From Alphaproteobacteria bacterium (GTDB lineage Bacteria; Pseudomonadota; Alphaproteobacteria; MPNO01; VGEU01), in contig VGEU01000003.1 of NCBI GenBank assembly GCA_016869145.1, positions 1-64,000 on the forward strand: DNA of 64,000 nucleotides, in the 5' to 3' direction. The notes beneath the pieces were generated by a model. The model was not told the DNA's origin, searched no databases, and saw nothing but the letters and a program-made list of their open reading frames with translations. Below are positions 1 to 64,000 of the stretch, in pieces. Position 1 is the stretch's first letter. Each line of letters starts with the position of its first letter. Both the position numbers and the translations under genes were made by a program.

Positions 1-181
1 GGGTGGTCGGGGCCGGCGTGGGAGCCTCGCGCGCCGCGGGCACTGGGTCGGTCGCCGCGGCGGCGGCCGGACGGGCTTCGGGCGCGGGCGCGAAGCGATC
101 GTTGGGCGTCGCGTCGATCGGCTCGTCGACGCCCGCCTCGACGTAGAGGGCGATGAGTTGGCGTCGTTCGAGATCGTTCAT
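1..181 (-). CDS. N-terminal fragment of a CDS running off the left edge, possibly uracil-DNA glycosylase family
   Basis: Reverse strand reads MNDLERRQLIALYVEAGVDEPIDATPNDRFAP... followed by a Pro/Ala-rich linker, as in alphaproteobacterial UDG N-termini; divergent from ETF-QO. Confidence 0.4.
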   Translation of the reverse strand, partial: MNDLERRQLIALYVEAGVDEPIDATPNDRFAPAPEARPAAAAATDPVPAAREAPTPAPTT

Positions 182-319
182 CGCACGGGCATCGCACGGG
201 GTGACATCGGAAGCCCGCCTGGCCGTCCGGACCCGTCTCTCTAGCACGACCCCCGATTGTCGGACACCCGCCCGCATGGGATAAAGACGCCCCTCGGAAT
301 CGGGACGGCGGGCCGGCAC

Positions 320-1954
320 ATGCAACGCGAGGCGATGGAGTTCGACGTGGTGATCGTGGGCGCGGGCCCGGCCGGCCTCGCCGCGGCCATCCGCCTCAAG
401 CAGCGCGCCGCCGAGGCCGCGCACGAGCTGTCGGTCTGCGTGATCGAGAAGGGATCGGAGGTCGGCGCCCATATCCTGTCGGGCGCGGTGTTCGAGCCGC
501 GGTCCCTGAACGAGCTCCTCCCCGATTGGCGTGACAAGGGAGCGCCGCTGACCACGCCGGCCGCCGAGGACCGGTTCCTGTTCCTGACCGAATCCCGCTC
601 GTTCCGTCTGCCGACCCCGCCGCAGATGAACAACCACGGGAACTACATCATCAGCCTCGGCAATCTGTGCCGTTGGCTAGGCCAGCAGGCGGAAGGGATG
701 GGTGTCGAGATCTACCCGGGCTTCGCCGCCGCCGAGGTCCTCTACGATGAGACCGGCGCCGTCGTCGGTGTCGCAACCGGCGACATGGGGATCGCCAAGG
801 ACGGCACGCAGGGTCCGAACTACACCCCCGGCGTCGAGCTCCGCGCCCGCCAAACGATCTTCGCCGAGGGTTGCCGCGGCTCGCTGACCAAGGGCCTGTT
901 CGAACGCTTCGGGCTTCGCGACGGCGTCGATCCGCAGACCTATGGCCTCGGCATCAAGGAGCTGTGGGAGATCGATCCGGCGAAGCACAAGGCCGGCCTC
1001 GTCGTCCACACCATCGGCTGGCCGATGGACACCGCGACCTATGGCGGCTCTTTCCTCTATCACCTCGAGAACAACCAGGTGGCCGTCGGGTTCGTGGTCG
1101 GGCTCGACTACTGCAATCCGTTCCTCGCGCCGTTCGAGGAGTTCCAGCGCTTCAAGACCCATCCCTCGATCCGCCCCTATTTCGAGGGCGGGCGACGGAT
1201 CGCCTATGGCGCGCGCGCGATCAACGAGGGCGGCTTCCAGGCGATCCCGCGACTGACCATGCCGGGCGCCGTGATCGCCGGCTGCGCCGCGGGTTTCCTC
1301 AACGTGCCCAAGATCAAGGGCTCGCACACGGCGATGAAGACCGGCATGGTCGCCGCCGAATGCGTGTTCGACGCCCTCCGCGAGGACGGCGGCCGGCGCG
1401 AGGTGACCGCCTATCCCGAGGCGCTCCGCCAGACCTGGGTCTGGGACGAACTCTACCGCGTCCGCAACATTCGGCCGTCCTTCCGCAAGGGGCTGGTCGC
1501 CGGCCTCGCCTATGCGGCGATCGACACCTATCTGTTCCGCGGCAAGGCGCCGTGGACCTTCCGCCATCATCCCGATCACGAAAGCCTAACGCCGGCGCGC
1601 GAAGCCAAGCCGATCGCCTATCCCAAGCCCGACGGTCTCGTTTCGTTCGATCGGCTGTCGTCGGTGTTCCTGTCCAACACCAACCACGAGGAGAACCAGC
1701 CGGCGCATTTGACGCTCAAGGACGCGAGCGTGCCGGTCGGCATCAATCTCGCGCTCTACGATGCGCCCGAGCAGCGCTATTGTCCGGCCGGGGTGTACGA
1801 GATCGTGCGCGACGCCGACGGCGGCAACCCCCGGCTCCAGATCAACGCGCAGAACTGCGTCCACTGCAAGACGTGCGACATCAAGGACCCGACGCAGAAC
1901 ATCCACTGGGTCGTGCCCGAGGGCGGCGGCGGTCCCAACTATCCCAATATGTGA
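320..1954 (+). CDS. Electron transfer flavoprotein-ubiquinone oxidoreductase
   Basis: FAD motif [19 protein letters not shown] and C-terminal 4Fe-4S motif [33 protein letters not shown] diagnostic of ETF-QO. Internal ATG preferred over the 257 start. Confidence 0.95.
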
Positions 1955-2097
1955 CCGCACGCCCTTTGTTAACACACGGTTACCACGGGCGCCGTTTGGC
2001 GTCGGGCGGCGGATTGTGCAAGACTGGCCCGCCGGACGTCCCGCGCGGTCAACGCGGCGTTCACGGTCTTCCGCCAGGGTCGAGGGCGGGCGCACAT

Positions 2098-3942
2098 ATG
2101 GAAGCGGAACGGATGAAGCGCGGATCGGTGTCGGAGAAAGGCGCGGTCAGGACGGGCCGTCGCGGCGGCTGGATCGCCGGGTTAGCCGCGATCGCGATCG
2201 TCGCGGGCTGCGCCGACGTCGCCGACCCGCCCGTTCTCACCGCGGCCGCCGACGAGCCGCACGCCGCGCTCAAGGTGAGCGATTTCGATTCCGGTCGCAC
2301 CGCCGCCGGCAACTACCTCGCCGGTCGCCACGCGCAGCGCGTGCGCGATTTCGGTTCGGCCGCCGACTATCTCAACAAGGCGCTGGGTGCCGATCCGGGC
2401 AATGTCGATCTCCTGCGCCGGTCGTATCGCGCCTTGATGGCGGATGGACGGATTGCGGAGGCGACCGTGATCGCGAAGCACCTCCTCGATCAGGACGAGG
2501 CGACGCCGCTCGCGAGCCTCAATCTCATCGTCGGCGACGTGAAGGCGGGGAACTACGCCGCGGCCGAGGCGCGCCTCAAGGACGTCCCGCAGACCGGGCT
2601 CAACTCGTTCATGGTGCCGCTCCTGACGGCATGGGTCCAGGCGGGGCTCGGCAAGAAGGAGGAGGCGCTCCGCGCGCTCGAGCCGCTCGAGAAGCTGTCG
2701 GGCTTCGCGGTCATGCGCCAACTGCACGCCGGTTTCGTCGCCGAGGTTGCCGGCGATCGCGCCGCGGCTGAGAAATCCTACAAGGAGGCCGAGAAGATCT
2801 CGAACGGCGGCACGCTCCGCGTCGTGCAGGCACTCGGCGAGCTCTACGAACGGACCGGCCGGCGCGACGAGGCGAAGGCGCTCTACACCCGCTTCCGCGA
2901 CCAGACGCCGGATGCGACGCTGATGGAGACGGCGCTCGCGCGCGTCGCCGCCGGCACCGCGCCGCCGCTCCTCGTTCCCGGTGCACGCGAGGGCATGGCG
3001 GAGGCGTTCTTCAACGTCGCCGGCACGCTCGTGCAACAGAACTCGCCCGAGATCGCACTGATCTATGGCTGGCTGGTGCTCGATCTCCGCCCCGACTTTC
3101 CGCTCGCCCAGATGATGGTCGCCGGTCTCCTCGAGAACATGGGCCGCCAGGAGGAGGCGATCGAGGTCTTCAAGACCGTCAAGCGCGATTCGCCGTTCGG
3201 CTGGGCGGCGCGCGTTCGGACGGGCGGCGCGCTCAACGAGCTCGAGCGTACCGACGAGGCGATCGCGCTCCTGCGCACGATGGCGGACGAGCAGCCCGGC
3301 CGCATCGAGCCGCTGGTCAACCTGGGCGACATCCTCCGCACCAAGAAGCGCTTCGAGGAGGCGGCGGAGGCCTATGACCAGGCGATCCGCCGCCTGCCGA
3401 CCATCGAACGGCGCCATTGGTCGCTCTTCTATTCGCGCGGCATCGCCTACGAGCGCTCGAAGCAATGGCCGAAGGCCGAGATCGACTTCCTCAAGGCGCT
3501 CGACCTCAGCCCCGACCAGCCCTTCGTCCTCAACTATCTCGGCTATTCGTGGGTCGACCAGGGCCAGCACATCGAGCGGGCGCGCAAGATGATCGAGCGT
3601 GCGGTCGAGCTCCGGCCCAATGACGGCTATATCGTCGACAGCCTCGGCTGGGCGCTCTATCGCATGAACGACTTCGAGGGCGCGGTGACCTATCTCGAGC
3701 GTGCGATCGAGCTGCGCCCGCAGGATCCGACGATCAACGACCACCTCGGCGACGCCTATTGGCGCGTCGGTCGTGTGCTCGAGGCGCGGTTCCAGTGGCA
3801 GCGCGCGCTCACGCTCGAGCCCGAGCCGGACACCGTCGAGCCGCTCAAGCAGAAGCTCGAGCGCGGCCTGCCGCCGGTCGAGCGCGACGGCGCCGCCGCG
3901 CGCCGGGACGCTAGCGAGGACGGCAAGAAGAGCGGGCTTTGA
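2098..3942 (+). CDS. Tetratricopeptide repeat (lipo)protein
   Basis: Lipoprotein-like N-terminus (AIAIVAGCADV) followed by many TPR units (e.g. PFVLNYLGYSWVDQGQHIERARKMIERAVELRPNDGYIVDSLGWALYRM). Start could be 2113. Confidence 0.85.
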   Translation: MEAERMKRGSVSEKGAVRTGRRGGWIAGLAAIAIVAGCADVADPPVLTAAADEPHAALKVSDFDSGRTAAGNYLAGRHAQRVRDFGSAADYLNKALGADPGNVDLLRRSYRALMADGRIAEATVIAKHLLDQDEATPLASLNLIVGDVKAGNYAAAEARLKDVPQTGLNSFMVPLLTAWVQAGLGKKEEALRALEPLEKLSGFAVMRQLHAGFVAEVAGDRAAAEKSYKEAEKISNGGTLRVVQALGELYERTGRRDEAKALYTRFRDQTPDATLMETALARVAAGTAPPLLVPGAREGMAEAFFNVAGTLVQQNSPEIALIYGWLVLDLRPDFPLAQMMVAGLLENMGRQEEAIEVFKTVKRDSPFGWAARVRTGGALNELERTDEAIALLRTMADEQPGRIEPLVNLGDILRTKKRFEEAAEAYDQAIRRLPTIERRHWSLFYSRGIAYERSKQWPKAEIDFLKALDLSPDQPFVLNYLGYSWVDQGQHIERARKMIERAVELRPNDGYIVDSLGWALYRMNDFEGAVTYLERAIELRPQDPTINDHLGDAYWRVGRVLEARFQWQRALTLEPEPDTVEPLKQKLERGLPPVERDGAAARRDASEDGKKSGL

Positions 3943-4841
3943 TCGCGACGTCCGCCGGTCACACGATCCGGCTCGACGCACCCGCCAAGGTCAATCTCTA
4001 TCTCGAGATCGTCGGCCGTCGCGATGACGGCTACCACCTGCTCGACAGTCTTGTCGCGTTCACCGAAACGGGCGATGTCCTCGCGGCGCGCGCCTCGCCC
4101 ACGCTCGGGCTCGCGATCGACGGGCCCTTCGCCGCGGAGTTGGACGCAGGATCCGACAATCTCGTGCTCCGCGCCGCGCGTCTTCTCGCCGATACCGCCG
4201 GCGCTGCGCCCGGCGCGGCTCTCACGCTCACCAAGAACCTCCCGATCGCCTCCGGCATCGGCGGCGGCTCGGCCGATGCCGCCGCAGCGCTCCGTCTCCT
4301 CGAGCTCATCTGGGCCGTCACGCTCGACGACGGCGCACGGCACGGCATCGCGATCGCGCTAGGCGCCGATGTGCCGGTCTGCCTGTTCGGGCGCCCGGCG
4401 CTCGTCTCCGGTATCGGCGAGCGGATCGCGCCCGCTCCCTTGCTGCCGGCGATCGGCGTCGTCCTTGCCAATCCCCGCGTCGCGGTCCCGACACCCGCCG
4501 TCTTCGCGGCGCGGCGGGGACCGTTCGCACCATCGCGCCCCTTAGTCATGGGCGGCGGCGGCGCGGCCGCTCTCCTCGATGCGCTCGCCGATCGCCGGAA
4601 CGATCTGACCGAGGCGGCGATCACGGTCGCGCCGGTCATCGCCGATGTCTTGCGCGCACTCGCGGCGAGCGAGGGCTGCCGGCTCGCGCGTCTCTCTGGA
4701 AGCGGCGCGACATGTTTCGCGCTCTACGATGACGGCCCGGCCGCCGAGCACGCGGCGGCCGCGCTCGCGAAAGCCTTTCCCGCGTGGTGGATCGCGCCGA
4801 CGCGGTTCCGCGATCAGGCGCCGGCGATCGCCCCGTTGTGA
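3939..4841 (+). CDS. ispE: 4-diphosphocytidyl-2-C-methyl-D-erythritol kinase
   Basis: APAKVNLYLEIVGRRDDGYHLLDSL and GHMP motif LPIASGIGGGSADAAAAL; TTG start overlapping the upstream stop. Confidence 0.92.
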   Translation: MIATSAGHTIRLDAPAKVNLYLEIVGRRDDGYHLLDSLVAFTETGDVLAARASPTLGLAIDGPFAAELDAGSDNLVLRAARLLADTAGAAPGAALTLTKNLPIASGIGGGSADAAAALRLLELIWAVTLDDGARHGIAIALGADVPVCLFGRPALVSGIGERIAPAPLLPAIGVVLANPRVAVPTPAVFAARRGPFAPSRPLVMGGGGAAALLDALADRRNDLTEAAITVAPVIADVLRALAASEGCRLARLSGSGATCFALYDDGPAAEHAAAALAKAFPAWWIAPTRFRDQAPAIAPL

Positions 4842-4848
4842 CGGGTCG

Positions 4849-5478
4849 TCACCGCGACGTCGAGGCCGCGCCGGCGACGGCCTCGAGCTCGGCCAGGAGC
4901 GCCGCCGTCGGGCGGCCGTCGACGTCGAGGCCGGCATAGCGCTGGAAGGTCTCGATCGCGCGCCGCGTGTCGGCGCGGAGCCGCCCGTCGGCCGGCCCGG
5001 GATCGAGGCGGAGCGCTGTCAGAAGCGTCTGGATGCGGGCGAGCGTCGGGTCCGGCACCGGCGCCGACGCGCCCGGACGCCCGTACTGCCAGACGAACCC
5101 GAAGCCGAGCGCGAGTCCGACGACGAGGCCGGCCGCGATGCGGAGCCACGCGCGGGCACGCCGGCGCGCTCCGCGCGAGACGAGCGCGCTCGGTGGTGCG
5201 GGCGGGACGTCGACAATCGCGTGACCAGCGGCCGCCGATCCGTGGGTGGCGGTATTGGTGACGGTCGCGGTCTCGCGCATCGACGCGGCGCGGCGAATCG
5301 TCTGGTCGATCCACTGGCCGACCGGCATGCCCGCCGCCCTCGCTGCGGCGCGCGCGATCTCGCGCGTGGCCTCGTCGATGCCCTTGACGCTCCACGGCCC
5401 GGGCGCACCGGCGCCCGGGTCGATCTCCTCGGCCGTCTCGGGCGCGGCTGCCGCGGCCGTCGGGGCGTTGTCACGCAT
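4849..5478 (-). CDS. Peptidoglycan-binding-domain protein with PodJ-like N-terminal motif and one TM segment
   Basis: N-term PWSVKGIDEATREIARAAARAAGMPVGQWIDQTIRRAA; TM segment; C-term LDPGPADGRLRADTRRAIETFQRYAGLDVDGRPTAALLAEL resembles PG_binding_1. Confidence 0.7.
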   Translation of the reverse strand: MRDNAPTAAAAAPETAEEIDPGAGAPGPWSVKGIDEATREIARAAARAAGMPVGQWIDQTIRRAASMRETATVTNTATHGSAAAGHAIVDVPPAPPSALVSRGARRRARAWLRIAAGLVVGLALGFGFVWQYGRPGASAPVPDPTLARIQTLLTALRLDPGPADGRLRADTRRAIETFQRYAGLDVDGRPTAALLAELEAVAGAASTSR

Positions 5479-5490
5479 CGGTTCGGCGCG

Positions 5491-5832
5491 TCACCGTTGC
5501 GCGGCGAAGGGTCGGTCGATCGCGATGCGGCGTGTCGCGGGTGCGGGACTCTCGGTCTCGAGCGCGGCGAGGTTCGCGAGACGATGGTGGAGGGCGGAGA
5601 CCTCGGCCCGGAGTTGCGCGATCTCGCGGTCCTTCGCTTCATCGCTCTCCGGCAGCGACGAAGGACCGACCGTTTGCGCCGTGTCCGGGATCGCGGCGTC
5701 GGCGGCGGCGTCGCGGATCGCGGCCGTGAGCCAGGCGCCGACCGTCATGCCGAGCGCTTCCGCCTCGCGGCGCGCGATCTGGCGTGAATCGACGCTCACG
5801 CCCTTAAGACTCCATGGCAGCGTCGTCGACAT
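5491..5832 (-). CDS. Small protein sharing the PodJ-like N-terminal motif, plus coiled coil
   Basis: LPWSLKGVSVDSRQIARREAEALGMTVGAWLTAAIRDAA matches the neighbouring gene's motif; C-term heptad-like LRAEVSALHHRLANL. Confidence 0.6.
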   Translation of the reverse strand: MSTTLPWSLKGVSVDSRQIARREAEALGMTVGAWLTAAIRDAAADAAIPDTAQTVGPSSLPESDEAKDREIAQLRAEVSALHHRLANLAALETESPAPATRRIAIDRPFAAQR

Positions 5833-5943
5833 CGCAGAGGCCCCCAACCGCGCGGTCGGCGCACTATAACGGCGCCGCTCCGGGGTGTTAAGGCGCCCGT
5901 TGCGGGCGTTCCGGATTGTTCCTATTTTGCCACGGCGTTCGCG

Positions 5944-6017
5944 TGGGGCGTGGCCAAGCGGTAAGGCAACGGGTTTTGGTCCCGTGACCCCAGGTTCGAA
6001 TCCTGGCGCCCCAGCCA
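5944..6017 (+). tRNA. tRNA-Gln(TTG)
   Basis: TGGGGCG...CGCCCCA acceptor stem, anticodon loop TTTTGGT, T-loop GGTTCGAATCC, encoded CCA. Confidence 0.95.
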
Positions 6018-6038
6018 GCGCGCCGCGCCCGAGGAGCG

Positions 6039-6263
6039 ATGACCAGAACGCTTGACACCAAGGGTCTCAAATGTCCGCTGCCGGTGCTCCGGGCGAAGAA
6101 GGCGCTGCGCGATCATCCGCCCGGGGCGCTCCTCGTCGTCGAGGCCACCGACGCCGCCGCGCGTCGTGATTTCGAGGCGTTCTGCCGCGAAGCCGGTCAT
6201 GACTTCGTCGGCGTCGAGGAGAGCGCCGGCATCCTCACGATAACGATCCGAAAAGGCGCCTGA
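6039..6263 (+). CDS. TusA-family sulfurtransferase
   Basis: LDTKGLKCPLPVLRAKKAL (CPxP motif), 74 aa. Confidence 0.9.
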   Translation: MTRTLDTKGLKCPLPVLRAKKALRDHPPGALLVVEATDAAARRDFEAFCREAGHDFVGVEESAGILTITIRKGA

Positions 6264-6284
6264 CGCCGCACCAGGGAGACCGCG

Positions 6285-7364
6285 ATGGACTTCGGCTATT
6301 TCACGCTGAGCGACAACTACTACCGCGGCAACACGCGATCGGCGAACAGCTACATCGCCGACATCACCGCGGAGGCCGTCTACGCCGAGAAGGTCGGCAT
6401 GCACTCGGCGTGGATCGGCGAGCACCATTTCTCGACGCTCGGCGTGCTGTCCTGTCCCGACATCGTGCTCGCCTATGTCGCGGCGCAGACCCGGCGCATC
6501 CGGCTCGCGCCCGCGGTCACCGTGTTGCCGCTCCATCACCCGATCCGCCTCGCCGAGCAGTGGGCGACGCTCGATCTACTGTCCGGCGGCCGGGTCGACT
6601 TCGCCTGCGGGCGCGGCTACGACCGGCGCGAGTACGCGCCGTTCAAGGCGCCCTACGAGGATTCGACCGGCGCGTTCACCGAATCGCTCCAGGCGATCGA
6701 GCGGCTGTGGAAGGACCCGACGCCCTACACCCATCGCGGCAAGTACTGGCAGTTCGACGACATCTCGATCACGCCGCGCCCGGTGCAGCAGCCGGTGCCG
6801 GTCTACCTCGCCTGCTTCTCGCGCCGGACGGTCGAGCTCGCCGCCCGGCTCGGCCATAACGTGATCGTCGCGCCCTTCGCCGTCGCCATGGCGTTCGGCA
6901 GCCTCGCCAACTTCGCCCGCCTCTACCGCGAGGAGTGCGAGCGGCACGGCAACAAGCCCGGCAAGCTGATGTGCAGCTATTTCATCCACTTCGCCGACGA
7001 CGCCGAATCCGACCGCCTCGGACGCGAACGCCAGCTCCGCTACTTCCAGGAATGCTGCGTCGATGCGCTGCCGCAGGATCTCAAGACAGCGCCGCCGACG
7101 CTCGCCTATTTCGTCGGCATGGTGCAGACCATGAAGGCGATGAAGCCCGCCGATCTCACCGACAAGTCGGTCTTGATGGGCCGCGCCGCCGACATCATCG
7201 AGAGCATCCAGAAGGCGGCGGACGCGGGTTTCGACGAGATCATACTCTATTTCGGCGTCGGGCTGAAACCGCACGCCCAGGTGAAGGAGGAGATGGCCCG
7301 CTTCATGGCAGAGGTGGCCCCCGCCTTCGACGGCGCGCACACGCGTCTCCGCGCGACGGGCTGA
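6285..7364 (+). CDS. LLM class flavin-dependent oxidoreductase
   Basis: Luciferase-like: SAWIGEHHFSTLG, LAPAVTVLPLHHPIRLAEQWATLDLLSGGRVDFACGRGY. Confidence 0.88.
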   Translation: MDFGYFTLSDNYYRGNTRSANSYIADITAEAVYAEKVGMHSAWIGEHHFSTLGVLSCPDIVLAYVAAQTRRIRLAPAVTVLPLHHPIRLAEQWATLDLLSGGRVDFACGRGYDRREYAPFKAPYEDSTGAFTESLQAIERLWKDPTPYTHRGKYWQFDDISITPRPVQQPVPVYLACFSRRTVELAARLGHNVIVAPFAVAMAFGSLANFARLYREECERHGNKPGKLMCSYFIHFADDAESDRLGRERQLRYFQECCVDALPQDLKTAPPTLAYFVGMVQTMKAMKPADLTDKSVLMGRAADIIESIQKAADAGFDEIILYFGVGLKPHAQVKEEMARFMAEVAPAFDGAHTRLRATG

Positions 7365-7368
7365 ACGC

Positions 7369-8864
7369 CTAGCGCTCCGCCGCCAGACGAAGCCCGCGCG
7401 GCACGAGGCGTCGCTCGGCCGCATCAAAGGCGCCCTGGACGATAAGCGCGAGCAGCGCGGCCGGAACCGCGCCCTCGAGGATGAGCGCGGTGTCGTCGAG
7501 ACGGATGCCGGTCAGGATCGGCTGTCCATAGCCGCCGGCTCCGATCAACGCGCCGAGAGTCGCCGTCCCGACATTGATCACGGCCGAGGTCTTGATCCCG
7601 GCGAGGATCGCGCGCGAGGCGATCGGAAGCTCGACGAGCCGGAGCCGCGCGCGTGGCGAGAGCCCCATGGCTTGCGCCGATTCGGCGAGCGGCCCCGGCA
7701 CGTCGGTGATGCCGGCGTGGGTGTTCCGGACGATCGGCAGGAGGCTGTAGAGGAAGAGGGCGACGATCGCCGGGCCCGCACCGATCCCGAACACGGGGAT
7801 CATGAAAACGAGGAGCGCGAGCGAGGGCACCGTCTGCACGACGCCAACGACGGCGAGGATCGCCTGGCCGAGGCGCGCGAGCCGCGCGGCGAGGATGCCG
7901 AGCGGGATCGCGACGATGATCGCGGCGGCGAGCGACACGGCGACGAGGCCGAGATGCTCGAGCGTGCGCTCCCAGAGCCGTCGCACGAGCTCTTGCTCGG
8001 TGATCTCGGCGCGAATGCGGAAGCTCGCCGCCACGAAGTCGGCGGCGATCCGCGCCTCGGCGACCCGCTCGATCTTAGCCTTTGCGTTGAGCCGGGCCAT
8101 CGTCGTCTCGTCGATGCGCCCGGCGAGACGGTCGAGCGCGGATACGACGCCGGGCGCGCGGTCGCGGAGGTCGAGCCGGTAGACGACGAGCGCGCCGTAA
8201 TGCGGGAAATGGCCGCGATCGTCGGCGAGCACGCGAAGCCCGTAATAGGCGATCTCGGCGTCGGTCGTGTAGACGTCGATCGCGTCGATGTCGCCGGCGG
8301 CGAGCCCGCGATAGGCGAGATCGTGATCGAGCCCGCGCACATCGGCTTGCGGCAGACCGTAGCGGGCGCGGAGCGCCGGCCAGCCATCGGCGCGGTTGAG
8401 GAACTCCTCGCTGAAGCGGATGCGGAGCGCGGGATGGCGGATGAGATCGGAGATCGCCCGCGCGCCGAGCCGCTCGGCGGTCGCCGGCATCACGGCGATC
8501 GCGTAGGTATTGTTGAAGCCGAGCGGGCGGGTCATGCCGATGCCTTCGGCGGCGAGCGCGGCGGCGAGTGCCGCATCGTCGGCCGCTACGCGTCCGCCCA
8601 GGATCTCCTGCACGAGCGTGCCGGAGTACTCGACATAAAGATCGATCTCGCCCGCCTTGAGCGCCTGCCACAGGATGCGCGTGCCGCCGAGCTCGCGTCG
8701 ATGGGTCGCGCGAGCGCCGGCGTCCACGGCGAGGCGGACCGCGATCTCGCCGAGGATCACGGATTCGGTGAACTTCTTCGAGCCCACGCGCAGCTCGGGT
8801 GCCGCCGCCATCGCCGGCAGCGCCAGCGCGATCGCGACCAGGAGCGCGAGGAGGACCCGACGCA

Positions 8865-8868
<4 letters not shown>
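7369..8868 (-). CDS. Betaine/choline-type ABC transporter, fused substrate-binding (N-term) and permease (C-term) protein
   Basis: Signal peptide, then OpuAC-like VGSKKFTESVILGEI...GEIDLYVEYSGT, then permease EAA-like region and TM segments. Confidence 0.85.
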
Positions 8869-9623
<755 letters not shown>

Positions 9624-9698
9624 GAGAACCGATCGGGCCGCGTCGCACAACCTCCACCGGCCGCCTGCCTTGCCGCTGCGCTCGAAACCTGATAGCGC

Positions 9699-10931
9699 AT
9701 GCCGGCGGGCCGCGGTGCAGCGCGCGCCCAGGCGAAGGGTTCGATGGCGGCGACGGTCCTTACCCGCGGGCGGCAGGCGCAGGCGATCGGGACGATCGCC
9801 GTCGCCCATGCGCTCAGCCACTTCTATCTCTTGAGTTTGCCGCCGCTGTTTCCGCTCCTCAGGGCCGACCTCGACGTCGATTTCGCGGCCCTCGGCCTCA
9901 TCATCACCGTCTACAACATCTCGACCGGCGTGCTGCAGACGCCGGTCGGGCTTCTCGTCGACCGGATCGGCGCGCGCCGGGTGCTGGTCGGGGGTCTCTT
10001 CCTCAACGCCGCGGCGGTCGCCGCCGCGGGCTTCGCCGATTCGTTCTGGGATCTTCTGATCCTCTACTTCATCGCCGGCGCGGGGAACAGCGTGTTCCAC
10101 CCCGCCGACTACGTGATCCTGTCGGCCTCGATCCAGAAGGATCGGCTGGGACGCGCCTTCAGCCTGCACACGCTCGGCGGATCGGCCGGCTTCGCGGTGG
10201 CGCCGGCGATCATGCATTTTCTCGCCGATTACACCAATTGGCGCACGGCGCTTCTGATCGTCGGTCTCGCCGGCACGGTGCTCGCGGTTCTGATCTTCCT
10301 CATGAGCGGCACCATCCGCGATACCGCGGCGCGCAAGAAAAACGGTGAGAACGGCCTCACCTGGCGCCTTCTCTTCTCGCGCCGGGTTCTCCCGTTCTTC
10401 TTCTTCTTCGTCGTGCTCGCCGCTGCCGGCGTCGGCATCCAGTCCTTCGGCGTCGTCGCGCTGGTCGATCTCTATGGCGCCTCTCTCGGGGTCGCCAACT
10501 CGGTGCTGACGGTGTTCCTCGTCCTGTCGGCGCTCGGCGTCTTCCTCGGCGGCTTCTACGCCGACAAGACCAAGCGCCCCGACCTGATCCTCCTGGTCGC
10601 GTTCCTGGTCTGCGCCCTGCTGATGGCCCTGATCGGCACCGGCGCCTTGCCGCTCTGGCTTCTCGTCGGCGCGATGGCGCTGACCGGCTTCCTCCGCGGC
10701 TTCGTCAATCCGCCGCGCGACATCATGCTCCGCAACATGACGCCCGATCATCTGGTCGGGATCGTGTTCGCCTTCGTCACCACAGGCTTCGCGGCGGGCC
10801 AGGCGGTGATGCCCGTCGTCTACGGCACGTTCATGGATACCGGTGATCCCGCGTCCGTGTTCTGGATCGCGGCCCTCTGCTATCTCCTGGTCGTGCCGAT
10901 GGTGTTCGTCGCCCGGCCGCGGGCGCGATAG
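9699..10931 (+). CDS. MFS transporter
   Basis: 12-TM-like hydrophobic protein; GLLVDRIGARRVLVGGLFLN motif; start may be 9744. Confidence 0.85.
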   Translation: MPAGRGAARAQAKGSMAATVLTRGRQAQAIGTIAVAHALSHFYLLSLPPLFPLLRADLDVDFAALGLIITVYNISTGVLQTPVGLLVDRIGARRVLVGGLFLNAAAVAAAGFADSFWDLLILYFIAGAGNSVFHPADYVILSASIQKDRLGRAFSLHTLGGSAGFAVAPAIMHFLADYTNWRTALLIVGLAGTVLAVLIFLMSGTIRDTAARKKNGENGLTWRLLFSRRVLPFFFFFVVLAAAGVGIQSFGVVALVDLYGASLGVANSVLTVFLVLSALGVFLGGFYADKTKRPDLILLVAFLVCALLMALIGTGALPLWLLVGAMALTGFLRGFVNPPRDIMLRNMTPDHLVGIVFAFVTTGFAAGQAVMPVVYGTFMDTGDPASVFWIAALCYLLVVPMVFVARPRAR

Positions 10932-11011
10932 GCTTCACGTTCGCTTTATCGGCCTTCCGCCCGCCGTGCCGGCTCCTATCTGAGCGGGGGTGACGGACAA
11001 GGAGACGGCCG

Positions 11012-11872
11012 ATGCGCGACGTCGAACGGACCATCCTCGCGGTCAAGGCGATCGGGACCGCGGTCGTCTGCGCGATCGGGCTGCTCGCCACCGCGGCGCA
11101 CGCCGCGCCGCGCGCCGAGCTCTGGCCGCGTTGGGCGGCCCACGATCCGGCGGCGACCGCGACGATCGATCACGCCGCCTGGGACCGCTTCCTCAAGGCC
11201 CATGTCGCGCCCGACGGCGACGGGCTCAACCGCCTCGGCTATGGCCGCATCCCGGCCGCCGACCGCGCCACGCTCGGCGCCTATGTCGACCGGCTCGCCG
11301 CGACGCCGATCTCGCGCTTCTCGCGCGACGAGTAGCGCGCCTACTGGATCAATCTCTACAACGCGCTCACCGTGAAGGTCGTCCTCGACCACTATCCGGT
11401 GGCGAGCATCATGGACATCAAGATTTCGCCCGGCCTGTTCGCGCCGGGTCCATGGGGTCGGAAGCTGCTGCGCATCGAGGGCGAGGAGGTCTCGCTCGAC
11501 GACATCGAGCACCGCATCCTGCGCCCGATCTGGCGCGATGCACGCCTCCATTACGCGGTGAACTGCGCCTCCGTCGGCTGCCCCAATCTGCAACGGGACG
11601 CGTTCACCGCGGCGAACACGGAGACGCTCCTCGACCGCGGCGCCCGTGAGTATGTCAACAGCGGGCGGGGCGTCGTCGGCGCCGGGACCAATCTCTACGC
11701 CTCGAGCATCTACAAGTGGTTCCGCGAGGACTTCGACGACAGCGAGACTGGAGTTCTCGCCCATCTCCGCCGCTACGCCGCGCCCGATCTCGCCCGCGCG
11801 CTCGAAGGCCGGCGCGACATTTCGGCCTATCAGTACGATTGGAAGCTCAATGACGCGCGCCCCGGTTCATGA
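11012..11872 (+). pseudogene. DUF547-domain protein interrupted by an in-frame TAG
   Basis: ORFs 11012-11335 and 11372-11872 share a frame; FSRDE-TAG(11333-11335)-RAYWINLYNALTVKVVLDHYPVASIMDI reads through a conserved DUF547 core. Confidence 0.8.
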
Positions 11873-12580
11873 CCGCCCGGCGGCCGGCAACGCGCCGCGC
11901 GCTCTTCGCCGGTAGTAGAGTCGCGCGAGCGACGGCACGCCGAGATGGAAGAGCGCGTGGATGACGAGCCAGCCCGCGACGATCGCCGCGGGCCGGCGAC
12001 CCGCGAACTTGCGTGACGAGGTGACGACCGGCGGATTGTCGATGACGATCGTGCGACCGCGTCGCTCCATGCGGCGGACGAGGTCGTAGTCCTCCATCAG
12101 CGGGATCGGGCGGAGCCCGCCGATCGCCTCGAGCGCACCGCGGCGAATGAAGATCGTCGAGTCGCCATAGTAGAAGCCGTGGCGCCTGATCCAGGCATAG
12201 AACCGCTCGAGCCAACGATCGAACGGCGTCGTGCCGTCGAACAGGATCCGGAAATTTCCGCCGATCAGGTCCGGGTCGGCGTCGAGCACTGCGGCGATCC
12301 GCGCGATCCCACCCGGCGGCAGAACCGTGTCGGCATGAAGGAGGACGAGCGCATCGCTGGTGCTCGCCGCGATCCCGGTGGCGATCTGGCGACCGCGGCC
12401 GCGTTCGATGCGGATCACGCGAGCACCGGTGGCTGTCGCCGCGGCGATGGTGCCGTCGCGGCTCCCGCCATCGACGACGATGACCTCGACCGGCCCGGTC
12501 ACTGCCGCGAGCCGGGCAAGGAGGCCGGGAAGCCGCACCGCCTCGTCGAGGACCGGTACGATCACCGAAAGCCGGATCAT
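11867..12580 (-). CDS. Family 2 glycosyltransferase (TIGR04283-like)
   Basis: SVIVPVLDEAVRLPGLLARL, EVIVVDGGSRDGT, LVLLHADTVLPPG, LMEDYDLVRRM. Confidence 0.82.
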   Translation of the reverse strand: MIRLSVIVPVLDEAVRLPGLLARLAAVTGPVEVIVVDGGSRDGTIAAATATGARVIRIERGRGRQIATGIAASTSDALVLLHADTVLPPGGIARIAAVLDADPDLIGGNFRILFDGTTPFDRWLERFYAWIRRHGFYYGDSTIFIRRGALEAIGGLRPIPLMEDYDLVRRMERRGRTIVIDNPPVVTSSRKFAGRRPAAIVAGWLVIHALFHLGVPSLARLYYRRRARGALPAAGRS

Positions 12581-13337
12581 CGCGCACCCGCCCCGGCGCC
12601 GAACAGACCGAGGTCGGCGAGCGTCCGCTCGTGATCGCGCCAGCGCGCGCGCAGATAGCCGCGATGCAGCCGGGCACGGATCAGCGCCATGCCGCCCGGG
12701 CGGGATGGCCGCGTATCGGCGGCGGTCATCCAGAGGTCACGGCTCCAGCGATGGATGTGCGCGCGGGTTTCGGGTTCGAGCGCGGCGAACGCCGCGGCGA
12801 GATAGAGGCGGCCAAAGGCGACGCGGCGCGCCTCGTCCTGGTCGGCGATCGTCGTCACGCGGCGGAGCGTCGGGCAGGGAAAGAGCCGCCCCGCATCCCG
12901 CATCAGTTTCACCGCCTCGCCCTCGAGCACGACATGGAGCGCGACGACGAGGGCCGCCGGATCGCCGTCCCAGGCGAGTGCCGCGGCGACCCCGGCGCGG
13001 ATCCGTCATCCGCCGGCACAATGTCGCCGAGCCGGGCGAGATAGGCGGTGTAGAGCACGCGGTGCCGGGCCTCGTCGGCGGCCTGGGTCGCGAGGAAGCG
13101 GCGCTGCGGCCCGGGCGGCAGGCGACCGAGGAGGCGGGCGCAAAGCGCCTCGGCCGCGATCTCGCCGTGAAGGAGCTGGCTCACGATCCCGACATAGTCG
13201 GCGCGGCCCATTCAGCGCGGCGGCACGACATCGTGCGCCGCGTCGACGCACGCGTCGGCGGCCGCCGCCTCGCCCTTGACGATCAGCGCGGCGAGACGCT
13301 CGTCGGTCCGGCCGCGCGTCGTATCGGAGTATGCCAT
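12577..13337 (-). pseudogene. Ferritin-like/diiron-type protein broken by an in-frame TGA and a frameshift
   Basis: MAYSDTTRGRTDERLAALIV...AHDVVPPR-TGA(13212-13214)-MGRADYVGIVSQLLHGEIAAEALC continues in frame; a frameshift near 12990-13015 is needed to join ...LARLGDIVPADD to ...AAALAWDGDPAALVVALHVVLEGEAVKLM. Confidence 0.6.
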
Positions 13338-13471
13338 CGGACCAGTCCTCGGATAAGGCGACCCGAGGAGTCTGGCGATCCGGGTCGTCGCCACCCAATC
13401 ACGCGGTTTCACGTTCCTGCGACGATCGTCGCGGCAAGGGTTCGCTTACGCCGAATGTCTAGGGTGCGGAC

Positions 13472-13885
13472 ATGTCGACCCCGGGACGCCGTAGCCGCTC
13501 CCATGCCGGCCGCTGCCTCGCGCGGCCGCTCCTCGCCGCCTTCGGCTGGTTCAACGTCGCGCTCGGCGTGATCGGGATGATCGTGCCCGGCATGCCGACG
13601 ACGGTGTTCCTTCTGATCGCGCTGTGGGCCTTCTCGAAGAGCTCGGAGCGGTTCCGCATCTGGCTCTACGAGCATCCGCGTCTCGAGCGGCCGCTCCGCG
13701 ACTGGCACGAGCATCGCGTGATCCCGCGCCGCGCCAAGGCGCTCGCGGTCGGCTCCATGAAGGCGAGCCTCCTGTTTCTCGCGCTCGTCGTCGCCGAGGA
13801 CTGGATGCTGCCCGCGATCGTCGCCGCCACCATGGCGCCGGTCGCGCTCTTCATCCTGACCCGGCCGTCGCGGCCGCTCGCGTGA
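13472..13885 (+). CDS. DUF454 (YbaN family) membrane protein
   Basis: GWFNVALGVIGMIVPGMPTTVFLLIALWAFSKSSERFRIWLYEHPRLERPLRDW. Confidence 0.88.
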   Translation: MSTPGRRSRSHAGRCLARPLLAAFGWFNVALGVIGMIVPGMPTTVFLLIALWAFSKSSERFRIWLYEHPRLERPLRDWHEHRVIPRRAKALAVGSMKASLLFLALVVAEDWMLPAIVAATMAPVALFILTRPSRPLA

Positions 13886-13888
13886 GGT

Positions 13889-15025
13889 TCATTCGGCGGC
13901 GATCAGCCGGCCGATGATGATCCGCTGCACCTCGCTCGTTCCTTCGTAGATCTGGCAGACGCGCTGGTCGCGGTAGAGCCGCTCGACGAGCGTTCCCTCG
14001 AGAACGCCGATGCCGCCGTGGATCTGCACCGCCTCCGAGCACACGCGCTCGACCATCTCGGAGGCGAAGAGCTTCGCCATCGCGACCTCCTTCTGGTTCG
14101 GAAGGTCGGCATCGCGGAGCGCCGCGGCGTGGTGGGTCAGCGCCCGCGCCGCCTCGATCTCGGTCGCCATGTCGGCGAGCTTGAAGGCGATCGCCTGGTG
14201 GCCGATCAGCGTCGAGCCGAACGCCTCGCGCTTCCTCGCGTAGTCGCGTGCCGCCTCGTAGGCGGCCCGTGCGATGCCGATCGCCTGCGCCGCGATGCCG
14301 AGCCGACTGGTGCCGAGCCCGTCGAGCGCGATGCGATAGCCTTCACCGGGCTTGCCGAGCATCGCCGCGGCCGGCACGCGGCAGTTCGTGAACTCGATCC
14401 GCGCGGTGCCCGATGCCCGGATGCCGAGCTTGCGGTCGACCTCGGCGACGCGGTAACCGGGGGTCACGGTCGGCACGATGAAGCAGCTCATGCCCTTGGC
14501 GCCGGCGGCCGGGTTGGTGAGCGCGAAGACGAGGCAGAGCTCGGCATGCGAGCCCCCGGTGATCAGCCATTTCGTCCCCTCGAGGACGTAATGATCGCCC
14601 TCGGCACGCGCGGTCATCGTGAGGCGCGCCGCATCGGACCCGGCCGCGGGCTCGGCGAGCGCGAAGCAGCCGAAGATCCGCCCGCGCGCGACCGGCTCGA
14701 GATGGCGCGTCCGTTGCTCGTCGGTCCCGAACTTGAGGAGCGGCCCGCACACCAGGGAGTTGTTGAGGCTGGTCACGACCGCAACCGAGGCATCGCCTGC
14801 GGCGAGCTCCTCGACGGCGAGTGCGAGCGAGAGCTGGTCGAGGCCCAGCCCGCCCCAACGGGTCGGCATATAGACCGCCATCAACCCGTCGCGGCCGAGG
14901 CGACGGAGCGTGTCGACCGGCAGGACGCCGGCCCGGTCGGCCGCGGCCGCATGCGGCAGGAGCTCGGCCGCGGCGAGCGCGCGGACCCGGTCGCGAAAGG
15001 CGGTCTGCTCGGGCGTCGGGATCAT
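13889..15025 (-). CDS. Acyl-CoA dehydrogenase
   Basis: GCFALAEPAAGSDAA, GTKWLITGG, QIHGGIGVLEGTLVERLYRDQRVCQIYEGTSEVQRIIIGR. Confidence 0.93.
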   Translation of the reverse strand: MIPTPEQTAFRDRVRALAAAELLPHAAAADRAGVLPVDTLRRLGRDGLMAVYMPTRWGGLGLDQLSLALAVEELAAGDASVAVVTSLNNSLVCGPLLKFGTDEQRTRHLEPVARGRIFGCFALAEPAAGSDAARLTMTARAEGDHYVLEGTKWLITGGSHAELCLVFALTNPAAGAKGMSCFIVPTVTPGYRVAEVDRKLGIRASGTARIEFTNCRVPAAAMLGKPGEGYRIALDGLGTSRLGIAAQAIGIARAAYEAARDYARKREAFGSTLIGHQAIAFKLADMATEIEAARALTHHAAALRDADLPNQKEVAMAKLFASEMVERVCSEAVQIHGGIGVLEGTLVERLYRDQRVCQIYEGTSEVQRIIIGRLIAAE

Positions 15026-15201
15026 GCGCGGGAACTCCGTTCGGTGGTGCGGCGACAGGATGTAACGCATTCGACACAACGCGAACAGCCAGGGCGTGCG
15101 AATGAAAATTGATCGCAACTGCAATGTGGGGCCTAATCGTCTCCGACCGCGCGGTAATGGCCTGTCATTGTCCTGCAACGTAGAACACCGGGTCTCACGC
15201 G

Positions 15202-16089
15202 ATGGAAATGCATCAGGTCCGGTATTTCCTCGCCGTGGCGCGCACGCTCAACTTCACGCGCGCCGCCGAGGAGTGCAATGTCTCGCAGCCCTCGCTCACG
15301 CGCGCCATACAGGCGCTCGAGGCCGAGCTCGGCGGCGAGTTGATCCGGCGCGAACGCACGCACTCCCATCTCACCGAGCTCGGCACGCGCATGCTGCCGC
15401 TCCTCCAGCAATGCTACGACAGCGCGACGGCGGCGAAGACGGTCGCGCAGTCGGTGAAGCGCGGCGAGACCTCGCCGCTGTCGGTCGGCATCTCGTGCGC
15501 GGTGAGCGAGGCGGTGCTGACCGCTCCACTCCGCTCGCTCGTCGACCGGTTCAAAGGAGTCCAGCTGCGACTGAAGCGCGGCACGCCGGCCGAGATCTCG
15601 GCCTCCCTCAAGGCCGGCGAGATCGAGATCGCGGTCGCCGGGCCGCTCGCCGAAGACTGGGACCGCGTCGACGCCTATCCTCTCTACGAGGAGCCGTTCG
15701 ATCTTTTCGTCAGCCGCGAGCATCGGCTTGCCAAGAACGGCACCGTCGCGTTCGCCGATCTCCGCGATGAACGGCTTCTCGTCGACGTGAGCTGCGAGAT
15801 GGCCGACACGGTGATGGCCGCGCTTAACGACATGGGCATCGACTGCGATGCAGCGCACCAGGTGACGACCGACCATGACCTGATGGCCCTGCTCGAGGCG
15901 AATATCGGCATCGCCGTGATCCCGGCGGGAACCATCTAGTCCAATCGCGTGGCGCGCGTCGGCCTCGACGGCCTCCGGCTCACCCGCCAGGTCTCGGCCT
16001 ATGCCGTGGCGGGGCGGCGACGGTCGCCGGCTGTCGCGGCGTTCCTCAATCTCCTCCGGGCCGCAGCGTCGGCTAACGCGCAGCCCTGA
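15202..16089 (+). pseudogene. LysR-family transcriptional regulator with an in-frame TAG near the C-terminus
   Basis: N-term HTH MEMHQVRYFLAVARTLNFTRAAEECNVSQPSLTRAIQALEAELGG; TAG at 15937-15939, then in-frame SNRVARVGLDGLRLTRQVSAYAVAGRRRSPAVAAFLNLLRAA, the usual LysR C-terminus; full length would be 295 aa. Confidence 0.75.
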
Positions 16090-16777
16090 GCGCGCCGACG
16101 AGATCCTCGATCGCCATGCGCCGGCGATAGTCGGGATCGACATAGCGCGCCGTGATGATGCCGTCGGTGCCGACGACGAAGGTCGCGGGGATCGGCAGCG
16201 TCCACGTCCGTGTGCCTTGCGAGACCGAGGGGTCCCAGCCCGATTCGGTCATCAGCCGCGCGAGCTCGTCACCGACCCAGATCGCGAGATCGAGCGAGGC
16301 GGCATAGCCGTTGTCAACGTCGGTGAGGATCGGGAACGGCGCGCCGACGTCGTCCTTTAGCCCGGAGGTGAACTTCTGCCGGTCGGGCATCACGGCGACG
16401 ATGTGCTGCCCCTTGGCATCCAGGTCCTTCTCGGCGCGCGCGAGCGCGTCGGAGTTGATCCGGCAATAGGGGCACCAGTGGCCGCGGTGAAAGGCGACGG
16501 CGACGGGACCCTTGGCGAGAAGATCGTCGAGACCGACGAGCTTCCCGCGCTCGTCGGGTAGCAGGAAGGGCGGCATCGCATCGCCCGTCTGCGGCGCGGT
16601 GGTGCCGGCGCCGGTCGAGCGCAGCCGGTCGACCATAGGATCGACGGCGACTGCGAAGTGCTCGCCCATGCGACGCACCTCGTCGGCGAAGGCCTGCAGC
16701 CGATCGGCGAGCGGTGCGTCCATCTCGGTGCAGCGCTGCGTGATCTCGTCCAGCGTCTCGGCTAGGGTCTTGGCCAT
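16073..16777 (-). CDS. Peroxiredoxin (AhpC/TSA, thioredoxin-like)
   Basis: PFLLPDERGKLVGLDDLLAKGPVAVAFHRGHWCPYCRINSDALA. Confidence 0.85.
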   Translation of the reverse strand: MAKTLAETLDEITQRCTEMDAPLADRLQAFADEVRRMGEHFAVAVDPMVDRLRSTGAGTTAPQTGDAMPPFLLPDERGKLVGLDDLLAKGPVAVAFHRGHWCPYCRINSDALARAEKDLDAKGQHIVAVMPDRQKFTSGLKDDVGAPFPILTDVDNGYAASLDLAIWVGDELARLMTESGWDPSVSQGTRTWTLPIPATFVVGTDGIITARYVDPDYRRRMAIEDLVGALRAAR

Positions 16778-16917
16778 GGGGCACTTCGATAAGTCGGCCC
16801 ATGATAGGCACGCCCGGCCCCGATCGGTAATCGAAAAAATAACGGCAGGCGCTTCCCATTCGGCGCCGCGCGGGCATACTCCGGGCCTTGTACAAACGAG
16901 GCGCGAAGGGACGGGGC

Positions 16918-18612
16918 GTGGACTACGACACCATCATCGTCGGCGGCGGGTCGGCGGGCTGCGTGCTCGCGAACCGGCTTTCGGCCCGGAGCGCGCATCG
17001 GGTCCTCCTGCTCGAGGCCGGCATGGACACGCCTCCCGGCGCGGAGCCGAAGGATGTCCTCGATTCCTATCCCATCGTGGCCTATTTCAACCCGACCTAT
17101 CAGTGGGGCGATCTCCGCGTCACGCTGGAATCGAGCCCGCACAACGCCCCGCGCGAGGCGCCCATCCGCCGCTACGAGCAGGCGCGCATCATGGGCGGCG
17201 GCTCGTCGATCAACGCCCAGCTCGCCAATCGCGGCGCGCCGCACGACTACGACGAGTGGGAGGCGCTGGGGGCCGAGGGCTGGGGCTGGGCCGGTGTGCT
17301 GCCCTACTTCAAGAAGCTCGAGACCGATCTCGACTTCGACGGACCGCTCCACGGCAAGGACGGTCCGCTCCCGATCCGCCGCCTGGCGCGCGAGGTGTGG
17401 CCCGGCTACGCACGGGCCGCCGCGGCCGCCTACGAAACCGCGGGCTTCCGCTATCTGCCCGACCAGAACGGCGAATGGGCCGACGGCTATTTCCCGATCG
17501 CGATGTCGAACGTGGACGACCACCGCGTCTCGGCGGCGATGGCCTATCTCGACGCGAGCGTCCGCGCGCGGGCGAACCTGACCATCCTCGCCCACGCGCC
17601 GGCGAGCGAGATCCTGTTCCAGGGCAACCAGGCGACCGGCGTCCGCTTCACGTATGACGGGAAGACCGAGACCGCGCGCGCCGCGCTGGTGGTTCTCGCG
17701 AGCGGCGCGCTCCATTCACCCGCCTTCCTGCTGCGTTCGGGGATCGGTCCGGCCGCCGCTTTGCAGGCGCTCGGCATCGCCGTCCGCGCCGATCGCCCCG
17801 GTGTCGGCAAGAACCTCAACGAGCATCCCTCGATCGGCCTGTCGGGATTTCTCGGCCGCGCGGCGCGGCTTCCCGACAGCATGCGCCGGCATCTCCACGT
17901 CTCGCTCCGCTACTCCTCGCGGTTCGACGGCTGTCCGCAAGGCGACATGTTCCTGTCGACGGTCGGGAAGTCGGCCTGGCACCCGGTCGGCTGGCGGCTC
18001 GGCTCGATCCTCACCTGGGTAAACAAGACGTACTCGCGGGGCGAGCTTCGGCTCGCGAGCGCCGATCCTCGCGTCGAGCCCAAGGTCGACTTTCGCCTTC
18101 TCGACGACCGGCGCGATCTCGAACGGCTGATGTGGGGATTCAAGTTCGTCGCCGGCATGCTTCGCGCCGCGCCGCTCCAGGGCGTGATCGGCGATCTCTT
18201 CCCCTCGAGCTACAGCGAGCGCGTGCGATCGGTGGGCGTCGTCAATTTCCAGAACTGGCTCAAGACCTGGATCGCCGGACAGATGATGGACGGACCGGCA
18301 CCGCTCCGGCGCTGGCTGATCGACAACGTGTTGACCGAAGGCGTGCGCCTCGACCGTCTCCTCGCCGATGACGCCGCGCTCGAGGACTATGTCCGGCGCA
18401 CCGCGACCGGTACATGGCACGCGTCGGGGACCTGTCGCATGGGGCGCGCCGGGGATCGCATGGCGGTCACCGACGGCAAGGGCCGCGTCCACGGCGTCGA
18501 TGGCTTGCGTGTCGTCGATGCGTCGCTGTTTCCATGCGTGCCGTGCGCGAACACCAATATCCCGACGATCATGACCGCCGAGAAGATCGCCGATGCGATC
18601 GTCGCCGGGTGA
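16918..18612 (+). CDS. GMC family oxidoreductase
   Basis: DYDTIIVGGGSAGCVLANRLS, IMGGGSSINAQLANRG, C-term ASGTCRMG...LRVVDASLFPCVPCANTNIPTIMTAEKIAD. Confidence 0.93.
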   Translation: MDYDTIIVGGGSAGCVLANRLSARSAHRVLLLEAGMDTPPGAEPKDVLDSYPIVAYFNPTYQWGDLRVTLESSPHNAPREAPIRRYEQARIMGGGSSINAQLANRGAPHDYDEWEALGAEGWGWAGVLPYFKKLETDLDFDGPLHGKDGPLPIRRLAREVWPGYARAAAAAYETAGFRYLPDQNGEWADGYFPIAMSNVDDHRVSAAMAYLDASVRARANLTILAHAPASEILFQGNQATGVRFTYDGKTETARAALVVLASGALHSPAFLLRSGIGPAAALQALGIAVRADRPGVGKNLNEHPSIGLSGFLGRAARLPDSMRRHLHVSLRYSSRFDGCPQGDMFLSTVGKSAWHPVGWRLGSILTWVNKTYSRGELRLASADPRVEPKVDFRLLDDRRDLERLMWGFKFVAGMLRAAPLQGVIGDLFPSSYSERVRSVGVVNFQNWLKTWIAGQMMDGPAPLRRWLIDNVLTEGVRLDRLLADDAALEDYVRRTATGTWHASGTCRMGRAGDRMAVTDGKGRVHGVDGLRVVDASLFPCVPCANTNIPTIMTAEKIADAIVAG

Positions 18613-18700
18613 GGCGACGGGCGGCGCCCCGGCAATGGACTCAGGCGGCGAATCCCCATAACGTCGCGCCGACTTTCGCATTCAGGACGGAGACCGGCAC

Positions 18701-20302
18701 ATGGCGGCAAGCTTCAGGGGACTGCTCGACGACTTGAGGAAGGCGGGCGAGCTGGTCGAAATCGGCAAGCCGGTCGACATCCGCTACATCGCGACGCTGG
18801 TCGACCAGTCCGACAAGGCGCTGATGTTCACCAACGTGATCGGCTACGACATGCCGGTGGTCTCCGGCATCACCAACAGCCGGAACCGGCTCGCCATCGC
18901 GATGGGCTGCAAGTTCGACGAGATCGAAGGCAAGCTGCGCGCGGGCCTCGACCGGCCGATCGAGCCCAAGATGGTGAACTCGGGCCCGGCCCGCGAGGTT
19001 CTCATCGAGGGCGACGACGTCGACCTCTACAAGCTGCCGGTGCCGTTGTTCTCGGTTCTCGACGGCGGGCCGATGATCACCGCGGGCGTGATCCTGTCGA
19101 AGGATCCCGAGCACGGGCTCAACGCCGGCATCTATCGTCTCCTGGTCAAGGAGAAGAACCTTACCGGCATCGACATCGTGACGCCCAACAACCTGCACAA
19201 GTTCGCGCAGGCCGCCTACAAGGCGGGCAAGCCGCTGCCGATCTCGGTCAATATCGGCACCCATCCGTCCGAGCTGATCGCCGGCTGCTACAAGGCGCCG
19301 CTCGGCACCAGCGAGATCGCGATCTCGGGCGGCATGCGCGGCGACGGCGTGCCGATGACGCCGTGCAAGACGATCGACATGCCGTGCATCGCCGATGCCG
19401 AGATCGTGCTCGAGGCCGAGATCCTGCCGACCGGATGGACCAAGCCCGAGGGCCGCTTCGGCGAGTTCACGCGGTTGATGGGCGGGCTCCACTGGAATCC
19501 GCATGTCCGCGTCAAGGCGGTCTCGATGCGCAGGAACGCCGTCTACTACGCGCTCCACATGCCGTGGGAGAACATCTGGCCGTCGGGGCCGATCTACGAG
19601 GCGGCGGTGCGCCGCGTCCTCAAGGAGGCGGGCGTCCAGGTGACCGCGGTCAACATCACGCCGGGCGGCTGCTGCCACTGGCACGCGGTCATCGCGATCC
19701 GTCCGCTCGCCGGCGATGCCAAGAACGCAATACTCGCCGCGCTCTCGGTCGCCGACATGAAGCACGTCACCATCGTCGACCACGACATCGACGTGTTCGA
19801 TGCGGTCGACGTCGAATGGGCGGTCGCGACGCGCGTCCAGGCCGACCGCGACGTCGTCATCATCTCGGGTGCACGCTCGAAGCCGCTCGACCCGAGCCTC
19901 GTCATCGAGCACGGCAAGGTGCCGGTGACGGCCAAGATGGGGATCGATGCGACCATCCCCGACAACGTGCCGCGCGAGCGTTATCACCGGATTTCCTACG
20001 CCTACTCGAACAAGGTGAGGCTCGCCGACTACACCGAAGCGGCCGCGACCGGCAAGGCGGCGGCCGTGTCGGTCGACATCGCCGCGCTCGCCGCCAAGAT
20101 CGAGGCCCTTATCGCCGAGACGCCGCTCTATTTCGCCCAGCTCACCGAGCGGTTCGAGGCGGAAGGGTTCAACAACGTCGCCCGCGCGGTCGGCCAACTG
20201 CACAAGTCCGAGCGGCTTTGGCAGGACGCGGAAGGCCGCTTCTGCCTCGTCGGTTCGAGATTCGCCGCCCAGCCGCCGAAGCCGGGCCAGAAGGCGCACT
20301 GA
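18701..20302 (+). CDS. UbiD family decarboxylase
   Basis: MAASFRGLLDDLRKAGELVEI..., LPVPLFSVLDGGPMITAGVILSKDPEHGLNAGIYR, PEGRFGEFTRLMGG. Confidence 0.92.
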   Translation: MAASFRGLLDDLRKAGELVEIGKPVDIRYIATLVDQSDKALMFTNVIGYDMPVVSGITNSRNRLAIAMGCKFDEIEGKLRAGLDRPIEPKMVNSGPAREVLIEGDDVDLYKLPVPLFSVLDGGPMITAGVILSKDPEHGLNAGIYRLLVKEKNLTGIDIVTPNNLHKFAQAAYKAGKPLPISVNIGTHPSELIAGCYKAPLGTSEIAISGGMRGDGVPMTPCKTIDMPCIADAEIVLEAEILPTGWTKPEGRFGEFTRLMGGLHWNPHVRVKAVSMRRNAVYYALHMPWENIWPSGPIYEAAVRRVLKEAGVQVTAVNITPGGCCHWHAVIAIRPLAGDAKNAILAALSVADMKHVTIVDHDIDVFDAVDVEWAVATRVQADRDVVIISGARSKPLDPSLVIEHGKVPVTAKMGIDATIPDNVPRERYHRISYAYSNKVRLADYTEAAATGKAAAVSVDIAALAAKIEALIAETPLYFAQLTERFEAEGFNNVARAVGQLHKSERLWQDAEGRFCLVGSRFAAQPPKPGQKAH

Positions 20303-20305
20303 CCG

Positions 20306-21133
20306 ATGCGCCTCGCGAGCTTCCGCCACGCCGGCCGCGACGGCTTCGGCGCCGTGGTCGGCGACCGCATCGTCGATCTCGGCGGCCACCATGCCGATCT
20401 CGGCGCGGCGATCGCCTCGGGCGCGCTCGAGGACATGCGCCGGCGTGCCGGATCCGAGACGCCGACGATCCCGCTCGCGGCGATCGAGTATCGCCCGGTG
20501 CTGCCGCGCCCCGAGAAGTTCGTGTGCGCCGGCTACAACTACCGGGCGCGGGCGAGCGAGAAGGCGCCGGGCGATTTCCCGAGCGTCTTCTTCAAACATG
20601 CCACGGCGCTGATCGGCCATGACCGGCCGATGGTGAAGCCGCGCAATTCCGAGAGCTTCGATTACGAGGGCGAGTTCTGCCTCGTGATCGGCACGCGCGG
20701 CCGACATATTGCGGCGGCCGATGCGTTCCGTCACATCATGGGCTACACGCTCTTCAACGACGGCTCGGTGCGCGACTTCCAGGGCCACAGCGTCCAGGCC
20801 GGCAAGAACTTCCCGCAGACCAGCGCGCTCGGCCCGTGGATCGTGACCGCCGACGAGATCGCCGATCCGACGCGGCTCACCATCACGACCCGCGTCAACG
20901 GCAAGGAGCGTCAGCGCGGCTCGACCGCCGATCTCATCTTCGACATCCCGTTCCTCGTCGCCTATGTCTCGTCGTTCATGGAGCTTCTGCCGGGCGATGT
21001 GATCTCGACCGGGACGCCGGCCGGCGCCGGCTGGCGGATGACGCCGCCGCACTGGCTCAAGCCGGGTGATGTCATCGAGATCGCGATCGAGGGTGTCGGC
21101 ATGCTCAGGAACCGGGTGACGGCGGAGGCTTGA
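20306..21133 (+). CDS. Fumarylacetoacetate hydrolase family protein
   Basis: EKFVCAGYNYRARA, FDYEGEFCLVIGTRGRHI, TGTPAGAGWRMTPPHWLKPGDVIEIAIEGVG. Confidence 0.92.
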   Translation: MRLASFRHAGRDGFGAVVGDRIVDLGGHHADLGAAIASGALEDMRRRAGSETPTIPLAAIEYRPVLPRPEKFVCAGYNYRARASEKAPGDFPSVFFKHATALIGHDRPMVKPRNSESFDYEGEFCLVIGTRGRHIAAADAFRHIMGYTLFNDGSVRDFQGHSVQAGKNFPQTSALGPWIVTADEIADPTRLTITTRVNGKERQRGSTADLIFDIPFLVAYVSSFMELLPGDVISTGTPAGAGWRMTPPHWLKPGDVIEIAIEGVGMLRNRVTAEA

Positions 21134-21138
21134 AGCAC

Positions 21139-21654
21139 CTAGGCGTCGTAGGCGACAAGGCTCGTCGCGGGGATGTCGAGCCGGCTGCGGCCGTTCAGGA
21201 ACGTGAGCTCGATGATGAAGGCGGCGGCAACCACGTCGGCGCCCACTTCGCGCAGGAGCTTGATCGCGGCGCCCATCGTGCCGCCCGTCGCGAGGAGGTC
21301 GTCGAGGACGACGATGCGCTGGCGGGGCTTCACCGCATCGGCCTGGATCTCGACCGTGTCGGAACCGTATTCGAGCGCGTAGGCGTGGCGGACCGTCGCA
21401 CCCGGGAGCTTGCCTTTCTTCCGCACCAGGGAGAAGCCGCAGCCGAGCGCGAGCGCGAGCGGCGCGGCGACCAGGAAGCCCCGCGATTCGATGCCGACGA
21501 GCTGGTCGGGCCGGTGCGGGCGGACCGCCGCGGCGAGCCGATCGACCGTGGTCCGCCATGCCTCGGCGTGCCTGAGCAGCGTCGAGATGTCATAGAACAG
21601 AACTCCCGGCTTGGGAAAATCGGGGATCTGCCGGATATGATCCTTGAGGTTCAT
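21139..21654 (-). CDS. apt: Adenine phosphoribosyltransferase
   Basis: [61 protein letters not shown]. Confidence 0.95.
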
Positions 21655-21666
21655 CGGGGCTCCGCC

Positions 21667-22689
21667 ATGGCCACACGCCGAGTTGCGAACGCGAACCCAC
21701 CGATAGCGGGCACGGGCCGGGGCGGCAAGCGGCTTGTCGCCGCGCTCGCCGCCTTTGTCGCGCTCGCCGGGCTCGCCTCGCCGGCCGGCGCCCAGGATCG
21801 CGTGCTCGTCCTCGGCACCGGCGGCGTGACCGGCGTCTACTACCCGGCGGGCGGTGCGGTCTGCCGCCTCCTCGCCAAGGACAGGCGAACCCACGGCATC
21901 CGCTGCCTGGTCGAGAACTCGGGCGGTTCGGTCGAGAATCTGGTGGCGCTCCGCGCCGGCGAGATCGACGCCGCGATCGTCCAGGCCGACACCCAGGCGG
22001 ACGCCGTCGCCGCCGCTGGTCCCTTCACGGGTCGCGGGCCGGATGGTGCGCTCCGCTTCGTCGCCGGCCTCCACGAGGAGGCACTTACCATCCTCGCGCG
22101 GATCGATTCCGGGATCGTCGCGCTCGCCGATCTCAGGGCGAAGCGGGTCAATCTCGGCAATCTCGGCGCCGGACAGCGCCCGATGATGGACCGGCTTCTC
22201 GCCGTGCTCGGCTGGACCGTCGCCGATCTCGCCGTCGCCGATACCGTGCCCTGGGCCGAGCAGGCGCGCGCGCTCTGCGCCGGCCGGTTCGAGGCCATGG
22301 TCTTCACCGTCGGCCATCCCAACGGATCGGTGCGCGAGGCGGCGACCACGTGCGCCACCGTGCTCGTTCCGGTCGCCGGGCCGATCGCCCAGCGTTTGTT
22401 GACCGACCACCCCATCTATCACCGCGCGACCGTTGCCGCCGGCCTCTATCCCGGTATCGACCAGGCGACGGCGACGATCGGGGTGCGCGCGACGCTGGTG
22501 GCGTCCGCCCGGGTGCCGGAGGAGACGATCTACCGCCTGATGAAGGCGGTCCTCGACGGCTTCGATGAGTTCCGCGAGGCGCATGCCGCGCTCGCCGGGC
22601 TCGATCGGAGGGCGATGACGTCGGCCGGCGCCACGGCGCCGCTCCATGCGGGCGCGCTCCGCGCCTATCGCGAGGCGGGGTTGCGCTGA
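21667..22689 (+). CDS. TAXI family TRAP transporter solute-binding subunit
   Basis: Signal peptide then [49 protein letters not shown]. Confidence 0.88.
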
Positions 22690-22809
22690 GCCGTCACGCT
22701 CGGCCGAACGTCCTAGGTTTCGGCCGTTCGGCCTCGACCGATTAAGTCGCGGTTAACGGATGCCGGCGCACAATCGCGCGAAGGTTAACTCTCCGGGTCG
22801 AACCGCGCG

Positions 22810-23943
22810 ATGCGTCCCAATCTCTCGAAGGCCGACGTCCAGCAGCTGATGGACGATCCGTCGGAACAGAACCGCGCCAGCGCCGCATCGAAGATCGCCG
22901 CGAATTTCGGCGGCGACGCCTTCACGGCGGACGAGCGCCGAATTGCCGAGGACATCTTCCGCGTCATGGTGCGCGACACCGCCGTCCGCGTGCGCGAGGC
23001 GCTGTCGATGGAGCTCAAGGATTGCCCGTCGATCTCGCACGACGTCGCGCGCGCGTTGGCGAGCGATGTCGAGTCGGTCTCGCTTCCGGTGCTCCAGTTC
23101 TCCACCGTGCTGACCGACGACGACCTGATCGAGATCGTGCAGACCAGTGCGCCGGTCAAGCAGAAGGCGATCGCGAGCCGGAAAGTGGTCTCGGCGCCCG
23201 TCGCCGACGCGCTCGTCGACACCAAGAACGAGGAGGTCGTCTCGACGCTCGTCGCCAATGACGGCGCCGACATCACCGAGACGTCGCTGCAGAAGGTCGT
23301 CGACAAGCTCGGCGACCGGCCGAGCGTGAACCAGCCGCTCGCGCTCCGCGCCAAGCTTCCGGTGGCCGTCGCCGAGCGTCTGGTGACGATGGTTTCCGAA
23401 TCGCTCCGCGAGCACCTCCTCAAGAACCACAACATCGCACCCGAGACTGTGAGCGATCTCGTTCTTCAGAGCCGCGAGAAGGCGACGCTCAACCTGATCT
23501 CGGCCAAGGCCTCGACCGAGGACGTGAAGGAGCTCGTCGAGCAGCTGCACCGGAACGGCCGCCTCACGCCCTCGATCGTGCTTCGCGCGGTCTGCATGAG
23601 CGATCTGCCGTTCTTCGAGCATGGCGTCGCCAAGCTCTCGCACGTGCCGCTCAAGAACGCGCGGCTCCTGATCCATGACGACGGCCGCCTCGGGCTGAGC
23701 GCGATCCTCAAGAAGGCGGGCGTTCCGGAATATCTCTTCCCGGCCTTCCGCGCCGCGATCGATGTCAGCCACGAGACCGACTATGACGGTGGCGACGACA
23801 ACCAGGAGCGATTCCAGCGCCGCATGCTCGAGCGGATCCTGACGCATTTCGAGGACCCCAAGGCCGGTATCGGCGAGGCCGATGTCGAGTTCCTCCTCGG
23901 CAAGCTCGCCAAGATCGACGTCCGCTTCGCCGTCGCGCACTGA
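22810..23943 (+). CDS. DUF2336 domain-containing protein
   Basis: Repetitive helical protein, RVMVRDTAVRVREALSMELKDCPSISHDVARALASDVESVSLPVLQFSTVLTDDDLIEIV. Confidence 0.8.
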   Translation: MRPNLSKADVQQLMDDPSEQNRASAASKIAANFGGDAFTADERRIAEDIFRVMVRDTAVRVREALSMELKDCPSISHDVARALASDVESVSLPVLQFSTVLTDDDLIEIVQTSAPVKQKAIASRKVVSAPVADALVDTKNEEVVSTLVANDGADITETSLQKVVDKLGDRPSVNQPLALRAKLPVAVAERLVTMVSESLREHLLKNHNIAPETVSDLVLQSREKATLNLISAKASTEDVKELVEQLHRNGRLTPSIVLRAVCMSDLPFFEHGVAKLSHVPLKNARLLIHDDGRLGLSAILKKAGVPEYLFPAFRAAIDVSHETDYDGGDDNQERFQRRMLERILTHFEDPKAGIGEADVEFLLGKLAKIDVRFAVAH

Positions 23944-23954
23944 ACAGGCGCCGC

Positions 23955-25232
23955 TCACTCCGGACGACGGTTTCGGTGGGCGGCGAAACGCCTTCCCTTG
24001 ACCAGCGCATCGTCGCCGAAACGCGCCCGCACGGCATCGATCGTGCGCTCGACCGCAGCGCGTCGGAGCGAGCCCGGATCGGCGAGATCGGGCGGATCGC
24101 AATGCGCGGCCTCGACGAGACCGGCGACCCCGATCCCGATCAGCCGATAGGCGTTTCCATTGATCTCGCGCGCGAGCAGATGGACCCCGGCCCGATAGAT
24201 CGTCTCGGCGAGCTGGGTCGGATGCCCGAGCGTGACCGCGCGGGTGATCAGCCGGAACCGCGCGGTCTTAAGCTTGAGCGTCACCGCGTCGCCGCCGATC
24301 TCGTCGTCCTTGAGCCGCGCCGAGACCTTCTCGCACAGCGGCCACAGCCTCGCCTCGAGCGTGGCGTGGTCGGCGATGTCGTCCTCGAAGGTGGTCTCCG
24401 CCGAGACGCTCTTGCGCTCGCGCCCGGGATTGACCGTGCGCTCGTCCTCGCCGCGCGCGAACCAGTAGAGCCGGCTGCCGATCGTCCCGTAGCGGGCGAC
24501 GAGCGTCGCCTCGTCGATCGCCTGCAGATCGGCGATGGTCGCGATCCCGTCGCCGACGAGGTGCGCCTTGAACTGCGCGCCGACGCCCCACATGAGATCG
24601 ACCGGCTGGCCGGCAAGGAACGGGACGGCCTCGGCTCGGCCGATGATCGAGAACCCGCGCGGCTTGTCGAGGCCCGAGGCTATCTTGGCGAGGAACTTGT
24701 TGTAGCTCAGACCGATCGAGACCGTGATGCCGATATCGGCCTCGATCCGGCGGGCGAGGCGTGCGAGCGTACGCGCGGGGGAACCGCCGTGGAGGCGCTC
24801 GGTGCCACCGAGATCCATGAACGCCTCGTCGACCGACAGCGGCTCGACCTGGGGCGTGACCGCGCGCATCAGCTCGCGCACCTCGGCGCCGATCGCGCGG
24901 TATTTCTCCATGTCGGGCCGGATCACCACGGCGTCCGGGCAGCGCCGGAGCGCCTTGAACATCGGCATCGCCGAGCGGACGCCGTAGCGGCGGGCGATGT
25001 AGCAGCAGGTGAGAACGACGCCGCGCTTCCGGCCACCGACGATTACGGGCTTGTCCGCGAGTGCCGGATTGTCGCGCTTCTCGACGTTCGCGTAGAATGC
25101 GTCGCAGTCGAGATGGGCAATGGTGAGGCCGTCGAGCTCGGGATGGGCGAGGATACGGCCCGATCCGCAGGCCGTGCAGCGGCCATCCTCAGGCGCCGCC
25201 GTCGACTGGCAGTCCCGGCAGACGTATCCCAT
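23955..25232 (-). CDS. dinB: DNA polymerase IV with N-terminal zinc ribbon
   Basis: YVCRDCQ...RCTACGSGRI ribbon, then AHLDCDAFYANVEKRDNPALADKPVIVGG, VEPLSVDEAFMDL, SIGLSYNKFLAKIAS. Confidence 0.95.
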   Translation of the reverse strand: MGYVCRDCQSTAAPEDGRCTACGSGRILAHPELDGLTIAHLDCDAFYANVEKRDNPALADKPVIVGGRKRGVVLTCCYIARRYGVRSAMPMFKALRRCPDAVVIRPDMEKYRAIGAEVRELMRAVTPQVEPLSVDEAFMDLGGTERLHGGSPARTLARLARRIEADIGITVSIGLSYNKFLAKIASGLDKPRGFSIIGRAEAVPFLAGQPVDLMWGVGAQFKAHLVGDGIATIADLQAIDEATLVARYGTIGSRLYWFARGEDERTVNPGRERKSVSAETTFEDDIADHATLEARLWPLCEKVSARLKDDEIGGDAVTLKLKTARFRLITRAVTLGHPTQLAETIYRAGVHLLAREINGNAYRLIGIGVAGLVEAAHCDPPDLADPGSLRRAAVERTIDAVRARFGDDALVKGRRFAAHRNRRPE

Positions 25233-25920
25233 GGCCGAGCATGAAACCCCGCGCTACCCCGGTCAAGGCACGCCCCAAGGCACCGCCCAAGGCGCCTCCG
25301 GCATGAGACGGCGTAAGTTCGTCGCCCTCGTCGTCGCGGCGTTCGGCGCCGGTCCGGCGATCGCCGCGACCGGTGATCCCGACAACCTGGCGGTGACGCG
25401 CTCGCTCGCCGGCCGCCTCCTCGCCGCGACCGGCGCGATCCGGTCGGTCCCCTTCGCGGGCAGCGTGATCTATCTCCTCAAGCACAACCGGACCGGCGCG
25501 ATCGGGCTCATCGTCAACCGTCCGGTCGAGCGCCGGCCAATCGAGACCGTGGTCCGAGCGATGGGACTCCCGCCGGTCGGGGTCGACGGCGACATCGCCG
25601 TCCACGACGGCGGACCCGTGGGGACGACGGAGGGCTTTCTCCTCCATACGACCGACTATGTCGGCCAGGGCACCCAGTTCATCACCGACGCCATCGCGCT
25701 CACGAGCCACGTCAGCGTTCTCGCCGACATCGCGCGCAGGCGCGGGCCGCGACGGGCGCTGTTCGCCCTCGGCTTCGCCGGCTGGGGCGCGGGCCAGCTC
25801 GACAGCGAGATCGACCGCGGCTTCTGGTTCGACGTTTCGGCCGACGAGGAGATCATCTTCGACGCCGAGCACGCGACCAAGTGGCAGCGCACGTTCTTCC
25901 GGCGCAGGCAGACGCCCTGA
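25231..25920 (+). CDS. YqgE/AlgH family protein with an apparent signal peptide
   Basis: MRRRKFVALVVAAFGAGPAIAAT N-term; then LAGRLLAATGAIRSVPFAGSVIYLLKHNRTGAIGLIVNRPV and FALGFAGWGAGQLDSEI. Confidence 0.82.
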   Translation: MAEHETPRYPGQGTPQGTAQGASGMRRRKFVALVVAAFGAGPAIAATGDPDNLAVTRSLAGRLLAATGAIRSVPFAGSVIYLLKHNRTGAIGLIVNRPVERRPIETVVRAMGLPPVGVDGDIAVHDGGPVGTTEGFLLHTTDYVGQGTQFITDAIALTSHVSVLADIARRRGPRRALFALGFAGWGAGQLDSEIDRGFWFDVSADEEIIFDAEHATKWQRTFFRRRQTP

Positions 25921-26724
25921 TCAGACGCATTTCGCGGTGAGGCCGCCGTCGACCACGATCTCGGTGCCGGTCACGTAGCGCGCCTCGTCGGAGGCGAGAA
26001 ACAGCGCGGCCCAGGCGGTATCCCACGCATCGCCCATCTTCCGCATCGGGATCGCGCGCTCGCGCGCCTGCATCGCCTCGGCCCGCTTGGCCTCGGTCTT
26101 GTATTGGCGTTCGATGCGCCGCTCGACGAGCGGCGTGCGCATCAGCCCCGGCAGCACGGCATTGCAGCGGACGCCGGTCGCCGCGTGCTGGACCGCGATC
26201 GCGCGGCTCATCTCGATCATCGCCGCCTTCGAGGCCTGATAGGACACGAACGGCCGATCGAGAAAGCGGATGCCGGCGATCGAGGCGATGTTGACGATCG
26301 CGCCGCCGCCCTGGCGTTCCATGATCGGCACGACGAGCTTGCAGGCGAGGAAGGCCGATTTGAGGTTGAGCGCCATATAGGCGTCCCAGTCGGCTTCGCT
26401 GGTCTCGACCACGCCGCCCGGCACCGCGGCGCCGACATTGTTGTGGAGGATGTCGATGCGTCCCCATTCGGTCATGCAGGCATCGACCATGCGCTTGATG
26501 TCCCCGGCCCGGGTCGCATCGCCCGCGACCGCGATCGCGGTCCCGCCTTCGCTCCGGATGATCCCGGCGGTCTCCTCGGCGGCGCCGGCGTCGAGGTCGG
26601 TCGCGCACACCCGGGCGCCCTCGCGGCCGTAGAGGACGGCGGAGGCCTTGCCGTTGCCCCAGCCACCGACCTTGGTGCCGGCGCCGATCACCAGCGCCAC
26701 CTTGCCCGCCACGCGTCCGGCCAT
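25921..26724 (-). CDS. SDR family oxidoreductase
   Basis: GKVALVIGAGTKVGGWGNGKA, DILHNNVG, YQASKAAMIEMSRAIA, TGTEIVVDGGLTAKCV. Confidence 0.92.
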   Translation of the reverse strand: MAGRVAGKVALVIGAGTKVGGWGNGKASAVLYGREGARVCATDLDAGAAEETAGIIRSEGGTAIAVAGDATRAGDIKRMVDACMTEWGRIDILHNNVGAAVPGGVVETSEADWDAYMALNLKSAFLACKLVVPIMERQGGGAIVNIASIAGIRFLDRPFVSYQASKAAMIEMSRAIAVQHAATGVRCNAVLPGLMRTPLVERRIERQYKTEAKRAEAMQARERAIPMRKMGDAWDTAWAALFLASDEARYVTGTEIVVDGGLTAKCV

Positions 26725-26790
26725 GGTCTCCTCCCTTGTGTGTCGCGTCGCGGCTTGCTAGCACGGCCCGGCGAAACAGGGGAGGGACCC

Positions 26791-27267
26791 ATGGGCGTGA
26801 TTGAACAGAAGCTCGCAGGCCTTGGGCTCGCGCTGCCGCCACCCTTCACCTATCCCCGTCCCAACCGCACCGGCGCGGTCCGGACCGGGAACCTCCTCTA
26901 TCTCTCGGGCCACGGCCTCAACCTGCCCGAGCTCCCGGGCGTTCGCCAGCGCGGCAAGGTCGGCTCGGAGGTCTCGGAGGCGGAGGCCTATCAGACCGCG
27001 CGCGCGGTGGCGCTGACCATGCTGGCGACGATCAAGAAGCATGCCGGCGATCTCGACCGGGTGCGGCGCGTAGTCGAGCTGTTCGGCATGGTCAACTCGG
27101 CGACCAATTTCGAGCGCCAGCCATTCGTCATCGACGGCGCCTCCGATCTGTTCTACGAGCTGTGGGGCGCCGAGTTCGGCCAGCACGCCCGCACGGCCGT
27201 CGGCGTCGCCGAGCTGCCGCACCGGATGGCGGTCGAGATCAAGGGCGTGTTCGAGCTCCATCCCTGA
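26791..27267 (+). CDS. RidA family protein
   Basis: VRTGNLLYLSGHGLN... VVELFGMVNSATNFERQPFVIDGASDLFYELWG ... HARTAVGVAELPHRMAVEIKGVFEL. Confidence 0.85.
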   Translation: MGVIEQKLAGLGLALPPPFTYPRPNRTGAVRTGNLLYLSGHGLNLPELPGVRQRGKVGSEVSEAEAYQTARAVALTMLATIKKHAGDLDRVRRVVELFGMVNSATNFERQPFVIDGASDLFYELWGAEFGQHARTAVGVAELPHRMAVEIKGVFELHP

Positions 27268-27276
27268 GGTGCCGCC

Positions 27277-27762
27277 ATGCCCTCGTTCGATATCGTGTCG
27301 CGCGCCGACATGCCCGAGGTCGACAACGCGATCGCCGGTGTCGCGCGCGAGATCGCCCAGCGCTTCGATTTCAAGGGATCGAAGTGCACGATCGAGCGGA
27401 AGGAGCTCGCGATCACCATCAACGCCGACGACGACCTCAAGCTGAAGCAGATGCACGAGCTCCTCAAGGTGCACGCGACGCGGCGCAAGGTCGACGCCGG
27501 CGTCTTCTCCTTCGGCACCGTCGAGAAGGCCTCCGGCAACACGGTCCGCCAGGTGATCACCATCCGACAGGGTGTCGACCGCGAGCTCGCGCAGAAGATC
27601 GTGAAGGAGATCAAGGGCTCGAAGCTCAAGGTCCAGGTCGCGATCCAGGGCGACGAGCTCCGCGTCTCGGGCAAGAAGCGCGACGACCTCCAGGATGCGA
27701 TCGCCCATGTCCGCGCCATGGGCCTCGACCAGCCGCTGCAATACGTTAACTTCCGCGATTGA
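27277..27762 (+). CDS. YajQ family nucleotide-binding protein
   Basis: MPSFDIVSRADMPEVDNAIAGVAREIAQRFDFKGSKCTIERKE ... QPLQYVNFRD. Confidence 0.95.
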   Translation: MPSFDIVSRADMPEVDNAIAGVAREIAQRFDFKGSKCTIERKELAITINADDDLKLKQMHELLKVHATRRKVDAGVFSFGTVEKASGNTVRQVITIRQGVDRELAQKIVKEIKGSKLKVQVAIQGDELRVSGKKRDDLQDAIAHVRAMGLDQPLQYVNFRD

Positions 27763-27788
27763 CGCGGCCGGCGCCGGTCCCGGACAAT

Positions 27789-28829
27789 ATGCCGGCCGAC
27801 GCGACGGAGGGCATGATGCTGCTGCGCCAGTACTGGTATGTCGCCGCGACCGCCGACGAGGTCGGCAGCAAGCCCTTTGCACGGAAGCTCCTGGGCGAGC
27901 CCGTCGTCTTCTTCCGCGACCGGGCGGGCACCGTTCACGCGCTCGAGGACCGCTGCCCGCATCGCAGCATGCCGCTGTCGGTGGGCTCGGTCGAGGGCGA
28001 CGTGATCCGCTGCGGCTATCACGGTCTCGAGTTCGCCGGCTCGGGCGCCTGCATCCGCGTTCCCGGTCAGTCCACGATCCCGCCCAACGCGGCGGCGCGA
28101 CACTATCCGGTGATCGAGCGCTACGGCCAGGTCTGGATCTGGATGGGCGACCCGGCGGCGGCCGATCCGAAACAGGCGCACGTGTTCGAGCCGATGGAAC
28201 GGCCCGGCTGGTCGGCCTCGCGGCTCCAGTTCCACGTCCTCTGCGACTGGCGGCTCCTGGTCGAGAACCTTCTCGACTTCACCCATCTCACCTTCGTCCA
28301 CGAATCGACCATCGGCAGCCGCGAGGTCACCGAGGAGGCCGACGTCGGGGTGACGCGCGCCGGCGACCGGGTCACGGTGTCGCGGCGCATGTCCAACATC
28401 ACGCCGGCGCCGACCTATGCCAAGGCGACCGGCATCTACGGCAACATCGACCGCTGGCAGGACATCACCTTCGCGCCGCCGTCCTTCGTCACGGTCGAAG
28501 CCGGCGTCGCGCCGACCCGCGACATGTCGCGCGCCTTGCAGCGCTACTCGCTCCACGGGATCACCCCCGAGACCGAGACGACGATGCACTATTTCTGGAC
28601 CTCGGCCTACGAGGTCGCCGCACACAAGCCGGAGACGATTGCGCTCCTCGCCGACCAGTTCCGCGTCGCCTTCGAAGAGGACGTCGCCATCCTCGCCCAC
28701 CAGCAGCGGCGGCGGCGGAACGATCTGCCCTTCGTCGACACCAACGCCGATGCCGGCAACATGCAGGTGCGTCGCGTGCTCGCGGCCCTCGCGGCACGGG
28801 AGGCGCCACCGCTCCGGGCGAGCGCGTGA
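27789..28829 (+). CDS. Rieske [2Fe-2S] aromatic ring-hydroxylating/O-demethylating oxygenase, VanA-like alpha subunit
   Basis: LEDRCPHRSMPLSVGSVEGDVIRCGYHGLEF Rieske motif; NLLDFTHLTFVHESTIG iron site. Confidence 0.9.
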   Translation: MPADATEGMMLLRQYWYVAATADEVGSKPFARKLLGEPVVFFRDRAGTVHALEDRCPHRSMPLSVGSVEGDVIRCGYHGLEFAGSGACIRVPGQSTIPPNAAARHYPVIERYGQVWIWMGDPAAADPKQAHVFEPMERPGWSASRLQFHVLCDWRLLVENLLDFTHLTFVHESTIGSREVTEEADVGVTRAGDRVTVSRRMSNITPAPTYAKATGIYGNIDRWQDITFAPPSFVTVEAGVAPTRDMSRALQRYSLHGITPETETTMHYFWTSAYEVAAHKPETIALLADQFRVAFEEDVAILAHQQRRRRNDLPFVDTNADAGNMQVRRVLAALAAREAPPLRASA

Positions 28830-30049
28830 CGACGGACGCGGCGGACGCGCGTGCGATCGCGCGCGGGTTCGACATCCTCGCGCTCGACCCCGCCTTCCTC
28901 GACGATCCCTATCCGACCTACCACGCGCTTCGCCGCCACGATCCGGTCCATCGCAACTCGGACGGATCGTATTTCCTGACGCGCTACGATCATGTCTTCG
29001 CGCTCTACCGCGACCGGCGGATGAGCTCGGACAAGACGATCGACTTCAGGCCGAAGTTCGGCGCCGGGCCGCTCTACGAGCACCATACGACCTCGCTCGT
29101 CTTCAACGATCCGCCGCTCCATACGCGCGTCCGGAAGCTGCTCGCGACAGCCTTCACGCCGCGCGCGCTCGCGGCGATGGAGCCGCGCATCGAGGCGATG
29201 GTCGACAGGCTCCTCGACCGCGCCGCGGCGCGGGGGCGGATCGATCTCGTGTCCGAGTTCGCATTCGCGCTCCCGGTCGATGTGATCTGCGACATGTTGC
29301 GGGTGCCGGTCGAGGAACGGGCGCCGCTCCGCAATTGGGCGCAGATCATCCTCGGTGCGCTCGAGCCGGTAACGCCGCCCGCCATGGTCGCGGCAGGCGA
29401 TGCCGCCGTGGTCGAGTTCTCCGACTATCTCCGCCGGCTCATCGCCGATCGCCGGCGCCGGCCCGGCACCGACGCCGGCGATGTGCTCACGACGCTCATC
29501 TTCGGCGAGGTCGACGGCGAGCGGCTCACCGAGCACGAGCTGATCCACCAGTGCATCTTCCTCCTCAATGCCGGCCACGAGACGACGACCAATCTGATCG
29601 GCAACGGCATCGCCGCGCTGGTCGATCGGCCGGACGTGCTCGCACGCCTCCGCGCCGATCCGGCGCTGATCCGGTCCGCGGTCGACGAGTTCCTCCGGTT
29701 CGACAGCCCCAACCAGGTCGGCAACCGGCGGACGACCGAGGCGGTCGAGATCGGTGGCGTGACGCTCGCGCCGGGGAGCTATATCTGGATCGGGATCGGG
29801 GCGGCCAACCGCGATCCCGAGGAGTTCCCGGACCCCGACCGGCTCGACATCGCGCGCACGCCGAACCGGCACCTCGCCTTCGGGTCGGGCGCCCATGCCT
29901 GCCTCGGCATGTCGCTCGCCCGGCTCGAGGGGCAGATCGCGATCGGGCGGATGATCGGCCGATTCCCGTCGCTCAGGCGCTCGGGCCCGGCCACACGCGG
30001 CGGCCGGGCCCGTTTTCGCGGATACGCGACGTTTCCGGTCGCGCTCTGA
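28826..30049 (+). CDS. Cytochrome P450
   Basis: LLNAGHETTTNLIGNGI (I-helix), EFLRFDSPNQVGNRRTTE (ExxR), LAFGSGAHACLGMSLARLEG heme loop; GTG start overlapping the Rieske gene stop. Confidence 0.95.
   Translation: MTTDAADARAIARGFDILALDPAFLDDPYPTYHALRRHDPVHRNSDGSYFLTRYDHVFALYRDRRMSSDKTIDFRPKFGAGPLYEHHTTSLVFNDPPLHTRVRKLLATAFTPRALAAMEPRIEAMVDRLLDRAAARGRIDLVSEFAFALPVDVICDMLRVPVEERAPLRNWAQIILGALEPVTPPAMVAAGDAAVVEFSDYLRRLIADRRRRPGTDAGDVLTTLIFGEVDGERLTEHELIHQCIFLLNAGHETTTNLIGNGIAALVDRPDVLARLRADPALIRSAVDEFLRFDSPNQVGNRRTTEAVEIGGVTLAPGSYIWIGIGAANRDPEEFPDPDRLDIARTPNRHLAFGSGAHACLGMSLARLEGQIAIGRMIGRFPSLRRSGPATRGGRARFRGYATFPVAL
29982..30016 (+). terminator. Terminator-like hairpin inside the 3' end of the P450 CDS
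   Basis: Perfect 11-bp inverted repeat CGGGCCCGGCC / GGCCGGGCCCG (29982-29992 / 30002-30012) followed by TTTT. Confidence 0.4.
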
Positions 30050-30065
30050 AGGGTGGAGGCGGGTG

Positions 30066-30563
30066 CTAGTAGCGGGCGCTCTGGTTGGCGACCTGCCAGC
30101 TTCCGTCCGGCATGCGGCAGGCGGTGCCATAGGCCTGCTCGACGCGCCCGCCGACCGTGACCGACTGCTGATATTCGCGGCAGTACTGACCGGTCGGCTG
30201 CTGCCAGGTGCGGGTCGGGGTGACGGTGCCCCAGTTGCCGCTGTCCGGGTTCTGCCAGCGGGCGGTCGAGCCCACGGGGTAGGATTCGAGCGTCGCCTGC
30301 GTGGTCCGCGCGAGATGCGCGCGATCGGCGCGGTCGAGCGATTCGCCGACCGAGCCGCCGACGAAGGCGCCGAGAAGGGCGCCCGCAGCGGTCGCGGCGA
30401 GCCGGCCGTTGCCGGAGCCGATCTTGGAGCCGGCCCAGCCGCCGAGCGCGGCGCCGACCAGCGAGCCGCCGGCGGTCTTCGGTTGATCCTGGAACGAGGT
30501 GCAGCCGGCGAGGCCGAAGGCCGCCACCGTCACGAATACGAGCGCACGTTTTCTGCTGTTCAT
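30066..30563 (-). CDS. Glycine-zipper surface-antigen-like lipoprotein (17 kDa antigen family)
   Basis: MNSRKRALVFVTVAAFGLAGC lipobox; GGSLVGAALGGWAGSKIGSGNGRLAATAAGALLGAFVGGSVGESLD. Confidence 0.85.
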   Translation of the reverse strand: MNSRKRALVFVTVAAFGLAGCTSFQDQPKTAGGSLVGAALGGWAGSKIGSGNGRLAATAAGALLGAFVGGSVGESLDRADRAHLARTTQATLESYPVGSTARWQNPDSGNWGTVTPTRTWQQPTGQYCREYQQSVTVGGRVEQAYGTACRMPDGSWQVANQSARY

Positions 30564-30760
30564 CGTTTCTTCCTCCACGCACGCGAGCCCACCCGGAACT
30601 CGGGTCGCCACCACGGCGGCGAACGTCCGAATCATGGGTAGGGATTAGGGCGAAACCACGGCGCCGGCGCGGAAATGCGCGGGCAGCGGTGCCCGGTGGC
30701 TGCGACGCTGCGGGCGACGCGCCTCCTTGGTTTCCGCTCGATACGCTGAGCCGTCTGAGG

Positions 30761-30838
30761 GGAGGCGTTCCGGCGCCCAGCAGGTGCGGATTCCGCTTGC
30801 TGGGGCAGGACCGGCACCCTATACCGGCCTGCGCCTTC
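30761..30838 (+). promoter_or_regulatory. Structured 5' leader upstream of the NhaD-type antiporter (candidate riboswitch)
   Basis: Outer helix GGAGGCG(30761-30767)/CGCCUUC(30832-30838) encloses hairpin CCCAGCA..GCGG-auu-CCGC..UGCUGGG (30776-30804) and hairpin CAGG-a-CCGG..CCGG-CCUG (30806-30831). Confidence 0.45.
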
Positions 30839-30895
30839 GGGGTCGGGCCGCATCCGCCACGGAAACAGCCCAAAATCGTTCGGAGAAGAAGGACG

Positions 30896-32314
30896 ATGCG
30901 GCTTGCGCGGATCCTTGCCCTGTCGACGGTGCTCATGGCGGCCGCGCCGGCGGCATGGGCGGCGAGCGGGCCCAACCTCGACGGCTCGAACCTCAGTCTC
31001 TTGTGGTTCGCACCCTTCGCGGGCCTCCTCCTCTCGATCGCGCTGTTGCCGATCCTGACGCCGGCCTTCTGGCATCACCACTACGGCAAGGTGACCGCGT
31101 TCTGGGCGGTGGCCTGCGTCATCCCGCTGATGATGGAGTTCGGCACCGCCGACGCGGCGCACGAGCTCTTCCACGTCGCCATCGCCGACTACATTCCGTT
31201 CATGCTCCTCCTGACCGCGCTCTACGTCGTGGCGGGCGGTATCGCGGTCTCCGGCCAGCTCGTTGGAACGCCCGCGGTCAACACCGCGATCCTCGCCTTC
31301 GGCACGCTTCTCGCCGGCTGGATCGGAACGACCGGCGCCTCGATGCTCCTGATCCGGTTCGTGATCGCAACCAACCGCAACCGTACGAACAAGACGCACA
31401 TCTTCGTCTTCTTCATCTTCCTCGTCTCGAATATCGGCGGCTCGATGACGCCGCTCGGCGATCCGCCGCTCTTTCTCGGCTATCTCAACGGGATCGACTT
31501 CTTCTGGCCGCTGATCTGGCTGACGCCGCCGCTACTCCTCTGCGTCGTGGTGCTTCTGGTGCTGTTCTACGCCCTCGACACTTTTTTCTTCCGTGCCGAT
31601 CGCGAGTCACATCCGGCACCGCAGGCGGCGTTCCGGAGCATTCGCGTGCGTGGCGGGCTGATCAATATGCCCCTTCTCCTCGGCATCGTGTTCGCCGTGC
31701 TCTTGAGCGGCTCGGTCAAGACGGGTGTCGCTATCGACGTCTTCGGCGTCGAGATCAAGCTCGAGAACCTGCTTCGCGACCTCGCGCTCCTCGGCCTGAT
31801 CCTTCTCTCGCTCCGCCTGACGCCGACATTCATCCGGCGCGAGAACAGCTTCACCTGGGGTCCGATGGTGGAGGTGATCAAGCTGTTCGCCGGCATCTTC
31901 GCGACCATCATTCCGTGTCTCGCGATCCTGAAGGCAGGCAAGGCCGGCGCCGCGGCGGCGGTGCATGAGCTCCTGACGCGGCCCGACGGGACGCCGATCA
32001 ACGCGATGTATTTCTGGGTGACGGGCACACTGTCGAGTTTCCTCGACAATGCGCCGACCTATCTCATTTTCTTCAACGTGGCCGGTGGCGACGCGGTTCA
32101 GCTTATGGGCCCGCTCGCGGCGACGCTGCTCGCGATCTCGGCCGGCGCGGTCTTCATGGGCTCCAATACCTATATCGGCAACGCGCCCAACCTGATGGTG
32201 AAGGCCGTCGTCGAGGCGAACGACATCCGGATGCCGAGCTTCTTCGGCTACATGCTGTGGTCGTGCGGCATTCTCCTGCCGCTGTTCGTCGTGGTCGCCT
32301 GGGTCTTCTTCTAG
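30896..32314 (+). CDS. NhaD-type sodium:proton antiporter / citrate-transporter-like permease
   Basis: Signal-like N-term MRLARILALSTVLMAAAPAAWA; FFIFLVSNIGGSMTPLGDPPLFLGYLNGIDFFW; LSSFLDNAPTYLIFFNVAGG. Confidence 0.85.
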   Translation: MRLARILALSTVLMAAAPAAWAASGPNLDGSNLSLLWFAPFAGLLLSIALLPILTPAFWHHHYGKVTAFWAVACVIPLMMEFGTADAAHELFHVAIADYIPFMLLLTALYVVAGGIAVSGQLVGTPAVNTAILAFGTLLAGWIGTTGASMLLIRFVIATNRNRTNKTHIFVFFIFLVSNIGGSMTPLGDPPLFLGYLNGIDFFWPLIWLTPPLLLCVVVLLVLFYALDTFFFRADRESHPAPQAAFRSIRVRGGLINMPLLLGIVFAVLLSGSVKTGVAIDVFGVEIKLENLLRDLALLGLILLSLRLTPTFIRRENSFTWGPMVEVIKLFAGIFATIIPCLAILKAGKAGAAAAVHELLTRPDGTPINAMYFWVTGTLSSFLDNAPTYLIFFNVAGGDAVQLMGPLAATLLAISAGAVFMGSNTYIGNAPNLMVKAVVEANDIRMPSFFGYMLWSCGILLPLFVVVAWVFF

Positions 32315-33072
32315 GCGACGACCCCTGCCGGGAGCGGGTCGCGCTCGCCCTTGACGGCGACACGCCAGATCTCGTTCATGCACGCCCAGCGCGTCTTGAC
32401 CGCGGTCTCGGCCACCTCGATCGCGCGGTCGAGGAGGTCCTGCGAATTGATCAGCCGCGTCACGAGGTCGAGCTGGCGGCTCGAATGGTCGGCATCGGCG
32501 ACCAAATGCTCGTTGAAGAACTCGATCTCGGGCGCATCCGCCTTGTAGCCGTGGAACCTCTCGAACGCCGGCAGCGTGCGCTCGGCGTTGATCGCGGGCT
32601 GCTGGCCCTCCTGGGTCGATTGCATGGCGAGGATGACGCCGATCGGCTCGTCCTTCACTGTGTTGAGATAGAAATAGGACCGCGCCCGCCATGAGGCGAG
32701 CTGCTCGGTCGCCTCGACCTCGGCGTCGGTGAGACCGGCGACACGGCAGAAGCGGCGGATCAGCTCCATGTGGTCGTGCGCCTCGCGGCCCTCGCCGGGG
32801 CCGGCGAGGATGCCTTCCTCCTCGGCGAGATTCTCGAGCAGGAAGCGGCGCGCCTCGGGCGGCGCCTTGTAATAGGCGATGCCGAACGAGGGCAGCACGC
32901 GCAACACGTGCTGATAATGCTGCGCCATCAAGAGGCCGAGCGGGTGGAGGCCGAACGTGCCGCGGTGGAACTCGACGAAGAACGGATGGTCCTTGGTGTG
33001 CCACTTGTTGCGGAGCGCGACGATCTCGCGCGCGGCCCTGCGTCCGTAGTCGTTCGCCTGTGGTGTCGCCAT
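32311..33072 (-). CDS. TenA/PqqC-like (heme-oxygenase-fold, iron-containing redox enzyme) protein
   Basis: HPFFVEFHRGTFGLHPLGLLMAQHYQHVLRVLPSF, LLENLAEEEG, FFNEHLVADADHSSRQLDLV. Confidence 0.7.
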   Translation of the reverse strand: MATPQANDYGRRAAREIVALRNKWHTKDHPFFVEFHRGTFGLHPLGLLMAQHYQHVLRVLPSFGIAYYKAPPEARRFLLENLAEEEGILAGPGEGREAHDHMELIRRFCRVAGLTDAEVEATEQLASWRARSYFYLNTVKDEPIGVILAMQSTQEGQQPAINAERTLPAFERFHGYKADAPEIEFFNEHLVADADHSSRQLDLVTRLINSQDLLDRAIEVAETAVKTRWACMNEIWRVAVKGERDPLPAGVVA

Positions 33073-33211
33073 GTCGTTCCTCCCGCACGGGTCCGGTCCC
33101 CGGCCGCCGAGTTAACCGGCGGTTGCGGCGCGCTGTCAATCGATGCGACGCGCGACGGCATTGCGCCGCGGGCGCGCCCGGCGCAGGATGGTGGAGCGAA
33201 AGGACACCGCC

Positions 33212-33616
33212 ATGGCAAACATCCGCAAACGCGTCAGCAATCCGCCGACCGTCGCGGCGCCGATGAAGCGCTACTACTCGAACGCGGTCCGCGTCGATTC
33301 GGGCCCGCTGCTCTTCATCTCGGGCCAGGTCGCGCTCGACAAGGACGGCAAGCTCGTCGGCAAGGGCGATCTCCGCGCCCAGGCCGTTCAGGTGCTCGAG
33401 AACATCCGCGCGATCCTCGCCGCCCACGGCGCCGACATGTCGGACATCCTGAAGGTCACGGTCTACGTCACCCAGATCCGCGCCTTCAACGACATCGCCG
33501 ACATCCGCGAGCGCTATTTCCCGAACGATGGCCCGGCGAGCGTGATCGTCGAGATCTCGGCGCTCGCGCTGCCGGAGCTGATGATCGAGATCGAGGCGGT
33601 CGCCGCGATCAGTTGA
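33212..33616 (+). CDS. RidA family protein
   Basis: YYSNAVRVDSGPLLFISGQVALDKDGKLVGKGDLRAQAVQVLENIRAILAAHGADMSDILKVTVYVTQI. Confidence 0.88.
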   Translation: MANIRKRVSNPPTVAAPMKRYYSNAVRVDSGPLLFISGQVALDKDGKLVGKGDLRAQAVQVLENIRAILAAHGADMSDILKVTVYVTQIRAFNDIADIRERYFPNDGPASVIVEISALALPELMIEIEAVAAIS

Positions 33617-34557
33617 GGCGGCGGGCGCGGCGCAGGACGACCAGCACCGCGAGCGCGAACAGGATCGCCGTCTCGGGCTCGGGCAGCCCGATCACGACCG
33701 GAACACTCTGGACGAACGACTTCACCCAGTTGCCGATCGAATCCTCGGCGAGATTGGTGTGCGTGGAGCGGAGTGTCGTTGTGGACGGGATCGCGGCGCC
33801 GCCACCCTGATAGGTCGTCGTCGAGCCGATGCCGACGATGTTGTTGCCGAGAAGCGCGGGGTTGCCGCTGTCGCCCTGGGCGATCAGGCCCTCGCCGACC
33901 AGGGCGGTGCTGAACAGGACCGACATCCGGAGCGGCTTGTCGGGCGCCGGCACGTTGGGGCTGACGTCGGTGAAGGTCGTGATCACCGCATCGATCGTGT
34001 TGGTCGCATGCCGGCGCGTGCCCGAGGCGAGCGGGCCGCTCGCCGGGCTGCCGCCGATGCCGTAGCCGACGAGATCGAGCACGGTGGTCGTGAGCGGATC
34101 GGGCAGGTCCTCCTGGATGCCATAGCGCTGGGCATCGCCGGGGGGCGAGGGATGCGAGCTTGAGGACGCCGACATCGTACTGGTCGATGTTGTCGAGCGG
34201 GAACGGCCGATCGGCGAACAGTGGGTGGATGTGGACGCCGCCGGCCGCGATCCCGAGCGTGGTCGGTCCGGTCGGCGTCTCGAAGGTGATCTGCCAGTTG
34301 TTCGCGCCGTCGAGGCAGTGGCCGGCGGTCACCACGTGGATCCCGTCGGCGAGGAGCGCGCCCGAGCAGCGGAACGTGCCCGCCTGGTTGAGGAAGTTGA
34401 ACGCGATGTTGACGACGCCGGTGAAGGCCGAATTGCCGGTCACGTAGCCGGGATCGCTCGTATTCCGGATCAGGATCGCCTGTGCCGCGGGGGCGCCGAC
34501 CGCGACGGCCACGAGGCCCAGCAGGGCCGCGCGCAACAGACAAAACAGAGACCGCAT
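33609..34557 (-). pseudogene. Trypsin-like serine protease with PEP-CTERM signal, frameshifted at a C6/G6 run
   Basis: Frame 1: signal peptide, CSGALLADGIHVVTAGHCLDG, DNIDQYDVGVLKLASLAP; frame 2: GDAQRYGIQEDLPDPLTTTVLDLVGYG...AQGDSGNPALLGNN...LPEPETAILFALAVLVVLRRARRLN. The shift maps to the G run at 34140-34145 (+ strand). Confidence 0.75.
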
Positions 34558-34729
34558 CGGCACTCTCCGTCGCGCTCCGGCGGTCCCCAACGCAGACCGG
34601 AACGAACACACACGCGACGTCGTCGCCACTCACCCCGGCCGCGACGTGCCCACCAACCACGCCCGTCGATAACACGGAATCACTAGGCCGAACAGCCCGG
34701 TGCGGCGCGGATCGCCGATCCTGTTAACC

Positions 34730-35044
34730 CTAATCCGGACCGTGTGCACCGCGTGCGGGCATGCCGCGCTCGAACACCACCTGCGCCGTGAACAGGACCA
34801 CCAGGCCGACGAGGAGCGGCCAGGCGAGAAACCACCAGTCGGCGTGCTCGAGGAAGATCACGACCGGGTTGGCGCCAGCCGGCGAATGGAGGGTGCGGGA
34901 GGCCATCATCGCGGCCAGCGTCACCGCGACGGCGGCGATCATCCATGCCTCGGCAGGGTCGTCGAAGCGCGTCTGGCCGACATGGGGGAATGCGAGCCCG
35001 ATCAGGCTCGCGATCAGGTGGCCGCCGAACAAGCTCCGCGGCAT
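34730..35044 (-). pseudogene. C-terminal fragment of an HPP family membrane protein
   Basis: MPRSLFGGHLIASLIGLAFPHVG...AVAVTLAAMMASRTLHSPAGANPVVIFLEHADWWFLAWPLLVGLVVLFTAQVVFERG, lacking the HPP N-terminal half. Confidence 0.65.
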
Positions 35045-36387
35045 CGCCGTCGCCGATGAGGACGACGACCGGCCGCGAAGGCGAACATCATCGCGCCGGT
35101 GCCGGCAGCGAGCGCGTACTGATCCGGACGCTTGATCGGGATCTGGTGCGCGTACTGGGTGTGGTTGCCGCAGCCGACGCAGAAGATCGTCTCCGGCGGG
35201 CACACCTCCGTCGCGACGCGCGAGATGAGCTGCGGCTTGATCGGAATCGCGTCGAGGTCGACGCCGTAGTAGCGCTCGGTCTCCTGCCGGTCGAGCGCGC
35301 GGAGCGCCACGGCGCGGGGATGGCGCGCGCCCTCTGGCGTCGCGAGCCCGGCCTTCGCCGCGAACGCGAGCGCGTCCTCGAGGAAGAGGCCGCAATCGGC
35401 GACGGCGCCGATCTCGACCGCGTATTGGCGGCCGATCTCGGCCGGATCGCTCTCGACCTGGATGATCTTCGCGTCGGTACCGATCAGCTGCCAATTGATG
35501 GTGTTGACGTTGAGGAACCGGCAGCCGAGCCCGAGGATCACGTCGGAACGGCGGAGCGCCTCGTTCGCGGTCGAGCGCCCGAAATGCCCGGCGATGCCGA
35601 GCGCGAGGGGGTGGTCCTCGGGGATCGAGCCGCGCCCCATCTCGGTCGTCGCGACCGGCATGGCGAAGCGCTCGGCCAGGGCGACCAGCGTCTTGCCGGC
35701 CCGCGACCACACGACGCCGCGCCCGGCGAGGATCATCGGGTGGCGCGCGCCGGCGATCAGGCGTATGGCGCGCTCGACCGCCTCGGGGTGGGGGCGTGTC
35801 GCGTTGGCGATCCAGCGCGATCGGGCGGGTCCCTTGAGCGAGAGATCGCTCGTCTCGACGTCGACCGGCTTCTTGAGGAGGTTCTTCGGCAGGTCGAGAT
35901 GGACCGGGCCCGGCATGCCCTAGCGCGCGACCTCAAACGCGGTCCGCATCAGGCGGTTGATGTCCTTCGCCTCGCGCAACTGGTCGTTCCACTTGGTGAC
36001 CTCGCGGAACACGTTCACGACGTTGAACTCGTGCCACAGGTTCCGTCCGAGGCGGAACGTATCCATGTTGCACGACAGCATGATCAGCGGCACGCAGTCC
36101 TTCTGCGCGTTCCAGGTGCCGAGGACGGCATTCGAGATGCCGGGTCCGACATGGAGGAGCGCGCAGGCCGGCTCGCCCGTGAACCGGGAATAGCCATCCG
36201 CCATGCTCGCCGCGGCGTGCTCGATGCGGCAGGTGATGTAGCGGATCTCGTCCTGGCGATCGTAGATCGCGTCGATGATCGGCAGCACCGTGTCGCCGGT
36301 AATGCCGAAGACATGGCGGACGCCTTCCTCGACGAGATGCTGGACGACCGCCTCGGCGGCGGTCACCGGGGTGCGCGGACGGCTCAT
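35045..36387 (-). pseudogene. Thiamine-pyrophosphate-dependent enzyme (acetolactate synthase-like) with in-frame TAG and missing C-terminal TPP domain
   Basis: GVRHVFGITGDTVLPIIDAI...RIEHAAASMADGYSRFTG...RTAFEVAR-TAG(35917-35919)-GMPGPVHLDLPKNLL... continues to GTGAMMFAFA, then runs into the HPP fragment; only a GDG-like VVVLIGDGDA remains, in another frame. Confidence 0.75.
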
Positions 36388-36501
36388 TCGGACGCTCCGG
36401 GGCGGGACAGGGTTGGTCGGCGGGCGCATGGTCGCGCGATCGGCCGCGCCGGGCAAGGCGAGCGGCTTCGACGTCGGGGATCAGGGAGCGGGAAAGGAAA
36501 C

Positions 36502-36578
36502 TGGTCGGAGAGAGAGGATTTGAACCTCCGGCCCCTGCCTCCCGAAAGCAGTGCTCTACCAGGCTGAGCTACTCTCCG
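36502..36578 (-). tRNA. tRNA-Pro(CGG)
   Basis: CGGAGAG...CTCTCCGACCA acceptor, anticodon loop TTCGGGA, T-arm GGTTCAAATCC. Confidence 0.95.
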
Positions 36579-36645
36579 ACCGGGCGCTCCTTATAGCGCC
36601 GCCGGCCCGTCCTTGCCAAGCGCGAGGGGAGGGCCGGGACCGGGC

Positions 36646-37668
36646 TCAATAGGCGCGCGCGACCGCGAAGGCGAGCGCCTCGAGGAGCGCGCGTTTCTCC
36701 ATCCCGGGCGGGAAGGGCTCGAGCGCCTGGCGTGCGGTCGCCGCGTATTGCTTGGCGCGATCGACGGTGGCGGCGAGCGCGCCCGTGCGCTCGAGAAGGG
36801 TGATCGCCCGCTTGAGATCGCCTTTCTTCTGCTCGAGGTCCTCGAGCGTACGGCGGAGAAAGACGCGGGATTCGCCGTCTGCGGCGCGGAAGGCGAGGAT
36901 CACGGGGAGCGTGATCTTGCCGTCGCGGAAGTCGTCGCCGACGGTCTTGCCGAGCGTCGGCTGGTGCGCCGAATAGTCGAGCACGTCGTCGATGAGCTGG
37001 AACGCCATCCCGAAATTGTGCCCGAACGCCTCGAGCGCGCGTCGCTCACGTTCCGGGCGGTCGGCGACGACCGCGCCGATCTCGCTCGCCGCCGCGAAGA
37101 GCTTCGCGGTCTTGGAGCGGATCACCTCGAGATAGTCGGCCTCCGTCGTCTCGGTGTCGTTCGCGGTCATGAGCTGGAGGACCTCGCCCTCGGCGATCAC
37201 CGACGATGCGTTCGACAGGATGCGCAGGACCTCGAGCGAGCCGTCCTCGACCATCAGCTCGAAGGCGCGGCTGAAAAGGAAATCGCCGACGAGCACGCTC
37301 GCCTTGTTCCCCCAGACCGCGTTCGCCGACGACGCGCCGCGGCGCAGCATGCTCTCGTCGACCACGTCGTCGTGGAGGAGGGTCGCGGTGTGGATGAATT
37401 CGACGCAGGCCGCGAGCCCGGCGTGCCGGACCCCGCGATAGCCGCACATCCGCGCCGCCGCGAGCGTCAGCATCGGGCGCATCCGCTTGCCGCCGGCCGC
37501 GACGAGGTGGCCGGCCACCTGCGGGATGAGGTAGACCGGGCTCCGCATCCGGTCGAGAATGATCTCGTTGACCTTCGCGAGGTCGTCGGCGACCAACTGT
37601 GTCAGCAGTTCGATCGACGGACGCGGCGCCTCGCCGGAGTCGTCCTCTCGGGTGACGACGACGTTCAC
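36646..37668 (-). CDS. Polyprenyl (octaprenyl-type) diphosphate synthase
   Basis: AGGKRMRPMLTLAAARM, LLHDDVVDESMLRRG, FQLIDDVLDYSA, GKTVGDDFRDGKITLPVI. Confidence 0.92.
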   Translation of the reverse strand: MNVVVTREDDSGEAPRPSIELLTQLVADDLAKVNEIILDRMRSPVYLIPQVAGHLVAAGGKRMRPMLTLAAARMCGYRGVRHAGLAACVEFIHTATLLHDDVVDESMLRRGASSANAVWGNKASVLVGDFLFSRAFELMVEDGSLEVLRILSNASSVIAEGEVLQLMTANDTETTEADYLEVIRSKTAKLFAAASEIGAVVADRPERERRALEAFGHNFGMAFQLIDDVLDYSAHQPTLGKTVGDDFRDGKITLPVILAFRAADGESRVFLRRTLEDLEQKKGDLKRAITLLERTGALAATVDRAKQYAATARQALEPFPPGMEKRALLEALAFAVARAY

Positions 37669-37765
37669 CAGCTTTCTCCTATTCCCTGACCTGCGCGGAG
37701 TGTGTCTTGGCTGTAAGAATAGTTGAGTGCCCCCCTGGGTCAAGCCGTCGAGGCCGCGGTCGCCG

Positions 37766-37984
37766 ATGAAAGAACTGGTGCGGACCAACGATCCGGCGCT
37801 CATTTCCTTCCTGGTCGCGCTGCTCCGATCGGAAGGGATCGAATCCTTCGTGCTCGATGCGCATACGAGTGTCCTCGAAGGTTCGGCCGGCGCGATCCCG
37901 CGCCGGCTGATGGTCATCGACGACGACGCCGATCGGGCGCGACAGATTGTCACCGAGGCCGGTGAGGGCGGCGTCCTTGTCTGA
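37766..37984 (+). CDS. DUF2007 (putative signal-transducing) small protein
   Basis: MKELVRTNDPALISFLVALLRSEGIESFVLDAHTSVLEGSAGAIPRRLMVIDDDADRARQIV. Confidence 0.82.
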   Translation: MKELVRTNDPALISFLVALLRSEGIESFVLDAHTSVLEGSAGAIPRRLMVIDDDADRARQIVTEAGEGGVLV

Positions 37985-38720
37985 CGCGGCGGTCACCGAG
38001 GACGCGATCCTGGGCGGCACGGTCCGTGTGCGCCAGCCGGCGGCGGGTTTCCGGGTCGCGATCGATTCCGTCCTCCTCGCGGCGGCGGTGGCGGCCGAGC
38101 CGGGCGAGGAGGTGCTCGAGCCCGGCGCCGGCGTCGGCGCCGCCGCGCTCTGTCTCGCACGCCGCGTCGCCGGCGCGCGCGTGACCGGGATCGAGGTCGC
38201 GCCCGATCTCGTCCGGCTCGCCGGCGACAACGCCCGGCTCAACGGTCTCGCACCGGCGGTCAACATCATGATCGGCGACATCGCGCGGCCGCCGCCGCGC
38301 GTCCTCCCCGCATCCTTCGCCCACGTGATGATGAACCCGCCTTATCTGCCGGCCTCGCGCGCCCAGGCACCCCCCGATGCGGGCAAGGCGCGCGCGCATG
38401 TCGAGGGCGAGGCCGATCTCGCGGCGTGGCTCGACTTCGCGTTTCACATGGTGCGGCCGCGCGGGACGGTGACGGTGATCCACCGCGCCGACCGGCTCGA
38501 TGCGATCCTCGCCCGGCTCCACGCGCGCGCGGGTGCGATCGTCGTCTTCCCGTTGTGGCCGGGCCGCGACGGCAAGCCCGCCAAGCGTGTTCTGGTGCGG
38601 GCCGAGCGCGGCGGGCAGACCCCGCTCCGGCTCGCCGCCGGGCTCGTTCTCCACGAGGCCGACGGTCGCTACACCGCGGAGGCGGATCGGGTTCTGCGTG
38701 GCGCCGCGCTCGAGTTGTGA
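37977..38720 (+). CDS. tRNA1(Val) A37 N6-methyltransferase-like (TrmN6-like) methyltransferase
   Basis: VRQPAAGFRVAIDSVLLAAAV, EVLEPGAGVGAAALCLARRV, HVMMNPPYLP (NPPY motif). Confidence 0.82.
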   Translation: MSDAAVTEDAILGGTVRVRQPAAGFRVAIDSVLLAAAVAAEPGEEVLEPGAGVGAAALCLARRVAGARVTGIEVAPDLVRLAGDNARLNGLAPAVNIMIGDIARPPPRVLPASFAHVMMNPPYLPASRAQAPPDAGKARAHVEGEADLAAWLDFAFHMVRPRGTVTVIHRADRLDAILARLHARAGAIVVFPLWPGRDGKPAKRVLVRAERGGQTPLRLAAGLVLHEADGRYTAEADRVLRGAALEL

Positions 38721-38775
38721 CGGTTTTGCCGGGCCCAGTCTTGGCGGGCCCGGGCGCGCCCCATATGTTACGCCC

Positions 38776-39657
38776 ATGACCTATGACGATCCGGTGACGC
38801 GCGCGAGGACCTGGCTGACCGGGGTGCGCCTGCCGTGGTCGCGCCCGTCAGCGCCGCGCGTCAACGTGGTGCGCCTCGCCGGTGCGATCGGCGGGCTCGG
38901 GCCGATGCGGCGCGGACTGACGCTCGCCGGTGTCGAGCCGGTGCTCGAGCGTGCCTTCGGCGCCGGCCATCCGGTCGCGGTCGCGCTGGTGATCAATTCG
39001 CCGGGTGGCTCGGCCGTCCAGTCGGCGCTGATCGCGGGCCGCATCCGGGCGCTCGCCGACGAGAGAAAGGTTCCCGTATTCGCGTTCGCCGAGGATGTCG
39101 CGGCCTCGGGCGGATACTGGCTCGCCTCGGCGGCGGACGAGATTCATGCCGACGCCTCCTCCATCGTCGGCTCGATCGGCGTGATCGCGGCCGGCTTCGG
39201 CTTCCAGGGCGCGCTCGAGCGGCTCGGCGTCGAGCGCCGGCTTCACGCCACCGGTCCGCGCAAGGGGATGCTCGATCCGTTCCGGCCCGAATCCGACGCC
39301 GATGTCGCGCGGCTCCGTGCGCTCCAGGACGACATCTTCGCGAGCTTCAAGGCGCAGGTGCGCGCGCGGCGCGGCGCGAAGCTCAAGGCCGATGACGCGG
39401 TTCTCTTCGATGGTGGTGTCTGGACCGGGCGCGAGGCGCTCGCGCTCGGGTTGATCGATGGTCTCGGCGACCCGCGCACGGTGATGCGTGTCCGTTTCGG
39501 CGACAAGGTCAGGCTGCGGAGCGTCGGCGCGCGGCCGTCGCGGCTTCGCCGCATCATGCCGTGGGCAGGAAGCGCCGAGGACCGCGCCGCCGCGTGGACG
39601 CTCGGCACGCTCGCCGCGGTCGAGGAATGGGCGCTGTGGCGCCGGTTCGGGTTGTAG
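38776..39657 (+). CDS. S49 family signal-peptide peptidase-like serine protease
   Basis: VALVINSPGGSAVQSALIAGRIR, AEDVAASGGYWLASAADEIHADASSIVGSIGVIAAGFGF. Confidence 0.92.
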   Translation: MTYDDPVTRARTWLTGVRLPWSRPSAPRVNVVRLAGAIGGLGPMRRGLTLAGVEPVLERAFGAGHPVAVALVINSPGGSAVQSALIAGRIRALADERKVPVFAFAEDVAASGGYWLASAADEIHADASSIVGSIGVIAAGFGFQGALERLGVERRLHATGPRKGMLDPFRPESDADVARLRALQDDIFASFKAQVRARRGAKLKADDAVLFDGGVWTGREALALGLIDGLGDPRTVMRVRFGDKVRLRSVGARPSRLRRIMPWAGSAEDRAAAWTLGTLAAVEEWALWRRFGL

Positions 39658-39668
39658 GAGACCGGGTC

Positions 39669-39911
39669 GTGGGCGCCGGCATCGGCAAGATCGTCGTCCT
39701 CATACTCGCGATCGCGGTGGTCTGGTTCGGTTTCCGCTGGGTGCAGCGTTACATCGCGGCGAAGAACGCCGCCCAGACCGCGAAGCCGGCCGAGCCCAAG
39801 GCGCTCGAAGCGGAGGCGACGGTCCGCTGCGGCCGCTGCGGCACGTTCGTCCCGGCCTCCGGCGCGAAGCCCTGCGAGCGGGCCGACTGTGCCTGGTCCG
39901 CACCTTCGTAG
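39669..39911 (+). CDS. Small membrane protein with C-terminal Cys motif (PP0621-like)
   Basis: TM segment IGKIVVLILAIAVVWFGFRWV, then VRCGRCGTFVPASGAKPCERADC. Confidence 0.6.
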   Translation: MGAGIGKIVVLILAIAVVWFGFRWVQRYIAAKNAAQTAKPAEPKALEAEATVRCGRCGTFVPASGAKPCERADCAWSAPS

Positions 39912-39994
39912 AGTGTTCATAAACCCGGGCAAACTTGACCCTCGCGCAAGGCGGCCTGTATGGTTCGCCCGCCTTTCCCGGGATCTCTCCGCCC

Positions 39995-40870
39995 ATGACG
40001 CAACCGCGCGCGCCGTCGTTCCAGGCGCTGATCCTCCAGCTGCACGACTACTGGTCGCGCCAGGGCTGCGTCATCCTCCAGCCCTATGACATGGAGGTGG
40101 GCGCCGGCACATTCCATCCGGCGACGACGCTCCGCGCGCTCGGCCCGAAGCCGTGGCGCGCGGCCTACGTGCAGCCGTCGCGCCGGCCGACCGACGGTCG
40201 CTACGGCGAGAACCCGAACCGACTGCAACACTATTATCAGTATCAGGTCATCCTGAAGCCGTCGCCCGAGGGCAGCCAGGAGCTCTATCTCGACAGCCTG
40301 CGCGCGCTGGGCGTCGACCCGGCGCTGCACGACATCCGCTTCGTCGAGGACGACTGGGAGAGCCCGACGCTCGGCGCCGCCGGGCTCGGCTGGGAGGTCT
40401 GGTGCGACGGCATGGAGGTGACGCAGTTCACCTATTTCCAGCAGGTCGGCGGCATCGAATGCGACCCGGTTTCGGTCGAGCTCACCTACGGGCTCGAGCG
40501 GCTCGCGATGTATATCCAGGGTGTCGAGAACGTCTACGACCTCGACTTCAACGGCGCCGGCGTCAAGTACGGCGATGTATTCCTGCAGGCCGAGCGCGAG
40601 TACTCCGCCTACAATTTTGAGCACGCCAACACCGACACGCTCCTGAGGCAGTTCGGTTTCGCCGAGGCCGAATGCCAGGCGCTCCTCGAGAAGAAGCTCG
40701 CGCTGCCCGCCTACGACCAGTGCATCAAGGCGAGCCACACCTTCAATCTCCTCGACGCGCGCGGCGTCATCAGCGTCACCGAGCGCGCCGCCTATATCGG
40801 CCGCGTGCGCGCAATGGCGAAGGGCTGCTGCGAGGCGTGGCTCGCGAGCCAGGGCGGTCGCGATGGCTGA
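39995..40870 (+). CDS. glyQ: Glycine--tRNA ligase alpha subunit
   Basis: [84 protein letters not shown]. Confidence 0.98.
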
Positions 40871-42965
40871 GCTCCTGCTCGAGCTCTTCTCCGAGGAGAT
40901 TCCGGCCGGCATGCAGGCGCGCGCGGCCGAGGACCTGGAGCGCGTCGTCGTCGAGCGGCTGAAGGCCGCCCAGCTCGCGCCCGAGACCGCGCGCAGCTTC
41001 GTCACGCCGCGCCGGCTTGCGCTGGTCGCGACCGGGCTTCCGGTCCAGCAGGCCGATGTCACCGAGGACCGTCGCGGCCCCCGTGTCGGTGCGCCCGACA
41101 ACGCGATCCAGGGCTTCCTCAAGGCGAACGGCCTCGCCTCGCTCGACCAGTGCGAGAAGCGCGACACCGGCAAAGGCGAGTTCTGGTTCGCGATCGTCCG
41201 CCGCAGCGGACAGCCGACCGCAGCGGTCTTATCGGGCCTTCTCGCCGAGGCGATCGCCGCGCTGCCGTGGCAGAAGTCGATGCGCTGGGGCGCCGGCGCG
41301 ATGCGCTGGGTGCGCCCGCTTCAACGCATCCTCTGCCTGTTCGACGGCAACACCGTGCCGATCGCGCTCGCCAACCCGGTACCGGTCGGCGATGCCACCG
41401 CGGGCCACCGCTTCATGGCGCCGGCACCGATTGCGGTCAGCGCGTTCGACGACTACGCGGCGAAGCTCCGCGCCGCCCACGTGGTGCTCGACGCCGAGGA
41501 GCGCAAGCGCCTCATTCTCGAGCGTGCCGGTGCGCTCGCGCGCTCGGCCGGGCTCGCGCTCCGCGACGATCCCGGTCTCGTCGCCGAGGTCGCGGGTCTC
41601 GTCGAATGGCCGGTCGTCCTGATGGGGACGATCGATCCCGCCTTCATGGAGGTGCCGCCCGAGGTGCTGATCACCGCGATGCGCACTCATCAGCGCTACT
41701 TCGCGACCCTCGATAGCGCGGGCCGGCTCGCCAACCGCTTCGTCGTCGTCGCCAACCGCGAGACCGCGGATGGCGGGGCCGCGGTCGTCGCCGGCAACGA
41801 GCGCGTGCTCCGCGCCCGGCTCTCCGACGCGCGCTTTTTCTGGGACCAGGATCGCAAGCGCCCGCTCGAATCGCGCGTGTCGGCGCTCGCCGACATGGTG
41901 TTCCACGCCAAGCTCGGGACGATCGCTGCGAAGGTCGTGCGTCTGCAGGCGCTTGCGGCCGAGCTCGCGCCCCATGTTCCGGGCGCCGACATCGACCAGG
42001 TGCGGAGCGCGGCGACGTTGTGCAAGGCGGACCTCACCGCCGGGATGGTCGGGGAGTTCCCCGAGCTTCAAGGCGTGATGGGACGCTACTACGCGCACCA
42101 CGAGGGCGAGAAGGACGCGGTCGCCGATGCGATCGCCGAGCACTATTCGCCCGCGGGCCCCAACGATCGCTGCCCGACCGCGCCCGTCTCCGTCGCGGTC
42201 GCGCTCGCCGACAAGATCGACAGCCTCGTCGGCTTCTTCGCGATCGGCGAGAAGCCGACCGGCTCGCGCGATCCCTTCGCGCTCAGGCGCGCGGCACTCG
42301 GCATCATCCGGCTGGTCATCGAGAACAGACTGCGGCTGCCGCTCCGCGAGGCGTTCCGGCGCGCCTACTGGGGCTACAACGAGGCCGTCGCGGGGTTTGA
42401 GAAGGGGCTTGAAAAGGGCCATCGGCCGAAGGTGCTCGAGCGCGAGCTCCTCGATTTCTTCGCCGACCGTCTCAAGGTGCATCTGCGCGGGGAGGGCGTC
42501 CGCCACGACCTGATCGGCGCCGTCTTCGCGCTGGGCGATGAGGACGATCTCGTTCGGCTTCTGGCGCGCGTCGAGGCGCTGCGTGCCTTCGTCGCGACCG
42601 ACGACGGGGCCAATCTCCTGATCGCCTATCGTCGCGCCGCCAACATCGTCGCGATCGAGGAAAAGAAGGACGGCGTCCGCCATGATGGTGATCCGTCGGA
42701 GTCCGATCTCGCCGAGGCCGAGGAGCGGGCGCTCTATGCCGCGCTCGGGACGGCGCGCGCGACACGGGACGCGGCGCTCGGGCGCGAGGACTTCGCGGTG
42801 GCGATGACGGCGCTCGCCGGGCTGCGGCGCCCGGTCGATTCCTTCTTCGACAAGGTCCTTGTTAACGCCGAGGTGCCGGACTTACGCCGGAACCGGCTGC
42901 GGCTCCTGTCGCGGATCCGCTCGACGATGAACGGTATGGCGGACTTCTCGCAGATCGAGGGGTGA
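40863..42965 (+). CDS. glyS: Glycine--tRNA ligase beta subunit
   Basis: [30 protein letters not shown]; immediately downstream of glyQ. Confidence 0.97.
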
Positions 42966-42967
42966 GC

Positions 42968-45667
<2,700 letters not shown>

Positions 45668-45740
45668 CGCCGCTCGACGACGCGGAGCCTTCGTGCAACG
45701 CTGCGGGTCGCGCATTGCCGCCCGCGGCGACCAGGTCCCC

Positions 45741-46847
45741 ATGAAGCTCGCTTTTTTCACGATGCCGCTCCATCCGCCCGAGCGCGATTTCGCGGAGACC
45801 CTGAAGGAGGATCGAGAGGCCTTTCTTCTCGCCGACCGGCTCGGCTTCGCCGAGGGGTTCATGGGCGAGCATGCGACCGATCGCGCCGAAACGGTCACCT
45901 CCTGCGTCGCCTTTCTCGCCTCGATCGCCTACGCGACGAAGACCATGGTGCTCGGCACCGGGACGGTGAACCTGACGCTCGCCCATCCGGCGGTCGTCGC
46001 GGGCCAGGTCGCGATGCTCGACAACATGCTCGAGGGACGGTTCCTGTTCGGCATCAGCCCGGGCGCCCTCCAGTCGGACTTCGAGGCGCTCGGCGTCCTC
46101 GACAAGAACCGCGGCGAGATGTTCCTGGAGGCGATCGACCACATCCTTGCGCTGTGGACGACAGCGCCGCCCTACCGCCGCCGCGGCAAGCACTGGACGA
46201 TCACGACCGAGAGGACGCTGATCGAGGAGATCGGCCAGGGCGTAATGGTGCCGACCTACCAGAAGCCGCACCCGCCGATCGTCATCACCGTCGTGGCGCC
46301 GCAGTCGAAGGGGATCGCGCCGGCGGCGGCGCGCGGCTGGATGCCGATCTCGGCGAACTTCCTGATGCCCGTGGGTGTCGCGACGCACTGGCCGAGCTAT
46401 GTCGAGGGCTGTCGCCAGGGCGGCCGCGTCGCGCGCGTCGAGGACTGGCGGGTCGCCAAGAGCATCTTCGTCGCCGATGACGACCGCGTGGCGCGTCGCT
46501 ACGCGATCGAGGACGCGCGGAGCCCCTATCGGTTCTATCTCGCGCAGCTGATGCGGAAGCTCATCTCGATCGGTCGCTACGAGGTGTTCAAGCACGATCC
46601 CGCGATGCCGAACGAGGCGGTCACCCTCGACGATGTGCTCGAACGGTTGGTCATCGCGGGCTCTGTTGACAACGTCGTCGACCAGATTCTCGCCTTCCGC
46701 GAGACGGTCGGCGATTTCGGGACGCTGGTCTATGCCGGCCACGACTGGGCGGATCCGCATCTCGCCAAGCGCTCGATGGAGTTGATGGCGACCGAAGTGA
46801 TGCCCTGCATCAACAAGGCGATCGGAGCGCGCGTCCGCCTCGGGTGA
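45741..46847 (+). CDS. LLM class flavin-dependent oxidoreductase
   Basis: MKLAFFTMPLHPPERDFAETLKEDREAFLLADRLGFAEGFMGEHATD; TGTVNLTLAHPAVVAGQVAMLDNMLEGRFLFGISPG. Confidence 0.88.
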   Translation: MKLAFFTMPLHPPERDFAETLKEDREAFLLADRLGFAEGFMGEHATDRAETVTSCVAFLASIAYATKTMVLGTGTVNLTLAHPAVVAGQVAMLDNMLEGRFLFGISPGALQSDFEALGVLDKNRGEMFLEAIDHILALWTTAPPYRRRGKHWTITTERTLIEEIGQGVMVPTYQKPHPPIVITVVAPQSKGIAPAAARGWMPISANFLMPVGVATHWPSYVEGCRQGGRVARVEDWRVAKSIFVADDDRVARRYAIEDARSPYRFYLAQLMRKLISIGRYEVFKHDPAMPNEAVTLDDVLERLVIAGSVDNVVDQILAFRETVGDFGTLVYAGHDWADPHLAKRSMELMATEVMPCINKAIGARVRLG

Positions 46848-46958
46848 TCCGCGCGCACCGGGCCGCGACCGTTGGCAAGGCCGCCGCCGCCGTGATCCCG
46901 GTCATGCCGTCGAGCGGGGCCGCTTTCGCGCTGCGGGCTTGGCCCTTATAGTTCGCCC

Positions 46959-48095
46959 ATGGCAGGATTGGCCCGCCCGGAATTAGGTGCGCGGATCGTC
47001 GTCGCGATGTCGGGCGGCGTCGATTCGTCGGTGACGGCCGCGCTCCTCAAGGAGGCCGGCCACGAGGTCATCGGCATAACGCTTCGGCTCCATGACGGCG
47101 CGGAGACGACGGCGCGAACCAAGACCTGTTGCGCCGGTCGCGACGTCTATGACGCGCGATGCGTCGCCGAGGCGCTCGACATCCCGCATTACGTGTTCGA
47201 TTACGCCGATCGCTTTCGCCGCGACGTGATGGAGCCGTTCGCCGACGCCTACGTGGCGGGCGAGACGCCGGTGCCGTGTGTTCTCTGCAACCGGACGGTC
47301 AAGTTCCGCGACCTTCTCGAGGCGGCGCGCGATCTCGGCGCGGCGGCGCTCGCGACCGGGCACTATGTCCGCCGCGTCGCGGGACCGGCCGGGGTGGAAC
47401 TCCACCGCGGCGCCGACCCGGCGCGCGACCAGAGCTATTTCCTGTTCGCGACAACGCGCGCGGAGCTCGACTTCCTTCGCTTTCCCGTCGGCGGGCTCGC
47501 GAAGGACGAGGTCCGCGCGCACGCGCGGCGTTTCGCGTTGCCGGTCGCGGCCAAGCCCGACAGCCAGGACATCTGCTTCGTCCCCGATGGCGACTACGCC
47601 GCGCTCGTCGCCCGGCTGCGGCCGTCGGCGGCGGCGCCGGGCGAGATCGTTCATGTCGACGGCCGCGTGCTCGGCCGCCACGCGGGCATCATCCATTACA
47701 CGGTCGGCCAGCGCCGCGGCCTCGGCATCGCCGCGGACGAGGCTCTCTACGTGGTGCGGCTCGAGCCGGCGGCGCGTCGCGTCGTGGTCGGCCCGCGCGC
47801 CGCGTTGGCGCGGACACGGATCGCGCTCCGCGACGTCAACTGGCTCGGCGTGGCCGATGGCCCGCCGGCGGCGGGCGCCGACGTCGCGGTGCGTATCCGC
47901 TCGACCCAGGCCGCGGTCGAGGCGCGCATCCGGCCGACGCGGGGCGGCGGCGCGATCGCCGAGCTCGCGGTGCCGGAGACCGCGGTCGCGCCCGGCCAGG
48001 CCTGCGTCTTCTATGACGGGGACCGCGTGCTCGGCGGCGGCTGGATTGCGCGGAGCGACACGGCCGCGATTCAGTTTGACCGCGACGGGTCCTAG
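46959..48095 (+). CDS. mnmA: tRNA-specific 2-thiouridylase
   Basis: [72 protein letters not shown]. Confidence 0.96.
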
Positions 48096-48134
48096 GCCCT
48101 ATACGCGGTCTCCGCGCCCGTCGGGGCGCACGGT

Positions 48135-48209
48135 GGCGGGGTAGCTCAGCGGTAGAGCAGGGGAATCATAATCCCTTGGTCGGGGGTTCAAATCCCTCCC
48201 CCGCTACCA
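48135..48209 (+). tRNA. tRNA-Met(CAT) (could be tRNA-Ile2 if lysidine-modified)
   Basis: GGCGGGG...CCCCGCTACCA, anticodon loop ATCATAA, T-arm GGTTCAAATCC, encoded CCA. Confidence 0.92.
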
Positions 48210-48273
48210 ACGTTACAGCACCGGCGCGCGTCCTTTGGCCGAAGCGTCCCTTTATCGGCGCGCATCGCAGGGT

Positions 48274-49122
48274 TCAGTTGCTCGAAGGCCGCCAGCTCTG
48301 GAAATAGCCTTCGACACGCTGCAGGACCGCGGAGATGCCAATCCCGGCGCCGGCGACGATCACGACGCAGGCGAATAGCAGGTCGGTCTTGAACATCATG
48401 CCGGCCTGGCCGACGAGATAGCCGATGCCCTTGCTGCCGGCGAAGAACTCGCCGACGACGACGCCGATCAGACCATGCGCGAGCCCTTGGCGCAGACCGA
48501 CGATGATGAACGGAACCGTCGAGGGCAGCACGACGGTGCGGAACAAGTCCCACTGCGTCGCGCGGAACGATCGCGCGGCGCCGAGCAGCTCATCGTCGGT
48601 CGTGCGCACGCCGGCCATCGCGTTGAGCAGGATCGGAAAGAACGCCGACAGGAATACGATGAAGGCCTTCGAGGCGAAGCCGAGACCGAACCAGATCACG
48701 ATCAGCGGCACGAACACGATGCGCGGCGTCGAGTAGAGGCCGTTGATGAACGGATCCAGTATCAGGCGCGGCAGGCGATACCAGCCGAGAACGATGCCGA
48801 GAGGAATCGCGACGAGCGCGGCGATGCTGAACCCTGTTGCGAAGTTTTGGGCAGAGAAGGCGAGGTGCTCGAGGATGTCGCCCGAGCCGAACAGGCCGTC
48901 CCAGAGCCGCGCGAAGATCGCAGAAGGGCCGCTGAAGAAGAGGGGATCGATCCGGCCCGCGGACCATGCGGCCTGCCAGATCGCCAGCACGAAGACGACC
49001 GACAAGCTGCCGACAATCGCGCCTTCGTTGCGCTGGTAGAAGCTCTCGGTCGGCCGCACGGGCTCCGCGCCCGCTGCGCCCGCGTCTGCCGGAATGACGG
49101 AGACCTGACCATCGGCGTTCAT
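48274..49122 (-). CDS. ABC transporter permease (SsuC/TauC-like)
   Basis: [82 protein letters not shown]. Confidence 0.9.
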
Positions 49123-49952
49123 GCGCGAGCCTCTCCGGTTGTGGCTTCGGCGGTGCGCACCAGGCCGGCGCGCGTACCCTCCTCCTCGATCAAGGCCCAG
49201 ATGCCATCGACCAGGGTGAGGAAGTCCGGCCGGCGCTTCAGCGCCAGCGTTCGAGGCCGCTCGAACGGCACCGCGAACTCCTGCTTCAGTCGTCCCGGGC
49301 GCGTGCCGAACACGATCACGCGGTCGGAGAGGAACGCGGCTTCGTCGATCTGGTGGGTGACGAAAAGCACGGTCTTGCCCGCGTGCGACCAGATGCGCAG
49401 CAACTCGGCCTGCATGAACTCGCGCGTCTGAGCATCGAGAGCGGCGAACGGCTCGTCCATCAGCAGAATCTCCGGATCGGTGGCGAGAGCGCGCGCGAGG
49501 TTGACGCGCTGCTGCATGCCGCCCGACAGCTCGGCCGGATAGTGCCGCTCGAACCCCGCGAGCCCGACCAACCTGATGTGATGCGCCGCCCGATCCTCGA
49601 TCTCGGACTTGTCGAACTTGCGCTGCAGTTCCATCCCGTAGGTGACGTTCGCGAGCGTCGTGCGCCAAGGCAAGAGACGCGGTTGCTGGAACACCGTCGC
49701 ACGATCGCGTCCCGGACCGTCGATCTGCTTGCCGGCGATCTCGATGCGTCCGGCGTCGGGTGCAAGAAGTCCGGTCGCGATATTGAGGAACGTTGTCTTG
49801 CCGCAGCCCGACGGCCCGACGATGCAGACGAACTCGCCCTCCGCGATCGACAGCGTGACATTCGTCAGCGCGGGGATCGGGTCCGGCTCCCCCTTCATCC
49901 AGAAATATTTGGAGATGCCTGTGGCGACGAGCTTGTTGGGGCGGGAACCCAT
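49119..49952 (-). CDS. ABC transporter ATP-binding protein (SsuB/TauB-like)
   Basis: [61 protein letters not shown]. Confidence 0.93.
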
Positions 49953-50033
49953 CGGTTTGCCTCTTTGGCTCAGTTCCTGGCAGCGTTCCGAGCGGAACAG
50001 CACCTATCGCCAGGACACCGATCGGGCCGACAC

Positions 50034-51059
50034 CTAGCGGAAGGACTCGGCGCGCTTCGCAGCGATCTCTTGCTTGATCCCCGGGCCGAACACCTGCTCG
50101 AAGAAGCCCTGGTCGGCGAGCCGGTCGATCATGCTCTGATCGATCGCGCGCCGGAAATCGAAGGTCTCAAGCTCCGGCGTCTCCGCCTTGCCGCGTTGGA
50201 CAATCCCAGACAAAGCGGTCTTCGGCACATACGGCACCCGTTCGAAGACCTGTGCCTTGATCGTTTCGTCATAGAGGCGCTCGAGTGTCTTGTCGTCGGT
50301 CTTCAGTTGCTTCTTCAGCACGCCCAGCACGAACGGCTTGTCGTCGTAGATGCGCTTGACCGCCTCGATATGCGATTTCAGGAACGCCTCGACGAGTTGC
50401 GGTGTCTCGTTCAACACCCGGCGGCGGAACATGTAGCTGGTCGCGATCGGGATCTGACGGTAGTCCTGCAGTTTGGCGAGTACGTTGAAGCCTTCCTCCT
50501 CGAGGAGGTAGTAGTCCGGCGAGGTCAGCATGGCCGCGTCCGCGAGACCGTTGCGCAGCGACAGCGCCCGTTGCGGGGGTGCACCGGCCGCAATCCACTG
50601 CATGCCTTTCGTATCGACCTTCAAGGCTTCGAGCACGCCGAGCGCGTAGAAGTAGGGTGGATCTCCGATACGGCCGACAGCGATGCGTTTCCGCTCGAGC
50701 GATTTGGCATCCGTGATGGCCTTGGTGCTGATCAGTGCGAACTGGCCGACGAGGAGGGGGCTCCCGATGATGACCACCTGATCGCCCCGAATCGCGGCGA
50801 GCATCGCGGTGTCAAGGCCGAGATTGTGCGTCAGCGCCTCGCCCGAGATCACCGCCGCGGGACCTGCGGGATGCAGTGCGAAATCGACCGTCGCCGTGAG
50901 GCCGTTCTTCTCGAAGAGTCCGGCTTCCTTGGCGATCCAGAGCGGCCAGGTCGTGCTCGACGGCGCGGGATAGACGATCTTCACGCTCGTCATTCTGGAT
51001 TGGGCGATGGCGGCATTCGGCCAAGCGACCAGCGTGGAAAGCAGCGCTGCTGTCATCAT
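50034..51059 (-). CDS. ABC transporter substrate-binding protein (NMT1/SsuA-like)
   Basis: Signal peptide; KIVYPAPSSTTWPLWIAKEAGLFEKNGLTATVDFA. Confidence 0.85.
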   Translation of the reverse strand: MMTAALLSTLVAWPNAAIAQSRMTSVKIVYPAPSSTTWPLWIAKEAGLFEKNGLTATVDFALHPAGPAAVISGEALTHNLGLDTAMLAAIRGDQVVIIGSPLLVGQFALISTKAITDAKSLERKRIAVGRIGDPPYFYALGVLEALKVDTKGMQWIAAGAPPQRALSLRNGLADAAMLTSPDYYLLEEEGFNVLAKLQDYRQIPIATSYMFRRRVLNETPQLVEAFLKSHIEAVKRIYDDKPFVLGVLKKQLKTDDKTLERLYDETIKAQVFERVPYVPKTALSGIVQRGKAETPELETFDFRRAIDQSMIDRLADQGFFEQVFGPGIKQEIAAKRAESFR

Positions 51060-51191
51060 GCACGAGACGCGCAACACTGGATCCTCCTGTTCGCTTCTTT
51101 GGATCGCTCCATCATCGCCGGTTGCCGGCGCTACGGACAACAGTGCCGGCATTGCCTTGACACTGATCTAACACGCAAACAGCACGCATAC

Positions 51192-51202
51192 AATATGATA
51201 TT
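51192..51202. promoter_or_regulatory. AT-rich palindrome AATATGATATT in the divergent intergenic region (candidate operator)
   Basis: Perfect inverted repeat AATAT-G-ATATT within a locally AT-rich stretch (gcatacaatatgatattaagtttga) between the ABC importer and the catabolic operon. Confidence 0.3.
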
Positions 51203-51249
51203 AAGTTTGACCAGAAGTTTCCGACAGGATGCACGGGGAGCGCTGCGCC

Positions 51250-52266
51250 ATGAAGATCATCGACTGCCACGCACATGTGAGTGCGCCAGCCGAGTTGTGG
51301 GCTTTCAAGGCTTCGCTCGTCTCGCATCGCGGCGCGCACGGGAGGGGAGGGCTCAAGTTCTCCGACGAAGAGATCCGCGCCGCTGTCGAGAAGAAGCGCT
51401 TCGAGGGCGGCGACAAGAGCCACATGGCCTTTCTCGACGAGGTCGGCACGCACGTGCAGTGCGTCTCGCCACGCCCGTTTCAGATGATGCATTCTGAGAA
51501 GCCGGCGAAAATCGTGCAGTGGCTCCACGAGGAGGTCAACAACGTCATCCACCGCCAGACGCTGCTCTACCCCGATCGCTTTGTCGGCATCGCCGGCCTG
51601 CCGCAACCGGCTGGCGAGCCGCTGGGGATGGCGATCGCGGAACTCGAGCGGTGCGTGAAGCTCGGCTTCAAGGGCTGCCTACTCAATCCCGACCCTTACG
51701 AGAACTCCGGCATCAAAGCGCCGGCGATGGGTGAGCGCTACTGGTATCCGCTCTACGAGAAGCTCTGTGAGCTCGATGTGCCCGCACACATCCACGCGAC
51801 CGGCTCGCACTGCCCGGAGCGCGAACCCTATACGCTCCACTTCATCAACGAGGAGACGACCGCAACCTATGGCCTGGTCAGCTCGGATGTGTTTAAGGAC
51901 TTCCCGACGCTCAAGATCGTGATGAGCCACGGCGGCGGTGCGATCCCGTTCCAGCTCGGCCGGTTCCAGGCAAGCTCGGCGCGCAAGCCCGGCGGCCAGC
52001 TGTTCGCCGATGCCATGCGGAACCTCTACTACGACACGGTGCTCTACACTGAGGAGGCGCTGCGCCTGCTCGTGAAGGTCGTCGGTGCCGATCGCTGCCT
52101 GTTCGGTGCGGAGTGTCCAGGCGTCGGCTCGGCGCGCAACCCGGAAACGGGCCGGACCTACGACGACATCATGCCGCTCATCCGCGACGCCTCTTGGCTG
52201 AGTGCCGAGGACAAGGCCGGCATTCTCGCCGACAACGCGCGCAAAGTGTTCAAGCTCACGCAGTAG
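51250..52266 (+). CDS. Amidohydrolase family protein, LigJ/4-oxalomesaconate hydratase-like
   Basis: MKIIDCHAHVSAPAELW..., DVPAHIHATG, LKIVMSHGGGAIPFQLGRFQA, DRCLFGAECPGVGS. Confidence 0.75.
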   Translation: MKIIDCHAHVSAPAELWAFKASLVSHRGAHGRGGLKFSDEEIRAAVEKKRFEGGDKSHMAFLDEVGTHVQCVSPRPFQMMHSEKPAKIVQWLHEEVNNVIHRQTLLYPDRFVGIAGLPQPAGEPLGMAIAELERCVKLGFKGCLLNPDPYENSGIKAPAMGERYWYPLYEKLCELDVPAHIHATGSHCPEREPYTLHFINEETTATYGLVSSDVFKDFPTLKIVMSHGGGAIPFQLGRFQASSARKPGGQLFADAMRNLYYDTVLYTEEALRLLVKVVGADRCLFGAECPGVGSARNPETGRTYDDIMPLIRDASWLSAEDKAGILADNARKVFKLTQ

Positions 52267-52283
52267 ACGGGAAGAACACGACG

Positions 52284-53297
52284 ATGGCGAGGATCGTCCT
52301 GGCGATGGCCACCACGCACGGCCCGCAACTCCATACCACAGTGGAGCAGTGGGCGTTGCGTGTGAAGGCGGATCAGGCGCGCAAGCATCCCTATCGCCGG
52401 GAGATGCGGAGCTTCGATGAGCTGGTGGCCATGCGGAGCGGCGAAGGGCTCGAGGCGAAGTCGAGCCCGACAGGGATGGCCGAATCCCACCGTCGCTGCC
52501 AGGCCGGCATGCGGGTGCTCGCCGCCAAATGGGACGAGATCAAGCCCGATATCGCGGTCGTGCTCGGCAACGACCAGAACGAGATGTTCGAGACCGAGGA
52601 GCTGAACCCGGCGTTCTTCGTCTTTTGCGGCGAGAAGATCCCGAACTATCTCCAGTCCGATGCGCGACGCAAAGAGCTGCCGCCGGGTGTTGCGGAAGCC
52701 GAGCATGGCCACGCGACCGAGACCTATACCGAATACGATGGCGTGCCCGATCTCGCCCGGCACATCGTGGACACGTTGATCGCGCGTGATTTCGATGTCG
52801 CGGTCTCGTCGAGATGGCCGCGCAACGCCCGGAACGGGGCCGGCCACGCGTTCGGGCACATCTACCGCCAGGTCATGCGCGATAAAGTCGTGCCGAACGT
52901 GCCTATTCTGCAGAACACGTTCTTCCCGCCGAACCAGCCGTCGGCGCAGCGCGCCTATGACTTCGGGCGTGCGGTCAAGCAGGCGATCGACAGCTGGGCC
53001 GACGACAAGACGGTCGCCGTATTCGGCTCGGGCGGCATGAGCCACTTCGTCATCGACGAACAGTTCGACCGCGCGTTCGTCGATGCGCTGGCCCGGAAGG
53101 ACAAGGACTACCTCGCCTCGATCCCGCTTTCCGATCTGCAGTCGGGCACATCGGAGCTCAAATCCTGGATCACGCTGGCGGGCGTACTGAAAGATGTCGA
53201 CTGCACGATGCACGAGATCGACTACGTGCCCTGCTACCGTTCGGTCGCGGGCACAGGAACGGCCAACGGCTTCTATTGGTGGGAGATGACGCGATGA
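52284..53297 (+). CDS. Class III extradiol dioxygenase, LigB-like
   Basis: LAMATTHGPQLHTTVEQWA, DIAVVLGNDQNEMFETEELNPAFFVFCGE, NVPILQNTFFPPNQPSAQRAYDFGRAVKQAI, AVFGSGGMSHFVIDE. Confidence 0.82.
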   Translation: MARIVLAMATTHGPQLHTTVEQWALRVKADQARKHPYRREMRSFDELVAMRSGEGLEAKSSPTGMAESHRRCQAGMRVLAAKWDEIKPDIAVVLGNDQNEMFETEELNPAFFVFCGEKIPNYLQSDARRKELPPGVAEAEHGHATETYTEYDGVPDLARHIVDTLIARDFDVAVSSRWPRNARNGAGHAFGHIYRQVMRDKVVPNVPILQNTFFPPNQPSAQRAYDFGRAVKQAIDSWADDKTVAVFGSGGMSHFVIDEQFDRAFVDALARKDKDYLASIPLSDLQSGTSELKSWITLAGVLKDVDCTMHEIDYVPCYRSVAGTGTANGFYWWEMTR

Positions 53298-53959
53298 GGG
53301 GACCTCCGGCAGATCTCGTCGCGCGCTTGCGCAAGCTGGATTGTTGTGCGGTCTCCGACGCTCTCGATCAGTTGAAGCTCGGCGGCGTCGTGACGGGGCT
53401 GTTCACCCAGGGTTCTGGGACAGGCCGCATCTCCGGCCGCGTGATCACCGTCAAGCTCGGCGTCGGCCAGCCGAAGGATGCACCCCCCAAGCATCTCTGC
53501 ACAACCGCGGTCGAGATCGGTGGTCCCGACGACGTCATCGTCATCGAGCAGCGTTCCGGCGTGGAAGCGGGTAGCTGGGGCGGCCTCCTCTCCCTCGGCG
53601 CGAAGACAAAGGGTATTGCCGGCGTCGTAGCCCATGGCCCCGTGCGCGATATCGATCAGGCGATCGAGATGGGATTTCCGATTTTCGCGAGCGGCTACAC
53701 CTCGCGCACGGCGCGCGGCCGGATCGTCGAGATCGGGACCAACGTCGCGATCGCGATCGACGATGTCGCGGTCTCCCCGGCGGACTACGTGGTCGCCGAT
53801 CGGAGTGCGGTGATCTTCATTGCGGCGGCGAACATCAGGGAGGTGCTCGAGACGGCCGAGCGGATCACCGCCAAGGAGGATGCCATGGCCAAAGCGATTC
53901 TGGCCGGTACGCCGATCGGAACGGTGATGGGCGCAAGCTATGAGCACATGTTGAAGTAG
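53294..53959 (+). CDS. RraA/LigK-like aldolase (4-carboxy-4-hydroxy-2-oxoadipate aldolase-like)
   Basis: LDCCAVSDALDQLKLGGVVTGL, GGLLSLGAKTKGIAGVVAHGPVRDIDQAIEMGFPIFASGYTSRTARGR, DYVVADRSAVIFI; ATGA overlap with the upstream gene. Confidence 0.82.
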   Translation: MRGPPADLVARLRKLDCCAVSDALDQLKLGGVVTGLFTQGSGTGRISGRVITVKLGVGQPKDAPPKHLCTTAVEIGGPDDVIVIEQRSGVEAGSWGGLLSLGAKTKGIAGVVAHGPVRDIDQAIEMGFPIFASGYTSRTARGRIVEIGTNVAIAIDDVAVSPADYVVADRSAVIFIAAANIREVLETAERITAKEDAMAKAILAGTPIGTVMGASYEHMLK

Positions 53960-54007
53960 GCGCCCTCCTCGTCCGCATCAACCTTTCAGAGCCCAACTGT
54001 CGACCAC

Positions 54008-54892
54008 ATGGCAAGAACCAAAGAACTCGACCCAGCGTCCCGCGTCACCAGACGATCGAAGGCGGCTCCCGCGTCCCGTGCCATTGCGCAACCAGTCGGG
54101 TGGCGGAGCGCGCGTAGCGAGCCGGCGGGATCGAGGATCGAACGCCAGATCAAGACCGCAATTCTGACCGGGCAGTGCCGCGCGGGAGACTTTCTGGGAT
54201 CGGAGAACGAGCTTGCCGCCAGCATGGGCGTGAGCCGACTTCCTGTTCGTGAGGCGGTCAGCCGGCTGCAGGCGCTCGGGCTCGTCGAAGTCAAGACAGG
54301 CGCGGGCGGCGGCGTACGGGTCGCCACGGGAAAGCCCGATTACATCGCCGAGCTTCTGGCGATACAGCTCGTACTCGATCGCCTCGACGCAGAGGAGGTC
54401 CTGGTCGCCCAGCGGATCGTCGAGGTCGCCGCCGTCGGCATGGCCGCCCGGAATGCGACCGCCGAAGCGCTGGCGCTGATGCGCGGCGCACTGGATGAGG
54501 TCGAGCGCCTTGTCGAGCAACCCGAATTGTTCACGGCTGCCTCCATGGCCTTTCATGCGGCGATCGGCGGCGCCTCGCAGAACCGGTTCCTGTCGATCAT
54601 GATGCAGGCCATCGCGATCACGCTCGAGCAGGTCAATGCGCCGGATACGACCGTCGAAGTCGCGCGCATGGTGGCGGGGCGCCACCGCAAACTCTTGCAC
54701 GCCATTGAGGCCCGCGATGAGGCGGCGAGCGTCGCGCTGATCGCGCATCATCTTGAGCGCGTCCATCGCCATGTCCTGGCGCGCCTCGGAGGAAATGCGG
54801 CCTCGACGCACGATCCACGTCGCTCCGATAAGGCAAAGACTCCCGTCGTGGTGAGGCGGGAGAACGGACGAATGCGGAGAACCGACACGTAA
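54008..54892 (+). CDS. GntR family transcriptional regulator (FCD type)
   Basis: RIERQIKTAILTGQCRAGDFLGSENELAASMGVSRLPVREAVSRLQALGLVEVKTGAGGGVRV; helical ligand domain with AFHAAIGGASQN. Confidence 0.9.
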   Translation: MARTKELDPASRVTRRSKAAPASRAIAQPVGWRSARSEPAGSRIERQIKTAILTGQCRAGDFLGSENELAASMGVSRLPVREAVSRLQALGLVEVKTGAGGGVRVATGKPDYIAELLAIQLVLDRLDAEEVLVAQRIVEVAAVGMAARNATAEALALMRGALDEVERLVEQPELFTAASMAFHAAIGGASQNRFLSIMMQAIAITLEQVNAPDTTVEVARMVAGRHRKLLHAIEARDEAASVALIAHHLERVHRHVLARLGGNAASTHDPRRSDKAKTPVVVRRENGRMRRTDT

Positions 54893-55014
54893 GGAAGGTT
54901 CGGCCGATCCTGAAGGACCTACGCGTCGCCAAGGCGACTGCCGGTGTGCGATGACTAAGAGCGCCGGCAGCGCCGTTGAGCGATGCGCGCGCGTGAGAAT
55001 GGAGACCCGATTTC

Positions 55015-56187
55015 ATGCGAACGCAGGTGGGAATTGTCGGGGCCGGGCCGGCCGGGCTCTTGCTCGGCAGAATGCTGCAGAACCTCGGCATCGACGCGGT
55101 GGTGTTGGAGAGCAGGTCCCGCGATTACGTCTTGGCGCGGATCAGGGCGGGCGTGCTCGAGCAGGGTACGGTCGACACGCTGATCGCGCAGGGCATCGGC
55201 GATCGGTTGCGGCGTCAGGGTATGGTGCACGAGAACATGCAGATCCGTTGGGCGGGTCGGCGGAACGATTTCACTGTCGAGGACGAGAAGGGACGGCGTC
55301 TGACGACCTATGGTCAGGCCGAAATCGTCAAGGACCTGATCGAACGGCGTGAGGCGGACAATTTGCCCCTCTTGTTCTCTGCGCCCGCGCAGCGAATCGA
55401 GAATGTCGAGACGCGGCCGCGTATCCATTTCACGCACGAGGGGGCTGAGAGGACGCTCGATTGCGATTTCGTGGCAGGCTGCGACGGATTTCATGGCGTC
55501 TGCCGGAAGCACATTCCGAACGCCGACGATCGCACCTTTCTCAAGACCTATCCCTATGGCTGGCTCGGCATTCTGGCCGAGGCCGCACCGCACGCCGAGA
55601 TCCGCGGGTTCGCTCACAGTACGCGGGGATTTGCCGTCGCCTCGGCCCGGTCGCCGAAGATCGGTCGGCTCTACCTCCAGGTCGATCGAAACGAGGACAT
55701 CGAACGGTGGAGCGACGAGGCGATCTGGGACGAGCTCGACCGACGCTTCGAGGATGGGTCCGGCCACCGCCTCAATCGTGGTCGGATCCTGAAAAAGGAT
55801 CTCGCGCCGCTGCGTGCCTTCGTGTGCGAGGCCATGCAGCATGGCCGGATCTTCCTCGCCGGTGACGCCGCACATATCGTGCCGCCCTCCGGCGCGAAGG
55901 GGCTTAATTCGGCAGTCGGCGACGTCAGGGTTCTGGCGGAGGGCTTGCGCCGGCATTTCGCGGGGACGGGTTCCGATCTGCTCGATCACTATGCCGAGAT
56001 CTGCCTGAGGCGGATCTGGGCGACCGTGCATTGGTCGTGTCTCCTGACCGATACACTCCACATCGCGCCCAACCAGACAGGCTTCGACCTTCAGATGCAG
56101 TATGCGACACTGAACCACTGGGCGAAGACAGAGTTGGGGCGTCAGCACTTCTGCAATGCAATGCTTGGGTTGCCCTATGAGGTCTGA
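55015..56187 (+). CDS. 4-hydroxybenzoate 3-monooxygenase-like flavoprotein (PobA homolog)
   Basis: [98 protein letters not shown]. Confidence 0.9.
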   Translation: MRTQVGIVGAGPAGLLLGRMLQNLGIDAVVLESRSRDYVLARIRAGVLEQGTVDTLIAQGIGDRLRRQGMVHENMQIRWAGRRNDFTVEDEKGRRLTTYGQAEIVKDLIERREADNLPLLFSAPAQRIENVETRPRIHFTHEGAERTLDCDFVAGCDGFHGVCRKHIPNADDRTFLKTYPYGWLGILAEAAPHAEIRGFAHSTRGFAVASARSPKIGRLYLQVDRNEDIERWSDEAIWDELDRRFEDGSGHRLNRGRILKKDLAPLRAFVCEAMQHGRIFLAGDAAHIVPPSGAKGLNSAVGDVRVLAEGLRRHFAGTGSDLLDHYAEICLRRIWATVHWSCLLTDTLHIAPNQTGFDLQMQYATLNHWAKTELGRQHFCNAMLGLPYEV

Positions 56188-56278
56188 GGATCGGATGATC
56201 GCCACCCGGGCAACTCGCGCCAGCCCTCGTCTCCGAAGCCTGCGTGACCATGGCGATTGAGCAACCCGAATTGGATCG

Positions 56279-57235
56279 ATGAGAATGGGCAAGATCGACA
56301 TTTCGAATGCGACGCGCCCGACGCGGGCGCGGATCGGCGGCAGCGACAGAGATCGTGCAGCGCGCTTCAGCAAGCGCATGCCGCCTGCCGCCAAGCGCAG
56401 CGTGTTCCTCCGCAACAATGTCCTGCTGCCCATCAGGACGCCGCCGGTCAATCCGGAGCGCACTGAAATTCCCGACCCGCCGCAGGCCACCGAAGTGATC
56501 AAGCAACTGGTCCGCGACATGGGCGTCGATGACGTCGGCATCGCCGAGATCGATCGCCGCCTGCTCTTCACGCAGGCGGGCGAGCTTCAGCACACGAGGG
56601 CCATCGTCTACGGAATCGCGATGTCGTTCGACACCATGGCCGATATCGGTCCACGCTCGCAGGACGAGGTTCATCGCGTCTATCGCAAGCTCGACGAGAC
56701 CGGCGTCCGCCTCGCCCAGCATATCGCCGCCTACGGCTACAATGCCTCGATGCAGCCGAACGAGGGCGATGTGCCGCTGGTCGCCATGGCGCAAATGGCA
56801 GGCCTCGGCGAACTGGGCAAGCACGGCTCGCTGATCTCGCCGAAGATGGGTGCATCATTCCGGCTCGGCGCGGTGACGACCGACATGCCGCTCCTCGCCG
56901 ACGGACCGAAGGACTTCGGCTTCGATGAGGTGTGCACGAAATGCGGCGTATGCACCCGGTTCTGCCCGGGCGATGCGATCAACCCGGATAAGCAGGTCGT
57001 CAATGGGATCGAGCGGTGGCACGTCGACACGCCCGCCTGCGAGCCCTATTTCCACAAGCTCTATGGCTGCAAGATCTGCCTGATGGTGTGCCCGCTCAAT
57101 AGCCGTGGCATGTTCGGCCAAGAATTCAGGGCGGCGTCGAAGGTGCTCGTCCAGACCAAGGACGCCAAAGGAATGTTGCAGCTCATCGAGGCGCGCACCG
57201 ACATGAACTACGAGGACTTCAGCGATCTCGAGTGA
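56279..57235 (+). CDS. Short reductive-dehalogenase-like 4Fe-4S protein (RdhA core-like)
   Basis: MAQMAGLGELGKHGSLISPKMGASFRLGAVTTDMPLLADGPKDFGFDEVCTKCGVCTRFCPGDAI ... YGCKICLMVCPLN: RdhA-like core with two 4Fe-4S motifs; 318 aa, no Tat signal. Confidence 0.72.
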   Translation: MRMGKIDISNATRPTRARIGGSDRDRAARFSKRMPPAAKRSVFLRNNVLLPIRTPPVNPERTEIPDPPQATEVIKQLVRDMGVDDVGIAEIDRRLLFTQAGELQHTRAIVYGIAMSFDTMADIGPRSQDEVHRVYRKLDETGVRLAQHIAAYGYNASMQPNEGDVPLVAMAQMAGLGELGKHGSLISPKMGASFRLGAVTTDMPLLADGPKDFGFDEVCTKCGVCTRFCPGDAINPDKQVVNGIERWHVDTPACEPYFHKLYGCKICLMVCPLNSRGMFGQEFRAASKVLVQTKDAKGMLQLIEARTDMNYEDFSDLE

Positions 57236-57288
57236 ACGACCCTCACTTGATCGGAGCGCCCGGCGACCGGAAGTGATCGGCCCTGACA

Positions 57289-57497
57289 AAGGGAGAACTG
57301 GCGCACCCGGTGCAGCGCCAGGCCGTGGCGCCGCGGGATGCGCTGCACCGACGAGACGCTCATCCCGCTCACTGGCTGTGGCCATTGCTTGAGCGGTCCC
57401 GTGGGTCGCCTTGCCGGGCGGATCGCTCGCCGTCAACACGACCACCCGCGCGATCACCGCCTGGTCCAGCGGCGGCTTGCGCGACGACGCGCGTCTC
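57289..57497 (-). mobile_element. IS630-type transposase remnant (N-terminal fragment, frameshifted)
   Basis: Reverse strand reads RKPPLDQAVIARVVVLTASDPPGKATHGTAQAMATAS, then after a +1 shift GMSVSSVQRIPRRHGLALHRVRQFSL, resembling the IS630 N-terminus (..VALT..PPGEATHWT..AMA..aGvS..SVqRIw..hGL.PHRvr.FKLS). Confidence 0.65.
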
Positions 57498-57506
57498 GCC
57501 GCTGAC

Positions 57507-58298
57507 CTAGCGCGCGAGGAACGCCTCGACCGCCTCGGCGACCGCCTGCGGCTGGTCGAAGTCCGCCATGTGGCCGGCGCCCGCGATCAGCGTGATCTTC
57601 ACCTCGCCCGCGATCGCCTCGGCGAAGCGCGTGGCGTAGGCGCGCGACATCACGCGGTCGTCGTCGCCCCAGATGATCAGGGTCGGGCAGGTGATCCGCG
57701 GCAGGCGGCGGCGTACCCGCGTATCGCCGAGCGGCCACAGATAGCGCGCGGCGGCGTTGCGCGTGCGCTGCTGGGCGATGTCCCACTCGACGACCTCGTT
57801 CGCGTCGTTGCTGTCGGCGCGGACATAGGCCTCGACCTCGGCCGGACGGTTGGACACCAGCGGCGCGTAGGCGCCCGGCCGCTGCGCGAACACGTCCGAG
57901 ATCGGGTCGCTCGGCTCGAACAGCCCGAGCGGGCCGATCAGCACGAGGCGGCGCACCGAGCGCGGCCACAGCGCCGCGACCTCGGCGGCGAGCGCGCCGC
58001 CCGCCGATGCGCCGATCAGATCGGCGCCGTCGAGCCCGGCGCCGAACCACGCGTCGCCGCTCGCGAGCGCCCAGTCGAGATGGCTGTCGAGATCCTCCCA
58101 ATCGGCCCCGCCCGGCGTGCCGGGGAGCGAGGGGGCGACGACGCGCCGGGTGCGCGCGAGCGCATCGAGGAACGGCAGCCAACGCGGCAGTCCGAGGAGG
58201 CCCGCGAAATAGCCGACCCGCGGACCCGACCCCTTCTCCCAGACACGGAAACGACCGCCGCCCGGCGCCGTGCCCCGACGCTCGTCCGGCGCGCTCAT
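57507..58298 (-). CDS. Alpha/beta hydrolase
   Basis: DLIGASAGGALAAEVAALWP nucleophile elbow, CPTLIIWGDDDRVM, IAGAGHMADFDQPQAVAEAVEAFL. Confidence 0.88.
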   Translation of the reverse strand: MSAPDERRGTAPGGGRFRVWEKGSGPRVGYFAGLLGLPRWLPFLDALARTRRVVAPSLPGTPGGADWEDLDSHLDWALASGDAWFGAGLDGADLIGASAGGALAAEVAALWPRSVRRLVLIGPLGLFEPSDPISDVFAQRPGAYAPLVSNRPAEVEAYVRADSNDANEVVEWDIAQQRTRNAAARYLWPLGDTRVRRRLPRITCPTLIIWGDDDRVMSRAYATRFAEAIAGEVKITLIAGAGHMADFDQPQAVAEAVEAFLAR

Positions 58299-59542
58299 GC
58301 CGGGATCGCCATCGGTGCCACGCGCTCGGCCGCGGTCATCGGCTTCGGCCACCAATGGTCTTCCCACTTGTCGTCGAACAGGCCGTGGATCTGCGGCATG
58401 ACTTTCTCGGCGAAGAGCCGCGTGTTGTAGTTGGTGACCTCCTTCGACATGTTGCCGAACTGCAGCAGCAGCATCAGGTGGCCGACATTGAGATTGACCG
58501 CCACCTCGCGGAGCTGATCGGCGACCTCGTCGGGGCTGCCGATGATGACGTGTCCCTTCTCGAGGATGTTGTCCATCTCGGCATTGGCCGGGCGCGCGAG
58601 CGTCGCTTGAGCGGCCGCCTTCACGATCTGCGAATCGAGCCTCGCCCGCACCGTCGCCTCGCTGGTGTAGCCGGGCGGCTGGGTGAACTTGGGGTCGAGA
58701 TGGAGGCAGCGGTTGTAGAAATAGTTGGCCGGTTCCGCATAGAGCTTCACGGCCTCCGCGCGCGTCTCGGCGACGCCGACCGCCTGCAGGAAGCCGGCAT
58801 GATAGGGATTGGGCTCGACCCCCATTGCCTTCATCTCGTCCCAGAACCCCTTCATGACCTGGATTCCGGACTTGTAGCCCCAGTACGACAGATAGGCGTA
58901 AACGAAGTCGTTCTCGGCGCACATGCGCCAGGTCTCGACCGAGCCCGAGCCCGGCACCCAGACCGGCGGGCGCGGCTTCTGGATCGGACGCGGCCAGATG
59001 TTGACGTAGCGGTACTGGTTGAAGCGGCCGTTATAGGCGAAGGGCTTCGGCTCCTCCCACGCGCGCTTGATCAGATCGATCGCCTCGTAATAGCGCGGGC
59101 GCAACAGCGACGGGTTCTGGCTGTAGGCGTAGCAGGTGTCCATCGGCGTGCCGACCGGAAAGCCCGCGATCATCCGCCCGCCGGAGATGACGTCGATCAT
59201 CGCGAACTCCTCGGCGACCCGGATCGGCGGGTTGTAGAGCGCGAGCGAGTTGCCCATGACGCAGAGCATCGTGTCCTTGGTGCGCCGCGCGAGCGAGGAG
59301 GCGATCAGGTTGGGCGACGGCATCAGCCCGTAGCCGTTGGAGTGGTGCTCGTTGACGCAGATGGCGTCGAAGCCCTGCGCGCCCGCGTATTCGAGCTCGT
59401 CCATGAAGTCGTTGTACATGACGTGCGCGCGCGCCGGGTCGAACAGGCTCGAGTCGACCTCAACCCAGACGCCGGGGTGCTTCTCCTTGAAATCCTCAGG
59501 AAGCTCCGTATAGGGCATCAGGTGGAACCAGCAGATCTTCAT
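58295..59542 (-). CDS. LLM class flavin-dependent oxidoreductase
   Basis: GFDAICVNEHHSNGYGLMPSPNLIASSLARRTKDTMLCVMGNSLALYNPPIRVAEEFAMIDVISGGRMIAGFPVG. Confidence 0.9.
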   Translation of the reverse strand: MKICWFHLMPYTELPEDFKEKHPGVWVEVDSSLFDPARAHVMYNDFMDELEYAGAQGFDAICVNEHHSNGYGLMPSPNLIASSLARRTKDTMLCVMGNSLALYNPPIRVAEEFAMIDVISGGRMIAGFPVGTPMDTCYAYSQNPSLLRPRYYEAIDLIKRAWEEPKPFAYNGRFNQYRYVNIWPRPIQKPRPPVWVPGSGSVETWRMCAENDFVYAYLSYWGYKSGIQVMKGFWDEMKAMGVEPNPYHAGFLQAVGVAETRAEAVKLYAEPANYFYNRCLHLDPKFTQPPGYTSEATVRARLDSQIVKAAAQATLARPANAEMDNILEKGHVIIGSPDEVADQLREVAVNLNVGHLMLLLQFGNMSKEVTNYNTRLFAEKVMPQIHGLFDDKWEDHWWPKPMTAAERVAPMAIPA

Positions 59543-59696
59543 GGCGAGCCTCGTGCGATTGTCCGACGGTATGACGGGTCGGGCTACTGTGACGGATGGC
59601 CGGGGCGGGCGCAACAGACCGACCGTGGCTTTGTTGCGGATCGTCGAGGCGCGTTGTACCGATAGGGCTTCGCAGACGGCGATCGGGGTGCCGGCC

Positions 59697-61079
59697 ATGG
59701 ACGACCACGGACCGCCCAACTCCCTGTCGCGCCGGGACGCGGCGCGCGTGTTCCACCCCTATGCGGCGGCGGCGCGCGTCGATCTCGACGGGCCGATGGT
59801 GATCGCGCGCGGGGAGGGCATCTATATCTACGACGAGGACGGCAAGGACTATATCGAATCGCTCGCGGTCCTCGGCGCGGTCTCGCTCGGCTTCGGCAAC
59901 AAGCGCCTCGCCGCCGCGGCCGCGCGCCAGATCGAGACGCTCTCCTTCTATCACACGTTCCAGACCAAGACGAACCCGCCCGTCGTCGCGCTCGCCGAGC
60001 GCCTCCTCGCGATCGCGCCGCCGCCAATGGCCAAGGTGTTCTTCACGAGCTCGGGCTCGGAGGCGAACGACACCGCGATCAAGCTGATCTGGTTCTACAA
60101 CAACGCGCTCGGGCGCCCGGCGAAGAAGAAGATCCTGTCGCGCCACGGCGCCTATCACGGCGTCACGATCGCGACCGCGAGCCTCAACGGGCTTCCCGCC
60201 AACCATCGTGGGTTCGACCTGCCGCTCCCCGGCTTTCTCCACGCCGACTGCCCGCATCATTACCGGCTCGGACGGGAAAGCGAGAGCGAGGCCGCGTTCG
60301 CCGCGCGCATGGCCGACGAGCTCGAGCAGCTCATCCTCCGCGAAGGGCCGGAGACGATCGCCGCGATGTTCTTCGAGCCGGTGATGGGCGCCGGCGGCAT
60401 GATCTTCCCGCCTGCCGACTACTGCCGTCGGGTCGAGGCGATCTTGCGCCAATACGACATCCTTCTCGTCGACGACGAGGTCATCTGCGGCTTCGGCCGC
60501 ACCGGGCGGATGTGGGGCGCGGAAACCTACGGCCTCCGGCCCGACATCGTGACCATCGGCAAGGCGCTGTCGTCCGGCTATATGCCGATCGCGGGGCTGA
60601 TGGTATCGGATGCCCTCCACGACGTCGTCCGCCGCCACGTCGAGACGCTCGGCGTGTGGGGCCACGGCTACACCTATTCCGGACACCCGGTCGCCGCGGC
60701 GGTCGCGAACGAGACGCTCGCGATCTACGCCGAGACCGACATCCTCGCGCATGTGCGGCGGATCGCGCCGGTCCTCCAGGCCGGGATCGCGCGCTTCGCC
60801 GATCACCCGCATATCGCCGATGTGGGCGGTGTCGGGTTGATGGCGTCCTTCGAGCTCGTGTCCGACAAGCGCACGCGCAAGCCCTTCGACGCCGGCCTCG
60901 CCGTCGGCCCGCATCTCCGCGCCAACGCGCTCCGCCACGGCCTCATCGTGCGCGCGATCGGCGACCGGATCGGCTTCACGCCGCCGCTCGTGATCGACGA
61001 GGCGGGCATCGCGGAGATGTTCCGCCGCTTCGCGCGCGCGCTCGCCGACACGACCGACTGGCTCTCGCAGTCGCGCTGA
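59697..61079 (+). CDS. Class III (PLP) aminotransferase
   Basis: VFFTSSGSEANDTAIKLIWFYNNALGRPAKKKILSRHGAYHGVTIATASL, LLVDDEVICGFGRTGRMWG, DIVTIGKALSSGYMPIAGLM. Confidence 0.94.
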   Translation: MDDHGPPNSLSRRDAARVFHPYAAAARVDLDGPMVIARGEGIYIYDEDGKDYIESLAVLGAVSLGFGNKRLAAAAARQIETLSFYHTFQTKTNPPVVALAERLLAIAPPPMAKVFFTSSGSEANDTAIKLIWFYNNALGRPAKKKILSRHGAYHGVTIATASLNGLPANHRGFDLPLPGFLHADCPHHYRLGRESESEAAFAARMADELEQLILREGPETIAAMFFEPVMGAGGMIFPPADYCRRVEAILRQYDILLVDDEVICGFGRTGRMWGAETYGLRPDIVTIGKALSSGYMPIAGLMVSDALHDVVRRHVETLGVWGHGYTYSGHPVAAAVANETLAIYAETDILAHVRRIAPVLQAGIARFADHPHIADVGGVGLMASFELVSDKRTRKPFDAGLAVGPHLRANALRHGLIVRAIGDRIGFTPPLVIDEAGIAEMFRRFARALADTTDWLSQSR

Positions 61080-61355
61080 CGCGACCGTCCGAACCGAACG
61101 CGTATCGCCGTTGCCCTGATTGGCGTCGCGCTCGCGGTTGATCCGGTGATGGATCGCCGCGCCCGAGACATGGATCGGGCCGGCCTGGAAGCGCCGCGAC
61201 CATCCGCCGCGTCCCGCCGTCCTTGTCGGCGAGACGGGCGCGATCCCGTTCGCAATCCCTGGTCAGCCCCGTCCTCGGCTCGCTAAGATCGAAACAGCGC
61301 GACAGGGTTCGCGACGGGGATGCGCCCCGTCCGGCGTCCTCGACGGGAAGGATCG

Positions 61356-61535
61356 ATGAGCGGCAAGGAGATCAGATGGTCGGCCGGCGCGGGCGGCCCC
61401 GGTGCCCGCTCGGTGGTCGACGTGGTGGCAGAGGGGCTCCGTGCCGGCGTGAAGGTCTACGAGATCATGCGCGACGACGACCGGCTCTTCGCGCGCGCCG
61501 TCGACGGACGGCCGAGAAAGACGGAGGATTCGTGA
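61356..61535 (+). CDS. Small (59 aa) hypothetical protein upstream of the Rieske oxygenase
   Basis: MSGKEIRWSAGAGGPGARSVVDVVAEGLRAGVKVYEIMRDDDRLFARAVDGRPRKTEDS; TGATG stop/start overlap with the downstream gene. Confidence 0.5.
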   Translation: MSGKEIRWSAGAGGPGARSVVDVVAEGLRAGVKVYEIMRDDDRLFARAVDGRPRKTEDS

Positions 61536-62722
61536 TGGCAACGACGGCATCGACGACCGGCAACGCCGACCGCCGGCTCTACGCGCCCTATCTGGAGGCG
61601 ACGTGGGGGATCAAGAACCACTGGTATCCGGCGCTGTTCAGCCACGAGCTCGCCGAGGACGGCGTCAAGGGGGTGGAGATCGCGGGCGTCCCGATCCTTC
61701 TTCGCCGCGCCAAGGGCAGGACCTATGCGCTGCTCGACCGCTGCGTCCACCGCGGCGTCAAGCTCTCGCTCAAGCCGACCTGCTTCACCGACGACACGGT
61801 GTCGTGCTGGTATCACGGCTTCACCTTCGACGTCGTGAATGGCGCGCTGGTGTCGATCGTCGCCTCGCCGGACGATCCGCTGATCGGCAAGGTCAGGCTC
61901 CGCACCTTCCCGGTCGAGGAGCACAAGGGGATCATCTTCGTCTTCGTCGGCGACGAGGGCTATGAGCCGGTGCCGCCGCTCGCGGACGATCTGCCGTGGC
62001 TACCGCCCTGCGACTACGACTATCGCGCCGCCCATCCGCTCGACGACGAAACGGTCATGCTCGGCATCCGCCGCGTCGGCAAGGCGAACTGGCGGCTCGC
62101 GGTCGAGAACGGATTCGATCCCGGCCACGTCCTGATCCATCGCGACAACATCCTGATCCTCGCCTCCGGCCGCTCGATGGCGCTCGGCTACCGGCCGCTC
62201 AACGACGAGGCGATCAAGGCGTTCGAGGACGACGGGCCGAAGGGTCTGATGAACATGTATGGCACCGGCAATTACGAGCCGGTGGTCAACAATGACCGCC
62301 TCAACATCAAGAGCGCGGCGCGGCGCGAGTTCAACTTCACGGGCGTCCGCACCTCGATGTTCCTGCCCGGCGTGCTGATGGTCGAGAACTTCCCCGAAAA
62401 GACCTACGCCCAGTACGAATGGTACGTGCCGATCGACGACAAGACGCATGTGTACTGGCAGGTCATCGCCGGCTGGTGCCCGACGCCCGAGGATCGGAAG
62501 AACTTCGAGTTCCGGTTCAAACACTATTTCGAGCCGGTGGCGCTCCGCGACTTCAACGATCACGATCTCCACGCGCGCGAGGCGATGCAGGATTTCTATG
62601 CCAATGGCGGCTGGCAAGAGGAGGCGCTCTGCTCGATGGACGCGGTGATCGTGAGCTGGCGCAAGATGGTCGCCCGGCACAATCGCGGTATCCAGGAACC
62701 TCCGACGCGTCGCGGCCGCTGA
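61535..62722 (+). CDS. Rieske [2Fe-2S] oxygenase alpha subunit, CarAa (carbazole 1,9a-dioxygenase)-like
   Basis: GIKNHWYPALFSHEL, LLDRCVHRGVKLSLKPTC...SCWYHGFTF, ANWRLAVENGFDPGHVLIHRDNIL, LPGVLMVENFP...QYEWYVPIDDKTHVYWQ, collinear with remembered CarAa sequence. Confidence 0.85.
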   Translation: MATTASTTGNADRRLYAPYLEATWGIKNHWYPALFSHELAEDGVKGVEIAGVPILLRRAKGRTYALLDRCVHRGVKLSLKPTCFTDDTVSCWYHGFTFDVVNGALVSIVASPDDPLIGKVRLRTFPVEEHKGIIFVFVGDEGYEPVPPLADDLPWLPPCDYDYRAAHPLDDETVMLGIRRVGKANWRLAVENGFDPGHVLIHRDNILILASGRSMALGYRPLNDEAIKAFEDDGPKGLMNMYGTGNYEPVVNNDRLNIKSAARREFNFTGVRTSMFLPGVLMVENFPEKTYAQYEWYVPIDDKTHVYWQVIAGWCPTPEDRKNFEFRFKHYFEPVALRDFNDHDLHAREAMQDFYANGGWQEEALCSMDAVIVSWRKMVARHNRGIQEPPTRRGR

Positions 62723-62728
62723 GGGATC

Positions 62729-63760
62729 GTGGACGCGTCCGCCGTCATGTCGACCGTCCGGCTCTGCTTCCGCGACGGCGTCGAGCGCGCGATCGAGGCG
62801 GCGCAGGGCGAGAGCGTGCTCGCGGCCGCGCTCCGCGCCGGCGTGCCGCTCGTCCACCAGTGCGAATCGGGAAGCTGCGGCACGTGCATGGCCCGCCTCG
62901 TCGCGGGCGAGGCTTCGCTGCTCCCGGGGCGTGCGCTCTCGCTTCTCGCCGGCGAGATCCGCGACGGCTGGCGCCTCACCTGCTCGGTCGCCGCCGCCGG
63001 TGACTGCGCCTTTGCGCTCGACTATGCCTCGACCGTGCTCGACGGCCCGCAGCCGGCCGTGCTCGCCGCGACAGTGACCGCGCTCGACTGGGTCGCAAAG
63101 ACTGTGGCGCGGCTCGAGATTGCGATCGAGACGGCGGACTTCACGTTCGAGAGCGGCCAGTATGTCCGCATCCGCGTGCCCGGCACCGACGCCTGGCGTT
63201 CCTACTCGATGGCGACGACGGCGAAGGAATTGCCGCGGATGCAGTTTCTCATCCGCCGCCTCGACGGCGGCGCGATGTCGGCCTGGCTCCGCGATGCCTG
63301 CGCGCCTGGCGCTTTGGTCGAGATCGAAGGTCCTCTGGGTTCGTTCGGCCTCACCGCGTCGAAGGGGCCCCGCCTCATGATCGCAGGCGGAACCGGGCTC
63401 GCGCCGATGCTCGCCATGCTCGATACGCTCCGTCAGCGCCCCGGGCCGCGGCTTCCGGTTCTCCTCTGCTTCGGCTGCACCGGCGAGGACGATCTCTTCT
63501 ACGTGGATGAGCTCGAGCTTCGTCGCTTCTGGATGCCGAACCTCAAGACCCGTGTGGCCCTGATGCATCGGCCCGCCGGTGTGTTCGACGGCGCGATCGG
63601 CACCGCGGTATCGCTGATCGAGGACGCCGATCTCCGCGCCCCCGGGCTCGACGCTTTTCTGTGCGGACCGCCGCCGATGATCGAGGCGGCGCGCGGGCGA
63701 TTGATTGCGGGCGGTGTGCCCGAGACGGCGATCCACGCCGAGCACTTCCGCCCGACCTGA
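62729..63760 (+). CDS. Ring-hydroxylating oxygenase reductase (2Fe-2S ferredoxin + FAD/NAD domains)
   Basis: PLVHQCESGSCGTCMARLVAGE plant-type 2Fe-2S; FESGQYVRIRVPGTDAWRSYSMA; LMIAGGTGLAPMLAMLDTL. Confidence 0.92.
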   Translation: MDASAVMSTVRLCFRDGVERAIEAAQGESVLAAALRAGVPLVHQCESGSCGTCMARLVAGEASLLPGRALSLLAGEIRDGWRLTCSVAAAGDCAFALDYASTVLDGPQPAVLAATVTALDWVAKTVARLEIAIETADFTFESGQYVRIRVPGTDAWRSYSMATTAKELPRMQFLIRRLDGGAMSAWLRDACAPGALVEIEGPLGSFGLTASKGPRLMIAGGTGLAPMLAMLDTLRQRPGPRLPVLLCFGCTGEDDLFYVDELELRRFWMPNLKTRVALMHRPAGVFDGAIGTAVSLIEDADLRAPGLDAFLCGPPPMIEAARGRLIAGGVPETAIHAEHFRPT

Positions 63761-63781
63761 ATCTTACCGGAAGGATCGACC

Positions 63782-64000
63782 ATGGCGGTCACGCAACTCG
63801 GCTATCTCGGCTTCCAGGTGACGGATGCGGACACCTGGCGCCGGCTCGCGACCGAGATCATGGGGTTTGCGGTCAGCGACGAGGACGGCGTCATCTATCT
63901 CCGCTTCGACGAACGTCACCACCGCATCGCGTTGCGCCCGGGCAAAACCGACACGCTCGACTACGCCGGTTGGGAGTGCGCCGATCTCGGCGCCTACGAG
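63782..64000 (+). CDS. VOC family extradiol dioxygenase, BphC-like (partial, runs off the right edge)
   Basis: MAVTQLGYLGFQVTDADTWRRLATEIMGFAVSDEDGVIYLRFDERHHRIALRPGKTDTLDYAGWECADLGAYE. Confidence 0.8.
   Translation, partial: MAVTQLGYLGFQVTDADTWRRLATEIMGFAVSDEDGVIYLRFDERHHRIALRPGKTDTLDYAGWECADLGAYE

Follow-up and report, generated by a model that had tools for sequence, protein, structure and literature searches.

Does the open reading frame at the end of a run of ring-cleavage genes in this DNA encode a reductive dehalogenase (RDase), and does it work together with the PobA-like flavin hydroxylase encoded before it? The window, i.e. the whole stretch of 64,000 nucleotides that was analysed, contains this 318-aa frame at 56279–57235 on the forward strand, as confirmed by the ORF listing and its translation. 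A preliminary description had regarded the product as a short, soluble RdhA-like protein that either feeds the PobA homolog by dehalogenation or represents a new corrinoid/Fe-S reductase subtype. In an end-to-end alignment, all eight orthologs begin with MGxIDI, so the start is probably at 56285 and not at 56279, which would give a product of 316 aa. Residue numbers are counted from this methionine (MGKID). The features discussed below are listed in Table 1.

Table 1. Location of genes, motifs and active-site codons. Positions refer to the window unless another locus is named.
Feature	Position	Strand	Basis or remark
LigY-like meta-cleavage-product hydrolase (amidohydrolase)	51250..52266	+	LigY 5vn5 470 bits; 4-oxalomesaconate hydratase 192 bits
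Class III extradiol dioxygenase, LigB family	52281..53297	+	profile and sequence matches
RraA/LigK-like aldolase	53276..53959	+	profile and sequence matches
GntR/FCD-family regulator	54008..54892	+	Pfam
PobA-like flavin hydroxylase	55015..56187	+	TIGR02360 441.7 bits; Phe/Met at positions 201/385
Short RdhA-like corrinoid/Fe-S reductase gene (probable start)	56285..57235	+	ORF opens at 56279; orthologs begin MGxIDI
Tyr133 codon	56681..56683	+	PceA Tyr246 / NpRdhA Tyr426, by alignment
Asn159 codon	56759..56761	+	equivalent to PceA Asn272; Gly in clade B, conserved in A and C
Arg193 codon	56861..56863	+	PceA Arg305 / NpRdhA Lys488, by alignment
FeS1 motif CTKCGVCTRFCP	56933..56968	+	translation, ortholog and homolog alignments
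FeS2 motif CKICLMVCP, C252 upstream	57068..57094	+	translation, ortholog and homolog alignments
Small protein downstream of clade C short RdhA	L076 8459..8797		
Small protein downstream of clade C short RdhA	L066 9989..10300		
Small protein downstream of clade C short RdhA	L068 9927..10280		
Small protein downstream of clade C short RdhA	L077 2838..3143		
Small protein downstream of clade C short RdhA	L078 4474..4848		
Small protein downstream of clade C short RdhA	L081 7701..7946		
Small protein fused to clade C RdhA C-terminus	L059		
Small protein fused to clade C RdhA C-terminus	L065		

The protein contains the core AGLGELGKHGSLISPKMGASFRLGAVTTDMPL quoted in the preliminary description together with two [4Fe-4S] signatures. 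Both match the published RdhA motifs CXXCXXCXXXCP and CXXCXXXCP (PMC6797604). All eight Fe-S cysteines are present and are conserved among the short homologs. The Tat motif RRxFxK was not found in the N-terminus, in line with the earlier view of a short, soluble protein, and the respiratory combination of a Tat signal with an rdhB anchor gene is lacking.

Among the NCBIfam profiles, RDH (TIGR02486) ranks first with 112.2 bits (E = 4e-32), below its curated cut-off of 160.35 bits. QueG (TIGR00276) follows with 72.5 bits against a cut-off of 200. The RDH profile matched 34 of the 34 short homologs tested and gave 119–125 bits for those from loci L136 and L063; the controls scored 204 (BhbA), 289 (a PceA-like protein) and 269 bits (Dehalococcoides). 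As the curated RDH threshold is not reached, we name the protein RdhA-like and do not count it as a formal member of the RdhA family. In the Pfam search, ferredoxin-type models were the only matches of note and DUF1730 was absent. PF13486 was not among the matches of the 34 short homologs, but this model is uninformative because BhbA and a PceA-like protein miss it as well; its absence was dropped as an argument against RdhA. Since the short proteins miss both the NCBIfam cut-off and PF13486, they are likely to carry automatic labels such as 'ferredoxin' or 'QueG-like'.

The second rank of QueG (epoxyqueuosine reductase) raises the alternative that the protein is QueG itself, a tRNA enzyme resembling it, or an Fe-S protein that has no corrinoid. 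The window protein shares with QueG the overall class III corrinoid fold and the single-module size. E. coli QueG, however, scores 510 bits on its own profile and contains DUF1730, RDH was the better match in all profiles, and the fold similarity to QueG is lower (see below). Moreover, the genome seems to have its own queG, on a contig with tgt and queF, which argues against the window protein being the tRNA enzyme. A QueG identity was rejected on these grounds, and we regard this whole group of explanations as very improbable.

A phmmer search against the PDB returned NpRdhA, the cytosolic catabolic RDase of Nitratireductor pacificus, as the first hit (E = 4e-31), aligned over its second, catalytic module (residues 299–586). 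Because a second, weaker alignment of the short protein falls on residues 63–221, the N-terminus of NpRdhA is consistent with a degenerate repeat of its catalytic module. A profile built from 34 short homologs found NpRdhA (1e-65), the PCE RDH complex (7e-47), PceA (3e-41) and QueG (4e-12). The AlphaFold2 model of the short protein (pLDDT 80, pTM 0.82) gave the same ranking in Foldseek, with TM-scores of 0.71 for NpRdhA (E about 1e-16), about 0.6 for PceA and the RDH complex and 0.5 for QueG. In this model the corrinoid-binding module is complete, and corrinoid binding is predicted. Missing relative to NpRdhA are the degenerate N-terminal repeat and the C-terminal tail; a reductase module is lacking as well. 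The earlier remark on the lack of an obvious full N-terminal cobalamin domain is therefore misleading, as the complete catalytic module of NpRdhA is aligned and a corrinoid-binding fold is modelled. Neither of the outcomes named at that time as fatal to an RdhA-like protein occurred: the best profile match was not QueG or a generic ferredoxin, and the predicted structure does not lack a corrinoid fold.

Active-site equivalences were obtained by counting positions along the HMMER alignments with NpRdhA and PceA. The catalytic tyrosine, whose presence had been proposed as a check, aligns with Tyr133, a position at which the QueG core segment gives no alignment. It is a tyrosine in 58/58 short homologs and in 12/12 NpRdhA-type proteins. 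Mutation of the residue equivalent to Tyr246 left NpRdhA inactive (PMC5500849). Position 193 is an arginine in 57 of the 58 short homologs and a lysine in all 12 NpRdhA-type proteins. With Arg at this position and the Tyr/Asn/Arg set of PceA retained, the active site resembles that of PceA more than that of NpRdhA, as judged by alignment. The NpRdhA pocket for 3,5-dibromo-4-hydroxybenzoate appears not to be conserved, because Lys488 is replaced by Arg193 and Arg552 by Phe256.

In the phylogenetic analysis, an initial tree that included E. coli QueG together with further long branches proved unstable, and these were left out of the final one. The short proteins (about 310–340 aa) form three clades, A with the window protein, B and C, each supported by 100/100, and the NpRdhA/BhbA clade is separate from them (100/99). 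Support for A, B and C as one clade is 93/86, which does not establish monophyly. The tree supports a corrinoid/Fe-S reductase subtype apart from the NpRdhA/BhbA clade, the second of the two options in the preliminary description. Matches at E 1e-15 were found in 22 of 27 genomes of the order, and a single genus supplies close orthologs (71–73%) from five genomes. Scanning GTDB contigs yielded further orthologs in MAGs of Devosia (78%), Beijerinckiaceae (73%) and Rhizobiales (72%), as well as one distant match. In even samples that include the window's own genome, 17 of 385 genomes of the class match at E 1e-40 and 3 of 399 of the phylum at E 1e-30. No description of RdhA-like proteins of about 320 aa was found in the portions of the open literature covered, and the group of small alphaproteobacterial enzymes is apparently uncharacterised so far.

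Compared with known systems, the window protein is closest to NpRdhA in its catalytic module, the two [4Fe-4S] motifs, the catalytic Tyr and the lack of a Tat signal, but NpRdhA has about 700 aa. BhbA of Comamonas sp. 7D-2 and the fused RdhA-reductase proteins share the catalytic module and an aerobic, catabolic context; BhbA, however, comprises 1013 aa and includes both the N-terminal repeat and, at its C-terminus, a phthalate-dioxygenase-type reductase, neither of which is present here. The respiratory PceA of Sulfurospirillum has the equivalent active-site residues and the Fe-S motifs, but a longer N-terminal part, and the window protein lacks that part as well as a Tat signal and a membrane anchor gene. 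The Roseobacter Ros_A3X954 / Pararhodobacter debrominase-deiodinase is likewise cytosolic without a Tat signal, whereas PF13486 and a longer N-terminus set it apart (PMC13101508). A 408-aa protein (L095) with motifs similar to Ros_A3X954 grouped with PceA and not with the window family in the first, unstable tree.

The genes upstream of the RdhA-like gene suggest a ring-cleavage pathway. The extradiol dioxygenase is probably LigZ-like because of its LigY partner. According to the molecule name of the 5vn5 entry, LigY uses a lignin-biphenyl cleavage product, so the substrate of the pathway here may be a biphenyl-like acid. The PobA-like protein does not reach the TIGR02360 equivalog cut-off of 538.7 bits, and its Phe and Met replace Tyr201 and Tyr385 of p-hydroxybenzoate hydroxylase, the pair by which that enzyme activates the phenolate. 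Positions 51250–56187 look like an uncharacterised meta-cleavage pathway of the biphenyl or lignin-dimer type, whose PobA-like enzyme is devoid of this pair. The RdhA-like gene stands at the end of the same-strand run; the next Pfam-supported gene downstream, an alpha/beta hydrolase, is on the opposite strand. A consensus promoter scan gave no match, and the three terminator-like sites found equal the number expected by chance. No halogen-specific gene, dedicated reductase or ferredoxin was found beside the RdhA-like gene in the window.

This arrangement had led to the proposal that the RdhA-like protein removes ortho-halogens from a 4-hydroxybenzoate-like compound, which the neighbouring enzyme then hydroxylates and the extradiol dioxygenase cleaves. 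The two genes lie on the same strand, separated by 97 bp in which no terminator-like site was found. There are also precedents for RdhA as a neighbour of class III extradiol dioxygenases or of pobA, namely the Nitratireductor OM-1 plasmid and Comamonas pBHB, the latter with both a pobA gene and a partial pobA close to bhbA. In relatives, however, neither half keeps the other. In 5/5 genomes of the sister genus the ortholog lies closely behind a TauD/TfdA-family and a RidA-family gene, in the Beijerinckiaceae and Rhizobiales MAGs behind polA, and on the Devosia contig between other genes. Conversely, the LigY/LigZ/RraA/PobA set recurs in the same order on Aminobacter plasmids (57/54/49/59% identity) with no RdhA in 17 kb, and Polymorphobacter has the LigY-dioxygenase-RraA core with no RdhA annotated in 19 kb. 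Because the ring-cleavage set recurs there without RdhA, the two are separable modules, and PobA coupling as a conserved unit was rejected. The residues replaced in both proteins, Tyr201/Tyr385 of PobA and Lys488/Arg552 of NpRdhA, also speak against the proposal, as does the LigY-like hydrolase, which points to a biphenyl- or lignin-dimer-like substrate instead of 4-hydroxybenzoate. Coupling to the neighbouring PobA is unlikely, and we give the dehalogenation–hydroxylation–cleavage sequence only a small chance. The RdhA-like gene probably forms a catabolic or detoxification module of its own, placed beside the ring-cleavage/PobA set by happenstance.

A functional context for the short proteins is provided by another genome, G763. 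At its locus L136 (G763:C11:31000-50500), positions 7455–13546 hold five short RdhA-like genes in tandem, clade-B-like and 26–30% identical to the window protein. The locus also encodes a stand-alone phthalate-dioxygenase-type (PDR) reductase, which shares 35–38% identity with the corresponding fused module of BhbA-type RdhAs, a catechol 2,3-dioxygenase above its cut-off, a MobR-like phenol regulator, a chlorocatechol/catechol 1,2-dioxygenase homolog, PcaF (3-oxoadipyl-CoA thiolase) and an iron alcohol dehydrogenase homolog. By its gene content, it reads as BhbA split into separate polypeptides. By analogy, and from a clade other than that of the window protein, this gives the strongest support from gene context for a role of the short-RdhA group in catabolic dehalogenation. 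A reductase of the G763 type was not found in the window genome at E 1e-20, in a search without a positive control.

We consider it fairly probable that the window protein is a cytosolic, single-module relative of the RDases that works like a stripped-down catabolic RdhA, with dehalogenation as its most likely activity. In the mechanism we propose, the nitroreductase-like fold would hold the corrinoid next to the two [4Fe-4S] clusters. A cellular reductase or ferredoxin, the presumed electron donor, would pass electrons through the clusters to generate Co(I). The reduced corrinoid would then break a carbon-halogen bond in a small substrate, probably an aromatic one, with Tyr133 as the putative proton source, assisted by Asn159 and Arg193.

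The same fold could also serve a non-halogen substrate, for instance by reductively removing a leaving group such as hydroxy or alkoxy, or by reducing an epoxide. QueG, which reduces an epoxide, demonstrates other chemistry on this fold, and the window protein scores below the curated cut-offs of both RDH and QueG. Single genomes hold many paralogs, set among diverse catabolic genes with no obvious halogen genes, and orthologs stand behind a TauD/TfdA-family dioxygenase. Against this, the active site contains the Tyr/Asn/Arg set of the RDases, and both sequence and fold came out closer to RDases than to QueG whenever the two were compared. We judge a non-halogen substrate to be unlikely, though it deserves more weight than the PobA coupling, and prefer dehalogenation.

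The corrinoid would likely be imported. The window genome has one cobalamin riboswitch, with adjacent genes that, read from their sequence, encode a TonB receptor and probably a cob(I)alamin adenosyltransferase, and CobN was not found in this genome; B12 uptake is likely for these reasons. The riboswitch contig, G000:C43 (L082 9056–11716, 13239–13451), also carries the long NpRdhA-like gene of the genome.

Known catabolic RdhAs are large (about 700–1070 aa) and hard to make. A natural catalytic core of ~316 aa would offer a simpler scaffold for studies of B12-dependent dehalogenation. The abundance of paralogs in alphaproteobacteria suggests that, in this class, corrinoid-dependent reduction of halogenated (or other) aromatics inside the cell is more frequent than one would expect from the few characterised enzymes. 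Tentatively, and with less confidence than for the window protein itself, we envisage a large alphaproteobacterial radiation of minimal, single-module corrinoid/Fe-S reductases, with at least three clades and several copies per genome. It might represent an aerobic-compatible 'split BhbA' with separate electron donors, acting on natural halogenated or otherwise substituted aromatics and possibly including chemistry other than dehalogenation.

Several further observations were made. The window genome contains a second short RdhA, clade C-like and interrupted by one TAG stop (L081, G000:C9:6788-7513), which is either a pseudogene or an assembly error. A protein of ~80–125 aa is encoded directly downstream of clade C short RdhAs, and in two genomes it is the C-terminal part of a fusion with the RdhA (Table 1). 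Pfam gave no match for the two fused tails, and the small protein is possibly a previously unrecognised partner subunit. A 346-aa QueG/RdhA-related protein on G000:C20 (L085 4722–5762) scores below the curated cut-offs, and genome G004 has two tandem relatives of it (L087 14590–16617); we read it as a further, uncharacterised class III corrinoid-type family. Within the window, positions 61223–63760 encode a Rieske oxygenase of the homotrimeric ring-hydroxylase type (PF11723) and its Fer2-FAD-NAD reductase, adjoining a class III aminotransferase. On Comamonas pBHB (L119 3306–3488), the pobA-like fragment upstream of bhbA spans 61 codons and is 62% identical to the window PobA.
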